This document shows positions 1 through 64,000 of a stretch of DNA of 64,000 nucleotides, in pieces. Both the position numbers and the translations under genes were made by a program. The notes beneath the pieces were generated by a model, which saw only the letters and a list, made by a program, of their open reading frames with translations, had not been told where the DNA came from and did no database searches. Within the stretch, counting starts at the first letter, position 1. Each line of letters opens with the position of its first letter. Source of the DNA: Sclerodactyla briareus (Eukaryota > Echinodermata > Holothuroidea > Dendrochirotida > Sclerodactylidae); the NCBI GenBank assembly GCA_026419785.1, contig JAODTK010004999.1:434001-498000 (forward strand), in the 5' to 3' direction.

Positions 1-1959
1 TATGTGACATGAAGCCATTCGCAATTCGCTACCAAGTTGGCAATAGATCAAAAGTTCCCCCGTATTTCAAGTACGACAGCGGCAGTACTGTACTTTGATG
101 ATGGCAAATGGAATGGATTCAGATGGAAGCCGTAAGGATCTGGAGCCACACTGGAGCCCAAATGCAATTATTGGCCCGGAATTCAGTGTTCCAGCAATGT
201 CGTCGAAATCGACCGCCCAGCTAGCACATCACAGTTACCCTCGCCTAAAGTTCAGAGTATCATTATTTATACGAATTGTAATCATTTTGACCACCAGGCC
301 TCACAAAGTTTACTAAGACGCCGAAAAAGTACGATATTAATAAAGTTGATAAACCATGACAAGGGCAAATGTGTTACAAGTACGAACCAAGGGCCATTAT
401 GCCATGTGCCTTCTGTTTAGATAACTATCATACTGGCAATATTGTTACAATGCTAAAAGGCCAAAAATTGTTCATGGGAATGATAATTAAGATGACGGGG
501 CGGAGGTAGTTTGGAACGAGGGAGATTGTAACATTTTCAGAGGTTTCACCCCATTACATAACGTCCAACCTTGTGCAGTGGGGAATAACATAGTCCTGGA
601 TCCTTGCGGCTAAAACAATGTTTCCTAAATAATCTTCTTCAAATACTCTTAACAATATCGTAGTATCGTACTCTAATATTTAAATTATTTTGTAAATGTC
701 TAATGGAACATATGATTAAAAATTATCACCAGTTATATGTCTTTATATATTTGCATGGACTGACACAAATATTTAGCTGCCAGTAGTAATCTCACTTAGC
801 CGTCGTGGTTATCCCTGGAGAACGAGGATAAATAGCTTGGCAGATTTGTTGCAGTTTATGTGGACATTAAGATGACTCGTGAGCAGTACATTCAGTACAA
901 ATAGTTCTGAATGGACACTCTTCTGTCTTCCACTCTCTTCTTACACACCTGCGCTTCTGCTGACTCCAAGAGAGTGAATATTCTTTGCCGTATGATAACA
1001 CACCAGAAGAATTCATGCTCGACATCCGCGTTTTAGTCGTAAAGTTAGTCATCAAAGTATCTCAGAATGTTCACTAATTGCCCAGAACGACACTCGAAGG
1101 TATTTGCCCGCTTAATACAGTATTGGGTCCGTCATCATCAAACACTGACTTTACCGGTCCTAGTTTTCAGCTAGAAGTGTATCATGCGAGATCAAACAAA
1201 GGCAGACGAGATTTGCTGTACATGAGGAGTCCAGACAGAATTGCATTTGGCCAAAATTCCAACGATGCCGAAGTGCGATGTTGCATAACTGTGAAAACCA
1301 CATTTTTCTGGTGACTCAATGATAGCCAGTAGGTCATATTTATACGAACTGTATTGTCCTGTGAGGGAGGTAATCAATAGAATCCTCATGCGGTGTGGCG
1401 TCACTAATACCGGACTGGTACGTGCGGTAATTTTATACTATACCTCGTGACCGTTTGATATTATTTGGATGATTTTTTTGCCACAAAACCTGTTCACAGC
1501 TCATTTTGACACGGTTCCACACTTGGGCCCAGTGAATCGATCCTGATGTCATGACGACTCTCGAACCTGCACCTATTGTAACATTCTACTGGTCTCATGA
1601 AACTGGAACTCGATGTCTGTATATTGTTTGTACCTGGATCCGGTAAAATGAAATCAAAACCAGCCATATTCAATGACAATAGTTGTCATTCAAAGAGGCA
1701 AATCAGTGTTGGAGTGAGAGACAGTTGCAATGACATACTTAGTTATAATTGACACATCCGCACAACATGTTAACCTCCGTATCCGACAGAGGGAGTCGAA
1801 CTGAAGGCTCTAATGAGCTCCATGATTGGGATCATGACAGTTTTCTCGACAGTGGTCGAAATTTGGACTATTTCCTTGAACGAACTGCTTATGGTCAGTT
1901 TTATGATGCACACTAGGTCCGGAACTTGTATGTTGTTGTTAACAAGAACACTCTCAATG
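1..1959. other. No recognised gene
   Basis: AT-rich sequence with only short open frames, none with a recognisable domain. Near 1770-1860 the minus strand has a GTTCGACTCCC string like a tRNA B box, but it sits too close to an A-box-like string for a tRNA, so I do not call one. A hairpin-like string (TCGACAGTGGTCGA) lies at about 1846-1859, about 100 bases before the TA array. Confidence 0.5.
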
Positions 1960-1970
1960 AATATATATAT

Positions 1971-2018
<48 letters not shown>

Positions 2019-2027
2019 ATATTATAT

Positions 2028-2061
<34 letters not shown>

Positions 2062-2094
2062 GATATATATATATATATCTATATATATATATAT
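1960..2094. repeat. (TA)n microsatellite, imperfect
   Basis: About 135 bases of nearly pure TA with a few interruptions (AATATA, AGATAT, TATCTA). The tract is self-complementary and can extrude as a cruciform. An open frame through it gives only Tyr-Ile repeats and is not a gene. Two similar arrays lie at 61741-61852 and 62508-62690, where they abut SINE or other repeat sequence. Confidence 0.95.
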
Positions 2095-2278
2095 CTTTTC
2101 TGTCATCATATATGTACTACCCTCCCGTTGTATAATCAGTTCTCTCCGCTGCCTCTATACCACATATTTCACCAACACCTATGGAATTCTAGCCCTAAAT
2201 ATCTTCACGAGTTATCTTGCATTTTAACGAGATTGTAGTGCTTATTCACACGGAGCGACGTTTATCCTCTTATTTTTT

Positions 2279-2324
2279 ATTAACAGATTGCCCAGGATGT
2301 TAATTCCTCAATCCTAAGGTTTGC
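2279..2324 (+). repeat. Direct repeat, left copy
   Basis: About 45 bases beginning ATTAACAGATTGCCCAGG recur at 3201-3246 with three single-base indels and no clear substitutions. The two copies flank about 880 bases that include a LINE 3' end. They could be a duplication generated on insertion or by later recombination. Confidence 0.75.
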
Positions 2325-2689
2325 GGGAGAATCATGTTGGAGAATTAGGTGTAAAAAAATATTTGGCCATTTTTGGCAAACTTTTTAAACAACTGAAAAG
2401 TCATAAAAAAAGAAATCGGTCATTCGCAAAAGGTGTAAATTCAATGTATCTACAATGTGTTTAGTTTTGTAAAATGTTTTAGCCAGCATTCGCAGCTAGT
2501 GGGCATTGGGTAATAGTTTAATTATTTGCAGCAAAAATTCCAACGTATTTGGAATAGGCAACCTGGTCAATATATGTTATTCTAAGTTCAATTGAATGTA
2601 ATATGATTGTTTGAAATTATAATAACAAACTGCTTGAATTATTCAAAACTGAAAAGTTTGAATATAGAGTACTTTGACCTTCATATACT

Positions 2690-2990
2690 GCGCTGTCCAC
2701 TTGTAAATGTATCTAGTTTAGTTTTAGTGAGGAAAGGTCAGGAGGACATGACGAAACCCTGAAACCACAATCCCCCAAAATGCAAACGAGCCCAGAAACT
2801 ACATAAGTCGCCCACAATTTTTGAAGAATAAATCAGGGCGTTCTTGAAGGCATTCACACTACTAGACATTACAACAATTTCCGGAAGGCTATTCCACTCG
2901 TTGATGACTCTCTGTGAAAAGAAGTGTTTCCGAAAGCTCCAATCTACCTGATGTTTGCTTGGAATATAAATTTACTTCGAATAACTGGAA
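2690..2990 (-). mobile_element. LINE 3'-end fragment (C-terminus and 3' UTR)
   Basis: On the minus strand, 2938 to 2879 translates to FRKHFFSQRVINEWNSLPE, followed by SSSVNAFKNALI. This is the conserved C-terminal 'RVINEWNSLP...SVNAFKNAL' signature of one large group of non-LTR retrotransposon polyproteins, just downstream of the RT region. The following 3' part (to about 2700) resembles the minus-strand sequence at 25085-25260, including a shared AGTTTTAGTGAGGAAAGGTC-like string, so the two are related 3' tails. The RT and endonuclease domains are absent, which fits the 5' truncation typical of target-primed insertion. The clade was not assigned. Confidence 0.75.
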
Positions 2991-3200
2991 TCAATTGACT
3001 CCAAGCAAACTGCCAATGTATAGATGTTGTTCTGATTTATGCCACTTCCATTAATGTAGTTAATGACTGCTCAGAATTTGCCATGACCATATAACGGCTA
3101 GACTAATAGTCCCCCGTCATCGTTTTGGGACTGCTGGATTCACACAACAAACCACTGTCTTCATCAATAAATCTTCCACTGTAGCAATACTCTCACTCCC

Positions 3201-3246
3201 ATTAACAGATTTGCCCAGATGTTAATTCCTCAATCCTAACGGTTTA
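3201..3246 (+). repeat. Direct repeat, right copy
   Basis: Partner of 2279-2324 (ATTAACAGATTTGCCCAGAT...). It differs by one T insertion, one G deletion and one C insertion. It marks the right edge of the segment carrying the LINE 3' end. Confidence 0.75.
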
Positions 3247-3265
3247 TTATTACCCACAGAGAGTA

Positions 3266-3589
3266 ATGAACTTGGCTTTTGACAATATTTTATTCTTCTC
3301 CTGCAACAAATATATCGCTAATACCGTAAAGAATATTCGCTTACCATCGGGTCAACGAAAATACTCCGATATACATTTGTTACATGTTTGCAGAGAACTC
3401 CCCTACGACAGCCCCGTCCGTCCTTCAGTCGCCAGAATAATTCCCCATGAAAAATTACTGTCACTCGGAGATGTCATGGTGTGTACTCCGGTTTTGGAAA
3501 GTGTTGTAGCGACAAAACAGCACGTGGGCTACATTTTTAAACGAAGTTCAGACACTGCCTCTTTCTTCACTAGAAGAGGACAAGGGTAA
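3266..3589 (+). other. Unrecognised 107-codon open frame
   Basis: An ATG-initiated frame of 107 codons with ordinary composition (MNLAFDNILFFSCNKYIANT at the start). I recognise no domain. Its last codons run into the first unit of the ~700 bp tandem repeat (KRSSDTASFF corresponds to the repeated AACGAAGTTC.GACACTG string), which argues for repeat-derived sequence or a chance frame. No splice or promoter evidence was seen. Confidence 0.15.
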
Positions 3590-5100
3590 AACAAAGCCAA
3601 TGGCAATGCTTGAAGGACCATTATCAAACTAGTCAGAGCTACCGCATTGATTTCTGAGAGATTCAGATCCTTGTTCCGATATTGAAACTAAACAAATCAA
3701 TGGGCCACTAGAATTGGGAGAGCGTGGCTCCCTAGCTCTTAAATATTCCAGCAACATCGCTGCGGCAGAGCCTTTTTGAACATTTCGAGATATCACAAAC
3801 CTCAGCCGGATATGGCGGTTCTATCGGCGAAAGGGCATCAATTCATTGTTTAATTTGCAACATTCATCATTCTCCACTTCCATGACTGTTCATGAGCGTG
3901 AGCGGGATTTAGAGGGCTGAAGCATTGGCTCGTCAATTAAAGAATAACATAACACTAAAAGAAACGCCTTTTTCAAAGAAAATATAATCAGTTGTTTCTA
4001 CTGCTATGTATATTAACAGTGCTGCCAATTGCATCTTCGTACCAAGAAGTGGCTCGTCATATGAACGCCAATGTGTAGCTTCCTCTGGCGATTCAACACC
4101 TCGGTTAGTGGTTCATGTGCCTCCGATCATAAATATTCCATCGGTCCTCCATTTGCAAGAATAGTTAATTGATTTCCTGGCTCTCTCGAGCAGTCGGTGG
4201 TGTAATTCAGGTTTGTAAGGTGTGAAAGTGGACAATTACACCCATAACTCCCTTTTAACGAAGTTCCGACACTGTCTATTTTGTCAGCCAGAAATTACAA
4301 GGAGAAAACAAAGCCAATGGCAATGCTTGAAGGACCATTATCAAACTAGTCAGAGCTACCGCATTGATTTCTGAGAGATTCAGATCCTTTGTTCCGATAT
4401 TGAAACTAACAAATCATGGGCCACTAAATTGGGAGAGCGTGGCTCCCTAGCTCTTAAATATTCCAGCAACATCGCTGCGGCAGAGCCTTTTTGAACATTT
4501 CGAGATATCACAACCTCAGCCGGATATGGCGGTTCTATCGGCGAAAGGGCATCAATTCATTGTTTAATTTGCAACATTCATCATTCTCCACTTCCATGAC
4601 TGTTCATGGTGAGCGGGATTTAGAGGGCTGAAGCATTGGCTCGTCAATGTAAAGAATACCCCTAAAGCATTTTTTCAAGAAATTATATCTAGTTGTTTTC
4701 TCCGCATTTAGATTACATGTTCCAATTGCATCTTTCTTACCAGAATGTTGGCTCGTCTATGACGCCATGTGTACTCTCTGGCGCGTCAACAACCTCGTTT
4801 AGTGGTTTCATGTGCCCCGATCAGAATCTTCCCATCGTCCTCCAGTGCAAGCATTTTAATTTATTTCCTGGCTCTTCGAGCAGCTGGTGTGTATCCGGTT
4901 TGTAAGTGTGAAGTGACAAATTACACACATAACTCCCTTTTAACGAAGTTCCGACACTGTCTATTTGTCCCAGAAGAGTACACGGAGAAAACAAGCAATG
5001 GCAATGTTTTGTGAAGGACGATTATTGAACGAGCAGAGCTGCATGGGCACTGGATGTCGGTGGGTGATTCAGATATCCTTGTTCCGATATTGAAACTGAA
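3537..5100. repeat. Imperfect tandem repeat, units of ~680-715 bp
   Basis: Three successive units start at about 3537, 4252 and 4932, each opening with a string like TTTAACGAAGTTCCGACACTG. Units 1 and 2 are full length; unit 3 fades out near 5100. The first ~350 bases of units 1 and 2 (3592-3945 versus 4308-4655) are nearly identical apart from single-base insertions or deletions, for example CAGATCCTTGTT versus CAGATCCTTTGTT. The distal halves are more diverged. No coding potential was recognised. Confidence 0.85.
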
Positions 5101-5230
5101 GAAAAATCATGAGCCTACGAAAATTGGGATAGCCAGGCTTTTATTTATTAAGTGAGCAATCTCTCAGCGGATTTAGGAGCTGAGGCACTAAGATTACACT
5201 GAAAGCGTTATTTCAATTATTTTTTTTTCG

Positions 5231-6200
5231 ATTAAGCCCCAGTCACACAACCGAAACGTATCGATTGATTGATCGTGCGGTTGGTGAAAACCAGTCGGTA
5301 GCTCATTGCTACGATCTCTAGAGCCGTCGCAAGCCGCGACTGCTCTTAAGACTGGTGGTAGTTGTCATCGTCATTAGTTATGTTCATTTGTCGTGGCATC
5401 AGCAACGATTGTCGAATATCACCTGCAAAGCAATCGTAGGTCACCTGTAATGGCGACTAGCGACCGAACGTACGGTCATCGTGGTGACAAGCGACTTTTC
5501 AGTACGATCAAACGTGGCGACGTGCGACGACTAATATGATCAATCGCTGTCGGTCGCGATCAGTCGTGCGGTCAGTCGCACGAACAGAATCGAAGGTTCG
5601 CGATTGTGGCGTTCGCTCAAGCAGGTCTAGGAACAGCATGGTTGAATGCGCAGTATTTAATCGAATACCTGAAATATTTCATCAGTTTGTTCTAATCCCC
5701 GTAGAAAGACAGCCTCCACTTCCGAGAACGAATCCAGTATCTACGACGCCTGTTCCGTTTCGTCGCCGCACTGGTTTCTTTGTCCAACTAATTTGGTGCG
5801 GCTGGCACCACAACACTAATCGGTTGTTGTTGCTCAATCCGTCTGCAACCATGACATCATATGCTCAATTCTTCTCGCAGGAACAGGTAAACACCGCTAT
5901 TTTGATACGCGCTCGTCAAGTACCATTGTTCAAGGCTAGCAAGGCACGATCCAGTAATTCCCACTCTTCCGACCGACATCCTATTGCCGAGGGTCTGGTG
6001 GTACCACAGATCGTTACATCGTACGACGAGTCAAGACTGTCGTGCTATTCGCACACGGGTGATCGTGTGGTGGTACGACAGGTGGCACCACGACAGGTGC
6101 CGATTCATTCGTACGACTGAATTTACAGTGATCATTCACGACTGTGTGCGATCATGTACGACTTGTGGTACGACCACGTAAGACCTGCACTGCAAGACCA
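5231..6200. mobile_element. Putative foldback DNA element, GTACGA/TCGTAC-rich
   Basis: CpG-rich unlike its AT-rich flanks. It opens with GCCCCAGTCACACAACCG, then has two flanking zones (about 5255-5600 and 5985-6200) full of GATCGT, GTACGA, TCGTAC and GTGCGA words on both strands, around a core of about 400 bases. Such self-complementary arms around a unique core are typical of non-autonomous foldback transposons. A 194-codon frame (5536-6120) crosses arm and core and is Arg/Ser-rich; I do not treat it as a gene. The outer right terminus is not a clean inverted copy of the left one, so the element may be truncated. The assignment is inference. Confidence 0.4.
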
Positions 6201-6479
6201 ATATATGGCAACCAACTGACACATGTGACTGTAGATGGCCCGGAGCTGCAGGTGTGGATTCCTTTTTTTACCTGGGTGACATGTTTCCGGAGTTGGTGTC
6301 TGCACTTGTTGCTGCCTCACAAGAGCACTTCTGGCTGGTGACGAGTTCTGGCAGGAAATGTTAACAATCCTCTCCTGTAAAAGCCTCTCCCTAGAAACCC
6401 TAGGTGCCTTTACAATACCTTTTTCGGAGTACCAGGCTGTACGCCAATGTATACTGCGTAGCACAGCGGGATGACATCA

Positions 6480-6839
6480 GATACTGGAAATGAATTGAAC
6501 GTTCAATGTTGAGGTGGCTATGAGGCCTGGAGATAAGACGGCGCTGGACTGTCTATATGATGTTTTGGAACCTCCCCAGCTCGGAGACCATCCTACGAAG
6601 CAGGGGCTTTGCTGGTACGGGTAATGTTCATCGTAGCGATTGCTGTATCAAGGTTGGCGCGGATATGCCCCACTGGTGAGCTCCTCGAGGGCGACCAAAG
6701 AGGACCTGGCTGAGCACTGTCCTGCAAGACCTGAAGATTGAACTGACACCCTCTCCATTGGAAGCACGCTTTGAGGACAGCTGTGAGAGGTTGCCAAGAA
6801 TCGTCATTCAGACGTAAAAACATGATGATGGTGATGATA
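6480..6839 (+). mobile_element. LINE 3'-end fragment with ATG-rich tail
   Basis: 6686 onward translates to RGRPKRTWLSTVLQDLKIE, ending PRIVIQT and a stop near 6817. This is the 'RGRP..TW...V..DL' C-terminal signature of RTE/CR1-like retrotransposon polyproteins. Upstream pieces (MLRWL near 6508; QGLCWYG...VHRSD near 6601-6640) fit the preceding 'ML RW...GHV R' part with frameshifts. A run of ATGATGGTGATGAT follows the stop, as expected for a LINE 3' tail. Opposite-strand open frames here are shadows. Confidence 0.7.
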
Positions 6840-7575
6840 TACCCCTCTCCTGTCAGTGCTCACGATTCATCCCCCTCTCCTAAGTTCCTTCCTACCCACT
6901 GGTTTCATTTGTGAAAATCGTGCACAGCCGGAATCAGGCTACAATACATTGGATTCATTCCGAAACGTTCCACTGTGATTCAACCTACCGATCTCTACAG
7001 TCGTTGCATTTAAAACCCAATCATTTATTCTTTAGGTTATTTATTTTGCTTTTTTTATTCAGTCCTGATAAGCGAATCGGCGATTCGTTATGGGGGATAC
7101 GGAAATGAATGGCCAAGAGAATGAGTCAAAACTGAAATCGACCTTGGAAACATTGTGAAGCAACGATTCGAACATTTTACATATGTTAAATATACTAAGT
7201 CCTATTAGATACTACTTCTTTACATACAAATTCCATTAAATCACCGAGATATCCTGGGAATACGCAATCAGGTGACCTTGATAACAATTAGTGTTCACTT
7301 TGGTAATGAAACAGGCGCCTGTACCAGCAATTAGACATTACAAGGAATCTTGTTCGTCGTCGAAGAGGGAAAGTGATATTCCTTCCTATGTTTAAATTTT
7401 GGGGCAGTCATACCAAGACTCCAAAACTGCAACTAAATGTCGTCGAGCGTGGCGCTATATTATTATTACTTTTTCGTTGCTGATTTCATGTTATTATTAT
7501 TATATTATTCCAATGATATATTTTACTCAGTTGACCATTTCGCTTATATTCACTACTGTTGGTTCATAGCATATC
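6840..7575. other. No gene seen
   Basis: AT-rich, with short ATT/TTA triplet runs near 7463-7510. No recognisable coding or RNA feature. Confidence 0.5.
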
Positions 7576-7577
7576 TA

Positions 7578-7637
7578 TAGTTACCCTTATTGGGGATAGA
7601 AGGCTTTCAATAAGGGTTACCCCATAGTTGGGTAACC
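7578..7637. repeat. Two adjacent hairpins
   Basis: GTTACCCTTATTG and CAATAAGGGTTAC pair with one mismatch across a ~15 base loop. Immediately overlapping, GGTTACCC (7615-7622) and GGGTAACC (7630-7637) form a perfect 8 bp stem with a 7 base loop. The first arm resembles the terminus CTTACCCCTTATTG of the foldback element at 36122-36598, so this may be a remnant of a related element. Confidence 0.6.
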
Positions 7638-7639
7638 AG

Positions 7640-8640
7640 GGCTCCTTCTACGCAGAAATGCCTCGGTGTCGTCTGCGTGTCCGCCAGATATCGCAGTTAG
7701 GAATGACTGGAACACGTTACGAACTTCACACGAGGATGACATTTTATTCAATCTAATGAATAGAAAGTTGTTACATTATAACCTCAGAACAACTGAATGA
7801 GTAACTAAACGGGACTGGATGGGCAGGGGATGCGAAATGTGGGTGAATTTTCCCGAATCGAGTTGAAGTTCAAGGATTTTGATGAGGGGCTTAAAAGATG
7901 AGGTGGGAACGAAGTTAAGGGCGTCGTGAACATGCGGCAGGATATTATAGGAGCCCACTGTTGTAGGTCACGTGTTAGGTCTGGCGGCGGGTCACATGCC
8001 TTAACTGCTAATTCTTCCACTGCTCCGGATAATGGGGAGTTAGTTTCAGTGGGGTCAGCTGTAGCGATCGTTGCTAGTTGCCTGTGCGAAGTAAGGGGTG
8101 TAGTACACTACGGGATAACGTAAGGGGTGTGTAAAAGGGAATGGGGGGGGGGGGGGCGTTTGGGAAAGGTGGTAACTAGTTGAGCATTCGGATATGATTT
8201 TTTTTTAGTAAGATTGGTAGGTCGAAGCGATTACATGTTTGTTTACCTGGTGCTAGGATGAAGGGCTCAGTTCATACGATCGATCGCAGTGGCGAGGGGG
8301 TGTGGTTGCGAGATAGGACTGATAACCTCAAGAGTGTTCCGCAAGACGTACTGAGATCCCGATTGAGAGCGTGTTTTTTTCGGAGGAAGTGGGGGGGGGG
8401 GTGACTTTTCGGGCTAAGGATAGGCCTCACCGAAATTATTCGTGCCCCGGTGTGGGCAAGTTAGATTGATTTTGTGTTGATGGGCGCTGTTAAACTAGAT
8501 CGGGATTGAGGGTCAGAGGGTCAGATCCCTAACTCAACAGCCCAGCAGTGGCTAACCACTAAGTGTCAGCACTTCAAGCGATAGTCATATTCTGCACAAT
8601 AACTTAGTCCATATTCTGGGAATTCGCCAGATGGCTTTTC
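7640..8640. other. G-rich stretch with poly-G tracts, no gene recognised
   Basis: The plus strand is G-rich compared with the neighbouring sequence. It includes a G14 run at 8143-8156 and a G11 run at 8391-8401. Short frames on both strands have no recognisable domains. It lies directly 5' of the LINE remnant at 8640, so part of it could be that element's 5' region, but I cannot show this. Confidence 0.4.
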
Positions 8641-10300
8641 ATGGGAGTGCCTCATTATCTCTCTCCAACAACACTTATGGCAATAACTCATTTATTCTTT
8701 GAATGCTTAACTATGTTCCGAGCGAAAATACGACCAATCACGGATGAATCCAATTATCCAGACATTTCTTGATCTGATTGTTGTAGTGGCGGACACGTTC
8801 CGACTTTTTCAACTTTCTCAGATGTAACATTTCCCTACCAGGAAACACAGATCTTGGATTTAGTCGTGCGTAAGTGTTCATAATTAGTGGACAAAGTGAA
8901 AAGTATCGGGACACTCGGTGAAAGTGATCACGGTGCTGTAGATTCTGAGTGTTTTAAATCGTGTCTGTGTCAGAAGGTGAATTTCAAGGGAATTCATAGT
9001 ATCCTGAAGTCATTTGGTCTGATTCGTTATTTGAGTCAATGCTTGTGATTCTGGAGTGTTCTCATCGAAAAAAATCTTGTGTGCATTCCTTTAATTAGAA
9101 CTTGGAGCCTTGTTGGATGACAAGAAATGTTCTTTTTTTCTCTCAGAAGGGAGCAAAATTAGTGGCTTCTCCATCGTTCCTTCATGTCATATGGATCAGT
9201 TAGAAGCCAACCAGGGCTGGAGTTGTCAAGCTTCAGTTTGAAGTTCAGAAATAAATTGCCTCAATATTGAAGACAACCCTCGTGCATTTTCCACTCATGT
9301 TATAGGAAAAGCAGAAAGTTAAGATAGCATTGGACCATTCTTCGATCCAGTGGCGGGGGAGGGAGGGGGGTTACAACCAAACGAATAGGTTAGGTTTCTA
9401 TCAGTTATTTCAGGACGGTTTCAGAGCAAGAAATTTAGAGATTGGTAATTTTGATGACTTCATTGTTTGGGGTATTAATTAGTTATTACTGACGTAGTTC
9501 GTTCCCCTGATTTAGTTAAGAACTGGTGCGCTCCTGGTTAGCGGAGTTTACCTGTTCCTGCTAATGTCTTTTGCCAGTTGTTGTCTGTTTCATTAGCTCT
9601 ATTGTCAATATATTCTCTACGGAAGTGCGGTTTATAAGGATTGGAAGAAGACAAAGGTTCACCTATTTTCAAGGAAGGTAACGTTCTCATTCTTGAAATT
9701 ACGGCGAGTGACACAATCATCATCAGCGAAATCACTATATACCGATTGCCTGGGTATGTCTACAAACCAACATGTAAACACCCCGTCCCCAAATGAGATC
9801 ATGTCGATGTCTGTTGAACCGGCCATTGATGACCTGCTAACAACAATGTTTAGAATGGGAGATCACTCCAGCTGCGTGAACTGATACCTGTTTAGTAATT
9901 GGAAGCTTAATGGATTATGTAGGTGGTCAGAGGGATTTTTGCCGCATGCTTGATCAGAGAGCAAGTTAACCTTAAAGGCATTCAGTTGGGTTCATGTCTG
10001 GCTATAGCGCAACTGAGGCAATCTTCATCCTCCACAGCGACAAAAAATACCTGGCGAACGACCAGGATACATACGTTCGGCCTCTGTGGACTTTCGATGA
10101 GGCTTTTGACTGTGTTTCCTAGTCGACGGATCTGGTAGCAATGGAGAACTATGAGTCTTGGAGATAGTCGAGTGGTGCGATCAATGTTTGAGGGTGCAAC
10201 AGTAGGTTTCGCATAGACACCATATACAGTGACTTCTTCGACTTCATGTTGATTTCAATCAGGGTTCGGGACCAAATTCCCTCCTGTTCATAATCGTGCT
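8640..10300 (+). mobile_element. Decayed LINE with endonuclease and RT remnants
   Basis: Pieces of one polyprotein occur in the expected order on the plus strand. The end of the AP-type endonuclease domain is ILDLV at 8851-8865 and LGESDH at 8914-8931, the final catalytic SDH. A linker peptide IEDNPRAFSTHV is at 9266-9301 and an RT entry motif DWKKTK...PIFKEGN is near 9639-9675. RT core SVGFMSGYSATEAIFIL starts at 9982 and the catalytic FDEAFDCVS block is at 10093-10119. A following block NSRFRIDTIYSDFF begins at 10198. Frameshifts and stops separate the blocks. The 3' part of RT (YxDD region) and C-terminus were not found. That all blocks belong to one insertion is inferred from order and spacing. 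Confidence 0.65.
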
Positions 10301-12884
10301 CAGAGGCTCCATCTCAGAGGTAGAACGAACATTCTGTCCCTGAGTGCTTCATGGTGTGATGATTGCGTCCAATTGATAAGACTTCTGGAAAACCAAACCA
10401 CCTTTTTTGGTGTGTTTTGTCTCCAGTACCCATTAGCACTACATAATTAAAAAACCCTCCAGTATGGAATCAAAAACTTAATGGTTACACTCCTGAAATA
10501 CCAGTATTCGCTTGAAAGTGTTGTGTGTAAGTTCTAATTGTAGTGCCGATGCATGGATTTACATTCGAAGCAATTTCGTCATTGGGATTGGATCGATGGG
10601 GCGAATTGACAGGTGATTAGAGACGAGTCCTAATGATCAAGTCAGTAGTTATTGTATGAGAAATCAATAGTTGTGAGTGTTTGTCGTAATTCCGCTCAGA
10701 CCTTACACTATTCAAAGGATGAAGATGGATTCAATCAAAAACCCATCGGCACAAATGAAACCTGGATCGGAACTAATATCCTGTTATGTAGGATCTCTCT
10801 AGGATCGCCGTTAGGAATATTGCCTAATTAACTTTCTGTCGAAAATCCAATTAGAATTACCCGTCGTATAGTACCATGGGAACACTCACCGCAACTAAGT
10901 AAACTCATTACCCTAACTGCCTACAATTCGATCGTTCGTTCACCCCTACGATAACGGGGTTCATCTGAATTATCCGCACTAGGTCGTATGTTTACTCAAT
11001 GTTCATCAAGAACCGCGATCATACTTTATTTGCAGAATTTCCAAGACGCCAAGATGAGTGAACAATCCTTCACCGCTGACTTTAACAATCACTTATGTTT
11101 CGAAGATTTTTTTTTTTTTTTAATATGCGTCCTTCTTGATGAATGAGCATAATCATAATTGATGAACGTCACTTCCGCTCTTTCAAATGTGTGTGAGACT
11201 TCGTGCAAGATTCTGTGTGTGTTGTTTTGGTCTCCACTTCAAGATAATGCAACATTAACAGGCAATGTTTATTACATTTTTTCACTTTAAATTTACTCTG
11301 CTTTGTCCGGCAACAATCAACAGTTCATCTCTTGAACTGTGTTGCGCGACCGCCCTGCTTCTGCCAGTACAAAAAGTTGGTTCTACGATATTTTTCAACG
11401 CAGTGAACACACATTCCTGCTGTTAATTTTTGAAATTTAATATTTACTGACACTTATTAGCGAATAAATGTTATTCGGTGATGTGCTTAATGCACAAAAT
11501 TGTACGGTTCTTTCTTCAACATGTTTCAAATTAAATGTATTTTAAGTTTTCCATTGATCTTTCTTTCGGATATTTGACTGCTTGCTGCAGCACAAGCTTC
11601 CTATTTGCGCTGAAGTGTGTCAAGGCATTATCTCCGATAACTTTATACAACTAATACATAATCTCACCACATGTTGTTGTTTGCCTCCTTTTACAACACG
11701 TAGGCCCTACTAACTCTTTGCATGTTGTTTTTCAACATAATTACGATTCGTTTTGTAACTTTTGGGAAATAATAAAGTCATGGTTCGTGTGCCATGGGCG
11801 CATATTAGCATCAGTTAGTAAATATAGATTTTGTTCATTTTGACGTCATGGTAAGCGTTGTGAAACTCGTTAACTAACGATTATGTACTGTAGCATACCG
11901 TGCAACTCTCCTGCTGAGTTTTAATTGATTGATTGATTGATTGATAATTTGATCAGCGTAATTACGCTCACTGGAGTACACAGTAGTTGTATAGGCCGGA
12001 GGTACGATTAGAAATGGAGAAACAGTTACTGTTTCTCACATAATGTTCCCCATATTACTGGATATCGGGGTATGGTGGACAATCTACTCTTGCTGTCAGA
12101 CATAACAGTTTAGTCGAGATGACCTAGAGATCAAATTCTCAGCATTTACAAAACGTTATTTTTTCGACGAGCTATTTTCCTATCCCTTATCAATCACTAA
12201 TTTGTAAACGACGAAAGAGTGTGCTAATGAACCCTCCGCCTAATTTTCATGATCCAAGATATCATTTAATCGCTAATTTCACCAACAAGTTAGCTTCACA
12301 CAATACCAGATGCTGACTATTGACATCCCCGTGGACATCGACAATTATATAGTAACACTTCCGAACCAACAAACCGTGACTTTTCGTCCGCGTCCCTCTG
12401 TATATATCACTCATCCACCCTTCATTTTCATTTTCGATAATTAGTGTCAGATTTGACTAGGTAATTTCTCATGGAGAGCTCCAATCGACAACAACCGTAG
12501 ACAAAGCACCTAGCTAAGCAGCTTCTCCCTCATTGACGAAAATTCCAGAAGTTTATCGAAGATGTTTGCTCATCATAGCTGGCGGGAGGCGGAAGGAAGT
12601 GATCGATAACGCGTCGGTTGTACACCCTCACCCAAGAAGAATACATTAGTATGGTAACGCATTTTTCATATGTATTGATTTCGATAAATGTTGTGAGTGA
12701 GTTACAAGCGGATCTCTAGAGTTCATTGCAAGCAAAAACATGATGCAAAAGACGCTTGTCATGTTATAACATAGGCCAATTAATGGTGTTTTGATAAATG
12801 CACAAAAATTGAAAATATTTAATATCGCGATTGATGAATTTCACAGACCTCTCAGCAAAATACGATTTGGCTGGTCTACTATTA
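10301..12884. other. No gene recognised
   Basis: AT-rich with scattered homopolymers (poly-T at 11107-11120) and a GATT tetranucleotide run at about 11923-11944. Read on both strands, I found no domain, RNA gene or clear repeat boundary. Confidence 0.5.
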
Positions 12885-13256
12885 TAAGAGTCTTTATCAT
12901 GATCGTTTAAACAAGCCAAGAGAGGGACTAAGAACCGGACGTTGGGGAACAAGGCTCGTGGCCCTGTGTCAATTAGGAGGACGCCATAAACAACTCGCTG
13001 CACCCTATTAAGAAGCCACTCATGAATTAATTTCAGAATATTGTCAGTAATATGCATGAGACCTTTCTCATTTGAGCAAAAGACGTCTATAAGACACCGT
13101 GTCAAACGCCTTCTGATGCTCAGGAAATAATACTGCTTCACTCTTGTCGAGAACTATTGGCATCCAAATGCGCGACCACGGGGGTAGGAGCGGGGGATAA
13201 CGTGACTCTGCAACTCTCATGTGGGCATCCATACATAACAAGAATTTGCTCATCAC
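12885..13256 (-). mobile_element. LINE reverse transcriptase fragment
   Basis: On the minus strand, HQKAFDTVSYRRLLLK (about 13118 to 13070) matches the RT catalytic block 'DFQKAFDTVxHxxLLxKL'. After a frameshift, ILKLIHEWLLNRVQRVV (about 13039 to 12989) matches the following 'I..WL..R.QRV' block. PLLACLNDHDKD (about 12925 to 12890) sits where 'GPLLFLIYINDL' is expected. The first catalytic Asp position reads His (EHQKAFD), and stops or indels interrupt the frame, so the fragment is inactive. No endonuclease part was seen. Confidence 0.65.
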
Positions 13257-15690
13257 TGATTTGGACGCCGCTATTCCCTTTGAACCCCCAACTTTCGGCA
13301 GGTGCTTGCGCCCTTGGAAAACATGCGAATATGCTTCGAAAATCAGAGAATGGATAGCTCATTATGCGTAACATGCTTATCGCTGATATTGTTGTTTCCT
13401 AGCCAACGGCTGCGACAGACGCCTTATAAGAACCTGGCGTCTAGTTGTGACATCGACAAAGGAATTCACTGATTGCCCATCACCAACACACCTTCAAGGT
13501 GAAGACCATCTTTAGCAAAAAATATCCCTCCCCGAATCGCGGTTAGTTGACTTCAGTGTGCATATCAGCCCTCTTAAGCGGGATCTTTCGACGACCACCT
13601 TTCACGGCAACCTATTGTGTTAGCTACATACTTTACTAGCTTAGCTGAGCAAATATTTTGCGAAAACTCGTAGAGACATCTTACAATGTTGAAAGGTTCA
13701 TCTACTTTTTATTGCAATAACAAATATCTGACGTGTATTGAATAACACCTACGAATGCCACTCAATTAATGATGGAGGTTGGCGTATCGGCACATACCTG
13801 ATACAACTGAGAACTAACACTCACCCCCTGCGGAGAATGCCACTCAGGAATGGTACTTACGCATGCCTCGCACACGCATAGTTCAAATGGGAGAAGTCAA
13901 ACGCCATAGGGCAGTGTTTCCACCTCAGTCTCATGTCTATAGTTCGTAAGTTAACTACGTGTTCGCTCCTCTCGAATAGCTTGGTGCACCCCGGAAGGAA
14001 TTGAAGATGCTAATTGCAAGTGAGACAATTCATTGTGTTAAACCAGCCCGACAGGAAAATAACAAATACAACATTGTCAGTTCTACAGGTCCAGAATACA
14101 GAGACCGTAGGAGAGAAACACACACATTTGTGTTTGCCTAAACACTACAAATTGTAAAAAGGGAGCTCGAATAGCCAAATCAAAGCAAAATGTATGTCTT
14201 AGTGTCATATCACATGACTGCTTCATGTGTATTTAAACTGCTAGAAGAGGTTATAGGTATATAGACCTAGATGATAGAATCAGTGTAGCTACGCTGACCA
14301 GCAGATTCTTGACAGACCAAGAGGTTAGGTTAATATTATTTTTTTTTTTAAATTTCAATGATTCGACGAAATTTTCATGAATAATTTGGAAGTAGCCGGT
14401 GATTTGAATTCCTGATTTAGCAATCCTTCGATGGTCACTGGAGTTTCTTCAGGCGAAAATAATGACTTCATTTATTCTCAGATATAATATAGATCAAAAG
14501 TTCTTTCCTATTCGTGAAAAACACATTTTCTGATAGTCGAGTGATAGAGATAGTCACCAATGGTGTAGTTGGTTACACGCACCTAGTTTCATGTCTGTAT
14601 AAAGTTATATCGCTGGATAACAAATACAAAAAAAATATTTGATGCGAAGAATAAAAAGGACAGATTCATGAATAATTCAGATATATTCCTGACAAAAATA
14701 TAATACGACTGTGAAAATACCGTCTTAAGCTAAAGTAGATGTTGCTTGGGAACAATAATAGATGTGAACATCAGTAACCTGATTTCGTTCGATTATTGGG
14801 CAAATCATCCAATATAATCGAAGGAGAGTTGTGGTATGAACATTGATTGCGCTGTAAGTGGGAGAGACGAGGATTGGCTGTTGGAGGTTCTGCGCGCTAC
14901 ATTAGGAGGAGGTGCTCTAATCGCTCACTACCGTTGTTAGGTTAATTATCGAATCATATCGTATACATTGCCACCATATACGTTACTATACATAGCCTAC
15001 CTACTAACCAACCTCTCTACATTGGTGAAGGTCACCAATCATTCATAATATGTGTAATAGCCACTTGATCCTTTCCAACAGCTGATATAGTAATGTATTT
15101 CTTCTTTCGTTAGTTAATTAGGTAGTGCTTCGAGGTTACGTGCTAAGCTTAACTGCGTCTCCGTGAAGTATCAGTGAGTTTCTCGACGAATTATTGAATG
15201 GTTCACGTCTGTCCTAGTCTAACGATCCGTTTAATTTGTTGGTTGATAATGCGTCCAGAGTCGATGCAACTTCTGCTTACTATCGTTATGCATATATCAT
15301 GAGAACCCGATCAAATATTCATTTTATTCACAGCTTTTCACAGTCACCCCATATTATTCCATTGTCTCCTACTGATATCTCATTGATGGTTTGATACCTG
15401 TTGTACTGTACGAAGGACGGATAGGCCCGGTGTTCTAAACACCATACCTTTCTATTCGATAATTCGTGGATCATACTGATTCGTCACACCCGGGAAATTT
15501 GGAAAGGGTACTCATTGTGCATGCAGTTAGTTTGTTCTTAGGCATACTGATAATATTCATATAAATTATGGAAGTATGAGGAGTTTTTCATTGTTTTATT
15601 TGGAGATCGCTGCGAACTCTATCGTATCACTTAAACGGTTGAAACATTAGGTGTATTCTATTTGTACACACAAATCGTAATTTCTTTGTT
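13257..15690. other. No gene recognised
   Basis: AT-rich. A short segment near 13880-13935 (containing CGCCATAGGGCAGTG) resembles one near 18985-19045 (CGTCATAGGGCAGTA) at roughly 70% by eye, so it belongs to a dispersed repeat. Nothing else was supported. Confidence 0.45.
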
Positions 15691-15696
15691 TATCAG

Positions 15697-15861
15697 GAGA
15701 CTGAGCTTTTCGGAGACGTTTTGTCTCAAGTGGTGTTCCAAGAATTCCAGCCACGAAGATATTCGGGAGTGTTCACTGTCAGCGATATAGATAGCACTAT
15801 TTTCGCCATTTTCGCCATTGGCCCTGTCTTTTTGACGAGGTTGGTTTTACTAACTTTCTGA
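15697..15861 (+). CDS. Possible small terminal exon, unknown protein
   Basis: A strong 3' splice-site string (CGTAATTTCTTTGTTTATCAG) ends at 15696. It is followed by 54 open codons beginning ETELFGDVLSQVVFQEF and ending in a hydrophobic stretch (IFAIFAIGPVFLTRLVLL) before TGA at 15859-15861. The frame lacks its own ATG, so it could only be an internal or last exon. The hydrophobic end would suit a membrane segment. There is no family match and no partner exon nearby. A chance open frame is quite possible at this length. Confidence 0.25.
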   Translation, partial: ETELFGDVLSQVVFQEFQPRRYSGVFTVSDIDSTIFAIFAIGPVFLTRLVLLTF

Positions 15862-17730
15862 CAAAGCCTGTTCTCTTCCTAAAATAATCGCCAGCTGGCC
15901 AGTCTCAGACTTTCAATCAGTTGTAGTAGCTTAGCTCGTTGTCATCAGTCATTTGTGGAATACACAACTAACAGATAATGAACCCAACGTGACAGTTCAA
16001 ATGCCAAAAAATCTAAAATTGTGTTCCCACCGCTGAAGGACAAATGTGACGCTGGTGACGAATTTATCAACAAGAACTGTCGAACATGTGCGTTCTGTAT
16101 TCCCGTGTATTCGGTGTTGTAACAGACGTACTGTGCTTATTTAAAAGTTCATTTTTAAAACTACTTCAAATGGTATATGTAGTGCGATGTGTTACGTTAT
16201 ACTTTTGTTTCAAATATAGAATACATTAGATGAGGGGCTGGTGGCAAGGGTGGATACAGGTGGGGGCGAGTAGGCAGCTAGAGGCAGTTGCCCCTAGTGA
16301 CGATTGGATTTGCGCCCACCATCCAGAAAAATGCGCCCCTTAATTTGCCCCTCTATTCCAGAAGTTGGAATGAATATGTTGCGCATGTGAACTCAAAGAG
16401 GGTGAATTTTGACATTCATCATCAGCATTCTGAATAAATCTCGCGTTACGCGCGAATAAGGCATCTGTTTTTTGTCCTCGGTGTCTTCATAAGTAATAAC
16501 TGCGCAAAAGATGGAACTGTCTCAAAATTTCGGTAATTTGACATAATCCAGGACGCACAGATTCCATGTTGTACAGGTGTTGTATATGTTTGTAGAATTC
16601 ATTGCATTGCATGCATTGCATTGCATGACTGTGGTTACCGCCTCCCCTTGGTCATACGAACGGAACTGGGTTAGTCAGGTAGGCAGGCGATGGGCAAACA
16701 AGGAGAGTATCTGTTCCGGGGAAATGGGAGACTGAAAGATCGATCAACAAAAGGCGAAAACTGGAATATTTGAATGGAGAAGGAAACTTGAATCGCCGGA
16801 ATTCGTACCCGAATACCCGGATTTAACCACCAGCAGCCTGATATTTTTGCGCGCTACGCGCGCGATCGCTTCCTCGTTTCGTGTCATTTGCGGGCAAAGC
16901 TCCAAAATTGGGGTTAATGGCTGGTCTCATGCGCCTATAAGTGAACAACATGAACATGGCCTCAGCGCAACTAACTTCAAACTACTTCAACGGTCGTAGA
17001 AGGACACGATGGGTTGTTTTCCCATACTGCCATTAAATATATGCGGTACTGCGGTAGTCAACATGGTGATACCCAAGGACATGCTTCTTCGTTGGGCAAG
17101 AATTGAAAAGAGATCATGGAATGACTTTTCTCGGGATGGAAATTTTGAAACATCATAACTGATTATGGGATACCTCAAATGCTCAGAATGCTATTTCCTG
17201 CTATCTATGGGTCTTTCAGGCTCAACCTTCTGGAACGCTCCGCGTTGACCGATAGTGGCGCTCCGTTCAGATAGTTGGTCAGCGCCTACATGGTAAACTG
17301 CCCCCCCCCCCCTTCAGTATCGGCCTAGATCCCTAGACAATATGTGTTTATGTTAAGTCCCCATTGAATGTTCCAATATCTTGCCTAGAAAGTCACTTAT
17401 GACTTATTCGGTTGAACACTCCCACGATAACATACACAAGCATTGGAAGCTATGTGTAATGATAAATTATAATGAATATAAAGATGATTAGTATTCAGTG
17501 ACCATATAAATATTCCGGTTCGAAATCCAGCAGTCACCAGTTCGTGATTCGCGATCCATTTTTCCGCTGTAATGCAGTGGACGTTTTGGGGTTATTGGGG
17601 TTTGTTATAGGATATTTGCGGTGAGTATGGTCTGCCGACTGAGAGCAGTCCTTGGAACTTGAATCTTCCGCTCCCTCCCCCAGGTCTTGGCAAGTTGTCA
17701 GTCCTGGATTTTACACTCAATCTTCCTTTT
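15862..17730. other. Dispersed GC-patch repeats, no gene
   Basis: About 16250-16345 holds G-rich and C-rich strings (GGGGGCGAG..., TTGCCCCTAG..., TGCGCCCC...). Near 16443 and 16849-16865 are GCGTTACGCGCGAA and GCGCGCTACGCGCGC. The G/C-rich strings resemble 63350-63420. ATTGC pentamers repeat at about 16600-16626, and a C12 tract is at 17301-17312. This looks like decayed interspersed repeats. No coding sequence was recognised. Confidence 0.45.
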
Positions 17731-17734
17731 GATA

Positions 17735-18276
17735 TTATGAAGTTGAAGTTTATTGTCCGCTTCCGAACGGAATTCGTTGTACACTGCATGTCACAACCAA
17801 AGGCGATAATATACAAATGAACAATGACAATAACAAAAAGGAACAATACTAGTACCGTAATTGTTCACACTAACATATCAACTGGATGCCCATGACCTGA
17901 GAAAGCATCTTTTCCCTGTACAGGCTTTCATGGTGGGCAACTCCAGACCAATGATCTTTTGAGCAATTTTACGAAGCCGTTCGACTTTGGCTCTGTTCGT
18001 TTGTGTGAGGTAAGTCAGAAACAAATACATTGAAAGTGAGTACGACCGAATGACTGATTTATAGAAAAGAACCAGAAGTGTCATTATTCAAGTAAGTTTC
18101 TTCGTTGCCGGAGGGAAAACATGCGTTGGTTTGCCTTCTTCTGTGCGGCAACAATATTGCGAACAATCGAAGTTAGGAATTCCAGTACCCAAATATTTGT
18201 ATTCAGAGACTTGTTCAACAGCTCTGTCATGAATGATAAGTGGAATAGGTTCATTTGCTTTTTTCACGAATATCAA
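17735..18276 (-). mobile_element. LINE 3' end: RT C-terminus, 3' UTR and tail
   Basis: Minus-strand translation from 18276 gives an RT 'thumb' region: EPIPLIIHDRAVEQVSEYKYLG, with the 'VxxYKYLG' signature near 18220. It continues in another frame with LLVLFYKSVIRSYSLSMYLF and TNRAKVERLRKIAQKIIGL. This order matches L2/Rex1/CR1-type polyproteins ('FKYLG...LFYKSVI.S...NK..L..I...A.KI.G'). The element ends with CAATAAACTTCAACTTC (17755 to 17739), a LINE-like 3' terminus with an embedded AATAAA. It is 5' truncated; internal deletion and frameshifts make it inactive. Confidence 0.75.
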
Positions 18277-18499
18277 ATAATATCTATTTTGTTTACTTTA
18301 CATTTATTTGCAGATAGTCTTGAATGGGGACGTGAAATGGCGGTCTCGAGAGCAGGTTGGGTTTGGCTACACCTATCACCTGGACAACGGTATCGCCCGG
18401 TGTTGCTCCTCCGACGATCAATACGCCCAGGGTTTCTTGATGATCCCAACTTGGCATCCTGACCCCATAAAATTCAAATCAAATCAAACGAATGATTGC

Positions 18500-20470
18500 A
18501 ATATAGGCCGGTGATTCCCTATTTTAAAAATACAAATAAATACTCTTTCTCGTGTCTGTTGGCGCCTGTCTGGGAGTACTTCACCCCTGCCAAGATTACT
18601 CAGTGCGTATGTAACAGCGAATGTCATTAGATTCAATAACGAACGAATGTCATTAGATTCAATAATTCTGCTCTTTGATTTCAAACACATTCCTTTTCTT
18701 CTTCGACTCAGCGACAAAACAACAAGGCCTCGAATACATGTCCAACGACCTTACAAAGGTGTAAATCACCCCTATAATGGCTCTTAAGACGGACAAGCAT
18801 ACTGTGTAGGTATTTTACCACCTCTAGCTTTCAGATGGCCATGATATACCGAGGGAAAGAGTGTCGTAGATAACACATACAGTGTTAGAAGTGCATCTAT
18901 TCTAGGTAAGAAAACAAATAAGGGTATGCAATTACAGTGCACAAACGTCATTTATGACTACTGCTACGTGTGCCTACTGTTAACTCACATACTTAAAATG
19001 AGCGATTTCAAGCGTCATAGGGCAGTATATTCCCGATAAGATCGTATTGATAACACTATTTACAGTTACATTTTTTTTATGTTTTGCCATCGTAGACCGC
19101 AAGAGATTAAAGATACAGGTAGATCCTAAGACAATAATTATCTTTCATGTGAAAGGGGCATACAATGGGCGGACAACAACACGAGACCACTTTAAGTCCA
19201 GACAGGGCATGTAACTTATCTTACCACCTGAATTACGGTACGGCAATAGCCTGAAAGTTATTACAATGCCAGGAGGCTCATTGAAGACAAAATGATGACA
19301 AACATATGGTTGGTTCGAGAGTTGAGATCTGGAGGCTGTAGGAGGACACGAGGTTTTGAAACGTGGAAAAGAAGCACAAAGGAACAGTTCAGAGTAACAT
19401 AATGTTTTAATCACATACTATGCAACATCTAAGTGGCTGAAGAGAATGAGGCTCATGTGCTTCGACCTACGACAAGTACATCACATGTTCTCCTCACAAA
19501 AAATGTTCCGAGATGAACGATCAAACATCTTCTTCCCCTGTTTCAACTTTTCGTAGCATGTATCGACATTGAACCAGGGCGAGGGGTTTTGCAGTACGTG
19601 CAGGTCTGTACCATCTACTTTGGGTGGGGATTGCAAACCTATATCAAATTCAGCATTGCAATGCGCTAGTCTGGAGATGAGCTCAAGTCAATAATTTTCT
19701 CCCGCTGGAGCTAAGGAGGGCTATATTTCTCGAAAATCCGACTGATACATCACGGATAACCCAAGCTGTTTTTTTATTTGGAATCTGATGACTCGCAAGC
19801 CGTTGTTGGCTCCGAGGTTTCCTCGGGCGGAGGTAATTACTTTATTCAATCTACAGTGACTGACTAAAATGTCAACGCCAAGACCCAATAAGTCGCAAGT
19901 ATCTACTGATTCATACATTCAGAGCGAGAATCTGAAGGATTATTGCCTCCTTGGGGAACCTGTGGGCCTGGCTACGTGTGGAATAAATGAAACTTCCGGT
20001 AATCTTTTTTCCGGTGTAGACGAGCTAATAACCCCGCCTATTAATAATTTATCTTGTAGGAATGGGAAAAAACTTCCCTTTGCAGTTAGCCAGGAACACT
20101 ATCAACTAGTCGATGAACAGTCGAGTGCCGCGGCAAACTGTTGCTAGCATTACAGTCACAGTCTCTTTGAGTAGATCTCATTGCACTAGCCAGGATAGTC
20201 TTGGTTTGTTTCTTAGAGTTGAATTTGCGACACTGTGGCACCACAAGTATTCTTTTGTAACTAGTGCGCGAGCTCAATTCAACAATCGATTACCGCGTTT
20301 CCCATGTAGTTCGTAATTTTTCTAAGGGTTTATTATTCATGAACGGGTATTTCATAAAAACGCTGCACGCAGGGATAATGGAAGATAAGCGCTTAAAGAG
20401 TCGGACTTGTTGCTGCAATGCGGAGACACTGTAGACAGAACGATTACGTTCAGCAGATGATAGAACGGAA
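18500..20470. other. No recognised gene; one composition-plausible ORF
   Basis: A tandem pair of TTAGATTCAATAA-containing strings is near 18627-18664. An ATG frame of 92 codons at 19869-20147 (+) begins MSTPRPNKSQVSTDSYIQSE, with AAA before the ATG. It has ordinary composition but no domain, splice signals or partner exons, so I leave it unassigned. Confidence 0.3.
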
Positions 20471-20475
20471 GGGTC

Positions 20476-20505
20476 TTCTCCTAAATCAAATCAAGGTTTA
20501 TTGTC
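20476..20505 (-). mobile_element. LINE 3' terminus only
   Basis: The minus strand reads GACAATAAACCTTGATTTG, the style of an L2/CR1-like 3' tail (AATAAA followed by a TTGATTTG repeat). I could not recognise coding sequence upstream of it on the minus strand, so this may be a very short 5'-truncated copy. A similar AAATCAAATCAAA string lies at about 18474-18487. Confidence 0.4.
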
Positions 20506-21658
20506 GATCGGAAAAGCACCATCTGATGATTCTCAAATAACCTTTAGCCCAGTAACAATATCAGCTCCATATCGATTTTTGAATAATGGATTTCAATCAC
20601 GTCCTTCACTCGAATGATTATTCCAATTAGCTTGTGTGACGACCTCTGATTACGTCCACGTTTTCACCATTAGTTTCGCATATGCCACCATCTTCCATCA
20701 GATTAGGGCACACGGTGCTGATAATGCCACCCGATACCCATACCCGCAAAATCTGTTTCGAAGAAACTTGAGAAACTATCAATTATATTAGTAACAACCT
20801 TTCAGGAACGTTCATCGATTATTACTGATTTTTAAGGCTATGAGAATCGTTGTTTAATGATGGTGCTTGCCGCATCCTACCAGGTGCCAACCTTATAGTA
20901 CCAGGCGCATCAGTGTAGTTCTATAACGAACGCCTATAAAAGAACGCATAAACAAACGATAGGCAACCATTCGAGAACAGACCCCAACGAGCGGAATGGG
21001 AACCAAACATACCATAAAAGCACTGAGTGAGTAGTTGCTAGACAATATTTTTGATTTGAAGTCCTTTCGAGGTCGTAACGAATCAAGGCAGCTGGTAGAT
21101 TAATGGAAGCATTTCAACAGTTCAGCTTCTATATCCACATTCCTGACAGGACTTCCATGTACCTTCAGAGTTCTCAAAATCTGAAAATAGCGTAAACCCA
21201 CAGTTGAAGAACCGGTTCGCGTCGATTTCTCACAATTTTCCCTATTAATTTCTCCATTTAACAAATACATTCTCGCTCATTTCCTACAATATTCGACTGT
21301 TCATGAGAACCCACCAGTTCCTGTCTCCGTGCTTTCCGACAATGGCAACTTGAGCATGTTGACCTCAACCACAAGGATTGCGAGTGTAATACCCCCAGGA
21401 TTAATTTTATTGAGGAAAGCAATCGTTTCCGTATTTATCTGCAATTTTACTCTCTAACGCATCTTAGGTCCTTAACATAAATAATTTGTTGACTGGAAAA
21501 TAATATGTTCTAATAAGCCATTTCCGAAAACATGTCGTATTGTTTGTGTATGTTGAAAAATCAGTGTTCTGATGAACAGGTTTCCTCTGAAGCTCCCTGG
21601 CTGATAAACAGATAATAATTAAGATATGAGTCGTCAAGACATGCAACGTATTCTTTAG
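20506..21658. other. Nothing recognised
   Basis: AT-rich with many stops in all frames. No repeat, RNA or coding feature could be supported. Confidence 0.5.
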
Positions 21659-21939
21659 TCATTGATTGTATACTGTACAAACACATTTTTTGACAAGTTG
21701 TGATGGAGCATGGACTGTAATGGTTTCGAGCGAAAATGTAATTTCATTTGGAAGTAAAACTTCAACACTTTTGTACTTCTCGTCATGGACAAATGAGGTA
21801 TCCTCGGGGATATCCGTCATATCTGAAAGTACACATTCGACAGTGCGACTGCTGTCGTTCACATCTTCTAAAAAAAATCTTCCTCTATGGGGAAATGGCA
21901 TTTCCTCAGTAAGGGAAAGTCCGAGACATACCAATCTGC
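21659..21939 (-). CDS. Candidate terminal coding exon, unknown protein
   Basis: On the minus strand a pyrimidine-rich acceptor (GTTCTTTCGCAG) ends at 21940. It is followed by about 93 open codons ending in TGA at 21659. The peptide is acidic and well mixed (GRFFLEDVNDSSRTVECVLS, then KYKSVEVLLPNEITF and TITVHAPSQLV), more protein-like than the overlapping plus-strand frame, which is Ser/Thr-rich. Upstream on the same strand is a GT-repeat (21975-21998). I recognise no family. A lone exon with no partner nearby is weak evidence. The alternative is a chance frame or an old retroelement fragment. Confidence 0.35.
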
Positions 21940-22039
21940 CTGCGAAAGAACCGTTAAAAACTCTGTCGAACACGCAAACGCACACACACACGCGCACAGG
22001 GTAGAAGTGTCTACAGTCGTCCAGGCAGTACACTAGGGA

Positions 22040-22375
22040 TGATATTTCCGGTCCTTTCCTATTTCTTCTTGAGGTGGTTAGTTGTCAGTAGGTCTAGTTT
22101 GGGACATCTGAGAACTTGCAGCGAGGATACAGGTGGAAACGTTTGCTGCAGGCCTGTCGCCAGATAGTACAGAGAGCCGAACCCTAAAGGTAGCGCTCAG
22201 GTGGCTGCCTCGTCAACTGGCCGCTAATCGTAAGCTGTTCACATTGCCCGGCCGAGCATGGAGCCGCTCCTAGTGCACAATTTTTTGTTGGGGAGGGGGT
22301 GGCATTCGAGGTCCTGTTGCATTTTCAAGTTTGCGTGCTGTCTCTGCCCCAAATTCTCTGGTGCTGAGTCATGTC
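22040..22375. other. 5' flank or start of the LINE at 22.4 kb
   Basis: Mixed composition. A GGGGAGGGGGTGG run lies at 22289-22301. The frame leading into the endonuclease-like peptide begins around here but cannot be traced with confidence, so the element's 5' end is uncertain. Confidence 0.35.
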
Positions 22376-23480
22376 ACTTCACTATACCTACCACATATGG
22401 AAATACCTTCCAATTCCAATCAATATTCCTCCGCAACGCGGCACCCGCTTTTCCATTTCACTATCTCCTACTGTAATATCCGGGAAACAAGTTGAAACTG
22501 AAACCAAGATTAGCCCTCAGATCATTCCAGCCAGGATGAAATCATCTCCACATTCTCCTGGGTATGGAAACTCTACTGCTTCTTTGTGTCATGGTGGGGT
22601 ATGTGTTTCGTGCGCTGTGACAGGCTACTCGTCTGCAAGACTTCGAGGTCCGCAACTCCTCTGGCTCGAGTACATTCAAGGCAGTGGGAGTGAATATGTC
22701 TGTGCTCTCTACAGGTCTCCCACTCACCGATCGTTGTTCTCTTCGATCTCTTCGAACATCTTTCCCTTTGTGTTGAGCGTATCCTTTCTTCTTCTCCTAC
22801 TGCTCAGATTTGCTGCCTGATCTTCAATGCTCACAGTCCTGACTGGCTCTCTCACTCACCTTCTACCTCTAATGCTGCTGGCAGACAGGCAGAAGCTTTC
22901 CTCATCATCCCCAACCTTGAACAACACATCCCTGAACCTACCCGGGTGCCCAGCCGTGATGGAGAATGTGCACATACATTAGATGTGTTTCTGACTTTTC
23001 ACCCTCCAATCTACCGGACACCTCGCAAGCGTGTCTCCTTTTATGACATGATTGACTGGAATTCTCTACGGGACTCCTGCGCCTCTGTTCATTGGACATC
23101 CCGCGACCTGGACATCCTGTAATTATCCCAGTCAAACTGCTGAATCCATTTCTGAATGGATCTTGTGTGGCATAGATGTTTTTGTCCCATCTTCTTTCAA
23201 ATCAGGACGTTCCAGGACGCTGTGGTTCACAGCAGGATATTAGCAAGCAGTTCGACAGAAGAGCCAATCGTTTAATGCTTGGTTGGCTTTCGAATCCTCT
23301 GATACCAGAACTTGAATTTCACCGCGGAAACCCTGTCTCCCGGGGTCATTTTCCATTTAACAATCCTTGTAATACATGGTATGATATCACTCCAACTCCG
23401 ATCCCAACTCTTTCTAGTCCATGGCGAAGTCTGCAACACTTCTGTCATCCTTCTTTTCCTACTCTGCAGAATTCGACAGT

Positions 23481-23575
23481 GTGGGGGGGTTTGGTTGTTG
23501 TTTGGGGTTTGTTCGGTGGTTGTTGTTGTGTTTTTTTTTGGGGCTTGTTTGTTGGGGGGTCTTTTTTGGGGTTTG
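23481..23575 (+). repeat. G/T-only low-complexity patch with G-quadruplex potential
   Basis: About 95 bases composed almost only of G and T. G runs of 7 (23483-23489), 4 (23504-23507), 4 (23540-23543), 6 (23554-23559) and 4 (23568-23571) could support a quadruplex on the plus strand, though some loops are long. It interrupts the LINE between peptide SFPTLQNSTV and SKADTFAEMLASISTFDDC, which adjoin in related elements with only a few residues between them. This points to an expansion or insertion. Confidence 0.75.
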
Positions 23576-24503
23576 TCCTGTCACAGTCCTTCAGTCCAAG
23601 GCTGACACGTTTGCTGAGATGTTGGCTTCCATTTCTACTTTTGATGATTGTGTCACATCCCAAAAGAGTATCCGCACGATGACAGCTCTATGCCTCTTGT
23701 CAAATTTTTCAGTTCGTAGAGTGTCGGAAGTTCTCCGCAGTCCCAATCTTAGGAAGTCCAGTGGACCCGACATGATTACTGCTATCGTTCTTAGCACTGT
23801 GCTCCTGAACTTGTTCCAATCCTCAGTAACCTTCCCGAACTGTTCTAACTCTTCTGACATCTTTCCTTCTTCCTGGAAGCTAAAGTGATGGAATCAGTCA
23901 TCACCGAGCAACTTCCGTCATTCTTGGAAGATCAATTTCTTCCTTCCGACCATCAGTACGGTTTTCGCAAAGCGAGGTCCACTGGTGACTTTCTAGCCTA
24001 TGCCACTCATATTTGGTCAAATTTCTTGAACCCATCTGTTGAGAGTCGATCCAAGTTGGTCCCCACCCTTCTCTGATCTGCCGGATCTCTGACTTTCTAT
24101 TCTGATCGATCGATTGCTGTGTGTGTCGATGGATTTACATCCTCAGTTCATCCCATCAGTGCAGGAGTCCCCAATGATCTGTCATCTCTGCAACCTCGTT
24201 TCTTCTCTCCATCAATTACCTTCTCGATGCCGTATCCTACCCAGTGGTCACTTTTGCTGATGACATTAGCCTGTCGACTGGGTTCAGTCACCCTTATGAT
24301 TGCCTCACCAAGCGCAGGCAAGCTGCTGATCTTCTTAACCAAGACCTCTCTATGTAACCCAGCGGGGTTGTGATTATCTGGCCATGTTCAATTCCAGGAA
24401 GACTGAACTGCTCATCATCTCTCAAAAGAGTGACAAAACTGTTCCCAGCATTTCTTTTGAAGGCTCCGACCTGGGATTCTCAGATTATATAGTTATTCTT
24501 GGC

Positions 24504-24720
24504 ATGCGTCTGACTTCTGATCTCAGCTAAAATTCCCATATTGCCAAACGAGCCTTCCAGAAACTCGGTTTCCTTTTTTGCTCTCGAAACTACTTTGAGC
24601 CTGTTCACCTGATATGCGTTTGACTCCTGATCTCAGCTGGAAATCTCCCACTGCAAATATTGGTGAGCGAGCCTCTCAAGAACTTAGTTTCCTCGGAACT
24701 ACTTTGAGCCTGTTCATCTG
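24504..24720 (+). repeat. 110 bp tandem duplication inside the LINE
   Basis: Two successive segments start ATGCGTCTGACTTCTGATCT (24504) and ATGCGTTTGACTCCTGATCT (24614). Both encode the 'MRLTxDLSW' region and end ACTTTGAGCCTGTTCA. Copy 1 reads AAATTCCCATATTGCCAAACG where copy 2 reads AAATCTCCCACTGCAAATATTGG. The family normally has this segment once, so the duplication arose in or after this copy. Confidence 0.85.
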
Positions 24721-25084
24721 TTGCGGCTCTATAAAACACAGATTCGCCCCAGCTGGAGTATTGTTCCCATGTTTTGGGAAGGAGCCTCTCCGACGTCAGT
24801 GAAATCCTTTATAAGATACAGTCCAAGGCTATTAGACTCATTGGAGATGACTCTTTGACTTCTTCTCTGCGAGGTCTTGCGCACCGTAGATGTGTCGCGG
24901 CTCTCTCCCTCTTCCGTCGCTACACATCTTTGATCATTGCTCCTCCGAGGTTAGCTCTATCATGCACCCACTCATCATTCCATACCGTGTAACTCGGATT
25001 CACGGATTTACTGTTTGCATTCCTGCAGCCCGCTCTGCTTCTCATTCTTCCTCATTCGTCGTCAGAACCTCTCACCTTTGAAAA

Positions 25085-25420
25085 GCTTTGTCATTTAGCT
25101 TAGTTATAGTTTAGTGAAAAAAGGTCAGGGAAAACAAATTCCTCATGGAAGATCCTGACGCCACAACATTCCAAAAGAGAAGAAAGCCCCAGATGCCTGA
25201 AGAATTTGCCCACAATTCTCGAAAAAATAGATCAAGACAACCCCCAGCTTTTCAAGTCTAGAAGTAACAAGCTGTCTCTCAATACTCCTTCATAGCTCTT
25301 TCTCGGGCGGGCCTCGACCTTTGTCCGTCCTGCCCCACCCCCAGAAAAAAAAATACAACAACACGAGGGCACTAACGGACACCTTCGCGAATGTACTTCA
25401 TTGCTGGACCTCACCATACG
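25085..25420 (-). mobile_element. LINE 3' tail, opposite orientation, abutting the previous LINE
   Basis: The minus-strand sequence from about 25260 to 25095 aligns by eye with the tail of the minus-strand LINE fragment at 2690-2990. Examples are ATTGTGGGC...TTCTGGGCT/TCTGGGGCT-like blocks, TTTGG.ATTGTGG/GAATGTTGTGG, and a terminal CCTTTTTTCACTAAACTATA versus CCTTTCCTCACTAAAACTAA. The join with the plus-strand LINE at about 25085 is tail to tail. The part up to 25420 is G/C-rich on the minus strand and may be the C-terminal coding part, but this is not clear. Confidence 0.5.
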
Positions 25421-27390
25421 GTACCCCTCTGTAGATACTTCTCAACCACCACGATTGTTCTCATAGCAACCATTGTTATGGCATTAAGCAAGAGTATAAA
25501 TATGTGAAATGGCAGACTGACTACAATGTCTTATTTGGCCTTCCGGGACCGATGAGATAATAAATTAAAATACCCCAATGGCCATCCATCATTACGGGTA
25601 TAAAACAATATCTATTACAGCGTAGAAGTACATTACTCCATATTAATAAATTAATGAGGTGAAATCAGTGTCTCGTCTGTTAACGAAACAAATCTTATTG
25701 GAAATAAACGTGACTTTGGAAGGTTAACATTTGCCCTAAATGATCTAAAGAGGAAATCAAATCGAGTCATTGGAAAAAACCTCTTGCTATACCATCAAGG
25801 GTACCAGTGTAAAGAAGAGGGGAATAGTTGTGCCAGTCGCTGTTATACCTTCATTACTTGAGGAGCTATAACCTTGAGTGAAAGCACTTCTAATTTGCTC
25901 GACCCGCGTTAAATTTGGAAGACGCATATCGAATAGTCACTAACACAAGCATGACCGGGGGCTACTATGAATATTGCACGCGAAAACTCTCACTGTGGTT
26001 ACAAATCAAATATGTTGGTTGGATAGCTCAACAGAATATCCCTATACGGACGATGGCTTGACATATACTTCTTTCTGTCTTCCACTCATTGTTCTGAACA
26101 TGACATGTGTATTTACATGCATTTATCATTGACTGGAATACACCCACTTTAACCAAATGCAACTCGAAGCTCTGCTTAATCAACAGTGCCTTGCGTTTCC
26201 CTAAAGTACCCCAGCGTACCTCGTAGGACTGATGCACTGACAAAAAAGTTATCCTTCTCTCCGGTATTTTTTTTGTTTCTAAACCTGAAAACTTTGATTG
26301 AGTCAACACAAAAACGGCAATAGTCTAAATATGAAATCCTCCCATTTGGTTCACAGTATTTCGGTATACACATAATCAGCGCAAAATCAAGTACACGAAT
26401 GAAAGCTAAAATATTTATCTTGTAGGATTGCTGAACACAACCCTATTCGTCCTTGAGTGTTGGGCAACATTCTCCAGCAAATGAAGAATGATATGCGTAG
26501 ATGTACTAGTATGAGATGCACCAACTAGCCAATTTCCATGTATAAATCCAATTGTAATCCGGATATAGTCAGAAACCTAATAGCATCAGTTGTGTAACTG
26601 AATACAGTCGTCTTCCTTTCCTAGTTCAAGTGACACACTGTCTCTGTTGTCATTCTTGCTAGGCAATAACTTCCTCCTGCTGAAGCTTTTAAGCAAACAT
26701 GTCTCAACAAGTATTGTGCAATACTCAAGGATTACACGAAGCCTTAGCTGGCCAGCTTGCCCAATGCATGAACTGCAAGACAGTAGTGTATGATGAGCCC
26801 AAAGTCGGACTCGGCCGCAGCCTTCGCCAAACCTACGTATGGTGCGGAATAATCCAGGAAAGTTAGGACTAGGAGCGACAAGCAGCATGGAAGTCGTAAT
26901 GTTGTGATGGATGAACTACGGCGGGAAAATAACATTCAGGAAGGAAAGGAAGCAGAGGGTCAGAGACCTGTACGTGAGGATAAATACCCTGATTGTTGGA
27001 ACTCTGACTTGAAACAATATGGAGCTTGTGAATATGATGCTCCGACGACAGATTGAATACTATGCCTGCAAGACACGGAGACAGGGTCAAAACGTTTCAT
27101 TACTGTAGCGGTGATCGCTAGGCAGAAAAACATTTTTGGTGAAGGTACGGGGCAAGAATAAGTATGAACAGACTAACAGGTCTCTCGTGAACTGTTTCTG
27201 GTGGCTAAAAATCTCATTTTGACAACTATCTCATCTTATCCGCTTTCCCCGAATATGACGGGTCATCAAAGAAAATGAATAGAACAAATCTGAGGAATCC
27301 TTCGGAGAATGAATACCAATGTTGATGCCCCTGCTGTTCGTACTGCCACATAATTAAAGGCATAAGTATGAGCAAAATTGCGTGGAGAAT
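25421..27390. other. No gene recognised
   Basis: AT-rich with short overlapping frames on both strands. None shows a domain or convincing splice signals. Confidence 0.5.
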
Positions 27391-27454
27391 TCTCAAAACT
27401 CGCGGGGTAATGAAGAGAAGTTTGTAGCGCTATTCTCGAATGGCCGGAACCCAC

Positions 27455-27662
27455 CATTGTACATGTACACCAGTGGAGACTTATCCATATAGCGGGTAAC
27501 AATCCAGCCATCTCCGTTGCGAATATCCACGTGTTCGCGAACAAGACATGTGTTCTTATACAATGATATGGGCTGCCTCGAGCATATGGCTTCTCTGGAT
27601 TTGAATATTTTGGCCAGTGGCTTTCCCGAGCAAAACAGTACGGTACTGGTCGAAAATTTCCC
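27455..27662 (-). CDS. Candidate internal exon, unknown protein
   Basis: On the minus strand an acceptor-like CTTCAGATTGAGCAG ends at 27663 and a donor-like ATG|GTGGGT follows 27455. Between them about 69 codons are open (GKFSTSTVLFCSGKPLAKIF, then SLYKNTCLVREHVDIRNGDG, WIVTRYMDKSPLVYMYN), with mixed, protein-like composition and three cysteines. A longer overlapping frame in another phase (27266-27742, 158 codons) is His/Ser/Arg-rich and looks like the shadow. There is no family match. The acceptor has a weak pyrimidine tract, so confidence is limited. Confidence 0.3.
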
Positions 27663-27742
27663 CTGCTCAATCTGAAGTACTGATGACTGACACAAACGGA
27701 AATAGTAGCTGTTGTGTCACGGTGCAACAAAGAATCCATCAT

Positions 27743-28080
27743 GTCATTTCTGACACTTAATATAACTATTCGAAAATCATCTGAATTCGCAACTCACTTT
27801 TGTACTCTTTTTTCTGTTTTGGACTAAACTGACTTTTTTGACGGAGTGACGAAATCATAGTCTGTCTTTTCATTGAGTTATTGAGACTATGATGGCAAAA
27901 ACCAGTTTTATAGGATTTCAGATACTCTTTACTTTAAAAACGATTTCAAATGCTGCCTAATTACTATCATTTATCAAAGGCTGATTTTAATGAGACTGAA
28001 CTAAACCTGTATTGGCTAAAAAATATCAATCAGAGCCTCGTAACACAAGTTATTTAAGGAATAAACTGCAACTGGGAGAC
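27743..28080. other. Nothing recognised
   Basis: AT-rich spacer between the candidate exon and the palindromic element. No coding or structural signal was seen. Confidence 0.5.
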
Positions 28081-28115
28081 TTTATCATATCTCGGGGACT
28101 AAACATCGAGACTAT

Positions 28116-28174
28116 GAATTTAGGTAAATAACGGACGAGGCGCGGTGCCGAGTGTCGTTATTCAGCCTAAATTC
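28116..28174. repeat. Imperfect palindrome with GC-rich loop
   Basis: GAATTTAGGTAAATAACG (28116-28133) pairs with CGTTATTCAGCCTAAATTC (28156-28174), with one mismatch and one bulge. The 22 base loop is GC-rich (GACGAGGCGCGGTGCCGAGT...). Flanking words GAGACTATG and GAGTCCGAGACTG extend the symmetry weakly. This looks like a small foldback element or a structured terminus of a larger one. Confidence 0.7.
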
Positions 28175-28369
28175 AGAGTCCGAGACTGTGTATGAAACCA
28201 GTAAAGCGACCTGCTGTCGTTATTTCCTATACTTAAGCAACCCACAATCAGAATTACCCGAACGATTAGAGATATCTATATCTGTAGATCTATATCTTTG
28301 TATCTCTAAACAGTGAATAAGCAGCTAGGTAACTATTGCGTTAGTTTCGATCGAAGTGAATTGCATTGC

Positions 28370-28650
28370 TCTGTAACCATACACAAAAGATTGGCCTTGC
28401 GTGATGTGCGTAACTTTCACGAACGCAATACAAACCACGCGTGCCGAACTGAAGGGTTCTGCGCGTGTGAACATGGCGTTCACCAATGCAACGAGCGAAG
28501 CGTCGTTTCGCCCGTTTGTATTCCGTTGTGGCAGTGCGCCCTTTGAAGCGCGCGTATACTGGAACAGGATCTGCGCGTGTAAACATCCCGAAGGTTCACG
28601 TAACCTCACATTTGCGTTTGAAAAGTACTGCGGTTACTTATGACCAGCAA
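28370..28650. repeat. CpG-rich patch with internal near-duplicate
   Basis: A 280 base stretch rich in CG dinucleotides (CGCGTG, GCGCGTG, GCGAAGCGTCG, GCGCGCG) inside AT-rich, CpG-poor sequence. CTGCGCGTGTGAACATGGCG (near 28459) recurs as CTGCGCGTGTAAACATCCCG (near 28570), both followed by GTTCAC. Open frames run through it on both strands (for example 28325-28609 minus and 28401-28643 plus), as expected for GC-rich sequence, so none is called. It could be a young repeat not yet depleted of CpG. Confidence 0.5.
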
Positions 28651-31603
28651 TCGAGCAAGTATTCGATTGTTGTGTTACTCTGACCAGCTGCGTGGTATTC
28701 CAAAATGACCGACAACTTGAACAAGTCTAAATATATGATACTGACTGTTTGTTGCAGAATAAGGGACAGTCGCGTGACTGGTTTAGCCAATCATCATGTA
28801 GTATTCCGTAAAAACACGGAGTAGGGTTGTAGATGTTGAATATGTTTTGATTAACCATAATTATAACTGGAATGAAATGATTGATGGGAGTTACTTTTGT
28901 ATAAAGGTTAACCTTTCTTAGCAAATGTATGAACACTTTTTGCAGATACCCGGCAACTATTATCTTCTGCCTTTTCTAATTGGTCTATCAACCGGACTTT
29001 ATCTTAATTAACCGGTTAATCTAAAATCTCTCCTACAAACGGTGCGCATTGCAATCAACTAGCCAATCAGTTTATTAATCTAACACTAATTTGGGACTCC
29101 CCAAAACAGCGGCTCGAGGATTAGCGAATGACCTAGGAAAGTCCCTCTCAATAAGAAGCAATCAGGCGGATTCCCGGTATTCAAGACACAGCTACAATCA
29201 ATTTGAGAATCAAATATATATATGATACTAGCAGCGTGACACATCAACTAGGCGCAAACGTAGCTCAATTAGCACTGTTAGAGTCGATCAGTAAAGTGTG
29301 GTGACCTCGTGGCTCTGAATTAGTCAGCCTTCTTTCGAGTACAAGAATGCACACTAATCAGGATATATTGAATCATCAACCACAAAGCTATTTGAAAGAA
29401 CTTTGAAGAAACGAACCATCCACGGGATGACCAATATATTTTTATTGCTTGTTGAAGTAAATACAAATGTTAATTTACTGTTAGTTTGATTAGTAGGATA
29501 GGCTATAATTGTTCAATTCAAGGGACTTGAGCGGAACAGACCTAGTGTAGGAATGTGTAGGACTGTTGCGATCACATCACTTGATATCCCGCACAAAATA
29601 TTTCTAACGAATCTGACCTACCTGAAACCAATTGGAAACCAATCGTGGAACATGGTGCTGTTCTTGAAAACCTCCTTCGCCATGGCATTTTTTTCTAGTC
29701 TTGCTACTAAATATGGTCTCTTCTCTAAACGTGTACACTCTGTGTAGGGATAATTTTCAAAAGTCGACAATACAGACGAAAACGTAAACGAGATTGAAGT
29801 CAGATTGCATTATACCAGAGTATGGGGAAAAATTGGCTGCCTTATAGGGTTATCCGAATGTCATAGCAATTACAGTAATACTGCCTACATTTGTCAGAAG
29901 CTTCATATAAAAAAAAAAACAGTATACAGTAAAAAGTATGTCAACGTCCGATATTGGCTCTTCTCCTATACTTCAAGCATTTATTGGTAAAATCAACTAG
30001 AATAGAGGACATTTGAAACCTGTTCGGAACAACGTAAAAACGCGTTTGGATACTGGCTCATTGTCTGTTCGTAATTGTAATGTACAATGCAGCAACCTGA
30101 TAAGTGAAATAAGAGCTCAATTGTCTTCAGCGAGTAACCAGATAATACTAATTAATCAATGAAAAAATATCAGTCTCTGTTAGGCATTGAATTGAATATA
30201 TTGTTCATTTAAGGTTGCCACACTGCAGTGTAAGTAGGCTCATTTTCGCATCGTATTTAGAGTGCATTGTTTTGATGTACCCTCCCTATGATTAACGGCT
30301 GGTGAATCTAATTGACAAGTCAACTAAGCCTTATCAAGACATATCGCTGACGGTTCCCAAGTTTACGAGCGAAAAATCGTTCATGCACGAATCGCTGCCT
30401 TCAATCTGTCCTACATACGGACCTTTCTGGAGCAGATTGGTTTCGATAATGAACTTGGGGTTTCCACCCAGATACACACCAATTGATCAATTTAATTGCG
30501 ATCTCGGAATGATCGAACTCGTAGAAACATCGGCCCGCCAATTAAGGAGTGACGAGAAATCTCCCTCTTGATACGATAGAGTTTAATGCAACGTTACGGT
30601 CAATTTCATCAGCGTTCAATTTACGGGAAGACGTCGCTGCACCTAGAGGCGAGGGTAGTCATCGTGAAAATCATTGTTCTTGTTCTCTATTAATTGTTTT
30701 GATAAAACCTCGCTCACAACTGGGGCAACGTTATATTCCCGAAAACAATGAACAACAGCGCTGTCATGAATATCTGGATAACTGAGTTACTGAGTGAGAT
30801 GTAGATCAACCTTATTGCTCGATAAGGAGGAATTATGGCACCAAACACACAAAATTGGGAACCAATATTGAAATACCGATACAAATGAATGTACTATTTA
30901 TACCAGACAAAATATAATTTAAATCATACGGACAGTCAAGGTAAACGACAAGAACCGTACATTGAATATCTCATTTGCGATTTCATGGCTATTTTTCAGC
31001 ACTCCACACTCGATACACTTAGCCGCCCCACTTGATTATCTACGATCGGCCTACTTGACCTACTTTCCCCATTTGAATGTACTGATTTGACGAATCATAA
31101 ACCACCCTGTAAGCATGGTTTATCGTCCTATGTTAGAAAAAGAAAAAAAACATTATTCTTTCAATTGTTTAGGGACTATACTGCACGATATTATAGGTTA
31201 GCACATATGTACGCAGTACTATAACTACAAATAGTAGTTGTATAAATAGGATCGCGTCCGTGACATTACGCATCCTGTTGACCACTGATGATATTAACGC
31301 AAGATCACATGCGTCCACAATATTGTACTTGAGTACATATCATTATATTAGTTTCATTCTCCATTTCATGTAAGAACGCGGGCAGGCAGTACTACTTTTG
31401 TTCAATTAGACCCGTTTATACCTAAATGCATTCGTGTTTTAGTAGTACGATACCGGGATATCATTTTGTTTCGAATCAATATGAATCAATTGTATCATCG
31501 TGCATGTTGACCACTCTCGCAGCATAGTGAGGACATGAAACTTGTACGAAGTTGTCTCGACATGTGGCACACAAGTAGAAAAAGTTTGAGACGATTTCGA
31601 TAT
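28651..31603. other. No gene recognised
   Basis: AT-rich. Short ATG frames at 29553-29747, 30302-30571 and 30549-30785 (+) have no recognisable domain. A TAGCTCAATTAG string at about 29261-29272 looks like a tRNA A box but lacks a B box. Confidence 0.45.
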
Positions 31604-31957
31604 TCATTCCGATGATCTTTCAATCTCGGAGACATAGCTGCCGTTTCGAGCCCATCGAACAGAAAAAAACCCATGGTTTTGACGAGTTCTGAAGTTATTA
31701 AAACTGTTCAGTGTTCCCGAACAGAACAAACCCAACACTGAATAAATAAGCATTACGTATATTGTGATAACACTCATTGTCGCCAGAAATGCAAATTGAT
31801 ACTTTAAATTATCCCTCCTCTCGATTACGTATGCTTTTTGCTGCAGGCCCCACTTGCCCTTTACCCTGTGAAACAGCGCATTGATGTCAGTAACGTCTCC
31901 ATCTCTCAACTTCCCATATTGGTCGTTGTGTTCCGATTTCCATTGGTATGTCAACAA
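31604..31957 (-). other. Unassigned open frame with one hydrophobic segment
   Basis: 117 codons on the minus strand, charged at the start (WKSEHNDQYGKLRDGDVTDI), with a central hydrophobic run of about 25 residues (FAFLATMSVITIYVMLIYSV...). That run would suit one membrane helix. A CTGTTTCACAGG/GTAAAG string at about 31862 could act as an acceptor or a donor. I recognise no family. A chance frame is the default explanation. Confidence 0.2.
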
Positions 31958-31959
31958 GT

Positions 31960-33700
31960 CTTATTGACAAGTGAGCAAAAATAAAAACTATTTCCACCGC
32001 TTTGATGCGACAGAAAAAAGGGATCTTAGTAATATATTTCCTCAAACACGTATGGGTTTACTCCACACAGTGTTATTATTGCTAGACTAGTTGAGACTGA
32101 AGAAACTAGTTGGGTTCGTTTGACAAGAAACTGATAGTTATATTCCTCTATGTGTGTGTATAGACTTAGCACGTCACTATGAAGGAAGTTGAACTATATT
32201 AGTTTTTGTTTTTCTTTCGTTTTCTTTCCGTACGAATATTATACTGAAAAAGGTGTGTATTTTTCAGTGAATCGTGGCCAAAATTCAAATGAATAACGGA
32301 TTTGCATAGCCAATAGAGAATGCACAATTAAAGCGTGGGATCGTCTTCATGTATATTCGTTGTACATGTTAACAGATTCTGTGGCATGCCAATTTCAACT
32401 CCGCCTACATTTAAGCTAAACGGCTAACCGATTTCGACAACTGCACAACAAACAGACAATTATTGTACCCTAAGGTACTGTCAAACGTAAGGATTGATTT
32501 TCACTTCACTGTTGAGAAATGCCCAAGCAGCTGATTTATATTATTGTAGTGATTGTGAATATTTGCTGTTACTAAACAACAACACACTTCTTAGAGACAT
32601 GGGTTCTCGTGATCAACTTATCTCGGGAGAGGCGGGAAAACTTGTTAAGTTCTTTTCTATCTATTTATTCATTTATTTTTTTATCTAATTTCCTCCTTAT
32701 TCAGATCTGAGCATAGTTCGTTGGTTCCAGAATGAACATGGTGCGCATTTGCTGAGTTCCACCCGCCCTCTACTGTTACTAACATATTGTGTCCAATTTA
32801 CAAATCCGTATTAGCTGAAATTCGGACGTTCATTTTCCTCAACAGAATACATAGAACATACCAAAATTTCTAACGTGTTTATAGGAATGCTGTAGCCTAA
32901 TCATTTATCGACCGAGCACGACAGCGAATGACATATTTAATAGGGCATATACCTTTATTGTGGCATTATCAGGTAGATAACATAGTAATGATATGAAACA
33001 TACAGCCTGGAACAAATGTGACCAAGATCAAAGCAAAACTCTTGTTACACAATTGAACGCCCCTTATAATAGCTATTTAATGATCTTTTTTACTTCACTT
33101 GCCGATCATGAATGCACGGAGTCCAAAAAGATATTCAACGTTACAGTTGGAATGAATGGCAGGTTCTGTAAACTTGAAATCGCATTCGATTTAGAATGGT
33201 TCAGTTTCAATTCATTCGAGGAATAAATTGCACGAAATAATAGCATCTCAATTATTGTTTAATGATAATCCCCACGCACAAAGCTCGAACGAGACCTCTT
33301 GAAGTGATTATTGATGTGGGGAAAACATTGTTTTTTTTTTTTTGTAACAGCGAATTTCAGTGAGGAAAAGCGGGTAGAAAGCATGAGATACTACGGCAGG
33401 CGAACACTGTCGGCTCATAAGGTCGATTTGTTTGCCCTTGAAAAAAAAATAACTATCACGAGGGCTGGATACGTACGGTGAACGAAGGTTGATCACTAAA
33501 CAAAAACAGATACCAAAAATGGCACTTAATGCCTCACGAGTCAGTACGGTTAAGTCTAATAAAGAAAATGCCTCATTGAACAGTGGTGCTCTTCTATAGC
33601 GTGGGGCGTGCCATAGTATTTCATGGGAACTTTGTGCGAAATGCGTGGATAGTGTGTTCAATGCCAATGTATGACCACAAATTAGCGTAGTAATGCACGC
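31960..33700. other. No gene recognised
   Basis: AT-rich. Poly-T at 33331-33343 and a short A-rich run at about 33442-33450. A 77-codon frame at 32993-33226 (+) has no recognisable domain. Confidence 0.5.
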
Positions 33701-33709
33701 GTTTAGCGA

Positions 33710-35210
33710 GAAGCTGTTACTGCGTTAGGTGAAGTTTATACTTCGTGCAGTGGCTATCGCTAGTGCAAGCTAACAGCTGCCTCGTGTGTAGTAAAACAAG
33801 CTGCCGCGTTGTGTAGTCCACTTGTGTTTTGGGTAGCAACGAAGCAGAGTCGCGTGGCGTTTGAAAATTTGCGGCGTTACGTAGTAAGCTATGGCACTAG
33901 AAGAAGAAAAAAAATGTGTGAAAAAAAAATACACAAAAACCTATAATATCTTTTGAGTATACCCAACAATGTGTGACGTTACATACTGTTGTGCAAAATC
34001 TGTGGGAAGAGCCCTTGCTAAATCCGTCAATCAGACGGCAGTCATGACAGTAGTATATATTAGTGACAATAACTAGTCAAAAGTCTAGTGCCATAATAAT
34101 TAGGTAAGGGAACACGTATAATGGATTTTTTTATAGGTCAGGAGTGGATCATATACACATTTGAGGGAAATCACTTGGTAATTAGATTTAGGGTAGGAGT
34201 GGAATATGGAACAAAATAACAGTTTACTATTCAAATTATTTTCAAGGTCAAGTTCAAGTTCATATCCCACACTCTCAATGAAAACTAACACATTTTACAT
34301 GATTGCATAATTGCATCACAGCGGTTCAGTAATGTCTGCAGGAAATACAATTGTAGTGAAAGACCGAAGTGAGATAATACTTTTCCAGCATGGCCCTTTC
34401 TGATTTATACAAATCTTAATAACTCAACAGAAATATGGAGAAGTGGAGGGGTGGAAAATGGGCCGACGGTAAGGGGAGAACGAGGGGTTAGAGAGTATCC
34501 TTCTATTAGACATTTAAATTGTGGGTAGCTAGTCGTTTCACGTGGTATACATCAAATTTGATAGTAGGTAAAATCTTTATCTAAACGTGCTCTTAATTTC
34601 TCTCAAAGAGGGATAAGGACAGGAGGTTCTTCAGTTCTTCATCTTGCAACTGCGAAGGCGAACTACCGTACTTCTTATTGGGTAGTATTGCGAACAGTTC
34701 TGAATAGGGGGTGACTGCGTCGTGCCCTGGTGAGAGTGTTCTAGTCGTGATTTATAGAATTACGTGAATGAAATTCGCAGAAAGAAAAACTCCGGGAAAT
34801 GCACCATGGAACATTTGTGAAGAAACATCCAAGTTGGTAATTGTATAGATCAAACAAGGTGAACACATTGATCTCACTAAGCAAGGGTAAGGTATGACAG
34901 TAATATGGAGGGGGGACAGAAAGTCAGAATCACACGCTTGTAGAATCACAGATTATTGAGATAAGTTCTGATCGTACACCCCCCAAATGAGAGACGTAGT
35001 TTAGGTGTGGGAATGACAAGTGCATTATAAAGGATTGGGTGGAGGCACCTTCTCGGCAATACACTTTTAGGCCGATTATAATTCAATTTGTCTTGGAAAT
35101 TCTTGCACTTATGGCATTATTTTGTGAGGGCTGATGTGTTAATAGGAAGTTGAAGTTCTATCACTAAACTCTTACCTATGATCTGATGATTATAGAAAGT
35201 TTTGTCCTTC
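33710..35210 (+). repeat. Dispersed repeat, copy 1 (with ~21 bp minisatellite start)
   Basis: Begins with degenerate repeats of about 21 bp built on GCTGCCGCGTTGTGTAGTA (33710-33900). Blocks follow that recur in the same order at 46810-47500: TTACGTAGTAAGCTAT, AATGTGTGACGTTACA, GACAGTAGTATATAT.AGTGAC, GGTAATTAGATTT, and near 35150 GTTGAAGTTCTATCACTAA...TTACCTATGATCT. The second copy is shorter between the last two blocks. This looks like an old transposon or duplicated segment. No coding domain was recognised. Confidence 0.65.
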
Positions 35211-35670
35211 ACCGGCGCCTAGAGTCCTATTAATGTCCATGGAGTTAGGTAACGCCGTGGCACGCACAGGAGAGTCGGCGTTCACTGTTACGAATACGCA
35301 ATGAACTATTGGTACATCATCAGTAACACAACTGTTATATAACAATTACTCAACACTCATATGATGGGTTTACACAAACTGTTCTATTTCTATACAACGC
35401 AAGATAAGTGTGTTATCCACACCGCTATTTTGTAATTGTTCACACAGGTTGTGTAGTTTGTTTTAAAGTGTTTTTCACGTGGCCTTGTTTATTGAATGCA
35501 TACATAACTGCGTGAAATGATGAATCCCTAATATGACACCAATTTAATGAATTCACGGCCCGTTGCAGCTGAGGAGGGCTTTTCCCATTGACCCAAGGGT
35601 CCAATTGAATAAAGACGTTTACGGTTCGCACCAGCGAGCGCACGCTGTCCGCTTAGATCGTCACATCATA

Positions 35671-35699
35671 CCCCCCCCCCCCCCCAAAAAAATAAAAAA
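35671..35699 (+). repeat. C15 tract followed by A-rich run
   Basis: Fifteen C's (35671-35685) followed by an A-rich run (AAAAAAATAAAAAAAA). It is one of seven C or G tracts of eleven or more in the window. Confidence 0.95.
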
Positions 35700-35746
35700 A
35701 AGTCTCTGAAACTGCACCGGGTCCAGATCGCGTGATTGTCTCTTAC

Positions 35747-36044
35747 CTATAATGGGGTAACATCAAGATACACCAGTCCTCCTTTGTTCGGGCATATGCG
35801 TAATTATGTTCGACATATAGGATAGGTGGATTCTCTCGTGAGGGGGTGGGACGCAGAACTGATCACTGATAAATGGCGTGACATATACTTTGATGTTCTG
35901 ACAACCCATTCTATATGTCTGACCACCTATTAGTGATCTGCTCTGCCGACTCCCTCCATGGAAAGAACCTGATTGGATGCCAGAGCCACGGCCCCTTCCC
36001 GTTATAATGGGAAAAACTATAACGTGGATCTTGATATTACTCCA
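35747..36044 (-). CDS. Candidate exon with good splice signals but a late stop
   Basis: On the minus strand GATTGTTTCTCTTAATTCTGCAG, a very good acceptor, ends at 36045. A donor TATAG|GTAAGA follows 35747, giving a 298 base segment. The frame is open for most of it (WSNIKIHVIVFPIITGRGRG, then GGSRQSRSLIGGQTYRMG, VYVTPFISDQFCVPPP). It stops at TGA (35763-35765), 16 bases before the donor. Either the exon is the last one, or a single-base error shifts the frame, or the pattern is chance. The protein is unrecognised. Confidence 0.35.
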
Positions 36045-36121
36045 CTGCAGAATTAAGAGAAACAATCACTCATATGAACTGCACAGAACTAAAATGGTTT
36101 TGAATCTGTGAACAACGAATA

Positions 36122-36598
36122 CTTACCCCTTATTGCCCCAATTATGCCATATAATGAGCATCTGGCTATTTCGCAGAGTACCGGCTGGCAATTCCAATCG
36201 CCCTTATCATTTTGCCAGTCAAATTTCAAGTTCTCTGAGTATTTGGCTATCCATTTTTACTCGAAATTTCATCTCTCCCGAGTCTCTTCATCGCTCAAAA
36301 TTACTTTTCAAGCTATATTGTTCGTTCAACTAAGGTTTATCACCATTTTGGATTGGTATCCATAATCCATTACGATTGGGTGGATTTTGAAGGAGTTTTC
36401 ATTCTCTCTCGATCGCTGTCACGTAAGCCACGTTTTTCTCGTGCCTCGTTGCGCCTAACATATAGCCAAATAGTTAAAGGACTCGACACTTTGACTGGCA
36501 AGATGAGAAGGGCGATTGGGGTTGCCAGCCGGGACTCTGTGAGATAGCCAGATGGTCATTATATGGCATAATTGGGATGCGGGTCAATAAGGGGTAAG
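36122..36598. mobile_element. Foldback MITE with long terminal inverted repeats
   Basis: The termini CTTACCCCTTATTG (36122-36135) and CAATAAGGGGTAAG (36585-36598) are perfect inverted copies. Similarity continues inward for roughly 150 bases on each side: left CAATTATGCCATATAATGAG, CATCTGGCTATTTCGCAGAG, CCAATCGCCCTT, TTGCCAGTCAAA; the right arm carries the complements with few changes, ending near a shared TATTTGGCTAT. The core is about 170 bases and non-coding. No transposase is present, so mobility would be in trans. A target duplication is not clear (GAAT/GAAT flanks with an offset). The superfamily was not assigned. Confidence 0.85.
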
Positions 36599-36649
36599 CA
36601 GAATTGGTGAAACAGATTTCCTCCAAGTGCACTGGCTTAGTTTTTCACG

Positions 36650-36880
36650 ACAAGGTTCACAACACAACCCTCAAGTGGTACCACACAACGCGGTAGCCCG
36701 TTGCACTACACAACGCGACAGTGGTGACAACACTGAGCAGCAGCTACTACACTAAGCAACAACTTTTACTACAGTACGCGGCAGCAACTACTCTACGGGC
36801 AAATTTCAAAGTTGAGTGCAGCTACTACATTACGCGGTAATTACTAGGCTAAGCGGCTGTACGGGGTGCCTGGATCGGCA
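36650..36880 (-). repeat. ~21 bp minisatellite, inverted relative to 33.7 and 46.8 kb
   Basis: On the minus strand it carries degenerate repeats such as GTCGCGTTGTGTAGTG, ACCGCGTTGTGTGGTA and GCGTAATGTAGTAGCTGC. These match the unit GCTGCCGCGTTGTGTAGTA seen at 33710-33900, 45870-46010 and 46810-46960. Individual units vary in length and sequence. Confidence 0.6.
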
Positions 36881-37004
36881 GTTTCCTCCCCGGTGCGAAC
36901 ACCAGGTACAACAGTTCAAATTACGGGACGCACCGGCAGCCAGAATTGACTGGCGCGATGATCGGTAGTCAGAATTCGCATCCAACTGAACTCCAATTCC
37001 TTAG

Positions 37005-37085
37005 AAGAACCAACATGCCTCCTCTGGATCCGAACCCACAAGCATTCCAAGCATTATCACTAGACCACTAGACCACGATGACCGA
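37005..37085 (-). mobile_element. tRNA-derived SINE head or tRNA pseudogene
   Basis: On the minus strand an A-box match TGGTCTAGTGG (37075-37065) and a B-box match GGTTCGGATCC (37036-37026) are spaced 50 bases end to end, right for an internal RNA polymerase III promoter. GTGGTCTAGTGGTCTAG resembles the start of tRNA-Glu-type genes. The anticodon arm does not fold convincingly and the acceptor ends do not pair, so this is not a working tRNA. A GGAGGCATGTTGGTTCTTC string follows the B box. How far the SINE body extends toward 36850 is unclear. Confidence 0.6.
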
Positions 37086-37454
37086 CCACGACGAGAATAT
37101 AGGCTATGTTGATTTAACACCAATAGAGCGTTAGTCAGAGTACGTTAGCCATATTGTTGCGATCATTGCCATAGACATTTTTCATTTTAGAATTTTATCT
37201 GAATATCATTGATCACTATACTGTACGGAAAAGGCGTTAGTTTATATAAAAGAGATGAAGAACGCTTTTCGTACAATAGTTCATATTATTTCATACGTTA
37301 GAAGATTAACCTTGTTCTATTCTACTCTAAAGTAAAGTTCAATCTTTCGATTCAAGATAGAAGCATTATGATCTACTGCACTGATGAACATATGATCTGT
37401 ATACTTTAACATTGTTTCAATTTATTGTTAAATTACCAAGTTTAAATAGTCTGC

Positions 37455-37690
37455 TCCAGAGTAACTGATGACATGACTGTAACTTCTAATGTTACTTACG
37501 TTAAACCAACACCAATGATAACCACTGATTACCGTAAAGAATTAGAGAGCCAAATTATTTCACAAGCCAAGTCCTACAGATATAAGTGATAGGACCACGA
37601 AAATGATGGTTACCAATGACCAGTGAAGTGCATTCGAAAGCCGAGTTATAACATAAGCTAGTAACTACCGATGAGCCCACGCCCACTGTT
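37455..37690. repeat. Satellite, left part
   Basis: Degenerate units related to those at 38795-39690. For example CACAAGCCAAGTCCTACAG with GTGATAGGACCACGAA corresponds to CACAAGCCAGAACCTACTG with GTGATAAGTCCACGAA in the right part. It is separated from the right part by the AGGTCA-bearing repeat, which seems to have inserted into the array. Confidence 0.55.
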
Positions 37691-37740
37691 TATCGATAGT
37701 CATTATATCCCCACTTCGGGGATATTATGGTTTTGGCTTC

Positions 37741-37833
37741 GCCGTCTCCGCCGCCGCGTCCGCCGCGTCCGCCGCGTCCGCCGCGTCCGCCGCGTCCACC
37801 GCGTCCGCCGCGTCCACCGCGTCCGCCGCGTTT
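37741..37833 (+). repeat. 9 bp GC-rich minisatellite
   Basis: About nine copies of CGCGTCCGC with occasional CGCGTCCAC. It is CpG-dense and purely C/G/T on the plus strand. The minus strand reads Gly-Gly-Arg or Ala-Asp-Ala repeats in frame, which I regard as non-coding shadows. Copy B has a degenerate equivalent (GGCGGAGCCGGCGGAG) at about 56608-56640. Confidence 0.9.
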
Positions 37834-38201
37834 CTTGTTAGCGCAATAACTCTCCAACACTTTGTCCGTTTGAGACGAAACTTGGCACACATGTCCGCCT
37901 TAGTGAAATCTCGGATGAGTTCGAAAGTGGGCGTAACCACATGAACGGGGTCAAGCTAATTTGCATAATTTTCACGATTAGAATATTTTCTCGTTAGCGC
38001 AATAACTCTCCAACACTTTGTCCGTTTGAGACGAAACTTGGCACACATGTCCACCATAATGAAATTCCAGATGGGTTCGATAGTGGACGTCACCACACGG
38101 CAGGGTCAAGCTAATTTGCATAATTTGCGCAATTTCAAAAGTTGGTCGGATTTCCACGAAACTTGGTAGGTGGGGACTATTTCTGGTCCCGAAAAAAGTG
38201 A

Positions 38202-38218
38202 AGGTCATTTCAAGGTCA
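38202..38218 (+). promoter_or_regulatory. DR5 nuclear-receptor-type motif
   Basis: AGGTCA TTTCA AGGTCA: two perfect consensus hexamers as a direct repeat with a 5 base spacer. This is the retinoic acid receptor (RAR/RXR) DR5 arrangement. The second half, TCAAGGTCA, is also an ideal extended half-site for NR5A or ERR monomers. A CCGGTCA follows. Function in this genome is inference; binding depends on chromatin and on the receptors present. Confidence 0.6.
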
Positions 38219-38432
38219 CCGGTCAATTTACGCGAGTTACAAAAGTTTGTCGGATTCCAATGGAACTCAGTAGGTGTGGACGGTGTTTGGTCCCGAAAAA
38301 AGTGGAGGACATTTCGGGGTCATAAGAGATCAAAGTCACGCTAATTTGCCCAAATTTGCGCATTTTTCGAAGTTGGTTTGATTTCCACGAAACTTGGTAG
38401 GTGGGGACTGTAATTGGTCCTGAAAGAAGTGA

Positions 38433-38459
38433 AGGTCATTTCAAGGTCACCAGAGGTCA
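38433..38459 (+). promoter_or_regulatory. DR5 plus DR4 composite motif
   Basis: AGGTCA TTTCA AGGTCA CCAG AGGTCA: three perfect hexamers in one orientation with 5 and 4 base spacers. It lies in the third tandem subunit at the same position as the motif at 38202. Subunits 2 and 4 carry degenerate versions (AGGACA TTTCG GGGTCA near 38307 and 38538). Confidence 0.6.
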
Positions 38460-38794
38460 AATTACGCAATTATCGAAGTTTGTTGGATTTCAACGAAACT
38501 TGGCAGGTGTGGACGATGTGTGGTCCCGAAAAAAGTGGAGGACATTTCGGGGTCATAAGAGATCAAAGTCACGCTAATTTGCCCAAATTTGCGCATTTTT
38601 CGAAAGTTGGTCCGACTTCCATGATTCACATGGCAAATTATATAACTATCTTCACCAACTGATCGAGAGGTGGGATATACACGTTGGCGGTTTACCCGCC
38701 AGCATATTTCTAGTTCTACTACAACATTGGCCCACAAGAAGGTTGCGAAGAGCACTTTTGAGTCTCGAAGGCCGCCTTATATGTGGTACAGTAA

Positions 38795-39690
38795 TACCTA
38801 CAGTGAAAACTGTTGTGATCCACTGACACAAAGAAACTAGAGTAACAAATAGGGGTTACTGATGACCGTTGCCGTGTAATAACTCAAGCCAGTAACTACT
38901 GATGAAAGTGACAAGGCGACGAACAGTAGTCACTGAAGACCGTTGAGGGTCATAAGGAAGTTTTTTTTACTACATAGGCAAGTAGCTACTGAGGGCGATA
39001 AGGCCACAAACGTACTAGTGACTGTCAAGATGTGGGAACCAATGCTTTCACACAAGCCAGAACCTACTGAAGGCAGTGATAAGTCCACGAACCGTAGTAA
39101 CCATGGTAACCATGGAGCTGGAGGAACTTGGAAGTCATGTTTCAACACAGACCAGTAACTACCTAAGAAACTGGCAAGGCTACGAGCAGTAGTTTCTAGA
39201 GACCGTGGAGGGTCATCGGAGAGCCGTGTCATGGCACAGACCAGTAACTACTCAGGGTTATAAGCTACAGACAGTACTAGTGATCGTTAATGGTCAGGAA
39301 GTCATGTTTTTGCACAACCAGAACCTACTAATTGAATTCATAAATTCCAACGACCATTAGGTACTTGTTGATAAATGAGGGGCACAGCCTTGTTATAACG
39401 CAAACTACTGCTAAATGTGATGAGGCCAGGGATTGTGGGTACAGCCAGGGTTGTTTTAACACAAGCCCGATAAAAGTGTCAAGACCGCAAGCAGTAGTTA
39501 CTAATGACCATCGAGGTCTTCACAATTGTTCAAACACGAGCCTGACTACTGATGCGAGTAACAGGGCCGCGAAAAGTAGCTACTGATGACCGTTGTGGAC
39601 ATGAAAACTGTGTCACGTCGTAACACAAACCAGTAACTACACGGACGAAAGTGACAAGACCGTGAACAGTGATTGCAGATGTGTATCAGC
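38795..39690 (+). repeat. Satellite with hairpin-forming units of ~80-95 bp
   Basis: Around ten degenerate units, each with a core like CAGTAACTACTGATGA, GTGACAAGGCCACGAA, CAGTAGTTACTGATGACCGT and CATAACACAAGC. In each unit AGTAACTACTG and CAGTAGTTACT are inverted copies around a ~22 base loop, for example 38891-38901 with 38924-38934 (10 of 11 paired). Units vary in length and several are decayed. Short frames inside are not genes. Confidence 0.75.
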
Positions 39691-40100
39691 TTCGAAAGTA
39701 TTCACCTTTGTGTAAACAGAATTATAAAAAAGAGAGTTGCTGTATCAATTACAATACAGATTCAAAGTTACAATATTCCCGTCGGTGGCATCATTGAGGT
39801 TATTGGTACCAATTCAGTCGCTTCGGTAATTTATGTAGACAGGTGAACTAAATGTGATTTAAAGCATTGATGATATGAAGAACAGAGCCTACTATACTGT
39901 GGCTATAGCCTTAAATTTCTATAGTCGAGGACTATTCAGGGAGAATAATCCAGACTATTCAAATCAGAAATACGCGTTCAAATATTCCCATTTTTATAAT
40001 TTTATTGACTGAATCAACTGACTGAATCAAGAAACACTTGGTAGCGGGCTACATCTACGTGCTAAAGGCTTCTGATCAATTGTCGAAGACTCCATATCCT
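39691..40100. other. Nothing recognised
   Basis: AT-rich spacer. TTGACTGAATCAACTGACTGAATCAA at about 40003-40028 is a small direct repeat. No coding signal. Confidence 0.5.
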
Positions 40101-40105
40101 TCACA

Positions 40106-40450
40106 TCACTGATGGGCCGTTCTAGGCTTCATGCTTGAGTGCACTCTAGTGTTATGCGGCTTCTCACAGGAGTTAAACTGTTGGTGAGTATTGAGCAGTT
40201 TCGTAGCATACACAGTATTTAGCGCACATCTTTCAATGATTGGGTTTAGGTAGCCGCACTCACACACTTCGGTTCCTAGTTGTGGGGGGACTAGGTTACT
40301 CCCTATAAACTTGCCTACATGCAGAGCATGCCGCACGGTGCGCTCGAGTGCTACTATGATCAACCTATCGGTATTGCCGACCAGGTATTTATCCAGGGAC
40401 TTCCATATGAGTTGCAGGAAGTTTCGATGACAGTATTTTAATTCCTCCCT
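40106..40450 (-). CDS. Candidate terminal exon, unknown protein
   Basis: On the minus strand 114 open codons end in TGA at 40106, starting just after a strong acceptor region (TATTTTTTTCTTCAAAGCAG, then CTAG). The peptide looks natural: REELKYCHRNFLQLIWKSLD, then DRLIIVALERTVRHALHVGK, GTEVCECGYLNPIIERCALN, HQQFNSCEKPHNTRV. It has five cysteines, no domain I recognise and no hydrophobic segment. It lies ~290 bases downstream of another exon-like segment on the same strand (40742-40950). The phases do not match for a simple join: splicing at CAG leaves an in-frame TAG. Either a base error, another acceptor, or no real gene. Confidence 0.35.
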   Translation of the reverse strand, partial: REELKYCHRNFLQLIWKSLDKYLVGNTDRLIIVALERTVRHALHVGKFIGSNLVPPQLGTEVCECGYLNPIIERCALNTVYATKLLNTHQQFNSCEKPHNTRVHSSMKPRTAHQ

Positions 40451-40741
40451 CTAGCTGCTTTGAAGAAAAAAATACCGTGAGGTTGCTCAATAGTATTCCC
40501 ATTAATTTTTAAACTGCGTCAAGATCGCCACCACTGCAACTACATGACGACAGGAAACGACGCCAGCGCCTATCGCATGACACAACAATTCAACTCCATA
40601 TGTTAGGTATAAAAAAGGTCGCACGAACGCATATAGAACAGGCCTGAATGAATGTAACTATTTATTGTCGAATCTATTGTTATTATTGTTGGTAGAATAC
40701 TCCATTGTGTTCTTATTTTTTTTTCATTTTTTATTACTCAC

Positions 40742-40950
40742 CTGTAATTTAATTCTCTGAGTAGTTCCCTCGGTAAGGACCTTCGGTATTTTCCCATTTT
40801 AAAAGACCTAAAACGATCGTAAGTAACATTAAATGTATAATAGCTTGTCCACCCATTTCCCGAACTGTCTGAAGTACTATCCGGCTGACCGATCGCTCCT
40901 CCCAATATCAACTCAACACCGATATCATAAATCGGCTCTTCTTCCACTCG
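40742..40950 (-). CDS. Candidate coding exon with consensus donor, unknown protein
   Basis: On the minus strand about 69 open codons end at a textbook 5' splice site, AATTACAG|GTGAGTAA, at 40742/40741. The peptide EEEPIYDIGVELILGGAIGQ, then NGWTSYYTFNVTYDRFRSF and GKYRRSLPRELLREL has ordinary composition, with one N-glycosylation-type NVT site. An upstream TGA at 40951-40953 bounds the frame; no strong acceptor is visible, so the 5' limit is uncertain. The family is unrecognised. This is the best single splice-signal exon in the window. Confidence 0.4.
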
Positions 40951-43900
40951 TCACAGCCCAAGCAATTTAGAACACTCGTTGTCCAGGTTAAAATACTTTT
41001 CACTCACGTTGTTAGCGGTTGAACAGAAATTTACCCTCGCATTGATACCCTCACATAATCATCGACCTACACACACCCACCACGGTGCGGATCCCACTTT
41101 TAGAGGAATCAACTAATTGATACTGTCCATCCTGGGATCACTACCGGAGAAGGCCACTCCGGTACAAATATTACCAAAAACATTGACACTGTCTCTTCAA
41201 CGAAAATGCACCCGGGATAATAGGCGAATCAGAGATTAAGCCCAATGTGCCAACTACGTCGGTCAGATAATTGAATACAAGCGATAAACGTGTCCATTGG
41301 TGCGGCGGATTGTGCTTCTCTACACGTACACAGACATAATGAAGTACGCTGGAAATTAATCAAGCGAGTTTGATACTGATCCACGCAGAACATTGAGTCA
41401 ACAAGTTGTCTGATTCCCCCGATGCAGCTTACTGACGTGGTAGTACTGATTCCTCTGTAGTCAAGACTTTGCGAAAACTTGATGACTACGTCAATACTTA
41501 TTCTTTTGCCGGCAAGCAGTGCAAGCGGACCGTCGAACCGCTCACTAATCCTTGACTCGTCTCTCAGGATACTTGAGTACCGCGCGTATCGTCATCCAAA
41601 TATATGAAGGGGGGAAGTGTCGTGGATTTCTATGCGTTCCAATGTGGGACATGAATTAAGAGTATTATCGATGCAGCCCACTCTGCAGGGACCAGGTAAT
41701 GTTTCGGCCATGGACGTGAGGTTTATTCTTCGACTTCCGGAAAATAATTTATGGTTCCGGGGACGTGCGAAAGGTGGATAAAAGGTCTGCGTCCGAGCAG
41801 GTATAACGAAATGCGCCGTTAAACAGCAACAAGAGGGACAATTCAAATGTATTTTCTTAGGTCTTAATAACAAGTGATGTGTCTTCCTCATAAGGACGCG
41901 GTATTACTGAAAGCTTGCACGTATACGACGTCGGTTGAGGCCGGTTCGAAATTTCAGTCTCATTTTCGTTTAAGGTGAAGGATGGTGAATGGAGAGGGTG
42001 CGAAGATCTTTCACGCGACAAGAATTTAACTGGTAGAAACAACGCTAATATGTACATACTCCTCCAGATGGGATCGTATTCCTGCCCGTACTACAAGTAC
42101 AGCACGGGTCATTAGGCCCCTCTGAATGCTGAGACAACAACAAATATCTCCTGATCAAAAGAATGAACTGACCGGCGGGCGATTCTTACAGTTGATTGTA
42201 GTGAGTAAATATACACAGAGAAAGATAACAGACCCGTCGCCAAACGCGGTTGTGCCATAATTCTGTGAGTTGAGGTTATACTGTCGAATTTCCAGCGTAC
42301 TTGCGCACCCTCAAAGTTTCCGTTAATTGGTATGATGGTACTCTTCGGACATCATGCACGACGCCAGAGGGAAACATTTAGACGTCACTGGCTACAGATA
42401 TAATCTAGGGGTCGATATAATTCTTACCCCCCACCATCAGGTTTAACACTTCTTCTCCGTGCAGGTACATGTAAAACAAACGAGCGACCCAAAGGAATAT
42501 CGTATAGGCGGGAAAGTCGTTGACTTTGAACACACTGATGACACAAGTTAGAGGGTCAGCAATGTTTGAGTTCACAAGGGAAACCCTGGACAGGTGGAAT
42601 CACTTACAGCCACACGTGAGATAGCCAGGCCTGTAAGAAAATACAGCGACATTACGATGACATGAAAATAATGCCTGGAACTAAAAAGACATTCACCTAT
42701 ATAAAAAATGTATGATCATTATCATTATGTGAGGTAATTATTGTTCTAGTTTAGCCAGCGTCTCAGTGTAAAGGATACATACAAAACACTCCAATTACAT
42801 ACATCATCAGTACAATAGTGTCAATATACTCTTCACAGATAATAGGTGAAGGCTCAGAGCAAAACCAGTAAAGTAAAAAAGTCATAGTAACGGCAATTCC
42901 GTTGTCTAAAAAAACCTGAAACAAAAGTCTGATGGAGCATTACAGTGGTTAATTTAAGGTCACTTAGTTAAGCCGTTGTTTTCCCGTGTGTTATCACTCA
43001 ATATCCACTTATTCGACATGTTACCTGTAATGGCAAGGCTTCTATAGGATAAGTTGAACTGCAGTATTCACATTTTTGACGTAAGGAAGAAACAATCGAT
43101 ACCTCCTCGTGACTTGGCTAATTTGAGGTAAGGTGCGTGCATATTTTCGAGCGATGAATTTGGCGGAAGATCGATAACGCTATTCCCTAAAATGCCTCCA
43201 TTTATATGATCGACACAATATATAAACTCGCAGCATTTATGAATGAACTTCTTGCCCGAGGTCGCCGAATGTGAATAAGCGAAATTCTCTTCGATCCGCG
43301 AAACTGTACATACAGTGGGATCGATTGGGGGGCCTAGCTTGTATATTTTCTACATGGCAGGCGAAGTTGGAATTTATTTGCTGGAGGAGAAGGATACAGA
43401 GATTGGAGAACACTGCTTATATTTACCTAGAGACCTTTTCGGAGTTAGTGGTTCTTTTTCAGGAATAGAGGGTAACTTCGTTAATCAATCGCTCCAAGTT
43501 CTGGTTTAATGTCAGAAAGGAAGGATTATTTGACGATAATATAAATATAAGGCGATGGCCAGCCCAGTGCCTTCAATATTGGTGGAAAAAGTCCCCTGTG
43601 TGCATTCTGGAAAACAAGCAGTTGCATGATGTGCAACATCGTATCAGAAACATACAGTTGTCAATCTGAAATTGCAGGTAACTTGCGGATAACAAATTCT
43701 AGGTAGAGCAACTGGTTGTGACAAGTGCCAGTGCAAGTGCAAGGCAAGAGTGCAAAGAAGATAGGGCGATGGATTGCCGGGACTGGGATATGCGTGGTTG
43801 GAAGAGTGTTCATAAATGTTGTTCAGCATTTAAGAATTATATTATTCCCGATACTGTCGATCACAAACACAGTTTTCGATATTGAAATTATGCGATTTGA

Positions 43901-45190
43901 AAAGGAAATGTAAGAAACGAAAATTGCCTAACTTATAGGGGAGTATTCTTTCTCGTGCTAACATCCCTAAAATCGCCTACACTATCAGGTGCTGGTTTTG
44001 AACTTGGCAGATGCGCCACTTTTCAAATAGTTTTTTGGTTTTCAATTATTTGGTCTGTTTGTACGGCACCTGTAAGACACTTGCAAATAATAACTTCAAT
44101 TATTAGTCCGCATTATTGGTTGCGATAATATTGAAGACGTGATCTTTGCTGTAGAGAGTCTCTATGCATCGGTCGTGGATTGCGGGGGCGAGATCTGATA
44201 AACATATCATATGCGACGGTACTGACTGCCGAATAAGAGTAATAAAACCACTGTGTGAGGGTGGCAATGTCGATGGAATGTGAAAGATGCCTTTCCCCCC
44301 CCCCCCCAAAATTGGGGCAATACTTAGCCCTGTTAAATCATGATTTGATTCCACAGCGAAGTTCAACAGTATTGCCGACGCTCTTCTCATAATGTGGCGA
44401 GACATATTCGTCGAGAGAACAAGTCATATGTCGTTATGCGACTGACCTCCCGAGTCCCATTATGAGTAAAAATAGAAGTTTGTGACATGGGACACAGAAT
44501 ATTTCATTGCATAATAAAACTGCAGCAGAATGAATAACCCGAATAATGTCCGTTTCAGTCTTAAGACAGTGTTGTAGTCGAGGCCAGGAACTTCCGAGGC
44601 CAAGACCGAGGTCGCACCCTCGAGGCCGAGGCCATGGCCGAGGCCAGCCAACTGAGGGCCCCCCCCCCCCCAGCCGAGATCGGGCAATATTAATGATATG
44701 AGAGATAGTTAAATTCTGGGCAAAATTAATGTGCTAAAACAGTTAAACATAAGCTAGTAATGATACAATCATAGATTGACATTGAATTACATGTATGGAA
44801 ACACTTGACAAAAAACATCAAAGTAAAGAAATCATTGAAGTTTTAGGCGAATAGTAAAAAATACCGCTAGTAGGAAAGTTGAACCCAGGCGTTCTTGACA
44901 TGACTGTAAGGACAGAACAGTCCACATAGGAGCCTACTCATTAAGCAGAAGACAGTAACTTACGAGTAAAGTATGAGCTTAATCTATTACCAGGTCTCAT
45001 CGGCAGAGGCATACAATATCCTTACAATTTGGCCAAGACACCAGTGCACTAATCACGCACAAAATGACACATTTTCCATATATATTTTTCAAGCAAATAA
45101 TTTTACCTAACGAGGTCGGCAAGGGTGCAAACATGTTGAGGGGAGTGGGGGATGTCTAGACCCCCGACGAATCCACGACCGTATTCGTTT
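40951..45190. other. No gene recognised
   Basis: More than 4 kb of AT-rich sequence with many short frames. A 64-codon frame at 43315-43509 (+) follows an acceptor-like ACTGTACATACAG but has no domain. A C13 tract lies at 44295-44307. At 44575-44690 GAGGCC words repeat (CCGAGGCC, TCGAGGCC, GCCGAGGCC) next to another C13 tract (44659-44671). No RNA gene was found. Confidence 0.45.
44575..44690. repeat. GAGGCC-rich low-complexity repeat with C13 tract
   Basis: Irregular repeats of GAGGCC and GAGGTC over about 80 bases, then GGGCC followed by a C13 run. It is GC-rich against AT-rich flanks. The minus-strand 75-codon frame here is a by-product. Confidence 0.7.
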
Positions 45191-45200
45191 CCGATTCTGA

Positions 45201-45340
45201 ATTATGGGACCTTTTTTCCTATTAGAATATCGGACCTTTTTTCCTAATATGAATATCGCACCTTTTTCCTATAATGAATATCGGACCCTTTCTCAGATTA
45301 TAACAGACCATTTTTACAATTATGAATATCGGATATTATG
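45201..45340 (+). repeat. ~25 bp tandem repeat, about six copies
   Basis: Units such as ATGAATATCGGACCTTTTTT and TATGAATATCGCACCTTTTT follow each other every 25-26 bases, decaying toward 45340 (ATGAATATCGGATATT). The consensus is approximately AATATGAATATCGGACCTTT then TTTCCT. Non-coding. Confidence 0.85.
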
Positions 45341-45869
45341 GTTCAGAATTTTTCGGCCGTTTTGAACAACTGGCCTTATAAAAAATTCTCCTGAATAAAG
45401 ACCCTCATGAACATAGGGCTGTTTTTTGTCACCTCTCGGATTCATTCCGAGACAAGCTTCACTGCAAAATATATATGCCAAAAAAGAGTTATTCCTTAAG
45501 TGCAGGGTTGAAATAGATGGTACTCATTGCTGTAAGGCGATGACTGTTCGTATTCTAGTCAGTACGTCATTCGTATCATACATAATAACTGGGTCGTCGG
45601 GAAGATTCAGTCTTATTATTTCAATTCTTGTGGGCAATGCCTGATGGGTGCATGATTCTCCTTTTACAGGAGGATGTTATACTACTCTCCATAACCGAAA
45701 AGTTATATGAAATATGAACGACCAGCGTGGATATTAACCCACTTGTCATTCCATATGCGCTGCAATCAAAGACGTCTCAGATTCATTAGGCTTTTTCTCC
45801 GTGGAAACGCTAGATCCGAAATCTGGGTCAGGGCGTTTGCCATACGCTTACGGGTCTTCCTGTGTACAC

Positions 45870-46015
45870 GCCTTTATTGCCCACATTGTACCATAGAAGA
45901 AGAATGTGTACATCCACGTAGTGTAGTAATTGTCGCATAGGTCAGTATCTGTCGCTTAACGTAGTAAAATTGCCGCGTAGCGTAGTAGCTGTCACTTAAA
46001 GCTAGGATTCTATTA
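45870..46015 (+). repeat. ~21 bp minisatellite, short array
   Basis: Degenerate units: CGTAGTGTAGTAATTGTCG, TAACGTAGTAAAATTGCCG, CGTAGCGTAGTAGCTGTC. It is the same family as at 33710-33900, 36650-36880 and 46810-46960. Confidence 0.6.
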
Positions 46016-46089
46016 TTGCGTATGCCGGCTCAATCGTCGTCGTCTGGCACGCTATTCCACCGTTTTGTCGGCACTGCGCATTGCAATTG

Positions 46090-46489
46090 GGTGATCGCTC
46101 TCCACATTTTCGTCACTTGTAATTGCTGCTAGAGCGTCCGATCCGAGATGCAGATCTTGTCAAATGTTTTTGAGGTCTTGGTTAACTCTGCTGCACAAGG
46201 TTGTTATTGGTCTCCCTCTTGGTCTCCTGGAGGTCGAAGCGCCTCTTCTAAAGCTTGCCTGGCCGGTGTTCAGTTCGGCTGTCAGCCTCATCAGATGACC
46301 CACCAATCGTAGTCTTCTATTTGTCATGCTCTCACTCCATGGTTTCACTTGTGTGCAGTCGTACAAGTCATTGCGGCTTAAGGTGTATGCCAACTGATCG
46401 TCAGCATGTCCTCTTAATAGATTCCTTTGGAAGACATCGATAGCGTTTCCAAGGTACAATGCGGACTCGGTACGCATGTTAAAAATCAC
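46090..46489 (-). mobile_element. LINE C-terminal fragment
   Basis: The minus-strand frame of 109 codons contains AYTLSRNDLYDCTQVKPW, then PWSESMTNRRLRLVGH and a RRPRGRPITTL...VNQDLKN block. This is the 'L...T...PWS..I..RRL..GH..RL...RGRP..TW...V..DL' C-terminal signature of non-LTR polyproteins. After the stop, in another frame, LHLGSDALAAITSDENVWRA continues the usual 'L..A..LA.DR..WR' end, to about 46090. RT and endonuclease are missing. It is flanked on both sides by ~21 bp minisatellite arrays. Confidence 0.75.
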
Positions 46490-46809
46490 GAATTCACGAG
46501 AGCTGAGGTGGGGCCATTGTTTGAATACGTCCTAGTTAAATTGCTGATATAGATATTGGTTCCACAGGGGCAAAACAAACTCTAATTGGAAGCAAACCTA
46601 ACACGAATTTGCCAAAATTGCACATGTATCAATGCTTATACGGATGCGTTTCACCACGAATGAATTCTTTGGAAGATCTTCTTCAAGAAGCCAAGTTAAC
46701 GACAATACGCATAGGCTGCGGCATTTAAATGGTCTTTTCACGTAAACTTATAGTGTGTGCTCTTGTGACACCCGGACACGCAACAATGGAATCTCAGCCC
46801 AATGTAGTG

Positions 46810-47500
46810 AAAATAGTAGCAGCTGCCGCTTTGCGTAGCTGCCTCGTTATGAAGTAAAACAAGCTGCCGCGTTGTGCAGTATCACTTGCCGTTCTGTGTA
46901 GTAATCGAAACTGCCGTCTTGGGTTAAACTCTGCCGTGTTACGTAGTAAGCTATAACACTGAAGAAGATGTGTAAAAATGTCTACACAACACCAGTATAA
47001 CTAATGTTTACACCCCAAAATGTGTGACGTTACACACTGTTGCATAGAATCAGTGAGAAGAACCCATTTCTGATCCGCCGATCGAATGACAGTAGTATAT
47101 ATCAGTGACAATAACTAGTAAAAAACTCCATTAACAGAACAATTAGGTCGGGAATGACTAGATGAATATTCAGGAAAATAACTTCGGTAATTAGATTTCA
47201 ATAAGTAAGAAGTAAGATGTGAAGTGAAAATAGCTGTACAGTTGTTTATTTAATTCATTACTGAGGGCAAATATGTCTAAAAAGGTTGTTGAAGTTCTGT
47301 CATTAACTTTCTTTACCTATGATCTCATGAACATGGAAATGTTATTGCTCCCCCTCACTCCTCGCGATGTCCTTTCTAGAGTAAGCCCATCGGAGTACAG
47401 ATCAGTAGCAACGCACATGCTGAGAGAGTGTTGGATACAGCAGACACGCAGGATACTACGCTACGGATATTTTTTATCTCATTGGTCCCAAAGGGCCTGA
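46810..47500 (+). repeat. Dispersed repeat, copy 2
   Basis: Homologous to 33710-35210: the same ~21 bp minisatellite start (AGCTGCCGCTTTGCGTAG, AAGCTGCCGCGTTGTGCAG), then TTACGTAGTAAGCTATAAC, AATGTGTGACGTTACAC, GACAGTAGTATATATCAGTG, GGTAATTAGATTTC and GTTGAAGTTCTGTCATTAAC...TTACCTATGATCTCATGA. A 75-codon frame at 47273-47500 lies in the last block; its counterpart in copy 1 is not open, so I do not call it a gene. Confidence 0.65.
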
Positions 47501-49075
47501 GGGGGTATTGAAGTCACGTTCCATATCACGAATATTTACTGTTAATGGATGTCATAGCAACAATTACAATGGTAACAATAGTAATGGTTAGGAACTTTCC
47601 ACCGAGGGGCACCTTATGGTGGGGTGGCCATGAGTGTCGGGTGATCCAGCAATGAGGTCCACTCGCGAAGGATTTCCGTATGTATGTGTGTGTATGTATG
47701 CGTGTGTGGATGGTTGTGCGGGCGTTCCGTCGTATGTAGTGTGTTTGCGGGGCGTTAGATTTCGAGTCGTGCTTTCTCGCAAATATCTCCAGTTTGGAGT
47801 TGCATGAACGGTTTTGCACAAAACTGTCACAGGAAACACACTTTCCTTTTGAAAATTGGACAGATGTTTTAAAAATCGATGAAATTCAAAGGGAGAAAAG
47901 GCCATTTGAGGGGTGGAATTGGTAATTTCATTTTTACGATCTAACTGTTGTTCAAATGTTCGGTGGTTAGTAAGTGAGTTAAGAAGTAATTAAATTTATT
48001 GCAAGGGAGAGTAATTGAAATTATTTCATCCAAGAGAAAATTATAAGCTAGGTTGTACATATAGGACAATAAGAAAGACAGCAGAATGGCATACATAAAG
48101 TTCACATGTTTCAATGTATAAAGTTTAAAGGAGAACTGAGGTAAACAATGTCACAGCAAGTTTGATGGCAAGAGCGGGAAGAAACAAAATCCACCTGCAT
48201 GAAAACCAAAAAATTCAAAAATTTTCTAACAAGCAAGAGCGTAGCCTGTTTCCTCGCTTCAGGCAAAAAGGCGGAGCAATTTCCGGCTAAAACTTTGATG
48301 TATATATCTTGAGATATCGACGACTGGGATGATCAAAAAGTTTCGTATCAAATTGTGACCAATGAAAGTCCCAAAACACAGTTTCCAACTTGGAGGAAAG
48401 TGTGGAAAGCAACCACAACTAAAGAACTAAAGAGAATACCGCTGTCAGAATACCGCTGGGATGATGTTGAAGAAGAGCTACTTAGAGCCTCAACTTATGA
48501 AGCCTGGATCAGTTTGATACGATAAGAGCATGGGGGAGGTAAACATGTGTCATGTTATCGGATGGAAAAGGTTGGAAGTCGATTTTAAGGATTTTTTCAA
48601 CTATCCAGGGCAACAATGAAACATTGAATATCCTAAGGGAGTAATTTTTTGTTCCTAACTCATAGTTAAACATCCATTTACGCATTGTCTGGACACTGCT
48701 GGAAGGCCCCTCTAAAAAAACTGTAGTGGGGTGAGGGGGTTCCGTAGGCAGTGATACTTCCAAACATTGGAGATTGAATTTACTGAATTTATAAGTCAGT
48801 GCTGTCGAGAGATCATGCAACTCCGCGGAATTGCCATCTATTTTACTACTTAAGAATCAACTACTACATTACGAAATAATTGCTACGGCTACAGCGGGGG
48901 CGTACAAAGATGGAAGCAGAGTAATTGTTCATACATGTACGGCATCTAATCAGTCTCTGAATGAAATTTTTCAGAATGGGAAATGAATGGGTTGTTATAC
49001 TATTATAATTAAAAAAATGGTCTTGGGTATGAATTTAAAATGCAAAACCCGTCCTGGGCTGGACGTTAATCGCAT
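47501..49075. other. No gene recognised
   Basis: A short GTGT/ATGT-rich run at 47678-47710 is followed by CTCGCAAATATCTCCAG, which recalls the AATAACTCTCC block of the repeat at 37.7 kb, though I cannot show homology. A short minisatellite-like CAACTACTACATTACG string is at 48848-48870. The rest is AT-rich without features. Confidence 0.45.
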
Positions 49076-49079
49076 CCAG

Positions 49080-52000
49080 GGCATTGGCAGCAGGTGTCCT
49101 CGTGCGGCGAGCCCTCCACGGTCACTGGCGTACGGTCAGTCAGACACATCACCAGATGGCAATGTTGGGACCAGGTATGGTCAACAATGCACCACAGGCA
49201 CGTTAGAGACTGTCACTCTGCTGGTCAACCTTCCTGTTCGCCCAAGTCGTGTGGTACTTCTGTGGCACCACTGACTGACACCAACTTGGACGTCCGGAGA
49301 GTCTCACTGGTGGGGGCACTACAACCAGTTTGAGTTATTACTGTGGCAAGGCGTTATGCGAGACGCGGATAGAAGTGAAAAAATTCCGGGGATGGTATGA
49401 TTGCGACGGCAACAGGAGTAAGAAGCCGGAAGCTGCTAGTAGGATTCCAATGCACGTGGGCGACCCCATGTGATGGTCGCAGCTTATCTGTATTCTGACG
49501 ACGGTGGCTGAGGCAGCTTTGTGAGCGCCAAGGCTTTCCGCTTCAGAAAGCAGCCTGCAAAGTCAAGGGCAACTACAAGAAGGAAATTACAACCTTTCTG
49601 GATGGACGAAACGGCCTAGAACAGAAGCTTGCGTTGCCCTCGCTCTCTCGAACCAGATTGCTCAGAATTTGCCATCACTACCTAACTGCATATCAGAGAG
49701 AATATGAACTTACAGCATACCTAGAGGCCAATCCAGCTTTTCCTTTCCCATAATTTGTCTATGCTCCAACCATGATGTACCCGTGTTGATGAAGAGATCT
49801 TCTACGAAAGTCTGGCTGACGTGGTTGATAAAGTACCCAAGGAAGACAAACTCCTCACCATGCGACTTCAATGGAGAGTCGGTGATGATGACAATACCTA
49901 CAGGGGCACAATAGTGGAATCGGTAAAGGAAAGAAGAACTCTAATGGTGAAACTCCTCCTAAACGTCTGTGCTCATCGCGAGTGGCCATCACCAACCCCT
50001 TCTTTGCTCAACCTGAAAAGAACTACTTCACATGGATGCACCCAAGATCCAAGCACTGCCACCTGCCCCAATATATTTGTCACTCGCAAGTCAAACATAA
50101 CAAGGTCCTGTCCACTAAAGCCACGAGAGGTGCAGGAAGCGATACCGACCACTATATGGTGCGCACACAACTCCGTCATAAGCTGGTTCTCCGAAGACGC
50201 AGAAGGCCAGTAAATGCCCTGCACAGAAGCTGGACTGGAGGGAACTCAATAACATATAGGTGCAAGAACAACTGGCTGCTGCCATCACCACTGCTTTAGA
50301 AGCAGATGAAGACAACAACAACAACAATGAAAAAGTTGAAAGATACTCCACTGCTGACGTCGTTATGCTGGTCATTCCAGCAAGAAATCACCAGATTGGT
50401 TCCGAGAAAATGAGGAAGCTATCCACTGCCTGCTAGAAGAGAAACAGAGAGCACACAACAAGGCACCTTCAGGCCAACAAAGCTGCCACTGGAGCAGCCC
50501 TCGAAAAGATCAAGTCCAAAGTACAGAGGGAGATAAGAGCCATGAAAGGTAAGTGGCGGAGCAAGAGAAGAGAGCAGATGACTGAGGGGGATGGCTGATA
50601 AGAATGATTTCCGTGGCTTCTTCTGTGAAGAATGCTGATGACACAGAACTACTTACAAGCCTGGAAGATATCAAAGCAAGGTGGAAGGAGCACTTCTGCA
50701 GTCTCCTCAATCAACAAGGCTCAGCAACACCACAACCCCGCAATCGGTCTGCCAAGGGAAGATGGGAAGAGCTAGCGAAACATCTATAACTCAACTCGAA
50801 CTAGAGAATGCACTGAAGTCCACGCGATGTGGCAAAGCCGCTGGGCAAGATGGATTTCCGGCAGATTTGTGGAAAAAAGGGAGTGTGTTCTACAAGACTT
50901 CGAAGACGCAGTCATATGCACCATCTACAAGAAGAAGGGCACAACGGAGTGTATGTGGCAATCACGCGGCCATCTCTTAATGTCTATTGCCGACAAAATC
51001 TTGGTCGCATCAAGGAGTTAGCAGAAGATGTGTTACCAGAGAGTCAGTGTGGATTTAAAGCAGGCCGATCGACCACAGTTATGATCTTTACTCTCCGTCA
51101 GATTCAAGGAAAAGGCCATTAACAGCAAAAACCCCTGTACGTCGCTTTTCAGATTTCTCAAAAGTTTCGACACTGTGGACAGAAAAACTCTCTGGAAGGT
51201 GTTGTTGGACTTGTATGATGACAGAAGGAAAGATAGTGTAGATCATCAAAGACTCTCACGAGGGCATGACGGGCAAGGTATCAATTGAAGGTGACTTAAG
51301 CGATGCCTTCACCATCAACCACGGTGTCAAACAAGCCTGTGTGATGGCCCCAACCCTCTTCGGCCCTTCATCTAGCTGTAGTTCTGGGAACAATGGTAAC
51401 CAACTCCAATAAAGGTATCTATCCGAGGGACGAGGTCTGATGGAAAACTCTCAAATCTTGCAAGACTAAAGGCCTTTACAAAGACGAAAGAAGTGTGTGT
51501 GAGGGGAGAAGATGTACAAGAAATCGTGGTCTGCTTTGGTACCACGTCCACACGCTTCGGCCTCAATATCAATGTCTCCAAAAGACTGATCTCATGGACC
51601 AGCCTCCCTCAGACGATCCGAACCCCTGTCCTGATGTTCTAGTAAATGGATTCAGCACTCTCCACCCCGAGAAACTTTGGTTATCTTGGTAGCGCCAACA
51701 CCAGCACCTAACCCATCTGACCTAGACGTAGCGCCGGATTAGAGCTTCAGGTAGGCTTGGATACCTTCCACAGGACGTTTGTGGTCAAGGCAGACATCAG
51801 GAGGGTCATTCGGAGATAAAGGTCCACAATGCAGCAGTATTGACAGCACTCTACTCGACAGAGTGTATGACCCTCGACAGAAAGCATATTAGAAGGTCAC
51901 TAGAACACAACTACGACATTTGCGACAATTCGGGAATCCATTGGCAAGACAGAGTTCCTGATGTTGAAGTTCTAAGTAGAGCCGAGAAAACCAGCGTTAA

Positions 52001-52350
52001 AGCACTTCTCACAGCAACACAGCTACGCTGGGCTGGACACGTGAGTCGTATGCCCGATACTCGACTCCCCAAGGCAGTTTCCTAGGAGAACTCACCAAAA
52101 GAAAGAGGAAACATGGAGGCCAAAAGCTTCGCGTCGAGATGTGCTGAAAAAACACAAGAACGTTGGCACCGATTAAACCATGCTAACTTGGGAGCCTTGG
52201 TGAGGGGGTGGAGAATGTCATTGAGTAAGTCAGTCCACAGTATTGAGGAGACTATCGACGGGAGTACGAAAGGAGACCCTCGATGGACCTAGAGAATCTA
52301 CACACTGATTCAGGAAATTCCAAGCGAACGTTACCTTGCCTGCAGATTCA
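49080..52350 (+). mobile_element. Near-complete decayed LINE with AP endonuclease and RT
   Basis: Parts in order on the plus strand. Decayed endonuclease N-terminus TGTLETVTLLVNLPVRPSR near 49197 sits where 'GTWNVRTLL' is expected; then NQIAQNLPSLPNCISERI near 49652, VDKVPKEDKLL near 49824, VGDDDNTYRGTI near 49878, and SDTDHYMVRTQL near 50138, the endonuclease C-terminal DH. Linker SLEDIKARWKEHFCSLLN is near 50661. RT begins RCGKAAGQDGFPADLWKKG near 50824, then VLPESQCGFKAGRSTTVMI near 51029 and KSFDTVDRKTLWKVLLDL near 51160. The C-terminal region has HWQDRVPDVEVLSRAEKTS near 51940 and LRWAGHVSRMPDTRLPK near 52020. Frequent frameshifts and stops; no intact YxDD seen. Related elements are extremely common in metazoans; the clade is not assigned here. 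Confidence 0.8.
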
Positions 52351-55300
52351 TTGTGTGACTCGTCTTAGGCACTTTTCGGCACAAACACAACATTGTCGAA
52401 TACATTTAGGTCGACGAACAATAAAATTTCGAGCTAGCAGTCTTAATTCAATCCTGAAGTTTAATATAGAGAAATACAGGGTTAATATATACAGGTAGTT
52501 GCACAACATTCCTGTAATATCAATAAACATGGGATAAGATCAACGAAGATATGTGTTATGAACTTTAGTGAACAGAAAATGCGGGTTTTCTTCACGAAAA
52601 CTGAATTAATCGCAATCAATCAAAGCTTAAGTTCCTGTGATTACTCCAGGGCATTGCGTACAACATACGGCTAAGAGGATTATGCGAGGTATTGCCCGTC
52701 GTGCCTAGGAAGCTTGTGCTTTATGAATGACATGTTAAGCAGGTTGAGGCAGAGAATCACCAGGCATGATTGCCTTCACTTTTATTTTTCTTCTATTGAG
52801 TTGTTGTTCGCCTGATTTAACAATGATGATTTGGCGACGAATTAATGACCACTCCATAAATTGTATATGCCCAGCAGCAACCGTCAACTGGTTCATGCTC
52901 GGTTTTCTGCTTGCCTAATTATTCGGATAGATCGCATCAAGGAAGGTCAGGCACAAGAACCCTTGCAGGCACCATTATTTTATTTTAGACACCTCTTAAT
53001 CCGGAACCTGCGGGAAACTCATCCGTTTTTAAGTATGCTTCATGTTATGTTAGAAAGTCAGATTTGTCTTCACGGTTCTGAGAAGATCTAACCTTCAAAT
53101 ACCGTGCACACTAAACGAGACATGCTGAAGGAATAACGATTTTAGCGCCAATTTACGTGAGTCTGCAGTAACCTATTGAAGAGGAAGTGGACAGGCGATG
53201 GTAGTACTGTTTAACCCAGAATGTAAGGAGATGAAGAAATTCTCCAATTAGCTAGTTTTAACGTGTTATACCTTGAGAATAAAAGCAACCCGTTCACTAT
53301 ATCAAACTTACATCTAGAAACATAAAACCCAACATAAATAATTACTTATTTATTTTGCGCCCAACGCGTAATTCCATACAAATAGTTCAGTTACTTTGAG
53401 CGCGCAAACATCGAAAAGCAGAAGTAGCTTTTATTCACGGTGGAACATACGTCAATACCTTATTTTTGAGCATGTATGTTCCAAACTTCTCGTAGTTTTA
53501 CAAGAAACAATTTGACAGGGATTGCAGCTGAGATCCAATTTGTGGTGACCTTTCTAATGTTGTAGAAACTCGTCAAATCCTTCCGATCTCTTCACATAAT
53601 ATCTTAGGAATCGAGAGAACAGAATTTAAATGAAGGTTTTCGATGAACATTGTATTTTAAACAACCATATAGCCCACGTTAATACTTGGTGTACGGCTAT
53701 CCAGAGGCGTTGAATCAAGCTCAGTGTATATGTTTCTGAGACCGGTTTACGTAGTCCATACTGTTAGATGAGGCATTTCTCCTTGAATGCCTCACGTTAA
53801 TCACGTGTTAGTGGGAACATAAGCAGGCACCGCTCCGTTGACTGCCAGAGGTGAATGTCAATGAACGGATGAGCTGTGTGATGCATTGCTGGCCATTTTC
53901 AGGAGCCTCACCAGTCTTCAAGGGGCTTATCCTTCAAAATACTTGCCAAATTGTCCCTCATACAGCAAACTGGAGGGTGTGATTTTGCCATCATATGAAT
54001 GGTAATACACAAATTGTAACAAATAGTGCGGTTAGAAATTTCTCGGTTTAGAATATTTTGATTTATCTCGCTGACGACTTTAATCATAAATAACATTGGC
54101 GGTGAGCGGATTCACAGCTCAGCTAGCAGCCGATAAAAACAGTCAGGGTATAATAATTTCTAGTTGTCATGCAGCCATGGAATGACGGTTGGCTCGTGTA
54201 ACTCCCTGTGTCCTATCTGGCTCTGGGAGCAGTGCAACACAGTCATCTAGCGTGTAATTGAATAAGGATGCGAAGTTAGGTGTACCAATGAACAAGGGAT
54301 CAGATCGCTAATCGCATGAGAAGGCGCTACTTAGATACAAGACTACAAACCCGAATCTTTCACTCTAAAATCAGTGTTTGTTAAATGAAACACTTCACTC
54401 AAAATGTTTTGTCTTATCGTTTGGAACGCGATTGAATGATTAAAAACTGATGAGTTCAATGATTGATGATTGTTTTTTTTCCGCGAACTAATTACGAATA
54501 ATTCCTGGTCTGTCTTTGACCATCTTGGAATTATTAGACTGACAACAACAGTAACATTTTCAAAAGAATACTCTGGAACGCTCTCTCGACTGGAGCGATG
54601 CGTTTTACAAATTTGTTTTGTTTTTCAGATGAGTCAAAGACATTTCATTGATTATTATTATTTAGCAACTTATTCTTAGTACACATGGCTCCTGCTTCAA
54701 ATTAGTAACTCTCGAAGGAGAATCTATTGTTTCTCCCATATGTCTCCCAAGATGTGTTCATTGCAGATCACTCGGTAATTTTAGGTGCTTGCAAAATGGA
54801 CAAGTGATGCCCCAAGCGCCTAAGCAGGTATTATGTGAACAACTGTAATAGATCATATGGGTATACAGATTGATCGATACGATGGGTATTTTCGGGTTCA
54901 CCCAACTTCATGTTCATTTATATAGATCATGATTCAACTTGGGTGAATATGACGTGTTCAGGCGGCGAGTTCACTGTAAAATTGTTGAGTACAAATTTGA
55001 CCCAAATTTGACACAGTCAATCAGTCGAATTCCACCACCCTACTAATTGTTGGGTCAAATTGTTGTCATATTGTATAGTTGATTTCAGATTTAGACAGTG
55101 GAATATGGTGAATTCATAAATACCACGAACTGTACGTAAGGTTAGTGTGTGAAAGTGAATTATAACCGGTTATAATTCCAGTACTAAACACCGGCCAGAG
55201 GCGACACAAGTAGGTCTTGGAGACTTCAAGTGGCGATCAACAGAACTTGTCGGGAGTTCTCAATGTGATCAAGTTGCACACGAGTACAAAATGTATGACT

Positions 55301-55775
55301 TATATCGATCGCGTATGTACGCATTCTCGATCGTGCCCGAATCGTTACGTAATTCAACACATAGTACTAGGCCCATCTTTCACGGAACGCATTCTCCAGA
55401 ATTTTTCACACCTTCATTTGAGGCAGAGTCTTGGCCCCAGGGAACTTAATCACCCTGAAATTCTCCCGTCAGTCCTCCGTTCCACGACACTATTATGAAT
55501 TATGTCATGCAGTCGAAATTCAAATGCCTCGGGGATTTTCTACCCTAAACCTCCTATTAACGTCATCACCGGCTTTTCGTTCTGCACAACGAAAGCCCTC
55601 TAACTGCTTCTTATTCTTAAATAGTTAGGTTCACGTACCTTTCCTAGAGGCCATGGATGTTTCAGTCCAGTCTTATCTACATTGGCAACACCTACATGTG
55701 ATAACTGTATCAGTGTGAATATCTGTGAAGCCAATGTAACAGACATAGCTTTTTTGTAGGCAATCATGGGAAGAA
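52351..55775. other. No gene recognised
   Basis: AT-rich. Near 54900-55080 words TTCACCCAACTT, AACTTGGGTGAA and TTTGACCCAAATTTGAC suggest a small decayed repeat. Around 54170-54240 GGCTCGTGTAACTCCCTGTG resembles part of the ~700 bp tandem repeat (4748-4785), weakly. Short frames at 54470-54679 and 55217-55498 (+) have no domains. Confidence 0.45.
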
Positions 55776-55976
55776 GTATCTAACACCCCCATAGACCCAT
55801 TTACCTTCCATCCACCAAGTTTTTTTATAATCCATGGAAGTTAATAGGCCCATGATTTAATGCAAATTTGACCCGATTGGCTTTCTCAATGACTTTTAAC
55901 AAATGAAGCCCCCATCCACCAAGTTTTCGTTCAAATTTGACAAGTTTTGGAAATCCGCGGAAAAAATTTGCAAATT

Positions 55977-56002
55977 TGACCTCCATGACCTTGAAATGAC
56001 CT
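55977..56002 (-). promoter_or_regulatory. DR5 plus DR3 composite motif
   Basis: The plus strand reads TGACCT CCA TGACCT TGAAA TGACCT, so the minus strand carries three perfect AGGTCA hexamers as direct repeats spaced by 5 and 3 bases. The AGGTCA-TTTCA-AGGTCA part is identical, spacer included, to the two motifs in copy A, despite general divergence between copies. Receptor binding is inference. Confidence 0.6.
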
Positions 56003-56201
56003 CCACATTTTTGGGATCAACTATAGTCCCTACCCACCACGTTTCGTTCAATCCGACTAACTTGAATTTTTCGCGAACTTATCATTAGCGGCCCCGGCAC
56101 TGCAGTGATGCCCACATTTTCGAACTGTCCGCGTTTACACCAGGGCGGACAATTGACCAAGTTTCAGATCATCGATAAAGCGTTGAGAGTTATTGCGCTA
56201 A

Positions 56202-56590
56202 AGGCCGGGATTCATGATGAGATGCGATCCCGGGCTCGGTGAACATCGCCTTATACGGGAAATGAATGTTCGTTTCGAAGAGAAAACACTATAACTGTAT
56301 GCAAAAAGACCATAAAAACGCAGCAGCCAGCCCATGAATATTGTCGTTGCTTGGCTGTTTGAGGAAGATTTTTCCACAGAATTCATCGCAGTGAGTCAGT
56401 GATACGATCCGCATACGCATTAGTACATGTGATTTTTTCGCTTATTCGGTGTTGGTTTGACCTTAATTATTACTTTTTAGCTTTGTGGCACAAATATCTA
56501 TCATAATTAGACCATATTCAAACATCGCCCCGACTCAGTTCACGTGAAATGGCGATTTCCAAACGCATACGCATCTATGGAATCCCGGCC
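56202..56590. mobile_element. 389 bp MITE, TAA target duplication (PIF/Harbinger-like)
   Basis: Terminal inverted repeats GGCCGGGATTC (56203-56213) and GAATCCCGGCC (56580-56590) are perfect. Partial similarity continues inward (GATGCG/CGCATC). It is flanked by TAA at 56199-56201 and 56591-56593, with one extra A at the left edge. Removing it restores GCGCTAACGCC, resembling GCGCTAAC in copy A (minus strand), which supports a clean insertion. Three-base TAA/TTA duplications are typical of PIF/Harbinger; the superfamily is inferred from that alone. It has no coding capacity. Confidence 0.75.
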
Positions 56591-56700
56591 TAACGCCTAA
56601 AGTTTCCGGCGGAGCCGGCGGAGCCTGGGACGGCGGCGGCTACCCACCCACACCATAATATCCCGGACACTTCCAGGTCGCGGGGATATAATTAGGGAAT

Positions 56701-58525
56701 CACATTAAACCAAGAACAGATCTATGCGTGTTCTATCGAACTTGAAACTTGTAAAGCCGTGCTGACCTAACTCTATGATACCCGCCGTGAAGAAATGTTT
56801 TCTTTTCTTCCAATTCGTATCTCATCTCAGGAAAAATGTAATCATAAGCTAGTATGCATCGTTTGCCTAAATTATGATCTTGTTCTCTCCTGGTGGGTCA
56901 TTCCTGTTTGAGGTGATGCAAAACAATGTAGAATTAGACTAGGGAAGCATGATACCAGAATATTATAATAGTTGCTGGATAGCCCCACCTCGATTTGGGA
57001 CAATTTCCCATGTGTTATCAGCACCTGACATAAGGATATCGAAAGGAAGTATCGACCAAATGCGAACATGCCAGATGGAACAGAACAAGACGGTCATGGG
57101 CTTGGTGATCTTGCCAAAAAAATTGAATAGTCAGTTAGTGGGTTTCCCTGGCAGGGCCTAAGGTGTTCAGATTTTAAATAATATATCCAGTCCACGGATG
57201 TACTGATGTTGCTCAATTGTGCTTTGTGCCGGAATTGTTCAGCTATCCAGTTATGGAAGACGGTAACGGACCTTGCTTATCCACCGCTAACCTAGGGTCT
57301 CATTCTTTTCAATTCCGATTTTAACCAGACTTTCCCAGTACAGAAGTGTATTTTCTCCACTCAGTGTCACGAGAAAGTGGAATTTGTTACTTCTACAATA
57401 CCCAAAAGTGCCAAAAATACATTATCAAACCATTAGAAATTGGCGCTCCAAGAACAAAGCACAAAGATTAAGCCAAGGTACTAGCAATGGAAAGAAAAAT
57501 GACTACGATGATATTCTGGTGATTCCTAAAAACAAGAAATGTCTGTTTTGTCCTTCCTAGCCTACTAAATAATAGTAGTGCCACAAGAAGGAAAAAGCCA
57601 TAAATGGCTTGGCCTAGCCAGTATATTCAGGACTGCTTGGAATATTGACAGCTTCATGGATTTTACATCAAAATCGCCATTGAACACCTATGGAATTCCG
57701 TCATGGTCAAGTTCATGTTATATGCAGGATTTTGTGAGAGCAGCAATCACAGAGGCCTTCGATGCCGCTGCGGAAACTAGGGTGGCAAAACTGAAAAATT
57801 AACAAACGGACGGAATGAGTGACACATATAGGACACAATGGATTATTGTACTGTGTGTGATATAAGGTATGCAGATCATATACTTCTGACAACGAAGTAA
57901 ATAAGAACAACTGTCGAGCCATATGAATGTTTCAGTGATTAATGCCTACAACAAACTTTACAAAGTTTGAATAAACACAATGAAACCTATGGCCCCATAC
58001 GGACTCCATATCATTTACAGCGCATTGTTCCGCCTGACTGAAACACTAGTCTGCCAACCTAACCAGGTTTAGCCCCTCCCCCACACACAGCGCTTCTTAC
58101 CACCACATCCAGTACAAATCACGATGCAAACCAAAATCATCCAAAAACCACCACCTGATCCAAAATAAGGATCTCCAAATTTACTGTCGGCGAACTAGTG
58201 AAATATCATTTACATGCAGTGAATATAGAAGACGAACGATTGAACGGAGTACTATTCAAGACACAAAGAAAAAAGTTATTCTAAAAAGTTGTCAAACCTT
58301 TTTGTGTTTGTGAGGTAGACTTACAGTCAGCCTAGTCTACTGTCGATCTCGTAGTAGGTCTATGTTTGAGTGAATTGGCTGTTGTTTTTGGGCTTCTGGA
58401 ATTGGCTTGATGTTGCGCCATAGGCTAAGTCAGCTTTGACAGCCTGCATGCAAGGTAAAAATATTGTCAACATATCAACATTCATGCCACCCCACGCCAG
58501 ACTTATGTGAGGATATAATAAAAAT
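56701..58525. other. No gene recognised
   Basis: AT-rich. A 74-codon frame at 57578-57802 (+) starting MPQEGKSHKWLGLASIFRTA has no known domain. Nothing else was supported. Confidence 0.45.
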
Positions 58526-58526
58526 G

Positions 58527-58554
58527 TTTTTTTTTTTTTTTTTTTTTTTTTTTT
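58527..58554 (-). repeat. Poly(T)28, poly(A) on the minus strand
   Basis: Twenty-eight T's. Read on the minus strand it is a long poly(A), which could be the tail of a retrotransposed copy, but I recognise no element next to it. Confidence 0.9.
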
Positions 58555-58789
58555 GTAGTCGGTGAACACAAATATTTTATGTGTTGTCTAGAACATTAGG
58601 GTGGAAAAAAAAATGTGTGAACATGGACCTGTTTTAATGCTCGGATGTTTATTACGTACACTGCGGTCAATCCTCCAGTATAACTTTCAGCCAATAAGAA
58701 TACGGGACATTTCATACTGACATGTTGTAATCAGCGTATTGTGATTACAAGTTACCTACCAAGATGTTCGTTATAACACTGGGTAGGAC

Positions 58790-58890
58790 GAGGCACCGGA
58801 GAAAAAGCACCCGGGCCAGACAGCCCGGAAGGCAAACCGGCCGGAACGCGGAAGCTTTCGATCACTAGTCCTAATGACTGAGCTAATCCG
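58790..58890 (-). mobile_element. tRNA-derived SINE head, GC-rich
   Basis: On the minus strand TTAGCTCAGTCATTAGG (58886-58870) is a strong A box. GTTCCGGCCGG (58847-58837) lies at the right distance to be a degenerate B box (GTTCGAATCC type). Between them CTAGTGATCGAAAGC occupies the anticodon region. Downstream on the minus strand is unusually GC-rich (CCGGCCGG, CTTCCGGGC, GGCCCGGGTGC). No intact tRNA fold. Likely a decayed SINE. Confidence 0.45.
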
Positions 58891-60020
58891 ATCTCTATCC
58901 GATCTCTATCAATATCATTGTAAATGTTACCAAGATTCTACGAACAGGGGAAATATGCTGAGGCCAGATAAAGGCAGCATCGGACAAATGAGGGTAAGTA
59001 AAATTAATTGAGTATAAATGATGAATTGAGATTTACAAGCCATTACTATAATGAACTTAGGGGACTACATCAGCTGTCTAACTTCGGCTTAGCCTACAGT
59101 AGTTTCATCAGTCCGCGTAGCCTAGACCCGCTATGAAATTGAAAGCTCGATTTGGCCAGCTTCAGAAACACTTATGGTAACCAGAAAGTTTCAAACTTTC
59201 TCACTAGTAAGCTAATACTTGCAGGGCTCGAATTTATTTGTCCACCTTCCGTTGATTTTAGAAGTGAAATTTACTCCGAGTGGTGAGTCCTCAGCAATTC
59301 CTCCTCCCAAAAGTCGGATAGCGTTAAGTACTTAAGTACCGATCGCAATGTCCGTGCGCAATAATCAGGACAGGAAGAAATTTAGTCGTTGTTGTGAGGC
59401 AACTTCCTGAAATAATTTCCAACAAATTTATCATTTTAGTGCATTATGTCAGCAAGGAACGATTTTTGCGAAACGTACTCTAAGGAAAGAAACGTTAGAA
59501 AGGATTGGAAATTCCTTCCGATATCATTACAATGCAATTAGATTACTTTCTGGTTGAAAATATAACGAAATGGTACTGGCATAGGACTGAGTACGTTCAT
59601 TGGGTGCGTCGATGAGGCACTGTCTGTTAATTTTGTACTAAAATTTTAATAGGTTATTTGATTGATCTTCAATTCAAGTGTGAGAGGCAGCGCAAAAAAT
59701 CTATAGTAGGTCTATACCCATCTAGATTGTCATTTTCGTGCTCATAATTTACGTAGTTATTCACGTAATTCTTTCATCAGCAAATATCGATATGTTATTA
59801 AACTGTGCATGTAAATGAGCTCCGATTCTAGACAGCCGGCATGCATGACCTTTTCTGAAAGCCAATGTTACGATGTTCTCCTTATTTCAATCTGGAGCAC
59901 TCCGGCCATTGCTATGCACAAAAGACCGTAGGCGTCTGGAACAAGGTTCTGTCCCAATTCTCTAATTATTATAACCCACGGGAGAGATACGTAATACAGC
60001 CGTGACTTGATTAATTGCAG
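58891..60020. other. No gene recognised
   Basis: AT-rich. A donor-like GAGGGTAAGTA at about 58989-58999 has no convincing exon before it. Nothing else was supported. Confidence 0.5.
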
Positions 60021-60025
60021 AGCAC

Positions 60026-60540
60026 GTGAACAAACAAGCGATATATAATAATTCAGTCGCTGATGGAGTGCTTTCGTCTCTCTCGTTTGAGTATTTGGTT
60101 AATCTTCACAGTGATACCAGTGGCAATCCTGATCAGAAGGATCAGTTAGGGTTATTCATGTATAAGTTTCATAATGGCATCCTTCCCAGTGTGTTCGATC
60201 ATTTTTATTGTACTAATTCATCGTTTTATAATTTAAATACACGAAATAGACATACGTTGACAAACCCGTATTCAAGAACTATCCAGAATTAGTATCCGCC
60301 GTGCACATCTCTTCCTCTCTACAAAGAAATAAAGAAAATGAATCACGAAAAAATCTTTCATGCAGGGACCAGACTCGAAAAGTCATACTTATTTCTGATC
60401 CCTCCACTTGAATTTGCGTATAGAATGTTGTATTGTATTGTATATTCGTTTTTCAGTATAATCACAAAGCGTTCGATATGTACGAATTGTACATGCTGTA
60501 CAATTGACGTTTGGAAATAAATTGAAACCGGAAACTTGAA
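60026..60540 (+). mobile_element. LINE C-terminal fragment with 3' UTR
   Basis: The frame from 60026 includes QLGLFMYKFHNGILPSVFDH, then SSFYNLNTRNRHTLTNPYSR. This matches the 'LGIFMYKFHNNLLP..F...F......H.Y.TR....L..P..RT' C-terminal region of a common group of non-LTR polyproteins, after the RT. After a stop and frameshift the sequence continues to a 3' end with AATAAA at 60516-60521, followed by TTGAAACCGGAAACTTGAAC. RT and endonuclease are absent (5' truncated). Confidence 0.7.
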
Positions 60541-61740
60541 CTTTAAACTTTCTTTCGCGAGGAGGAATAATTAGTGGAATAAGCCTCCCTGTGGATGGCG
60601 TTTGGTGTAAGAGTGTTTATGCCTTCAAGGACAGCCTTGCCTTGTTTCTCACCCATGGTAGGAGAATTCTTTGAAATGTCGTTCTCTTTCTTGGGTAAAG
60701 GAGTGACTTGACGTCCAATAGTCACGTGAAGTTCGTTTGAATTTTGGTACGTCCTATTGCAACAAAATAAATGGAGTGAATATCCACGGATGGAAAAAAA
60801 TACTACACCTACTAAAAATCACAAAACGGTGCACAAGATGAGAAACAATCTCCTCATTCAGGTGTGAATAACACTTTCCACTTCATATAAGTTTTGCAAG
60901 TTGCAGACAACAAAGGCAACATGCTGGGACCTTCAAATATGGTGATTGTTGGTTCGCCATTACCCTTCTGTGCTGGTTTTAGGAACACCTGATTACAGTG
61001 ATTTTGGTCTTTAGGTCAATGTATGTTCCAATAGGAAATATAGCTCTACCCGGGTTTTATTAGAATCGCAGTTTTGTTGTTATTCTCTTTTTTCAAGGGC
61101 ATAAACAAAAAGGGTGTATTTGATTTTTTGCCTACAAATTCGCAATAAACGGCTCCCGTTAAAAACCATTGATGCGACGCAGACTGTGTACATGAGGTTC
61201 ACGCTGAAGTAGTGAATCCCCCCCCCCCCCTTCCTCCTCTCCTAAGGAATCTAGCGAATGGCACCACAGAAACATTCGTTTCATGGATAGCAAAACTGCC
61301 ATTAAACTTGAGTTCTTATCCATATGTTATTCACTCAACGGACAACCATAGTTCCATTACGTCTGCCTTCTTAGGGGCAGTGTAATCCGGGAAATAGGTC
61401 GAAGCTTCCCTGCTTACCTTGAAGATGTGCCCCAGAACATTGTAGGACGCGACAGAACAAAGTCGTTAACGTAAACCTTGGCTCCCGGATTAATGTAATC
61501 TGACTAGCTTGGCCTCGCCGTACTAAGGAGACCATTTACAAATAATACATTGGTCTCTACTAGTACCTGGAGAATGGGAAATATATACAAAGGACAGGAG
61601 AACCATTTATGTCGTCGCAAGCACGTCATTACCATTAAATGATAATGATGGGCATTTCATAGGAAGAATGACTTCATAGATTAAGGAATTAAGGCCTGAG
61701 GCTGCAATATTTATTATTAGAGAGATTGGTTAATTAATAG
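60541..61740. other. No gene recognised
   Basis: AT-rich. A C13 tract at 61218-61230. A 60-codon minus frame at 60543-60725 has ordinary composition but no domain or splice signals. Confidence 0.45.
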
Positions 61741-61747
61741 ATATATA

Positions 61748-61805
<58 letters not shown>

Positions 61806-61852
61806 TATATCTATTAGAATTAATTATATTATATATATATAATATATATATA
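61741..61852. repeat. (TA)n array at the SINE 3' end
   Basis: About 112 bases of nearly pure TA with a short interruption (CTATTAGAATTAATT). It directly follows the 3' end of the minus-strand SINE (…CTTCGCTCCCTC then TATATA), so the array probably grew from the SINE's TA-rich tail. Confidence 0.9.
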
Positions 61853-62105
61853 GAGGGAGCGAAGACCCAACACCGGTCAGCCATCAAGAGCCAAAAAAAC
61901 TTGAGCAGCCGGTTGCTAAGCATTTCAAATGGTCAGTTCACTCATTGAAAGCCTGAGAGTGATTGGCATCGACCATGACCCAAATTGGTTCCACTAACCC
62001 GCAAAGCGAAAGAAAATTAACTGGGAATTGAACCTGGGAAAACGGGCAAACCATTTGGTCTGAAACAGTCGGGACGACATACCCTCACAAAAGAGATAAT
62101 GGTAA
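61853..62105 (-). mobile_element. tRNA-related SINE with (TA)n tail
   Basis: On the minus strand GGTTCAATTCC (62034-62024) is a B box. The upstream part (GTCGTCCCGACTGTTTCAGA, then CCAAATGGTTTGCCCG) resembles the D and anticodon region of a tRNA, though the A box is degenerate. A ~160 base body follows (GTGGAACCAATTTGGGTCAT, GATGCCAATCACTCTCAGG, GCAACCGGCTGCTC), ending CTTCGCTCCCTC and the TA array. The tRNA-like head, unique body and simple-repeat tail form a typical SINE layout. Confidence 0.6.
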
Positions 62106-62461
62106 CCACCCGGCAGACCCCTCCCTATTTTGCTATGTCAATCACCAAGGCGAAATTGGCCTTCATTAGTATAATCCTGTTGAGGATATCTTCCTGTCAC
62201 TCACTGAGGCGCAAATTGGCCTCTTCCGGTCTCCCTCTCCCTTCTGTTGTCAATCAGCGAAACACTATAGCCTCACCCCCCACCATTGTTCCTAGGCCTA
62301 TAAAGTCTCAGCCGTCTTCTCTTCGGGTTAACACTTCTGTGGTCACAGGCACTGACGAAGGACTAATATTGTCCGGAAAGCTTGCGCCAACAAATTCGGC
62401 TGTTCAAACTCACATTTGTCTAGCTCAAGCGCCATTTGCATCTCATTCGAGATCCACATAG
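62099..62461 (+). other. Unassigned 120-codon frame with hammerhead-like motif
   Basis: An ATG frame (MVTTRQTPPYFAMSITKAKL at the start) of Ser/Pro/Leu-rich composition, bounded by a SINE and a (TA)n array, with no recognised domain. Near its end the DNA reads CTGACGA (62352-62358), GGAC-taatatt-GTCC (62360-62374), G, GAAA (62376-62379). This is the layout of the hammerhead ribozyme core around stem II and resembles strings seen in Penelope-like elements. The frame is more likely part of a retroelement than a gene. Confidence 0.3.
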
Positions 62462-62507
62462 CATTTACGTAGATTGTTGTTTACATGTTTGGCCGTGTTA
62501 TATCTGA

Positions 62508-62557
62508 TATATCAAAATATAGATATATATATATATAGATATATATATATAATCTAG

Positions 62558-62597
<40 letters not shown>

Positions 62598-62690
62598 TAT
62601 AAATATATATATATGAAATATATATATATAATTATATATATAATATATCTTAATATATGATATATATATATATATTATAAATATTGTATA
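62508..62690. repeat. (TA)n array with interruptions
   Basis: About 180 bases of TA with TAGATA, AATCTAG, TTATAA and GAAATA breaks. It separates the 120-codon frame from an unassigned stretch starting at 62700. Minus-strand Tyr-Ile frames here are not genes. Confidence 0.9.
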
Positions 62691-62699
62691 ATAAAAAAT

Positions 62700-64000
62700 T
62701 ATACAGATGGAAGCGAAGATGTGTGCGTTATATTTCCAAAACAAATGTTTATTTTCAACAGAAATTTTCCCTCTTCCTGAGGCGCTATTCAACACGGTAC
62801 AATTGAATAAAGCTTATTTTACAACCGTTACACGCCTAAACACTAATCCAAAACAATACTTCCTCGGTAATAATCAGAGTGCCGATAAATATACCCTGAA
62901 CATACAGTGCGCGCAGACAGGGCGCGTACTGATACGTTATGGTTTCGCACTGCAATTTGGGAACCCTAACAGAACTCGGTAAACCAGCCAGCGCCACACG
63001 GGACCACGGCCGTCGGGATCTCTTCAAGTTCAAGTTTTGGTTCATTTACCATTCTCATGCAGCTGTTTACAACATTGATCAGTGATTACCTATATAGAAG
63101 ATTACATTGAGTTACGATACACACAGTAATGGACTTATTTCGGTATTGAGTGGAGGGACCAGTAGTAAGTACAACTTTTCTAGTCTGGCACCGGCGGTGG
63201 TATGGGGTTGGTGACATTTGCAATATAATCCACGAATAAACTAAAGCACAGCAGAAGAAGAATGGGAACAAGGAAAAAAAGAACCCTTCAAGTCATTTCA
63301 GAACTAAGAAATAAATGGTTATGTTTCGTGGCGAACTGGCGGTGGGTCGCCAAGGGGGAGGGGCAGGGGGGTCGTTCCACCCTCGAAAACTTGTTGCCCC
63401 CCGTGGCCCCCCCCCTCTAAATGAGATTGTGATTTTCGAAAATATTACTGTAGTTAGTCTTGGACTCCCATCTTGATATAGACTGGCTACTTTATTGTTT
63501 TTAGGAAAGAGAGGCAGTTAATTGTGCCTACATTCGCCTCGAAAATAAAAAGTGTCTAAAGGTGTGTGCTCGCGCATGGGTACTAGTGTGGATGGAATGT
63601 CCCGTGCGGCTCTGCCCGTCTCCTGACATCTCCGCAAAGGTCGAGGGTGAAATGCCTGCCTCATTGGCAGATCCATTTATTGTGAGGTTGAAATAGACAA
63701 CAAACATTCTCATTGATTACTATTTGGATTACTAAACTCTTTACTGCTAGGCTGAGCTCTTTGTACTTGTTTTTCCCCTCTCAACCACGCGCAAGTTTGA
63801 ACTGCGCTGAGGATATCAAACTCTTTTTTTAGGTTTTCAACGCGTGTGTGCCCCATGGAAAGACTAATCATTATTTCTCCAGGGAACTACTACCCGGAAG
63901 TTCCCCTGATCTCTAGCATTGAAGTTGAGATCATGGTGGGGGATCAGTAGAAAGATAAAGCTGGTCTGAAGTCCTACCTTTTAGCTGAGATTCTGATTAC
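62700..64000. other. No gene recognised; G/C-patch repeat
   Basis: 62707-62982 (+) is a 91-codon frame without a known domain, beginning at the edge of the TA array. 63355-63418 holds AGGGGGAGGGGCAGGGGGG and later TGCCCCCCGTGGCCCCCCCC, partly self-complementary and similar to 16250-16345, so probably a decayed dispersed repeat. The rest is AT-rich without support. Confidence 0.4.

Follow-up and report, generated by a model that had tools for sequence, protein, structure and literature searches.

Perfect DR5 motifs of Sclerodactyla briareus as probable passengers of a HINE-type transposon

In the window, as the whole stretch of 64,000 nucleotides analysed here is called, direct repeats of AGGTCA with a five-base spacer (DR5) occur inside a tandem array that the initial annotation had read as a possible mobile source of nuclear receptor elements. 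It is likely that these DR5s belong to the tandemly repeated core of a HINE-type transposon (a non-autonomous Helentron), and that for the most part they are hitchhikers. The unit of about 115 bp holds AGGTCA-like words 10-11 bp apart, in the order hexamer-N5-hexamer-N4-hexamer. As anatomy and copy number suggest, such units would have been multiplied inside the elements, and the elements in turn by rolling-circle-type transposition, so that most of the DR5s would simply have travelled along.

Anatomy and dispersal of the carrier element

The structural reading is firm: the array with the DR5s is the core of a dispersed HINE-type element. The whole element measures about 1,014 bp (37701..38714, + strand), with borders common to other copies, and its parts are all given on this strand. 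It begins with a 5' subterminal inverted repeat (subTIR), TATATCCCCAC (37704..37714), which in the DNA fold forms a hairpin with its inverted repeat partner CGGGGATATTATGG (37717..37730); the fold of 37701-37740 has a z of -4.78, and none of 200 shuffles was equally stable. The inverted repeat adjoining the 5' subTIR is visible in most of the other 5' ends compared. Next comes a microsatellite, (CCGCCGCGT)9, detected by the tandem-repeat scan at 37751..37831 and seen for the window copy only.

The central part consists of two kinds of repeats. Two units of a first type, recognized by the positions of their start motif (TTAGCGCAATAACTC..., at 37838 and 37994), occupy 37838..38120, the end being approximate, and are related to the units that follow (67% over 671 columns by self-BLAST). 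The latter form an A-B dimer array (38105..38621) with a period of 233 bp and 2.2 copies; each period comprises two subunits of roughly 105-130 bp, which agrees with the tandem subunits of about 115 bp described in the initial annotation. Central repeats between matching ends are found in other copies too, and not in that of the window alone. On the far side lie the 3' subTIR GTGGGATATA (38670..38679), one base shorter than the GTGGGGATATA of other copies, and the palindrome GGCGGTTTACCCGCC (38686..38700), identified by DNA folding, after which the element ends with CTAGT|T, 14 nt separating the end of the palindrome from the border. The fold of 38660-38715 has a z of -2.41, with 2 of 200 shuffles equally stable. 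The subTIRs TATATCCCCAC and GTGGGGATATA are complementary, with a length within the range of about 11-15 bp typical of HINEs, the 3' copy of the window being one base short.

The borders were derived by comparing 26 sequences: 20 of 3.5-6.9 kb, four further loci, and two from the window. Strict criteria for the ends (no more than two mismatches, plus context), applied to 25 sequences after one redundant locus was dropped, returned 12 5' ends and nine 3' ends, and both ends on one strand in five elements. These five complete elements, of which the window copy is one, are about 954-1163 bp long. The distance from the 3' subTIR to the border is 35 nt in seven of the nine 3' ends, and 34 and 36 nt in the other two. 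A T precedes the element in 11 of the 12 5' ends, the window copy being inserted as T|...|T, and no target-site duplication is visible by eye at the borders compared.

A second related element, more decayed, lies on the opposite strand (55986..56690, -), with its 5' subTIR at 56690-56680, related units, and one perfect DR5; no 3' end was recognized for it. At another locus (L003, about 1114-1177), two HINE 5' ends stand head to head, which suggests that one element is nested in the other or that the two form an inverted pair.

Other identities for the sequence were considered and rejected. A known structured RNA is discounted, as nothing in the window exceeds an Rfam gathering score, and so is a coding sequence, given that no open reading frame of at least 130 amino acids (common start codons) overlaps the element. 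Elsewhere, the window contains a degenerate tandem array with a 25-bp unit (45188-45333) and long AT-rich dinucleotide tracts (1961-2094, 61737-61852, and 62499-62697).

The family is abundant. A 21-base seed of the unit, taken outside the motif and searched with up to three mismatches, occurs 1,557 times in the genome vs 5 for the reversed control, and a 14-base seed 3,368 times vs 23. Could this be an ordinary satellite, grown by local tandem duplication with no transposon involved? The 233-bp tandem period would suit such an origin, but it is extremely unlikely: the arrays are short, dispersed, and flanked on both sides by conserved non-repeat ends, and these common ends largely refute it. 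The HINE anatomy together with the copy number is, instead, the basis for considering the element mobile, and seed counts and common ends support the initial annotation as far as a dispersed, high-copy repeat with transposon anatomy is concerned.

The features of the window element are matched in published descriptions of HINEs and Helentrons, as far as the relevant passages of two reports go (PMC7492417, PMC4067079). Those on Cg_HINE of the Pacific oyster (PMC7492417) describe the same 5' subTIR with an adjacent inverted repeat, a microsatellite, central tandem repeats, and a 3' subTIR with a palindrome, as well as a preference for T-rich or TT insertion sites and no target duplication, which the T|T borders seen here may share; however, the sequence is another one, and the oyster units are predominantly 140-180 bp, whereas those described here are about 105-156 bp and partly arranged as A-B dimers. 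In the passages on the DINE-1/HINE/Helentron families of mite, mosquito, and Drosophila (PMC4067079), the likeness extends to a subTIR set a few bases in from the 5' end, a palindrome near the 3' end, the non-coding nature, and probably the TT preference; the interval from the end of the 3' subTIR to the end of the element is 34-36 nt here vs about 38-60 in the mite families (PMC4067079).

Direct AGGTCA pairs in the window and in the genome

Three perfect copies of AGGTCA-TTTCA-AGGTCA occur in the window. Two of them, at 38202-38218 (+) and 38433-38449 (+), sit in subunit A of the first and second dimers, where the initial annotation had placed them; the third, at 56002-55986 (-), was absent from it and has the same spacer. 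Shuffling gives a mean of 0.01, and none of 100 shuffles reaches three. With up to two mismatches allowed, the window holds 7 DR5s vs 5.2 expected, so that only the perfect ones stand out. Given their one common spacer and their location in related repeats, the three are copies of one sequence, and they count as one event rather than as independent ones.

The other motifs reported for the array were likewise located, all on the + strand. The degenerate version AGGACA-TTTCG-GGGTCA occupies subunit B of the first and second dimers (38306-38322 and 38539-38555, motif scan). The further AGGTCA that follows the second perfect DR5 after four bases creates a DR4, AGGTCA-CCAG-AGGTCA (AGGTCACCAGAGGTCA, 38444-38459, self-BLAST and position check), which overlaps that DR5, and TCAAGGTCA is present at 38210-38218 and 38441-38449 (position check). 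Once the two elements are removed, the window has no notable excess of AGGTCA: it occurs 28 times, where its 180 letter permutations average 25.6, and ranks 60th.

On the scale of the genome, the numbers become large. Perfect DR5s amount to 4,259 vs 108 for the reversed pattern (727 with the TTTCA spacer), and DR4s to 18,337 vs 240, over four times the DR5 count. Taken together, direct AGGTCA pairs at spacings of 0-12 number 49,434 vs 1,291, an excess of about 38-fold that corresponds to about one pair per 6.5 kb, and DR5 makes up 8.6% of them; at spacings of 13-25 there are still 16,991 vs 1,340. Inverted pairs at spacings of 0-12 are in no excess genome-wide (423 sites vs 381). A general abundance of the hexamer was rejected as the cause, inverted pairs being at background and the window having no notable surplus outside the elements. 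Some of the surplus spacings are not known from receptor dimers. A surplus that is confined to direct orientation and reaches non-receptor spacings fits repeat architecture, and repeats have spread thousands of direct pairs in this genome, in support of the initial annotation, which held that a mobile repeat could do so.

More than one repeat is involved. When 28 pair-bearing loci were compared, with linkage at E 1e-8 (two of them, L015 and L016, overlap), matches to the HINE unit were found for L011, L186, L192, and L191, the last with one of its pairs. The remaining pair of L191 belongs with L009, L013, L015, L016, and L200 in a group with pair distances of about 600 bp, to which L188 is also linked, although its own pair lies outside the matched part. 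A third group, with a period of about 310 bp, comprises L010, L193, and L201-L203; L194 and L195 pair up with no further partner, and 11 loci have no link within this set of 28. The surplus pairs thus fit at least three repeat groups, separate at E 1e-8. Two loci chosen by a HINE-unit seed and blind to the motif (L168 and L170) resemble the 310-bp group by eye, and a distant relationship is possible. The AGGTCATTTCAAGGTCA 17-mer is also present in the 600-bp group (L015) and is therefore seemingly not confined to HINE units; the same group (L015/L016, L013, L009, L191, and L200) includes AGGTCAAATTGAGGTCA. On contig C44 of genome G000, degenerate arrays of about 310 bp (C44:263640-268648, +, and C44:237565-238730, -) contain AGGTCATCTGAGGTCACCAGAGGTCA, which comprises two successive DR4s, in a large number of units; this repeat differs from that of the window, to which it is perhaps distantly related.

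Might the GGTCA words, phased at 10-11 bp, play a part in DNA structure, through helical phasing, the positioning of nucleosomes, or a slippage that lets arrays grow, rather than as receptor sites? DR4, which has a step of 10 bp, is the commonest of the first 100 pairs listed (30, with 12 for DR5) and far above DR5 in the whole counts, which cover DR4 and DR5 only; arrays such as AGGTCATCTGAGGTCACCAGAGGTCA recur among the matches listed, the excess is restricted to the direct orientation, and the word recurs in groups unlinked at E 1e-8, except for one locus holding two. Against a structural role, which would on the whole be improbable, the same 100 listed pairs also include a good number of DR1s (15) and DR0s (9).

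Conservation of the motif among repeat units

If the motif is a passenger, how well has it been kept? Variability was measured on 83 sources: 80 chosen by seed from the listing of the 21-base seed, with the motif not used, the two window elements, and locus L003. Alignment to the window dimer gave 162 matches, of which the 154 units spanning 80 columns or more, drawn from 79 loci, were kept; each locus was weighted once, the seed was excluded from the comparison, and 300 bootstraps were run over loci. With the remainder of the unit as reference, the variability ratio is 1.01 (0.84-1.18) for the first hexamer, 0.44 (0.31-0.58) for the spacer, and 0.48 (0.33-0.66) for the second hexamer, while the two hexamers pooled give 0.75 (0.64-0.87). 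The first hexamer is unremarkable, since 130 of 202 placements vary no more than it does. Within the window subfamily, by contrast, TTTCAAGGTCA, one of eight pieces examined, has the lowest variability among 192 11-base placements. Even in the most diverged third (37 of 109 units), the second hexamer (0.077) and the spacer (0.103) remain below the first hexamer (0.189) and the rest (0.274).

Part of the variability of the first hexamer is accounted for by the CGGTGA type. Without the units having C1 or G5 in this hexamer (127 of 154 kept), its value is 0.104 vs 0.157 for the rest, a figure biased low since such a selection favours the motif. Other measures point to a DR5 that is partly well preserved: 45 of 125 units have the 17-mer intact, which places it fifth among 169 placements, and by mean majority letter it comes 13th of 179 (69 loci). 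For the two hexamers of subunit A (12 positions), 35 of 179 placements do as well or better; for their counterparts in the degenerate subunit B, only 19 do.

Decay of the hexamers at the pace of their neighbours had been named in the initial annotation as a sign against function; it is seen in the first hexamer and not in the second, and only one of the two half-sites therefore exceeds its neighbours in conservation (1.01 vs 0.48). The DR5 as a meaningful unit was accordingly rejected, its first hexamer varying like the rest and DR4 being commoner. Judged from sequence comparison, what appears conserved within the window subfamily is the extended half-site and not the DR5 as a pair; for the arrangement as a whole there is no clear sign of selective retention, although one portion is conserved to an unusual degree. 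That portion, TTTCAAGGTCA, may have been retained by an accident of subfamily history or by a constraint on the source elements.

The wider family was sampled without regard to the motif by taking 80 places from the first 100 listed for the 14-base seed, skipping neighbouring seeds and three places already sampled, and scanning 130 bases from the seed. Strict DR5s occur in 3 of these 80 units, RGKTCA DR5s in 7, and RGKTCA DR4s in 8 (shuffles give about 0.01 each), and any RGGTCA in 36. When the units are grouped by 6-mers, the strict DR5 counts in the six larger groups are 0/14, 1/11, 0/9, 0/8, 0/7, and 0/4; the remaining units are 25 single ones and two forming a pair. At the homologous site, sister groups have, for example, CGGTGA-TTTCA-AGGTCA, AAGTCA-TTTCA-AAGCCA, or GGGTCA-CTGG-AGGTCA. 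With so few strict DR5s, such group counts, and such differing letters, the idea that each subunit delivers a DR5 element fails for the wider family; in the window itself the alternate subunit is degenerate, and the first hexamer behaves like its neighbours.

Receptor readings and what they may mean

NR5A and NR6A proteins bind TCAAGGTCA, and the NR5A consensus is YCAAGGYCA. TCAAGGCCA presumably fits this consensus, and TTTCAAGGTCA is taken here to hold a half-site of the NR5A/NR6A type. A search of the genome for zf-C4 domains gave 7 matches from 14 first-look candidates, a lower bound given that exons split the domain; three of the pieces, compared with solved structures, were best matched by NR5A2 (E 4e-23), NR6A1 (E 7e-26), and PPAR-delta (1e-15). 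An NR5A-like DNA-binding domain (L018/L020, C2478:91737-91939) is situated some 5.5 kb away from an array of HINE units (L003, C2478:97392-97747); its zinc-finger coding sequence has a frame change in mid-sequence, and the proximity is probably a coincidence.

These data bear on a narrower proposal, in which source elements would keep TTTCAAGGTCA for a monomeric receptor of the NR5A/NR6A kind. This receptor would bind TCAAGGTCA as an extended half-site and might, for instance, promote the expression of the element, or its access, in germ cells; the first hexamer would be incidental. The proposal is rather unlikely. The exceptional constancy of the 11-mer, its persistence in the most diverged third of the units, the domain pieces resembling NR5A2 and NR6A1, and the occurrence of TCAAGGCCA in 4 of the 80 motif-blind units all speak for it. 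Yet the 11-mer was chosen after eight pieces had been viewed, shared ancestry can give conservation among related copies, and YCAAGGYCA is present in just 10 of the 80 motif-blind units and missing from four of the six larger groups. The half-site noted in the initial annotation as one for NR5A or ERR has, then, a mixed record: TCAAGGTCA is present, contributes to the least variable stretch, and is matched or undercut by only 5 of 196 placements in the subfamily, but it is carried by only 4 of the 80 motif-blind units.

The original suggestion, that such repeats could seed working DR5 elements for the retinoid receptors RAR/RXR, is weakened, and it now seems very unlikely that they do. The 4,259 perfect DR5s are in its favour, as is a precedent in primates: according to the passages available from one study, the human genome has 108,582 DR2s, 90% of them in Alus and some bound by RAR (PMC1785376). 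Like the repeats described here, Alu is a mobile repeat multiplying perfect direct pairs of receptor half-sites genome-wide; unlike them, it is a SINE and not a Helentron, its pairs are DR2 and not DR5 or DR4, and RAR binding, which would be hypothetical for the repeats described here, has been demonstrated for it (PMC1785376). The small share of DR5 among the pairs at spacings of 0-12, the fourfold larger number of DR4s, and the unconserved first hexamer weigh against a retinoid role; so, to a lesser degree, do the best matches of the three domain pieces compared, none of which is RAR or RXR, the zf-C4 search behind them giving a lower bound. A monomer site kept in the source elements would be a narrower version of the functional reading.

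Mobile repeats spreading direct repeats of receptor half-sites are thus already known. A second parallel, cited in a review, is a fly Helitron that spread binding sites for a chromatin complex (PMC9301316): in both cases a Helitron-type element carries a protein-binding site, a putative one in the present case, to new places, with a function reported for the fly and a sequence motif for the sea cucumber. The review passages found contain no link between Helitrons and nuclear receptor response elements, and none of the satellite or tandem-repeat matches listed has AGGTCAAAGGTCA; neither is a proof of absence from print. Direct AGGTCA pairs on this scale in the tandem repeats of such a genome may not have been reported before, no such title being among the open-licence literature matches listed.

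Any receptor binding would most simply be a latent by-product of the hitchhiking favoured here. It is also conceivable, if rather doubtful, that several separate tandem-repeat and transposon groups have direct AGGTCA arrays, DR4 being the commonest pair counted, since a germ-line receptor, for instance a host protein like NR5A or NR6A, binds them and aids spread or expression; were this true, the genome would be a very large store of receptor sites.

The lesson of this element is that even a conspicuous, perfect binding motif may simply have been carried along in the repeat unit of a transposon, and that the way to tell is to compare each half-site, the spacer, and the inverted pairs with the rest. 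Should any receptor bind the arrays, these tens of thousands of direct-repeat sites would become candidate sinks or seeds for hormone-receptor networks.
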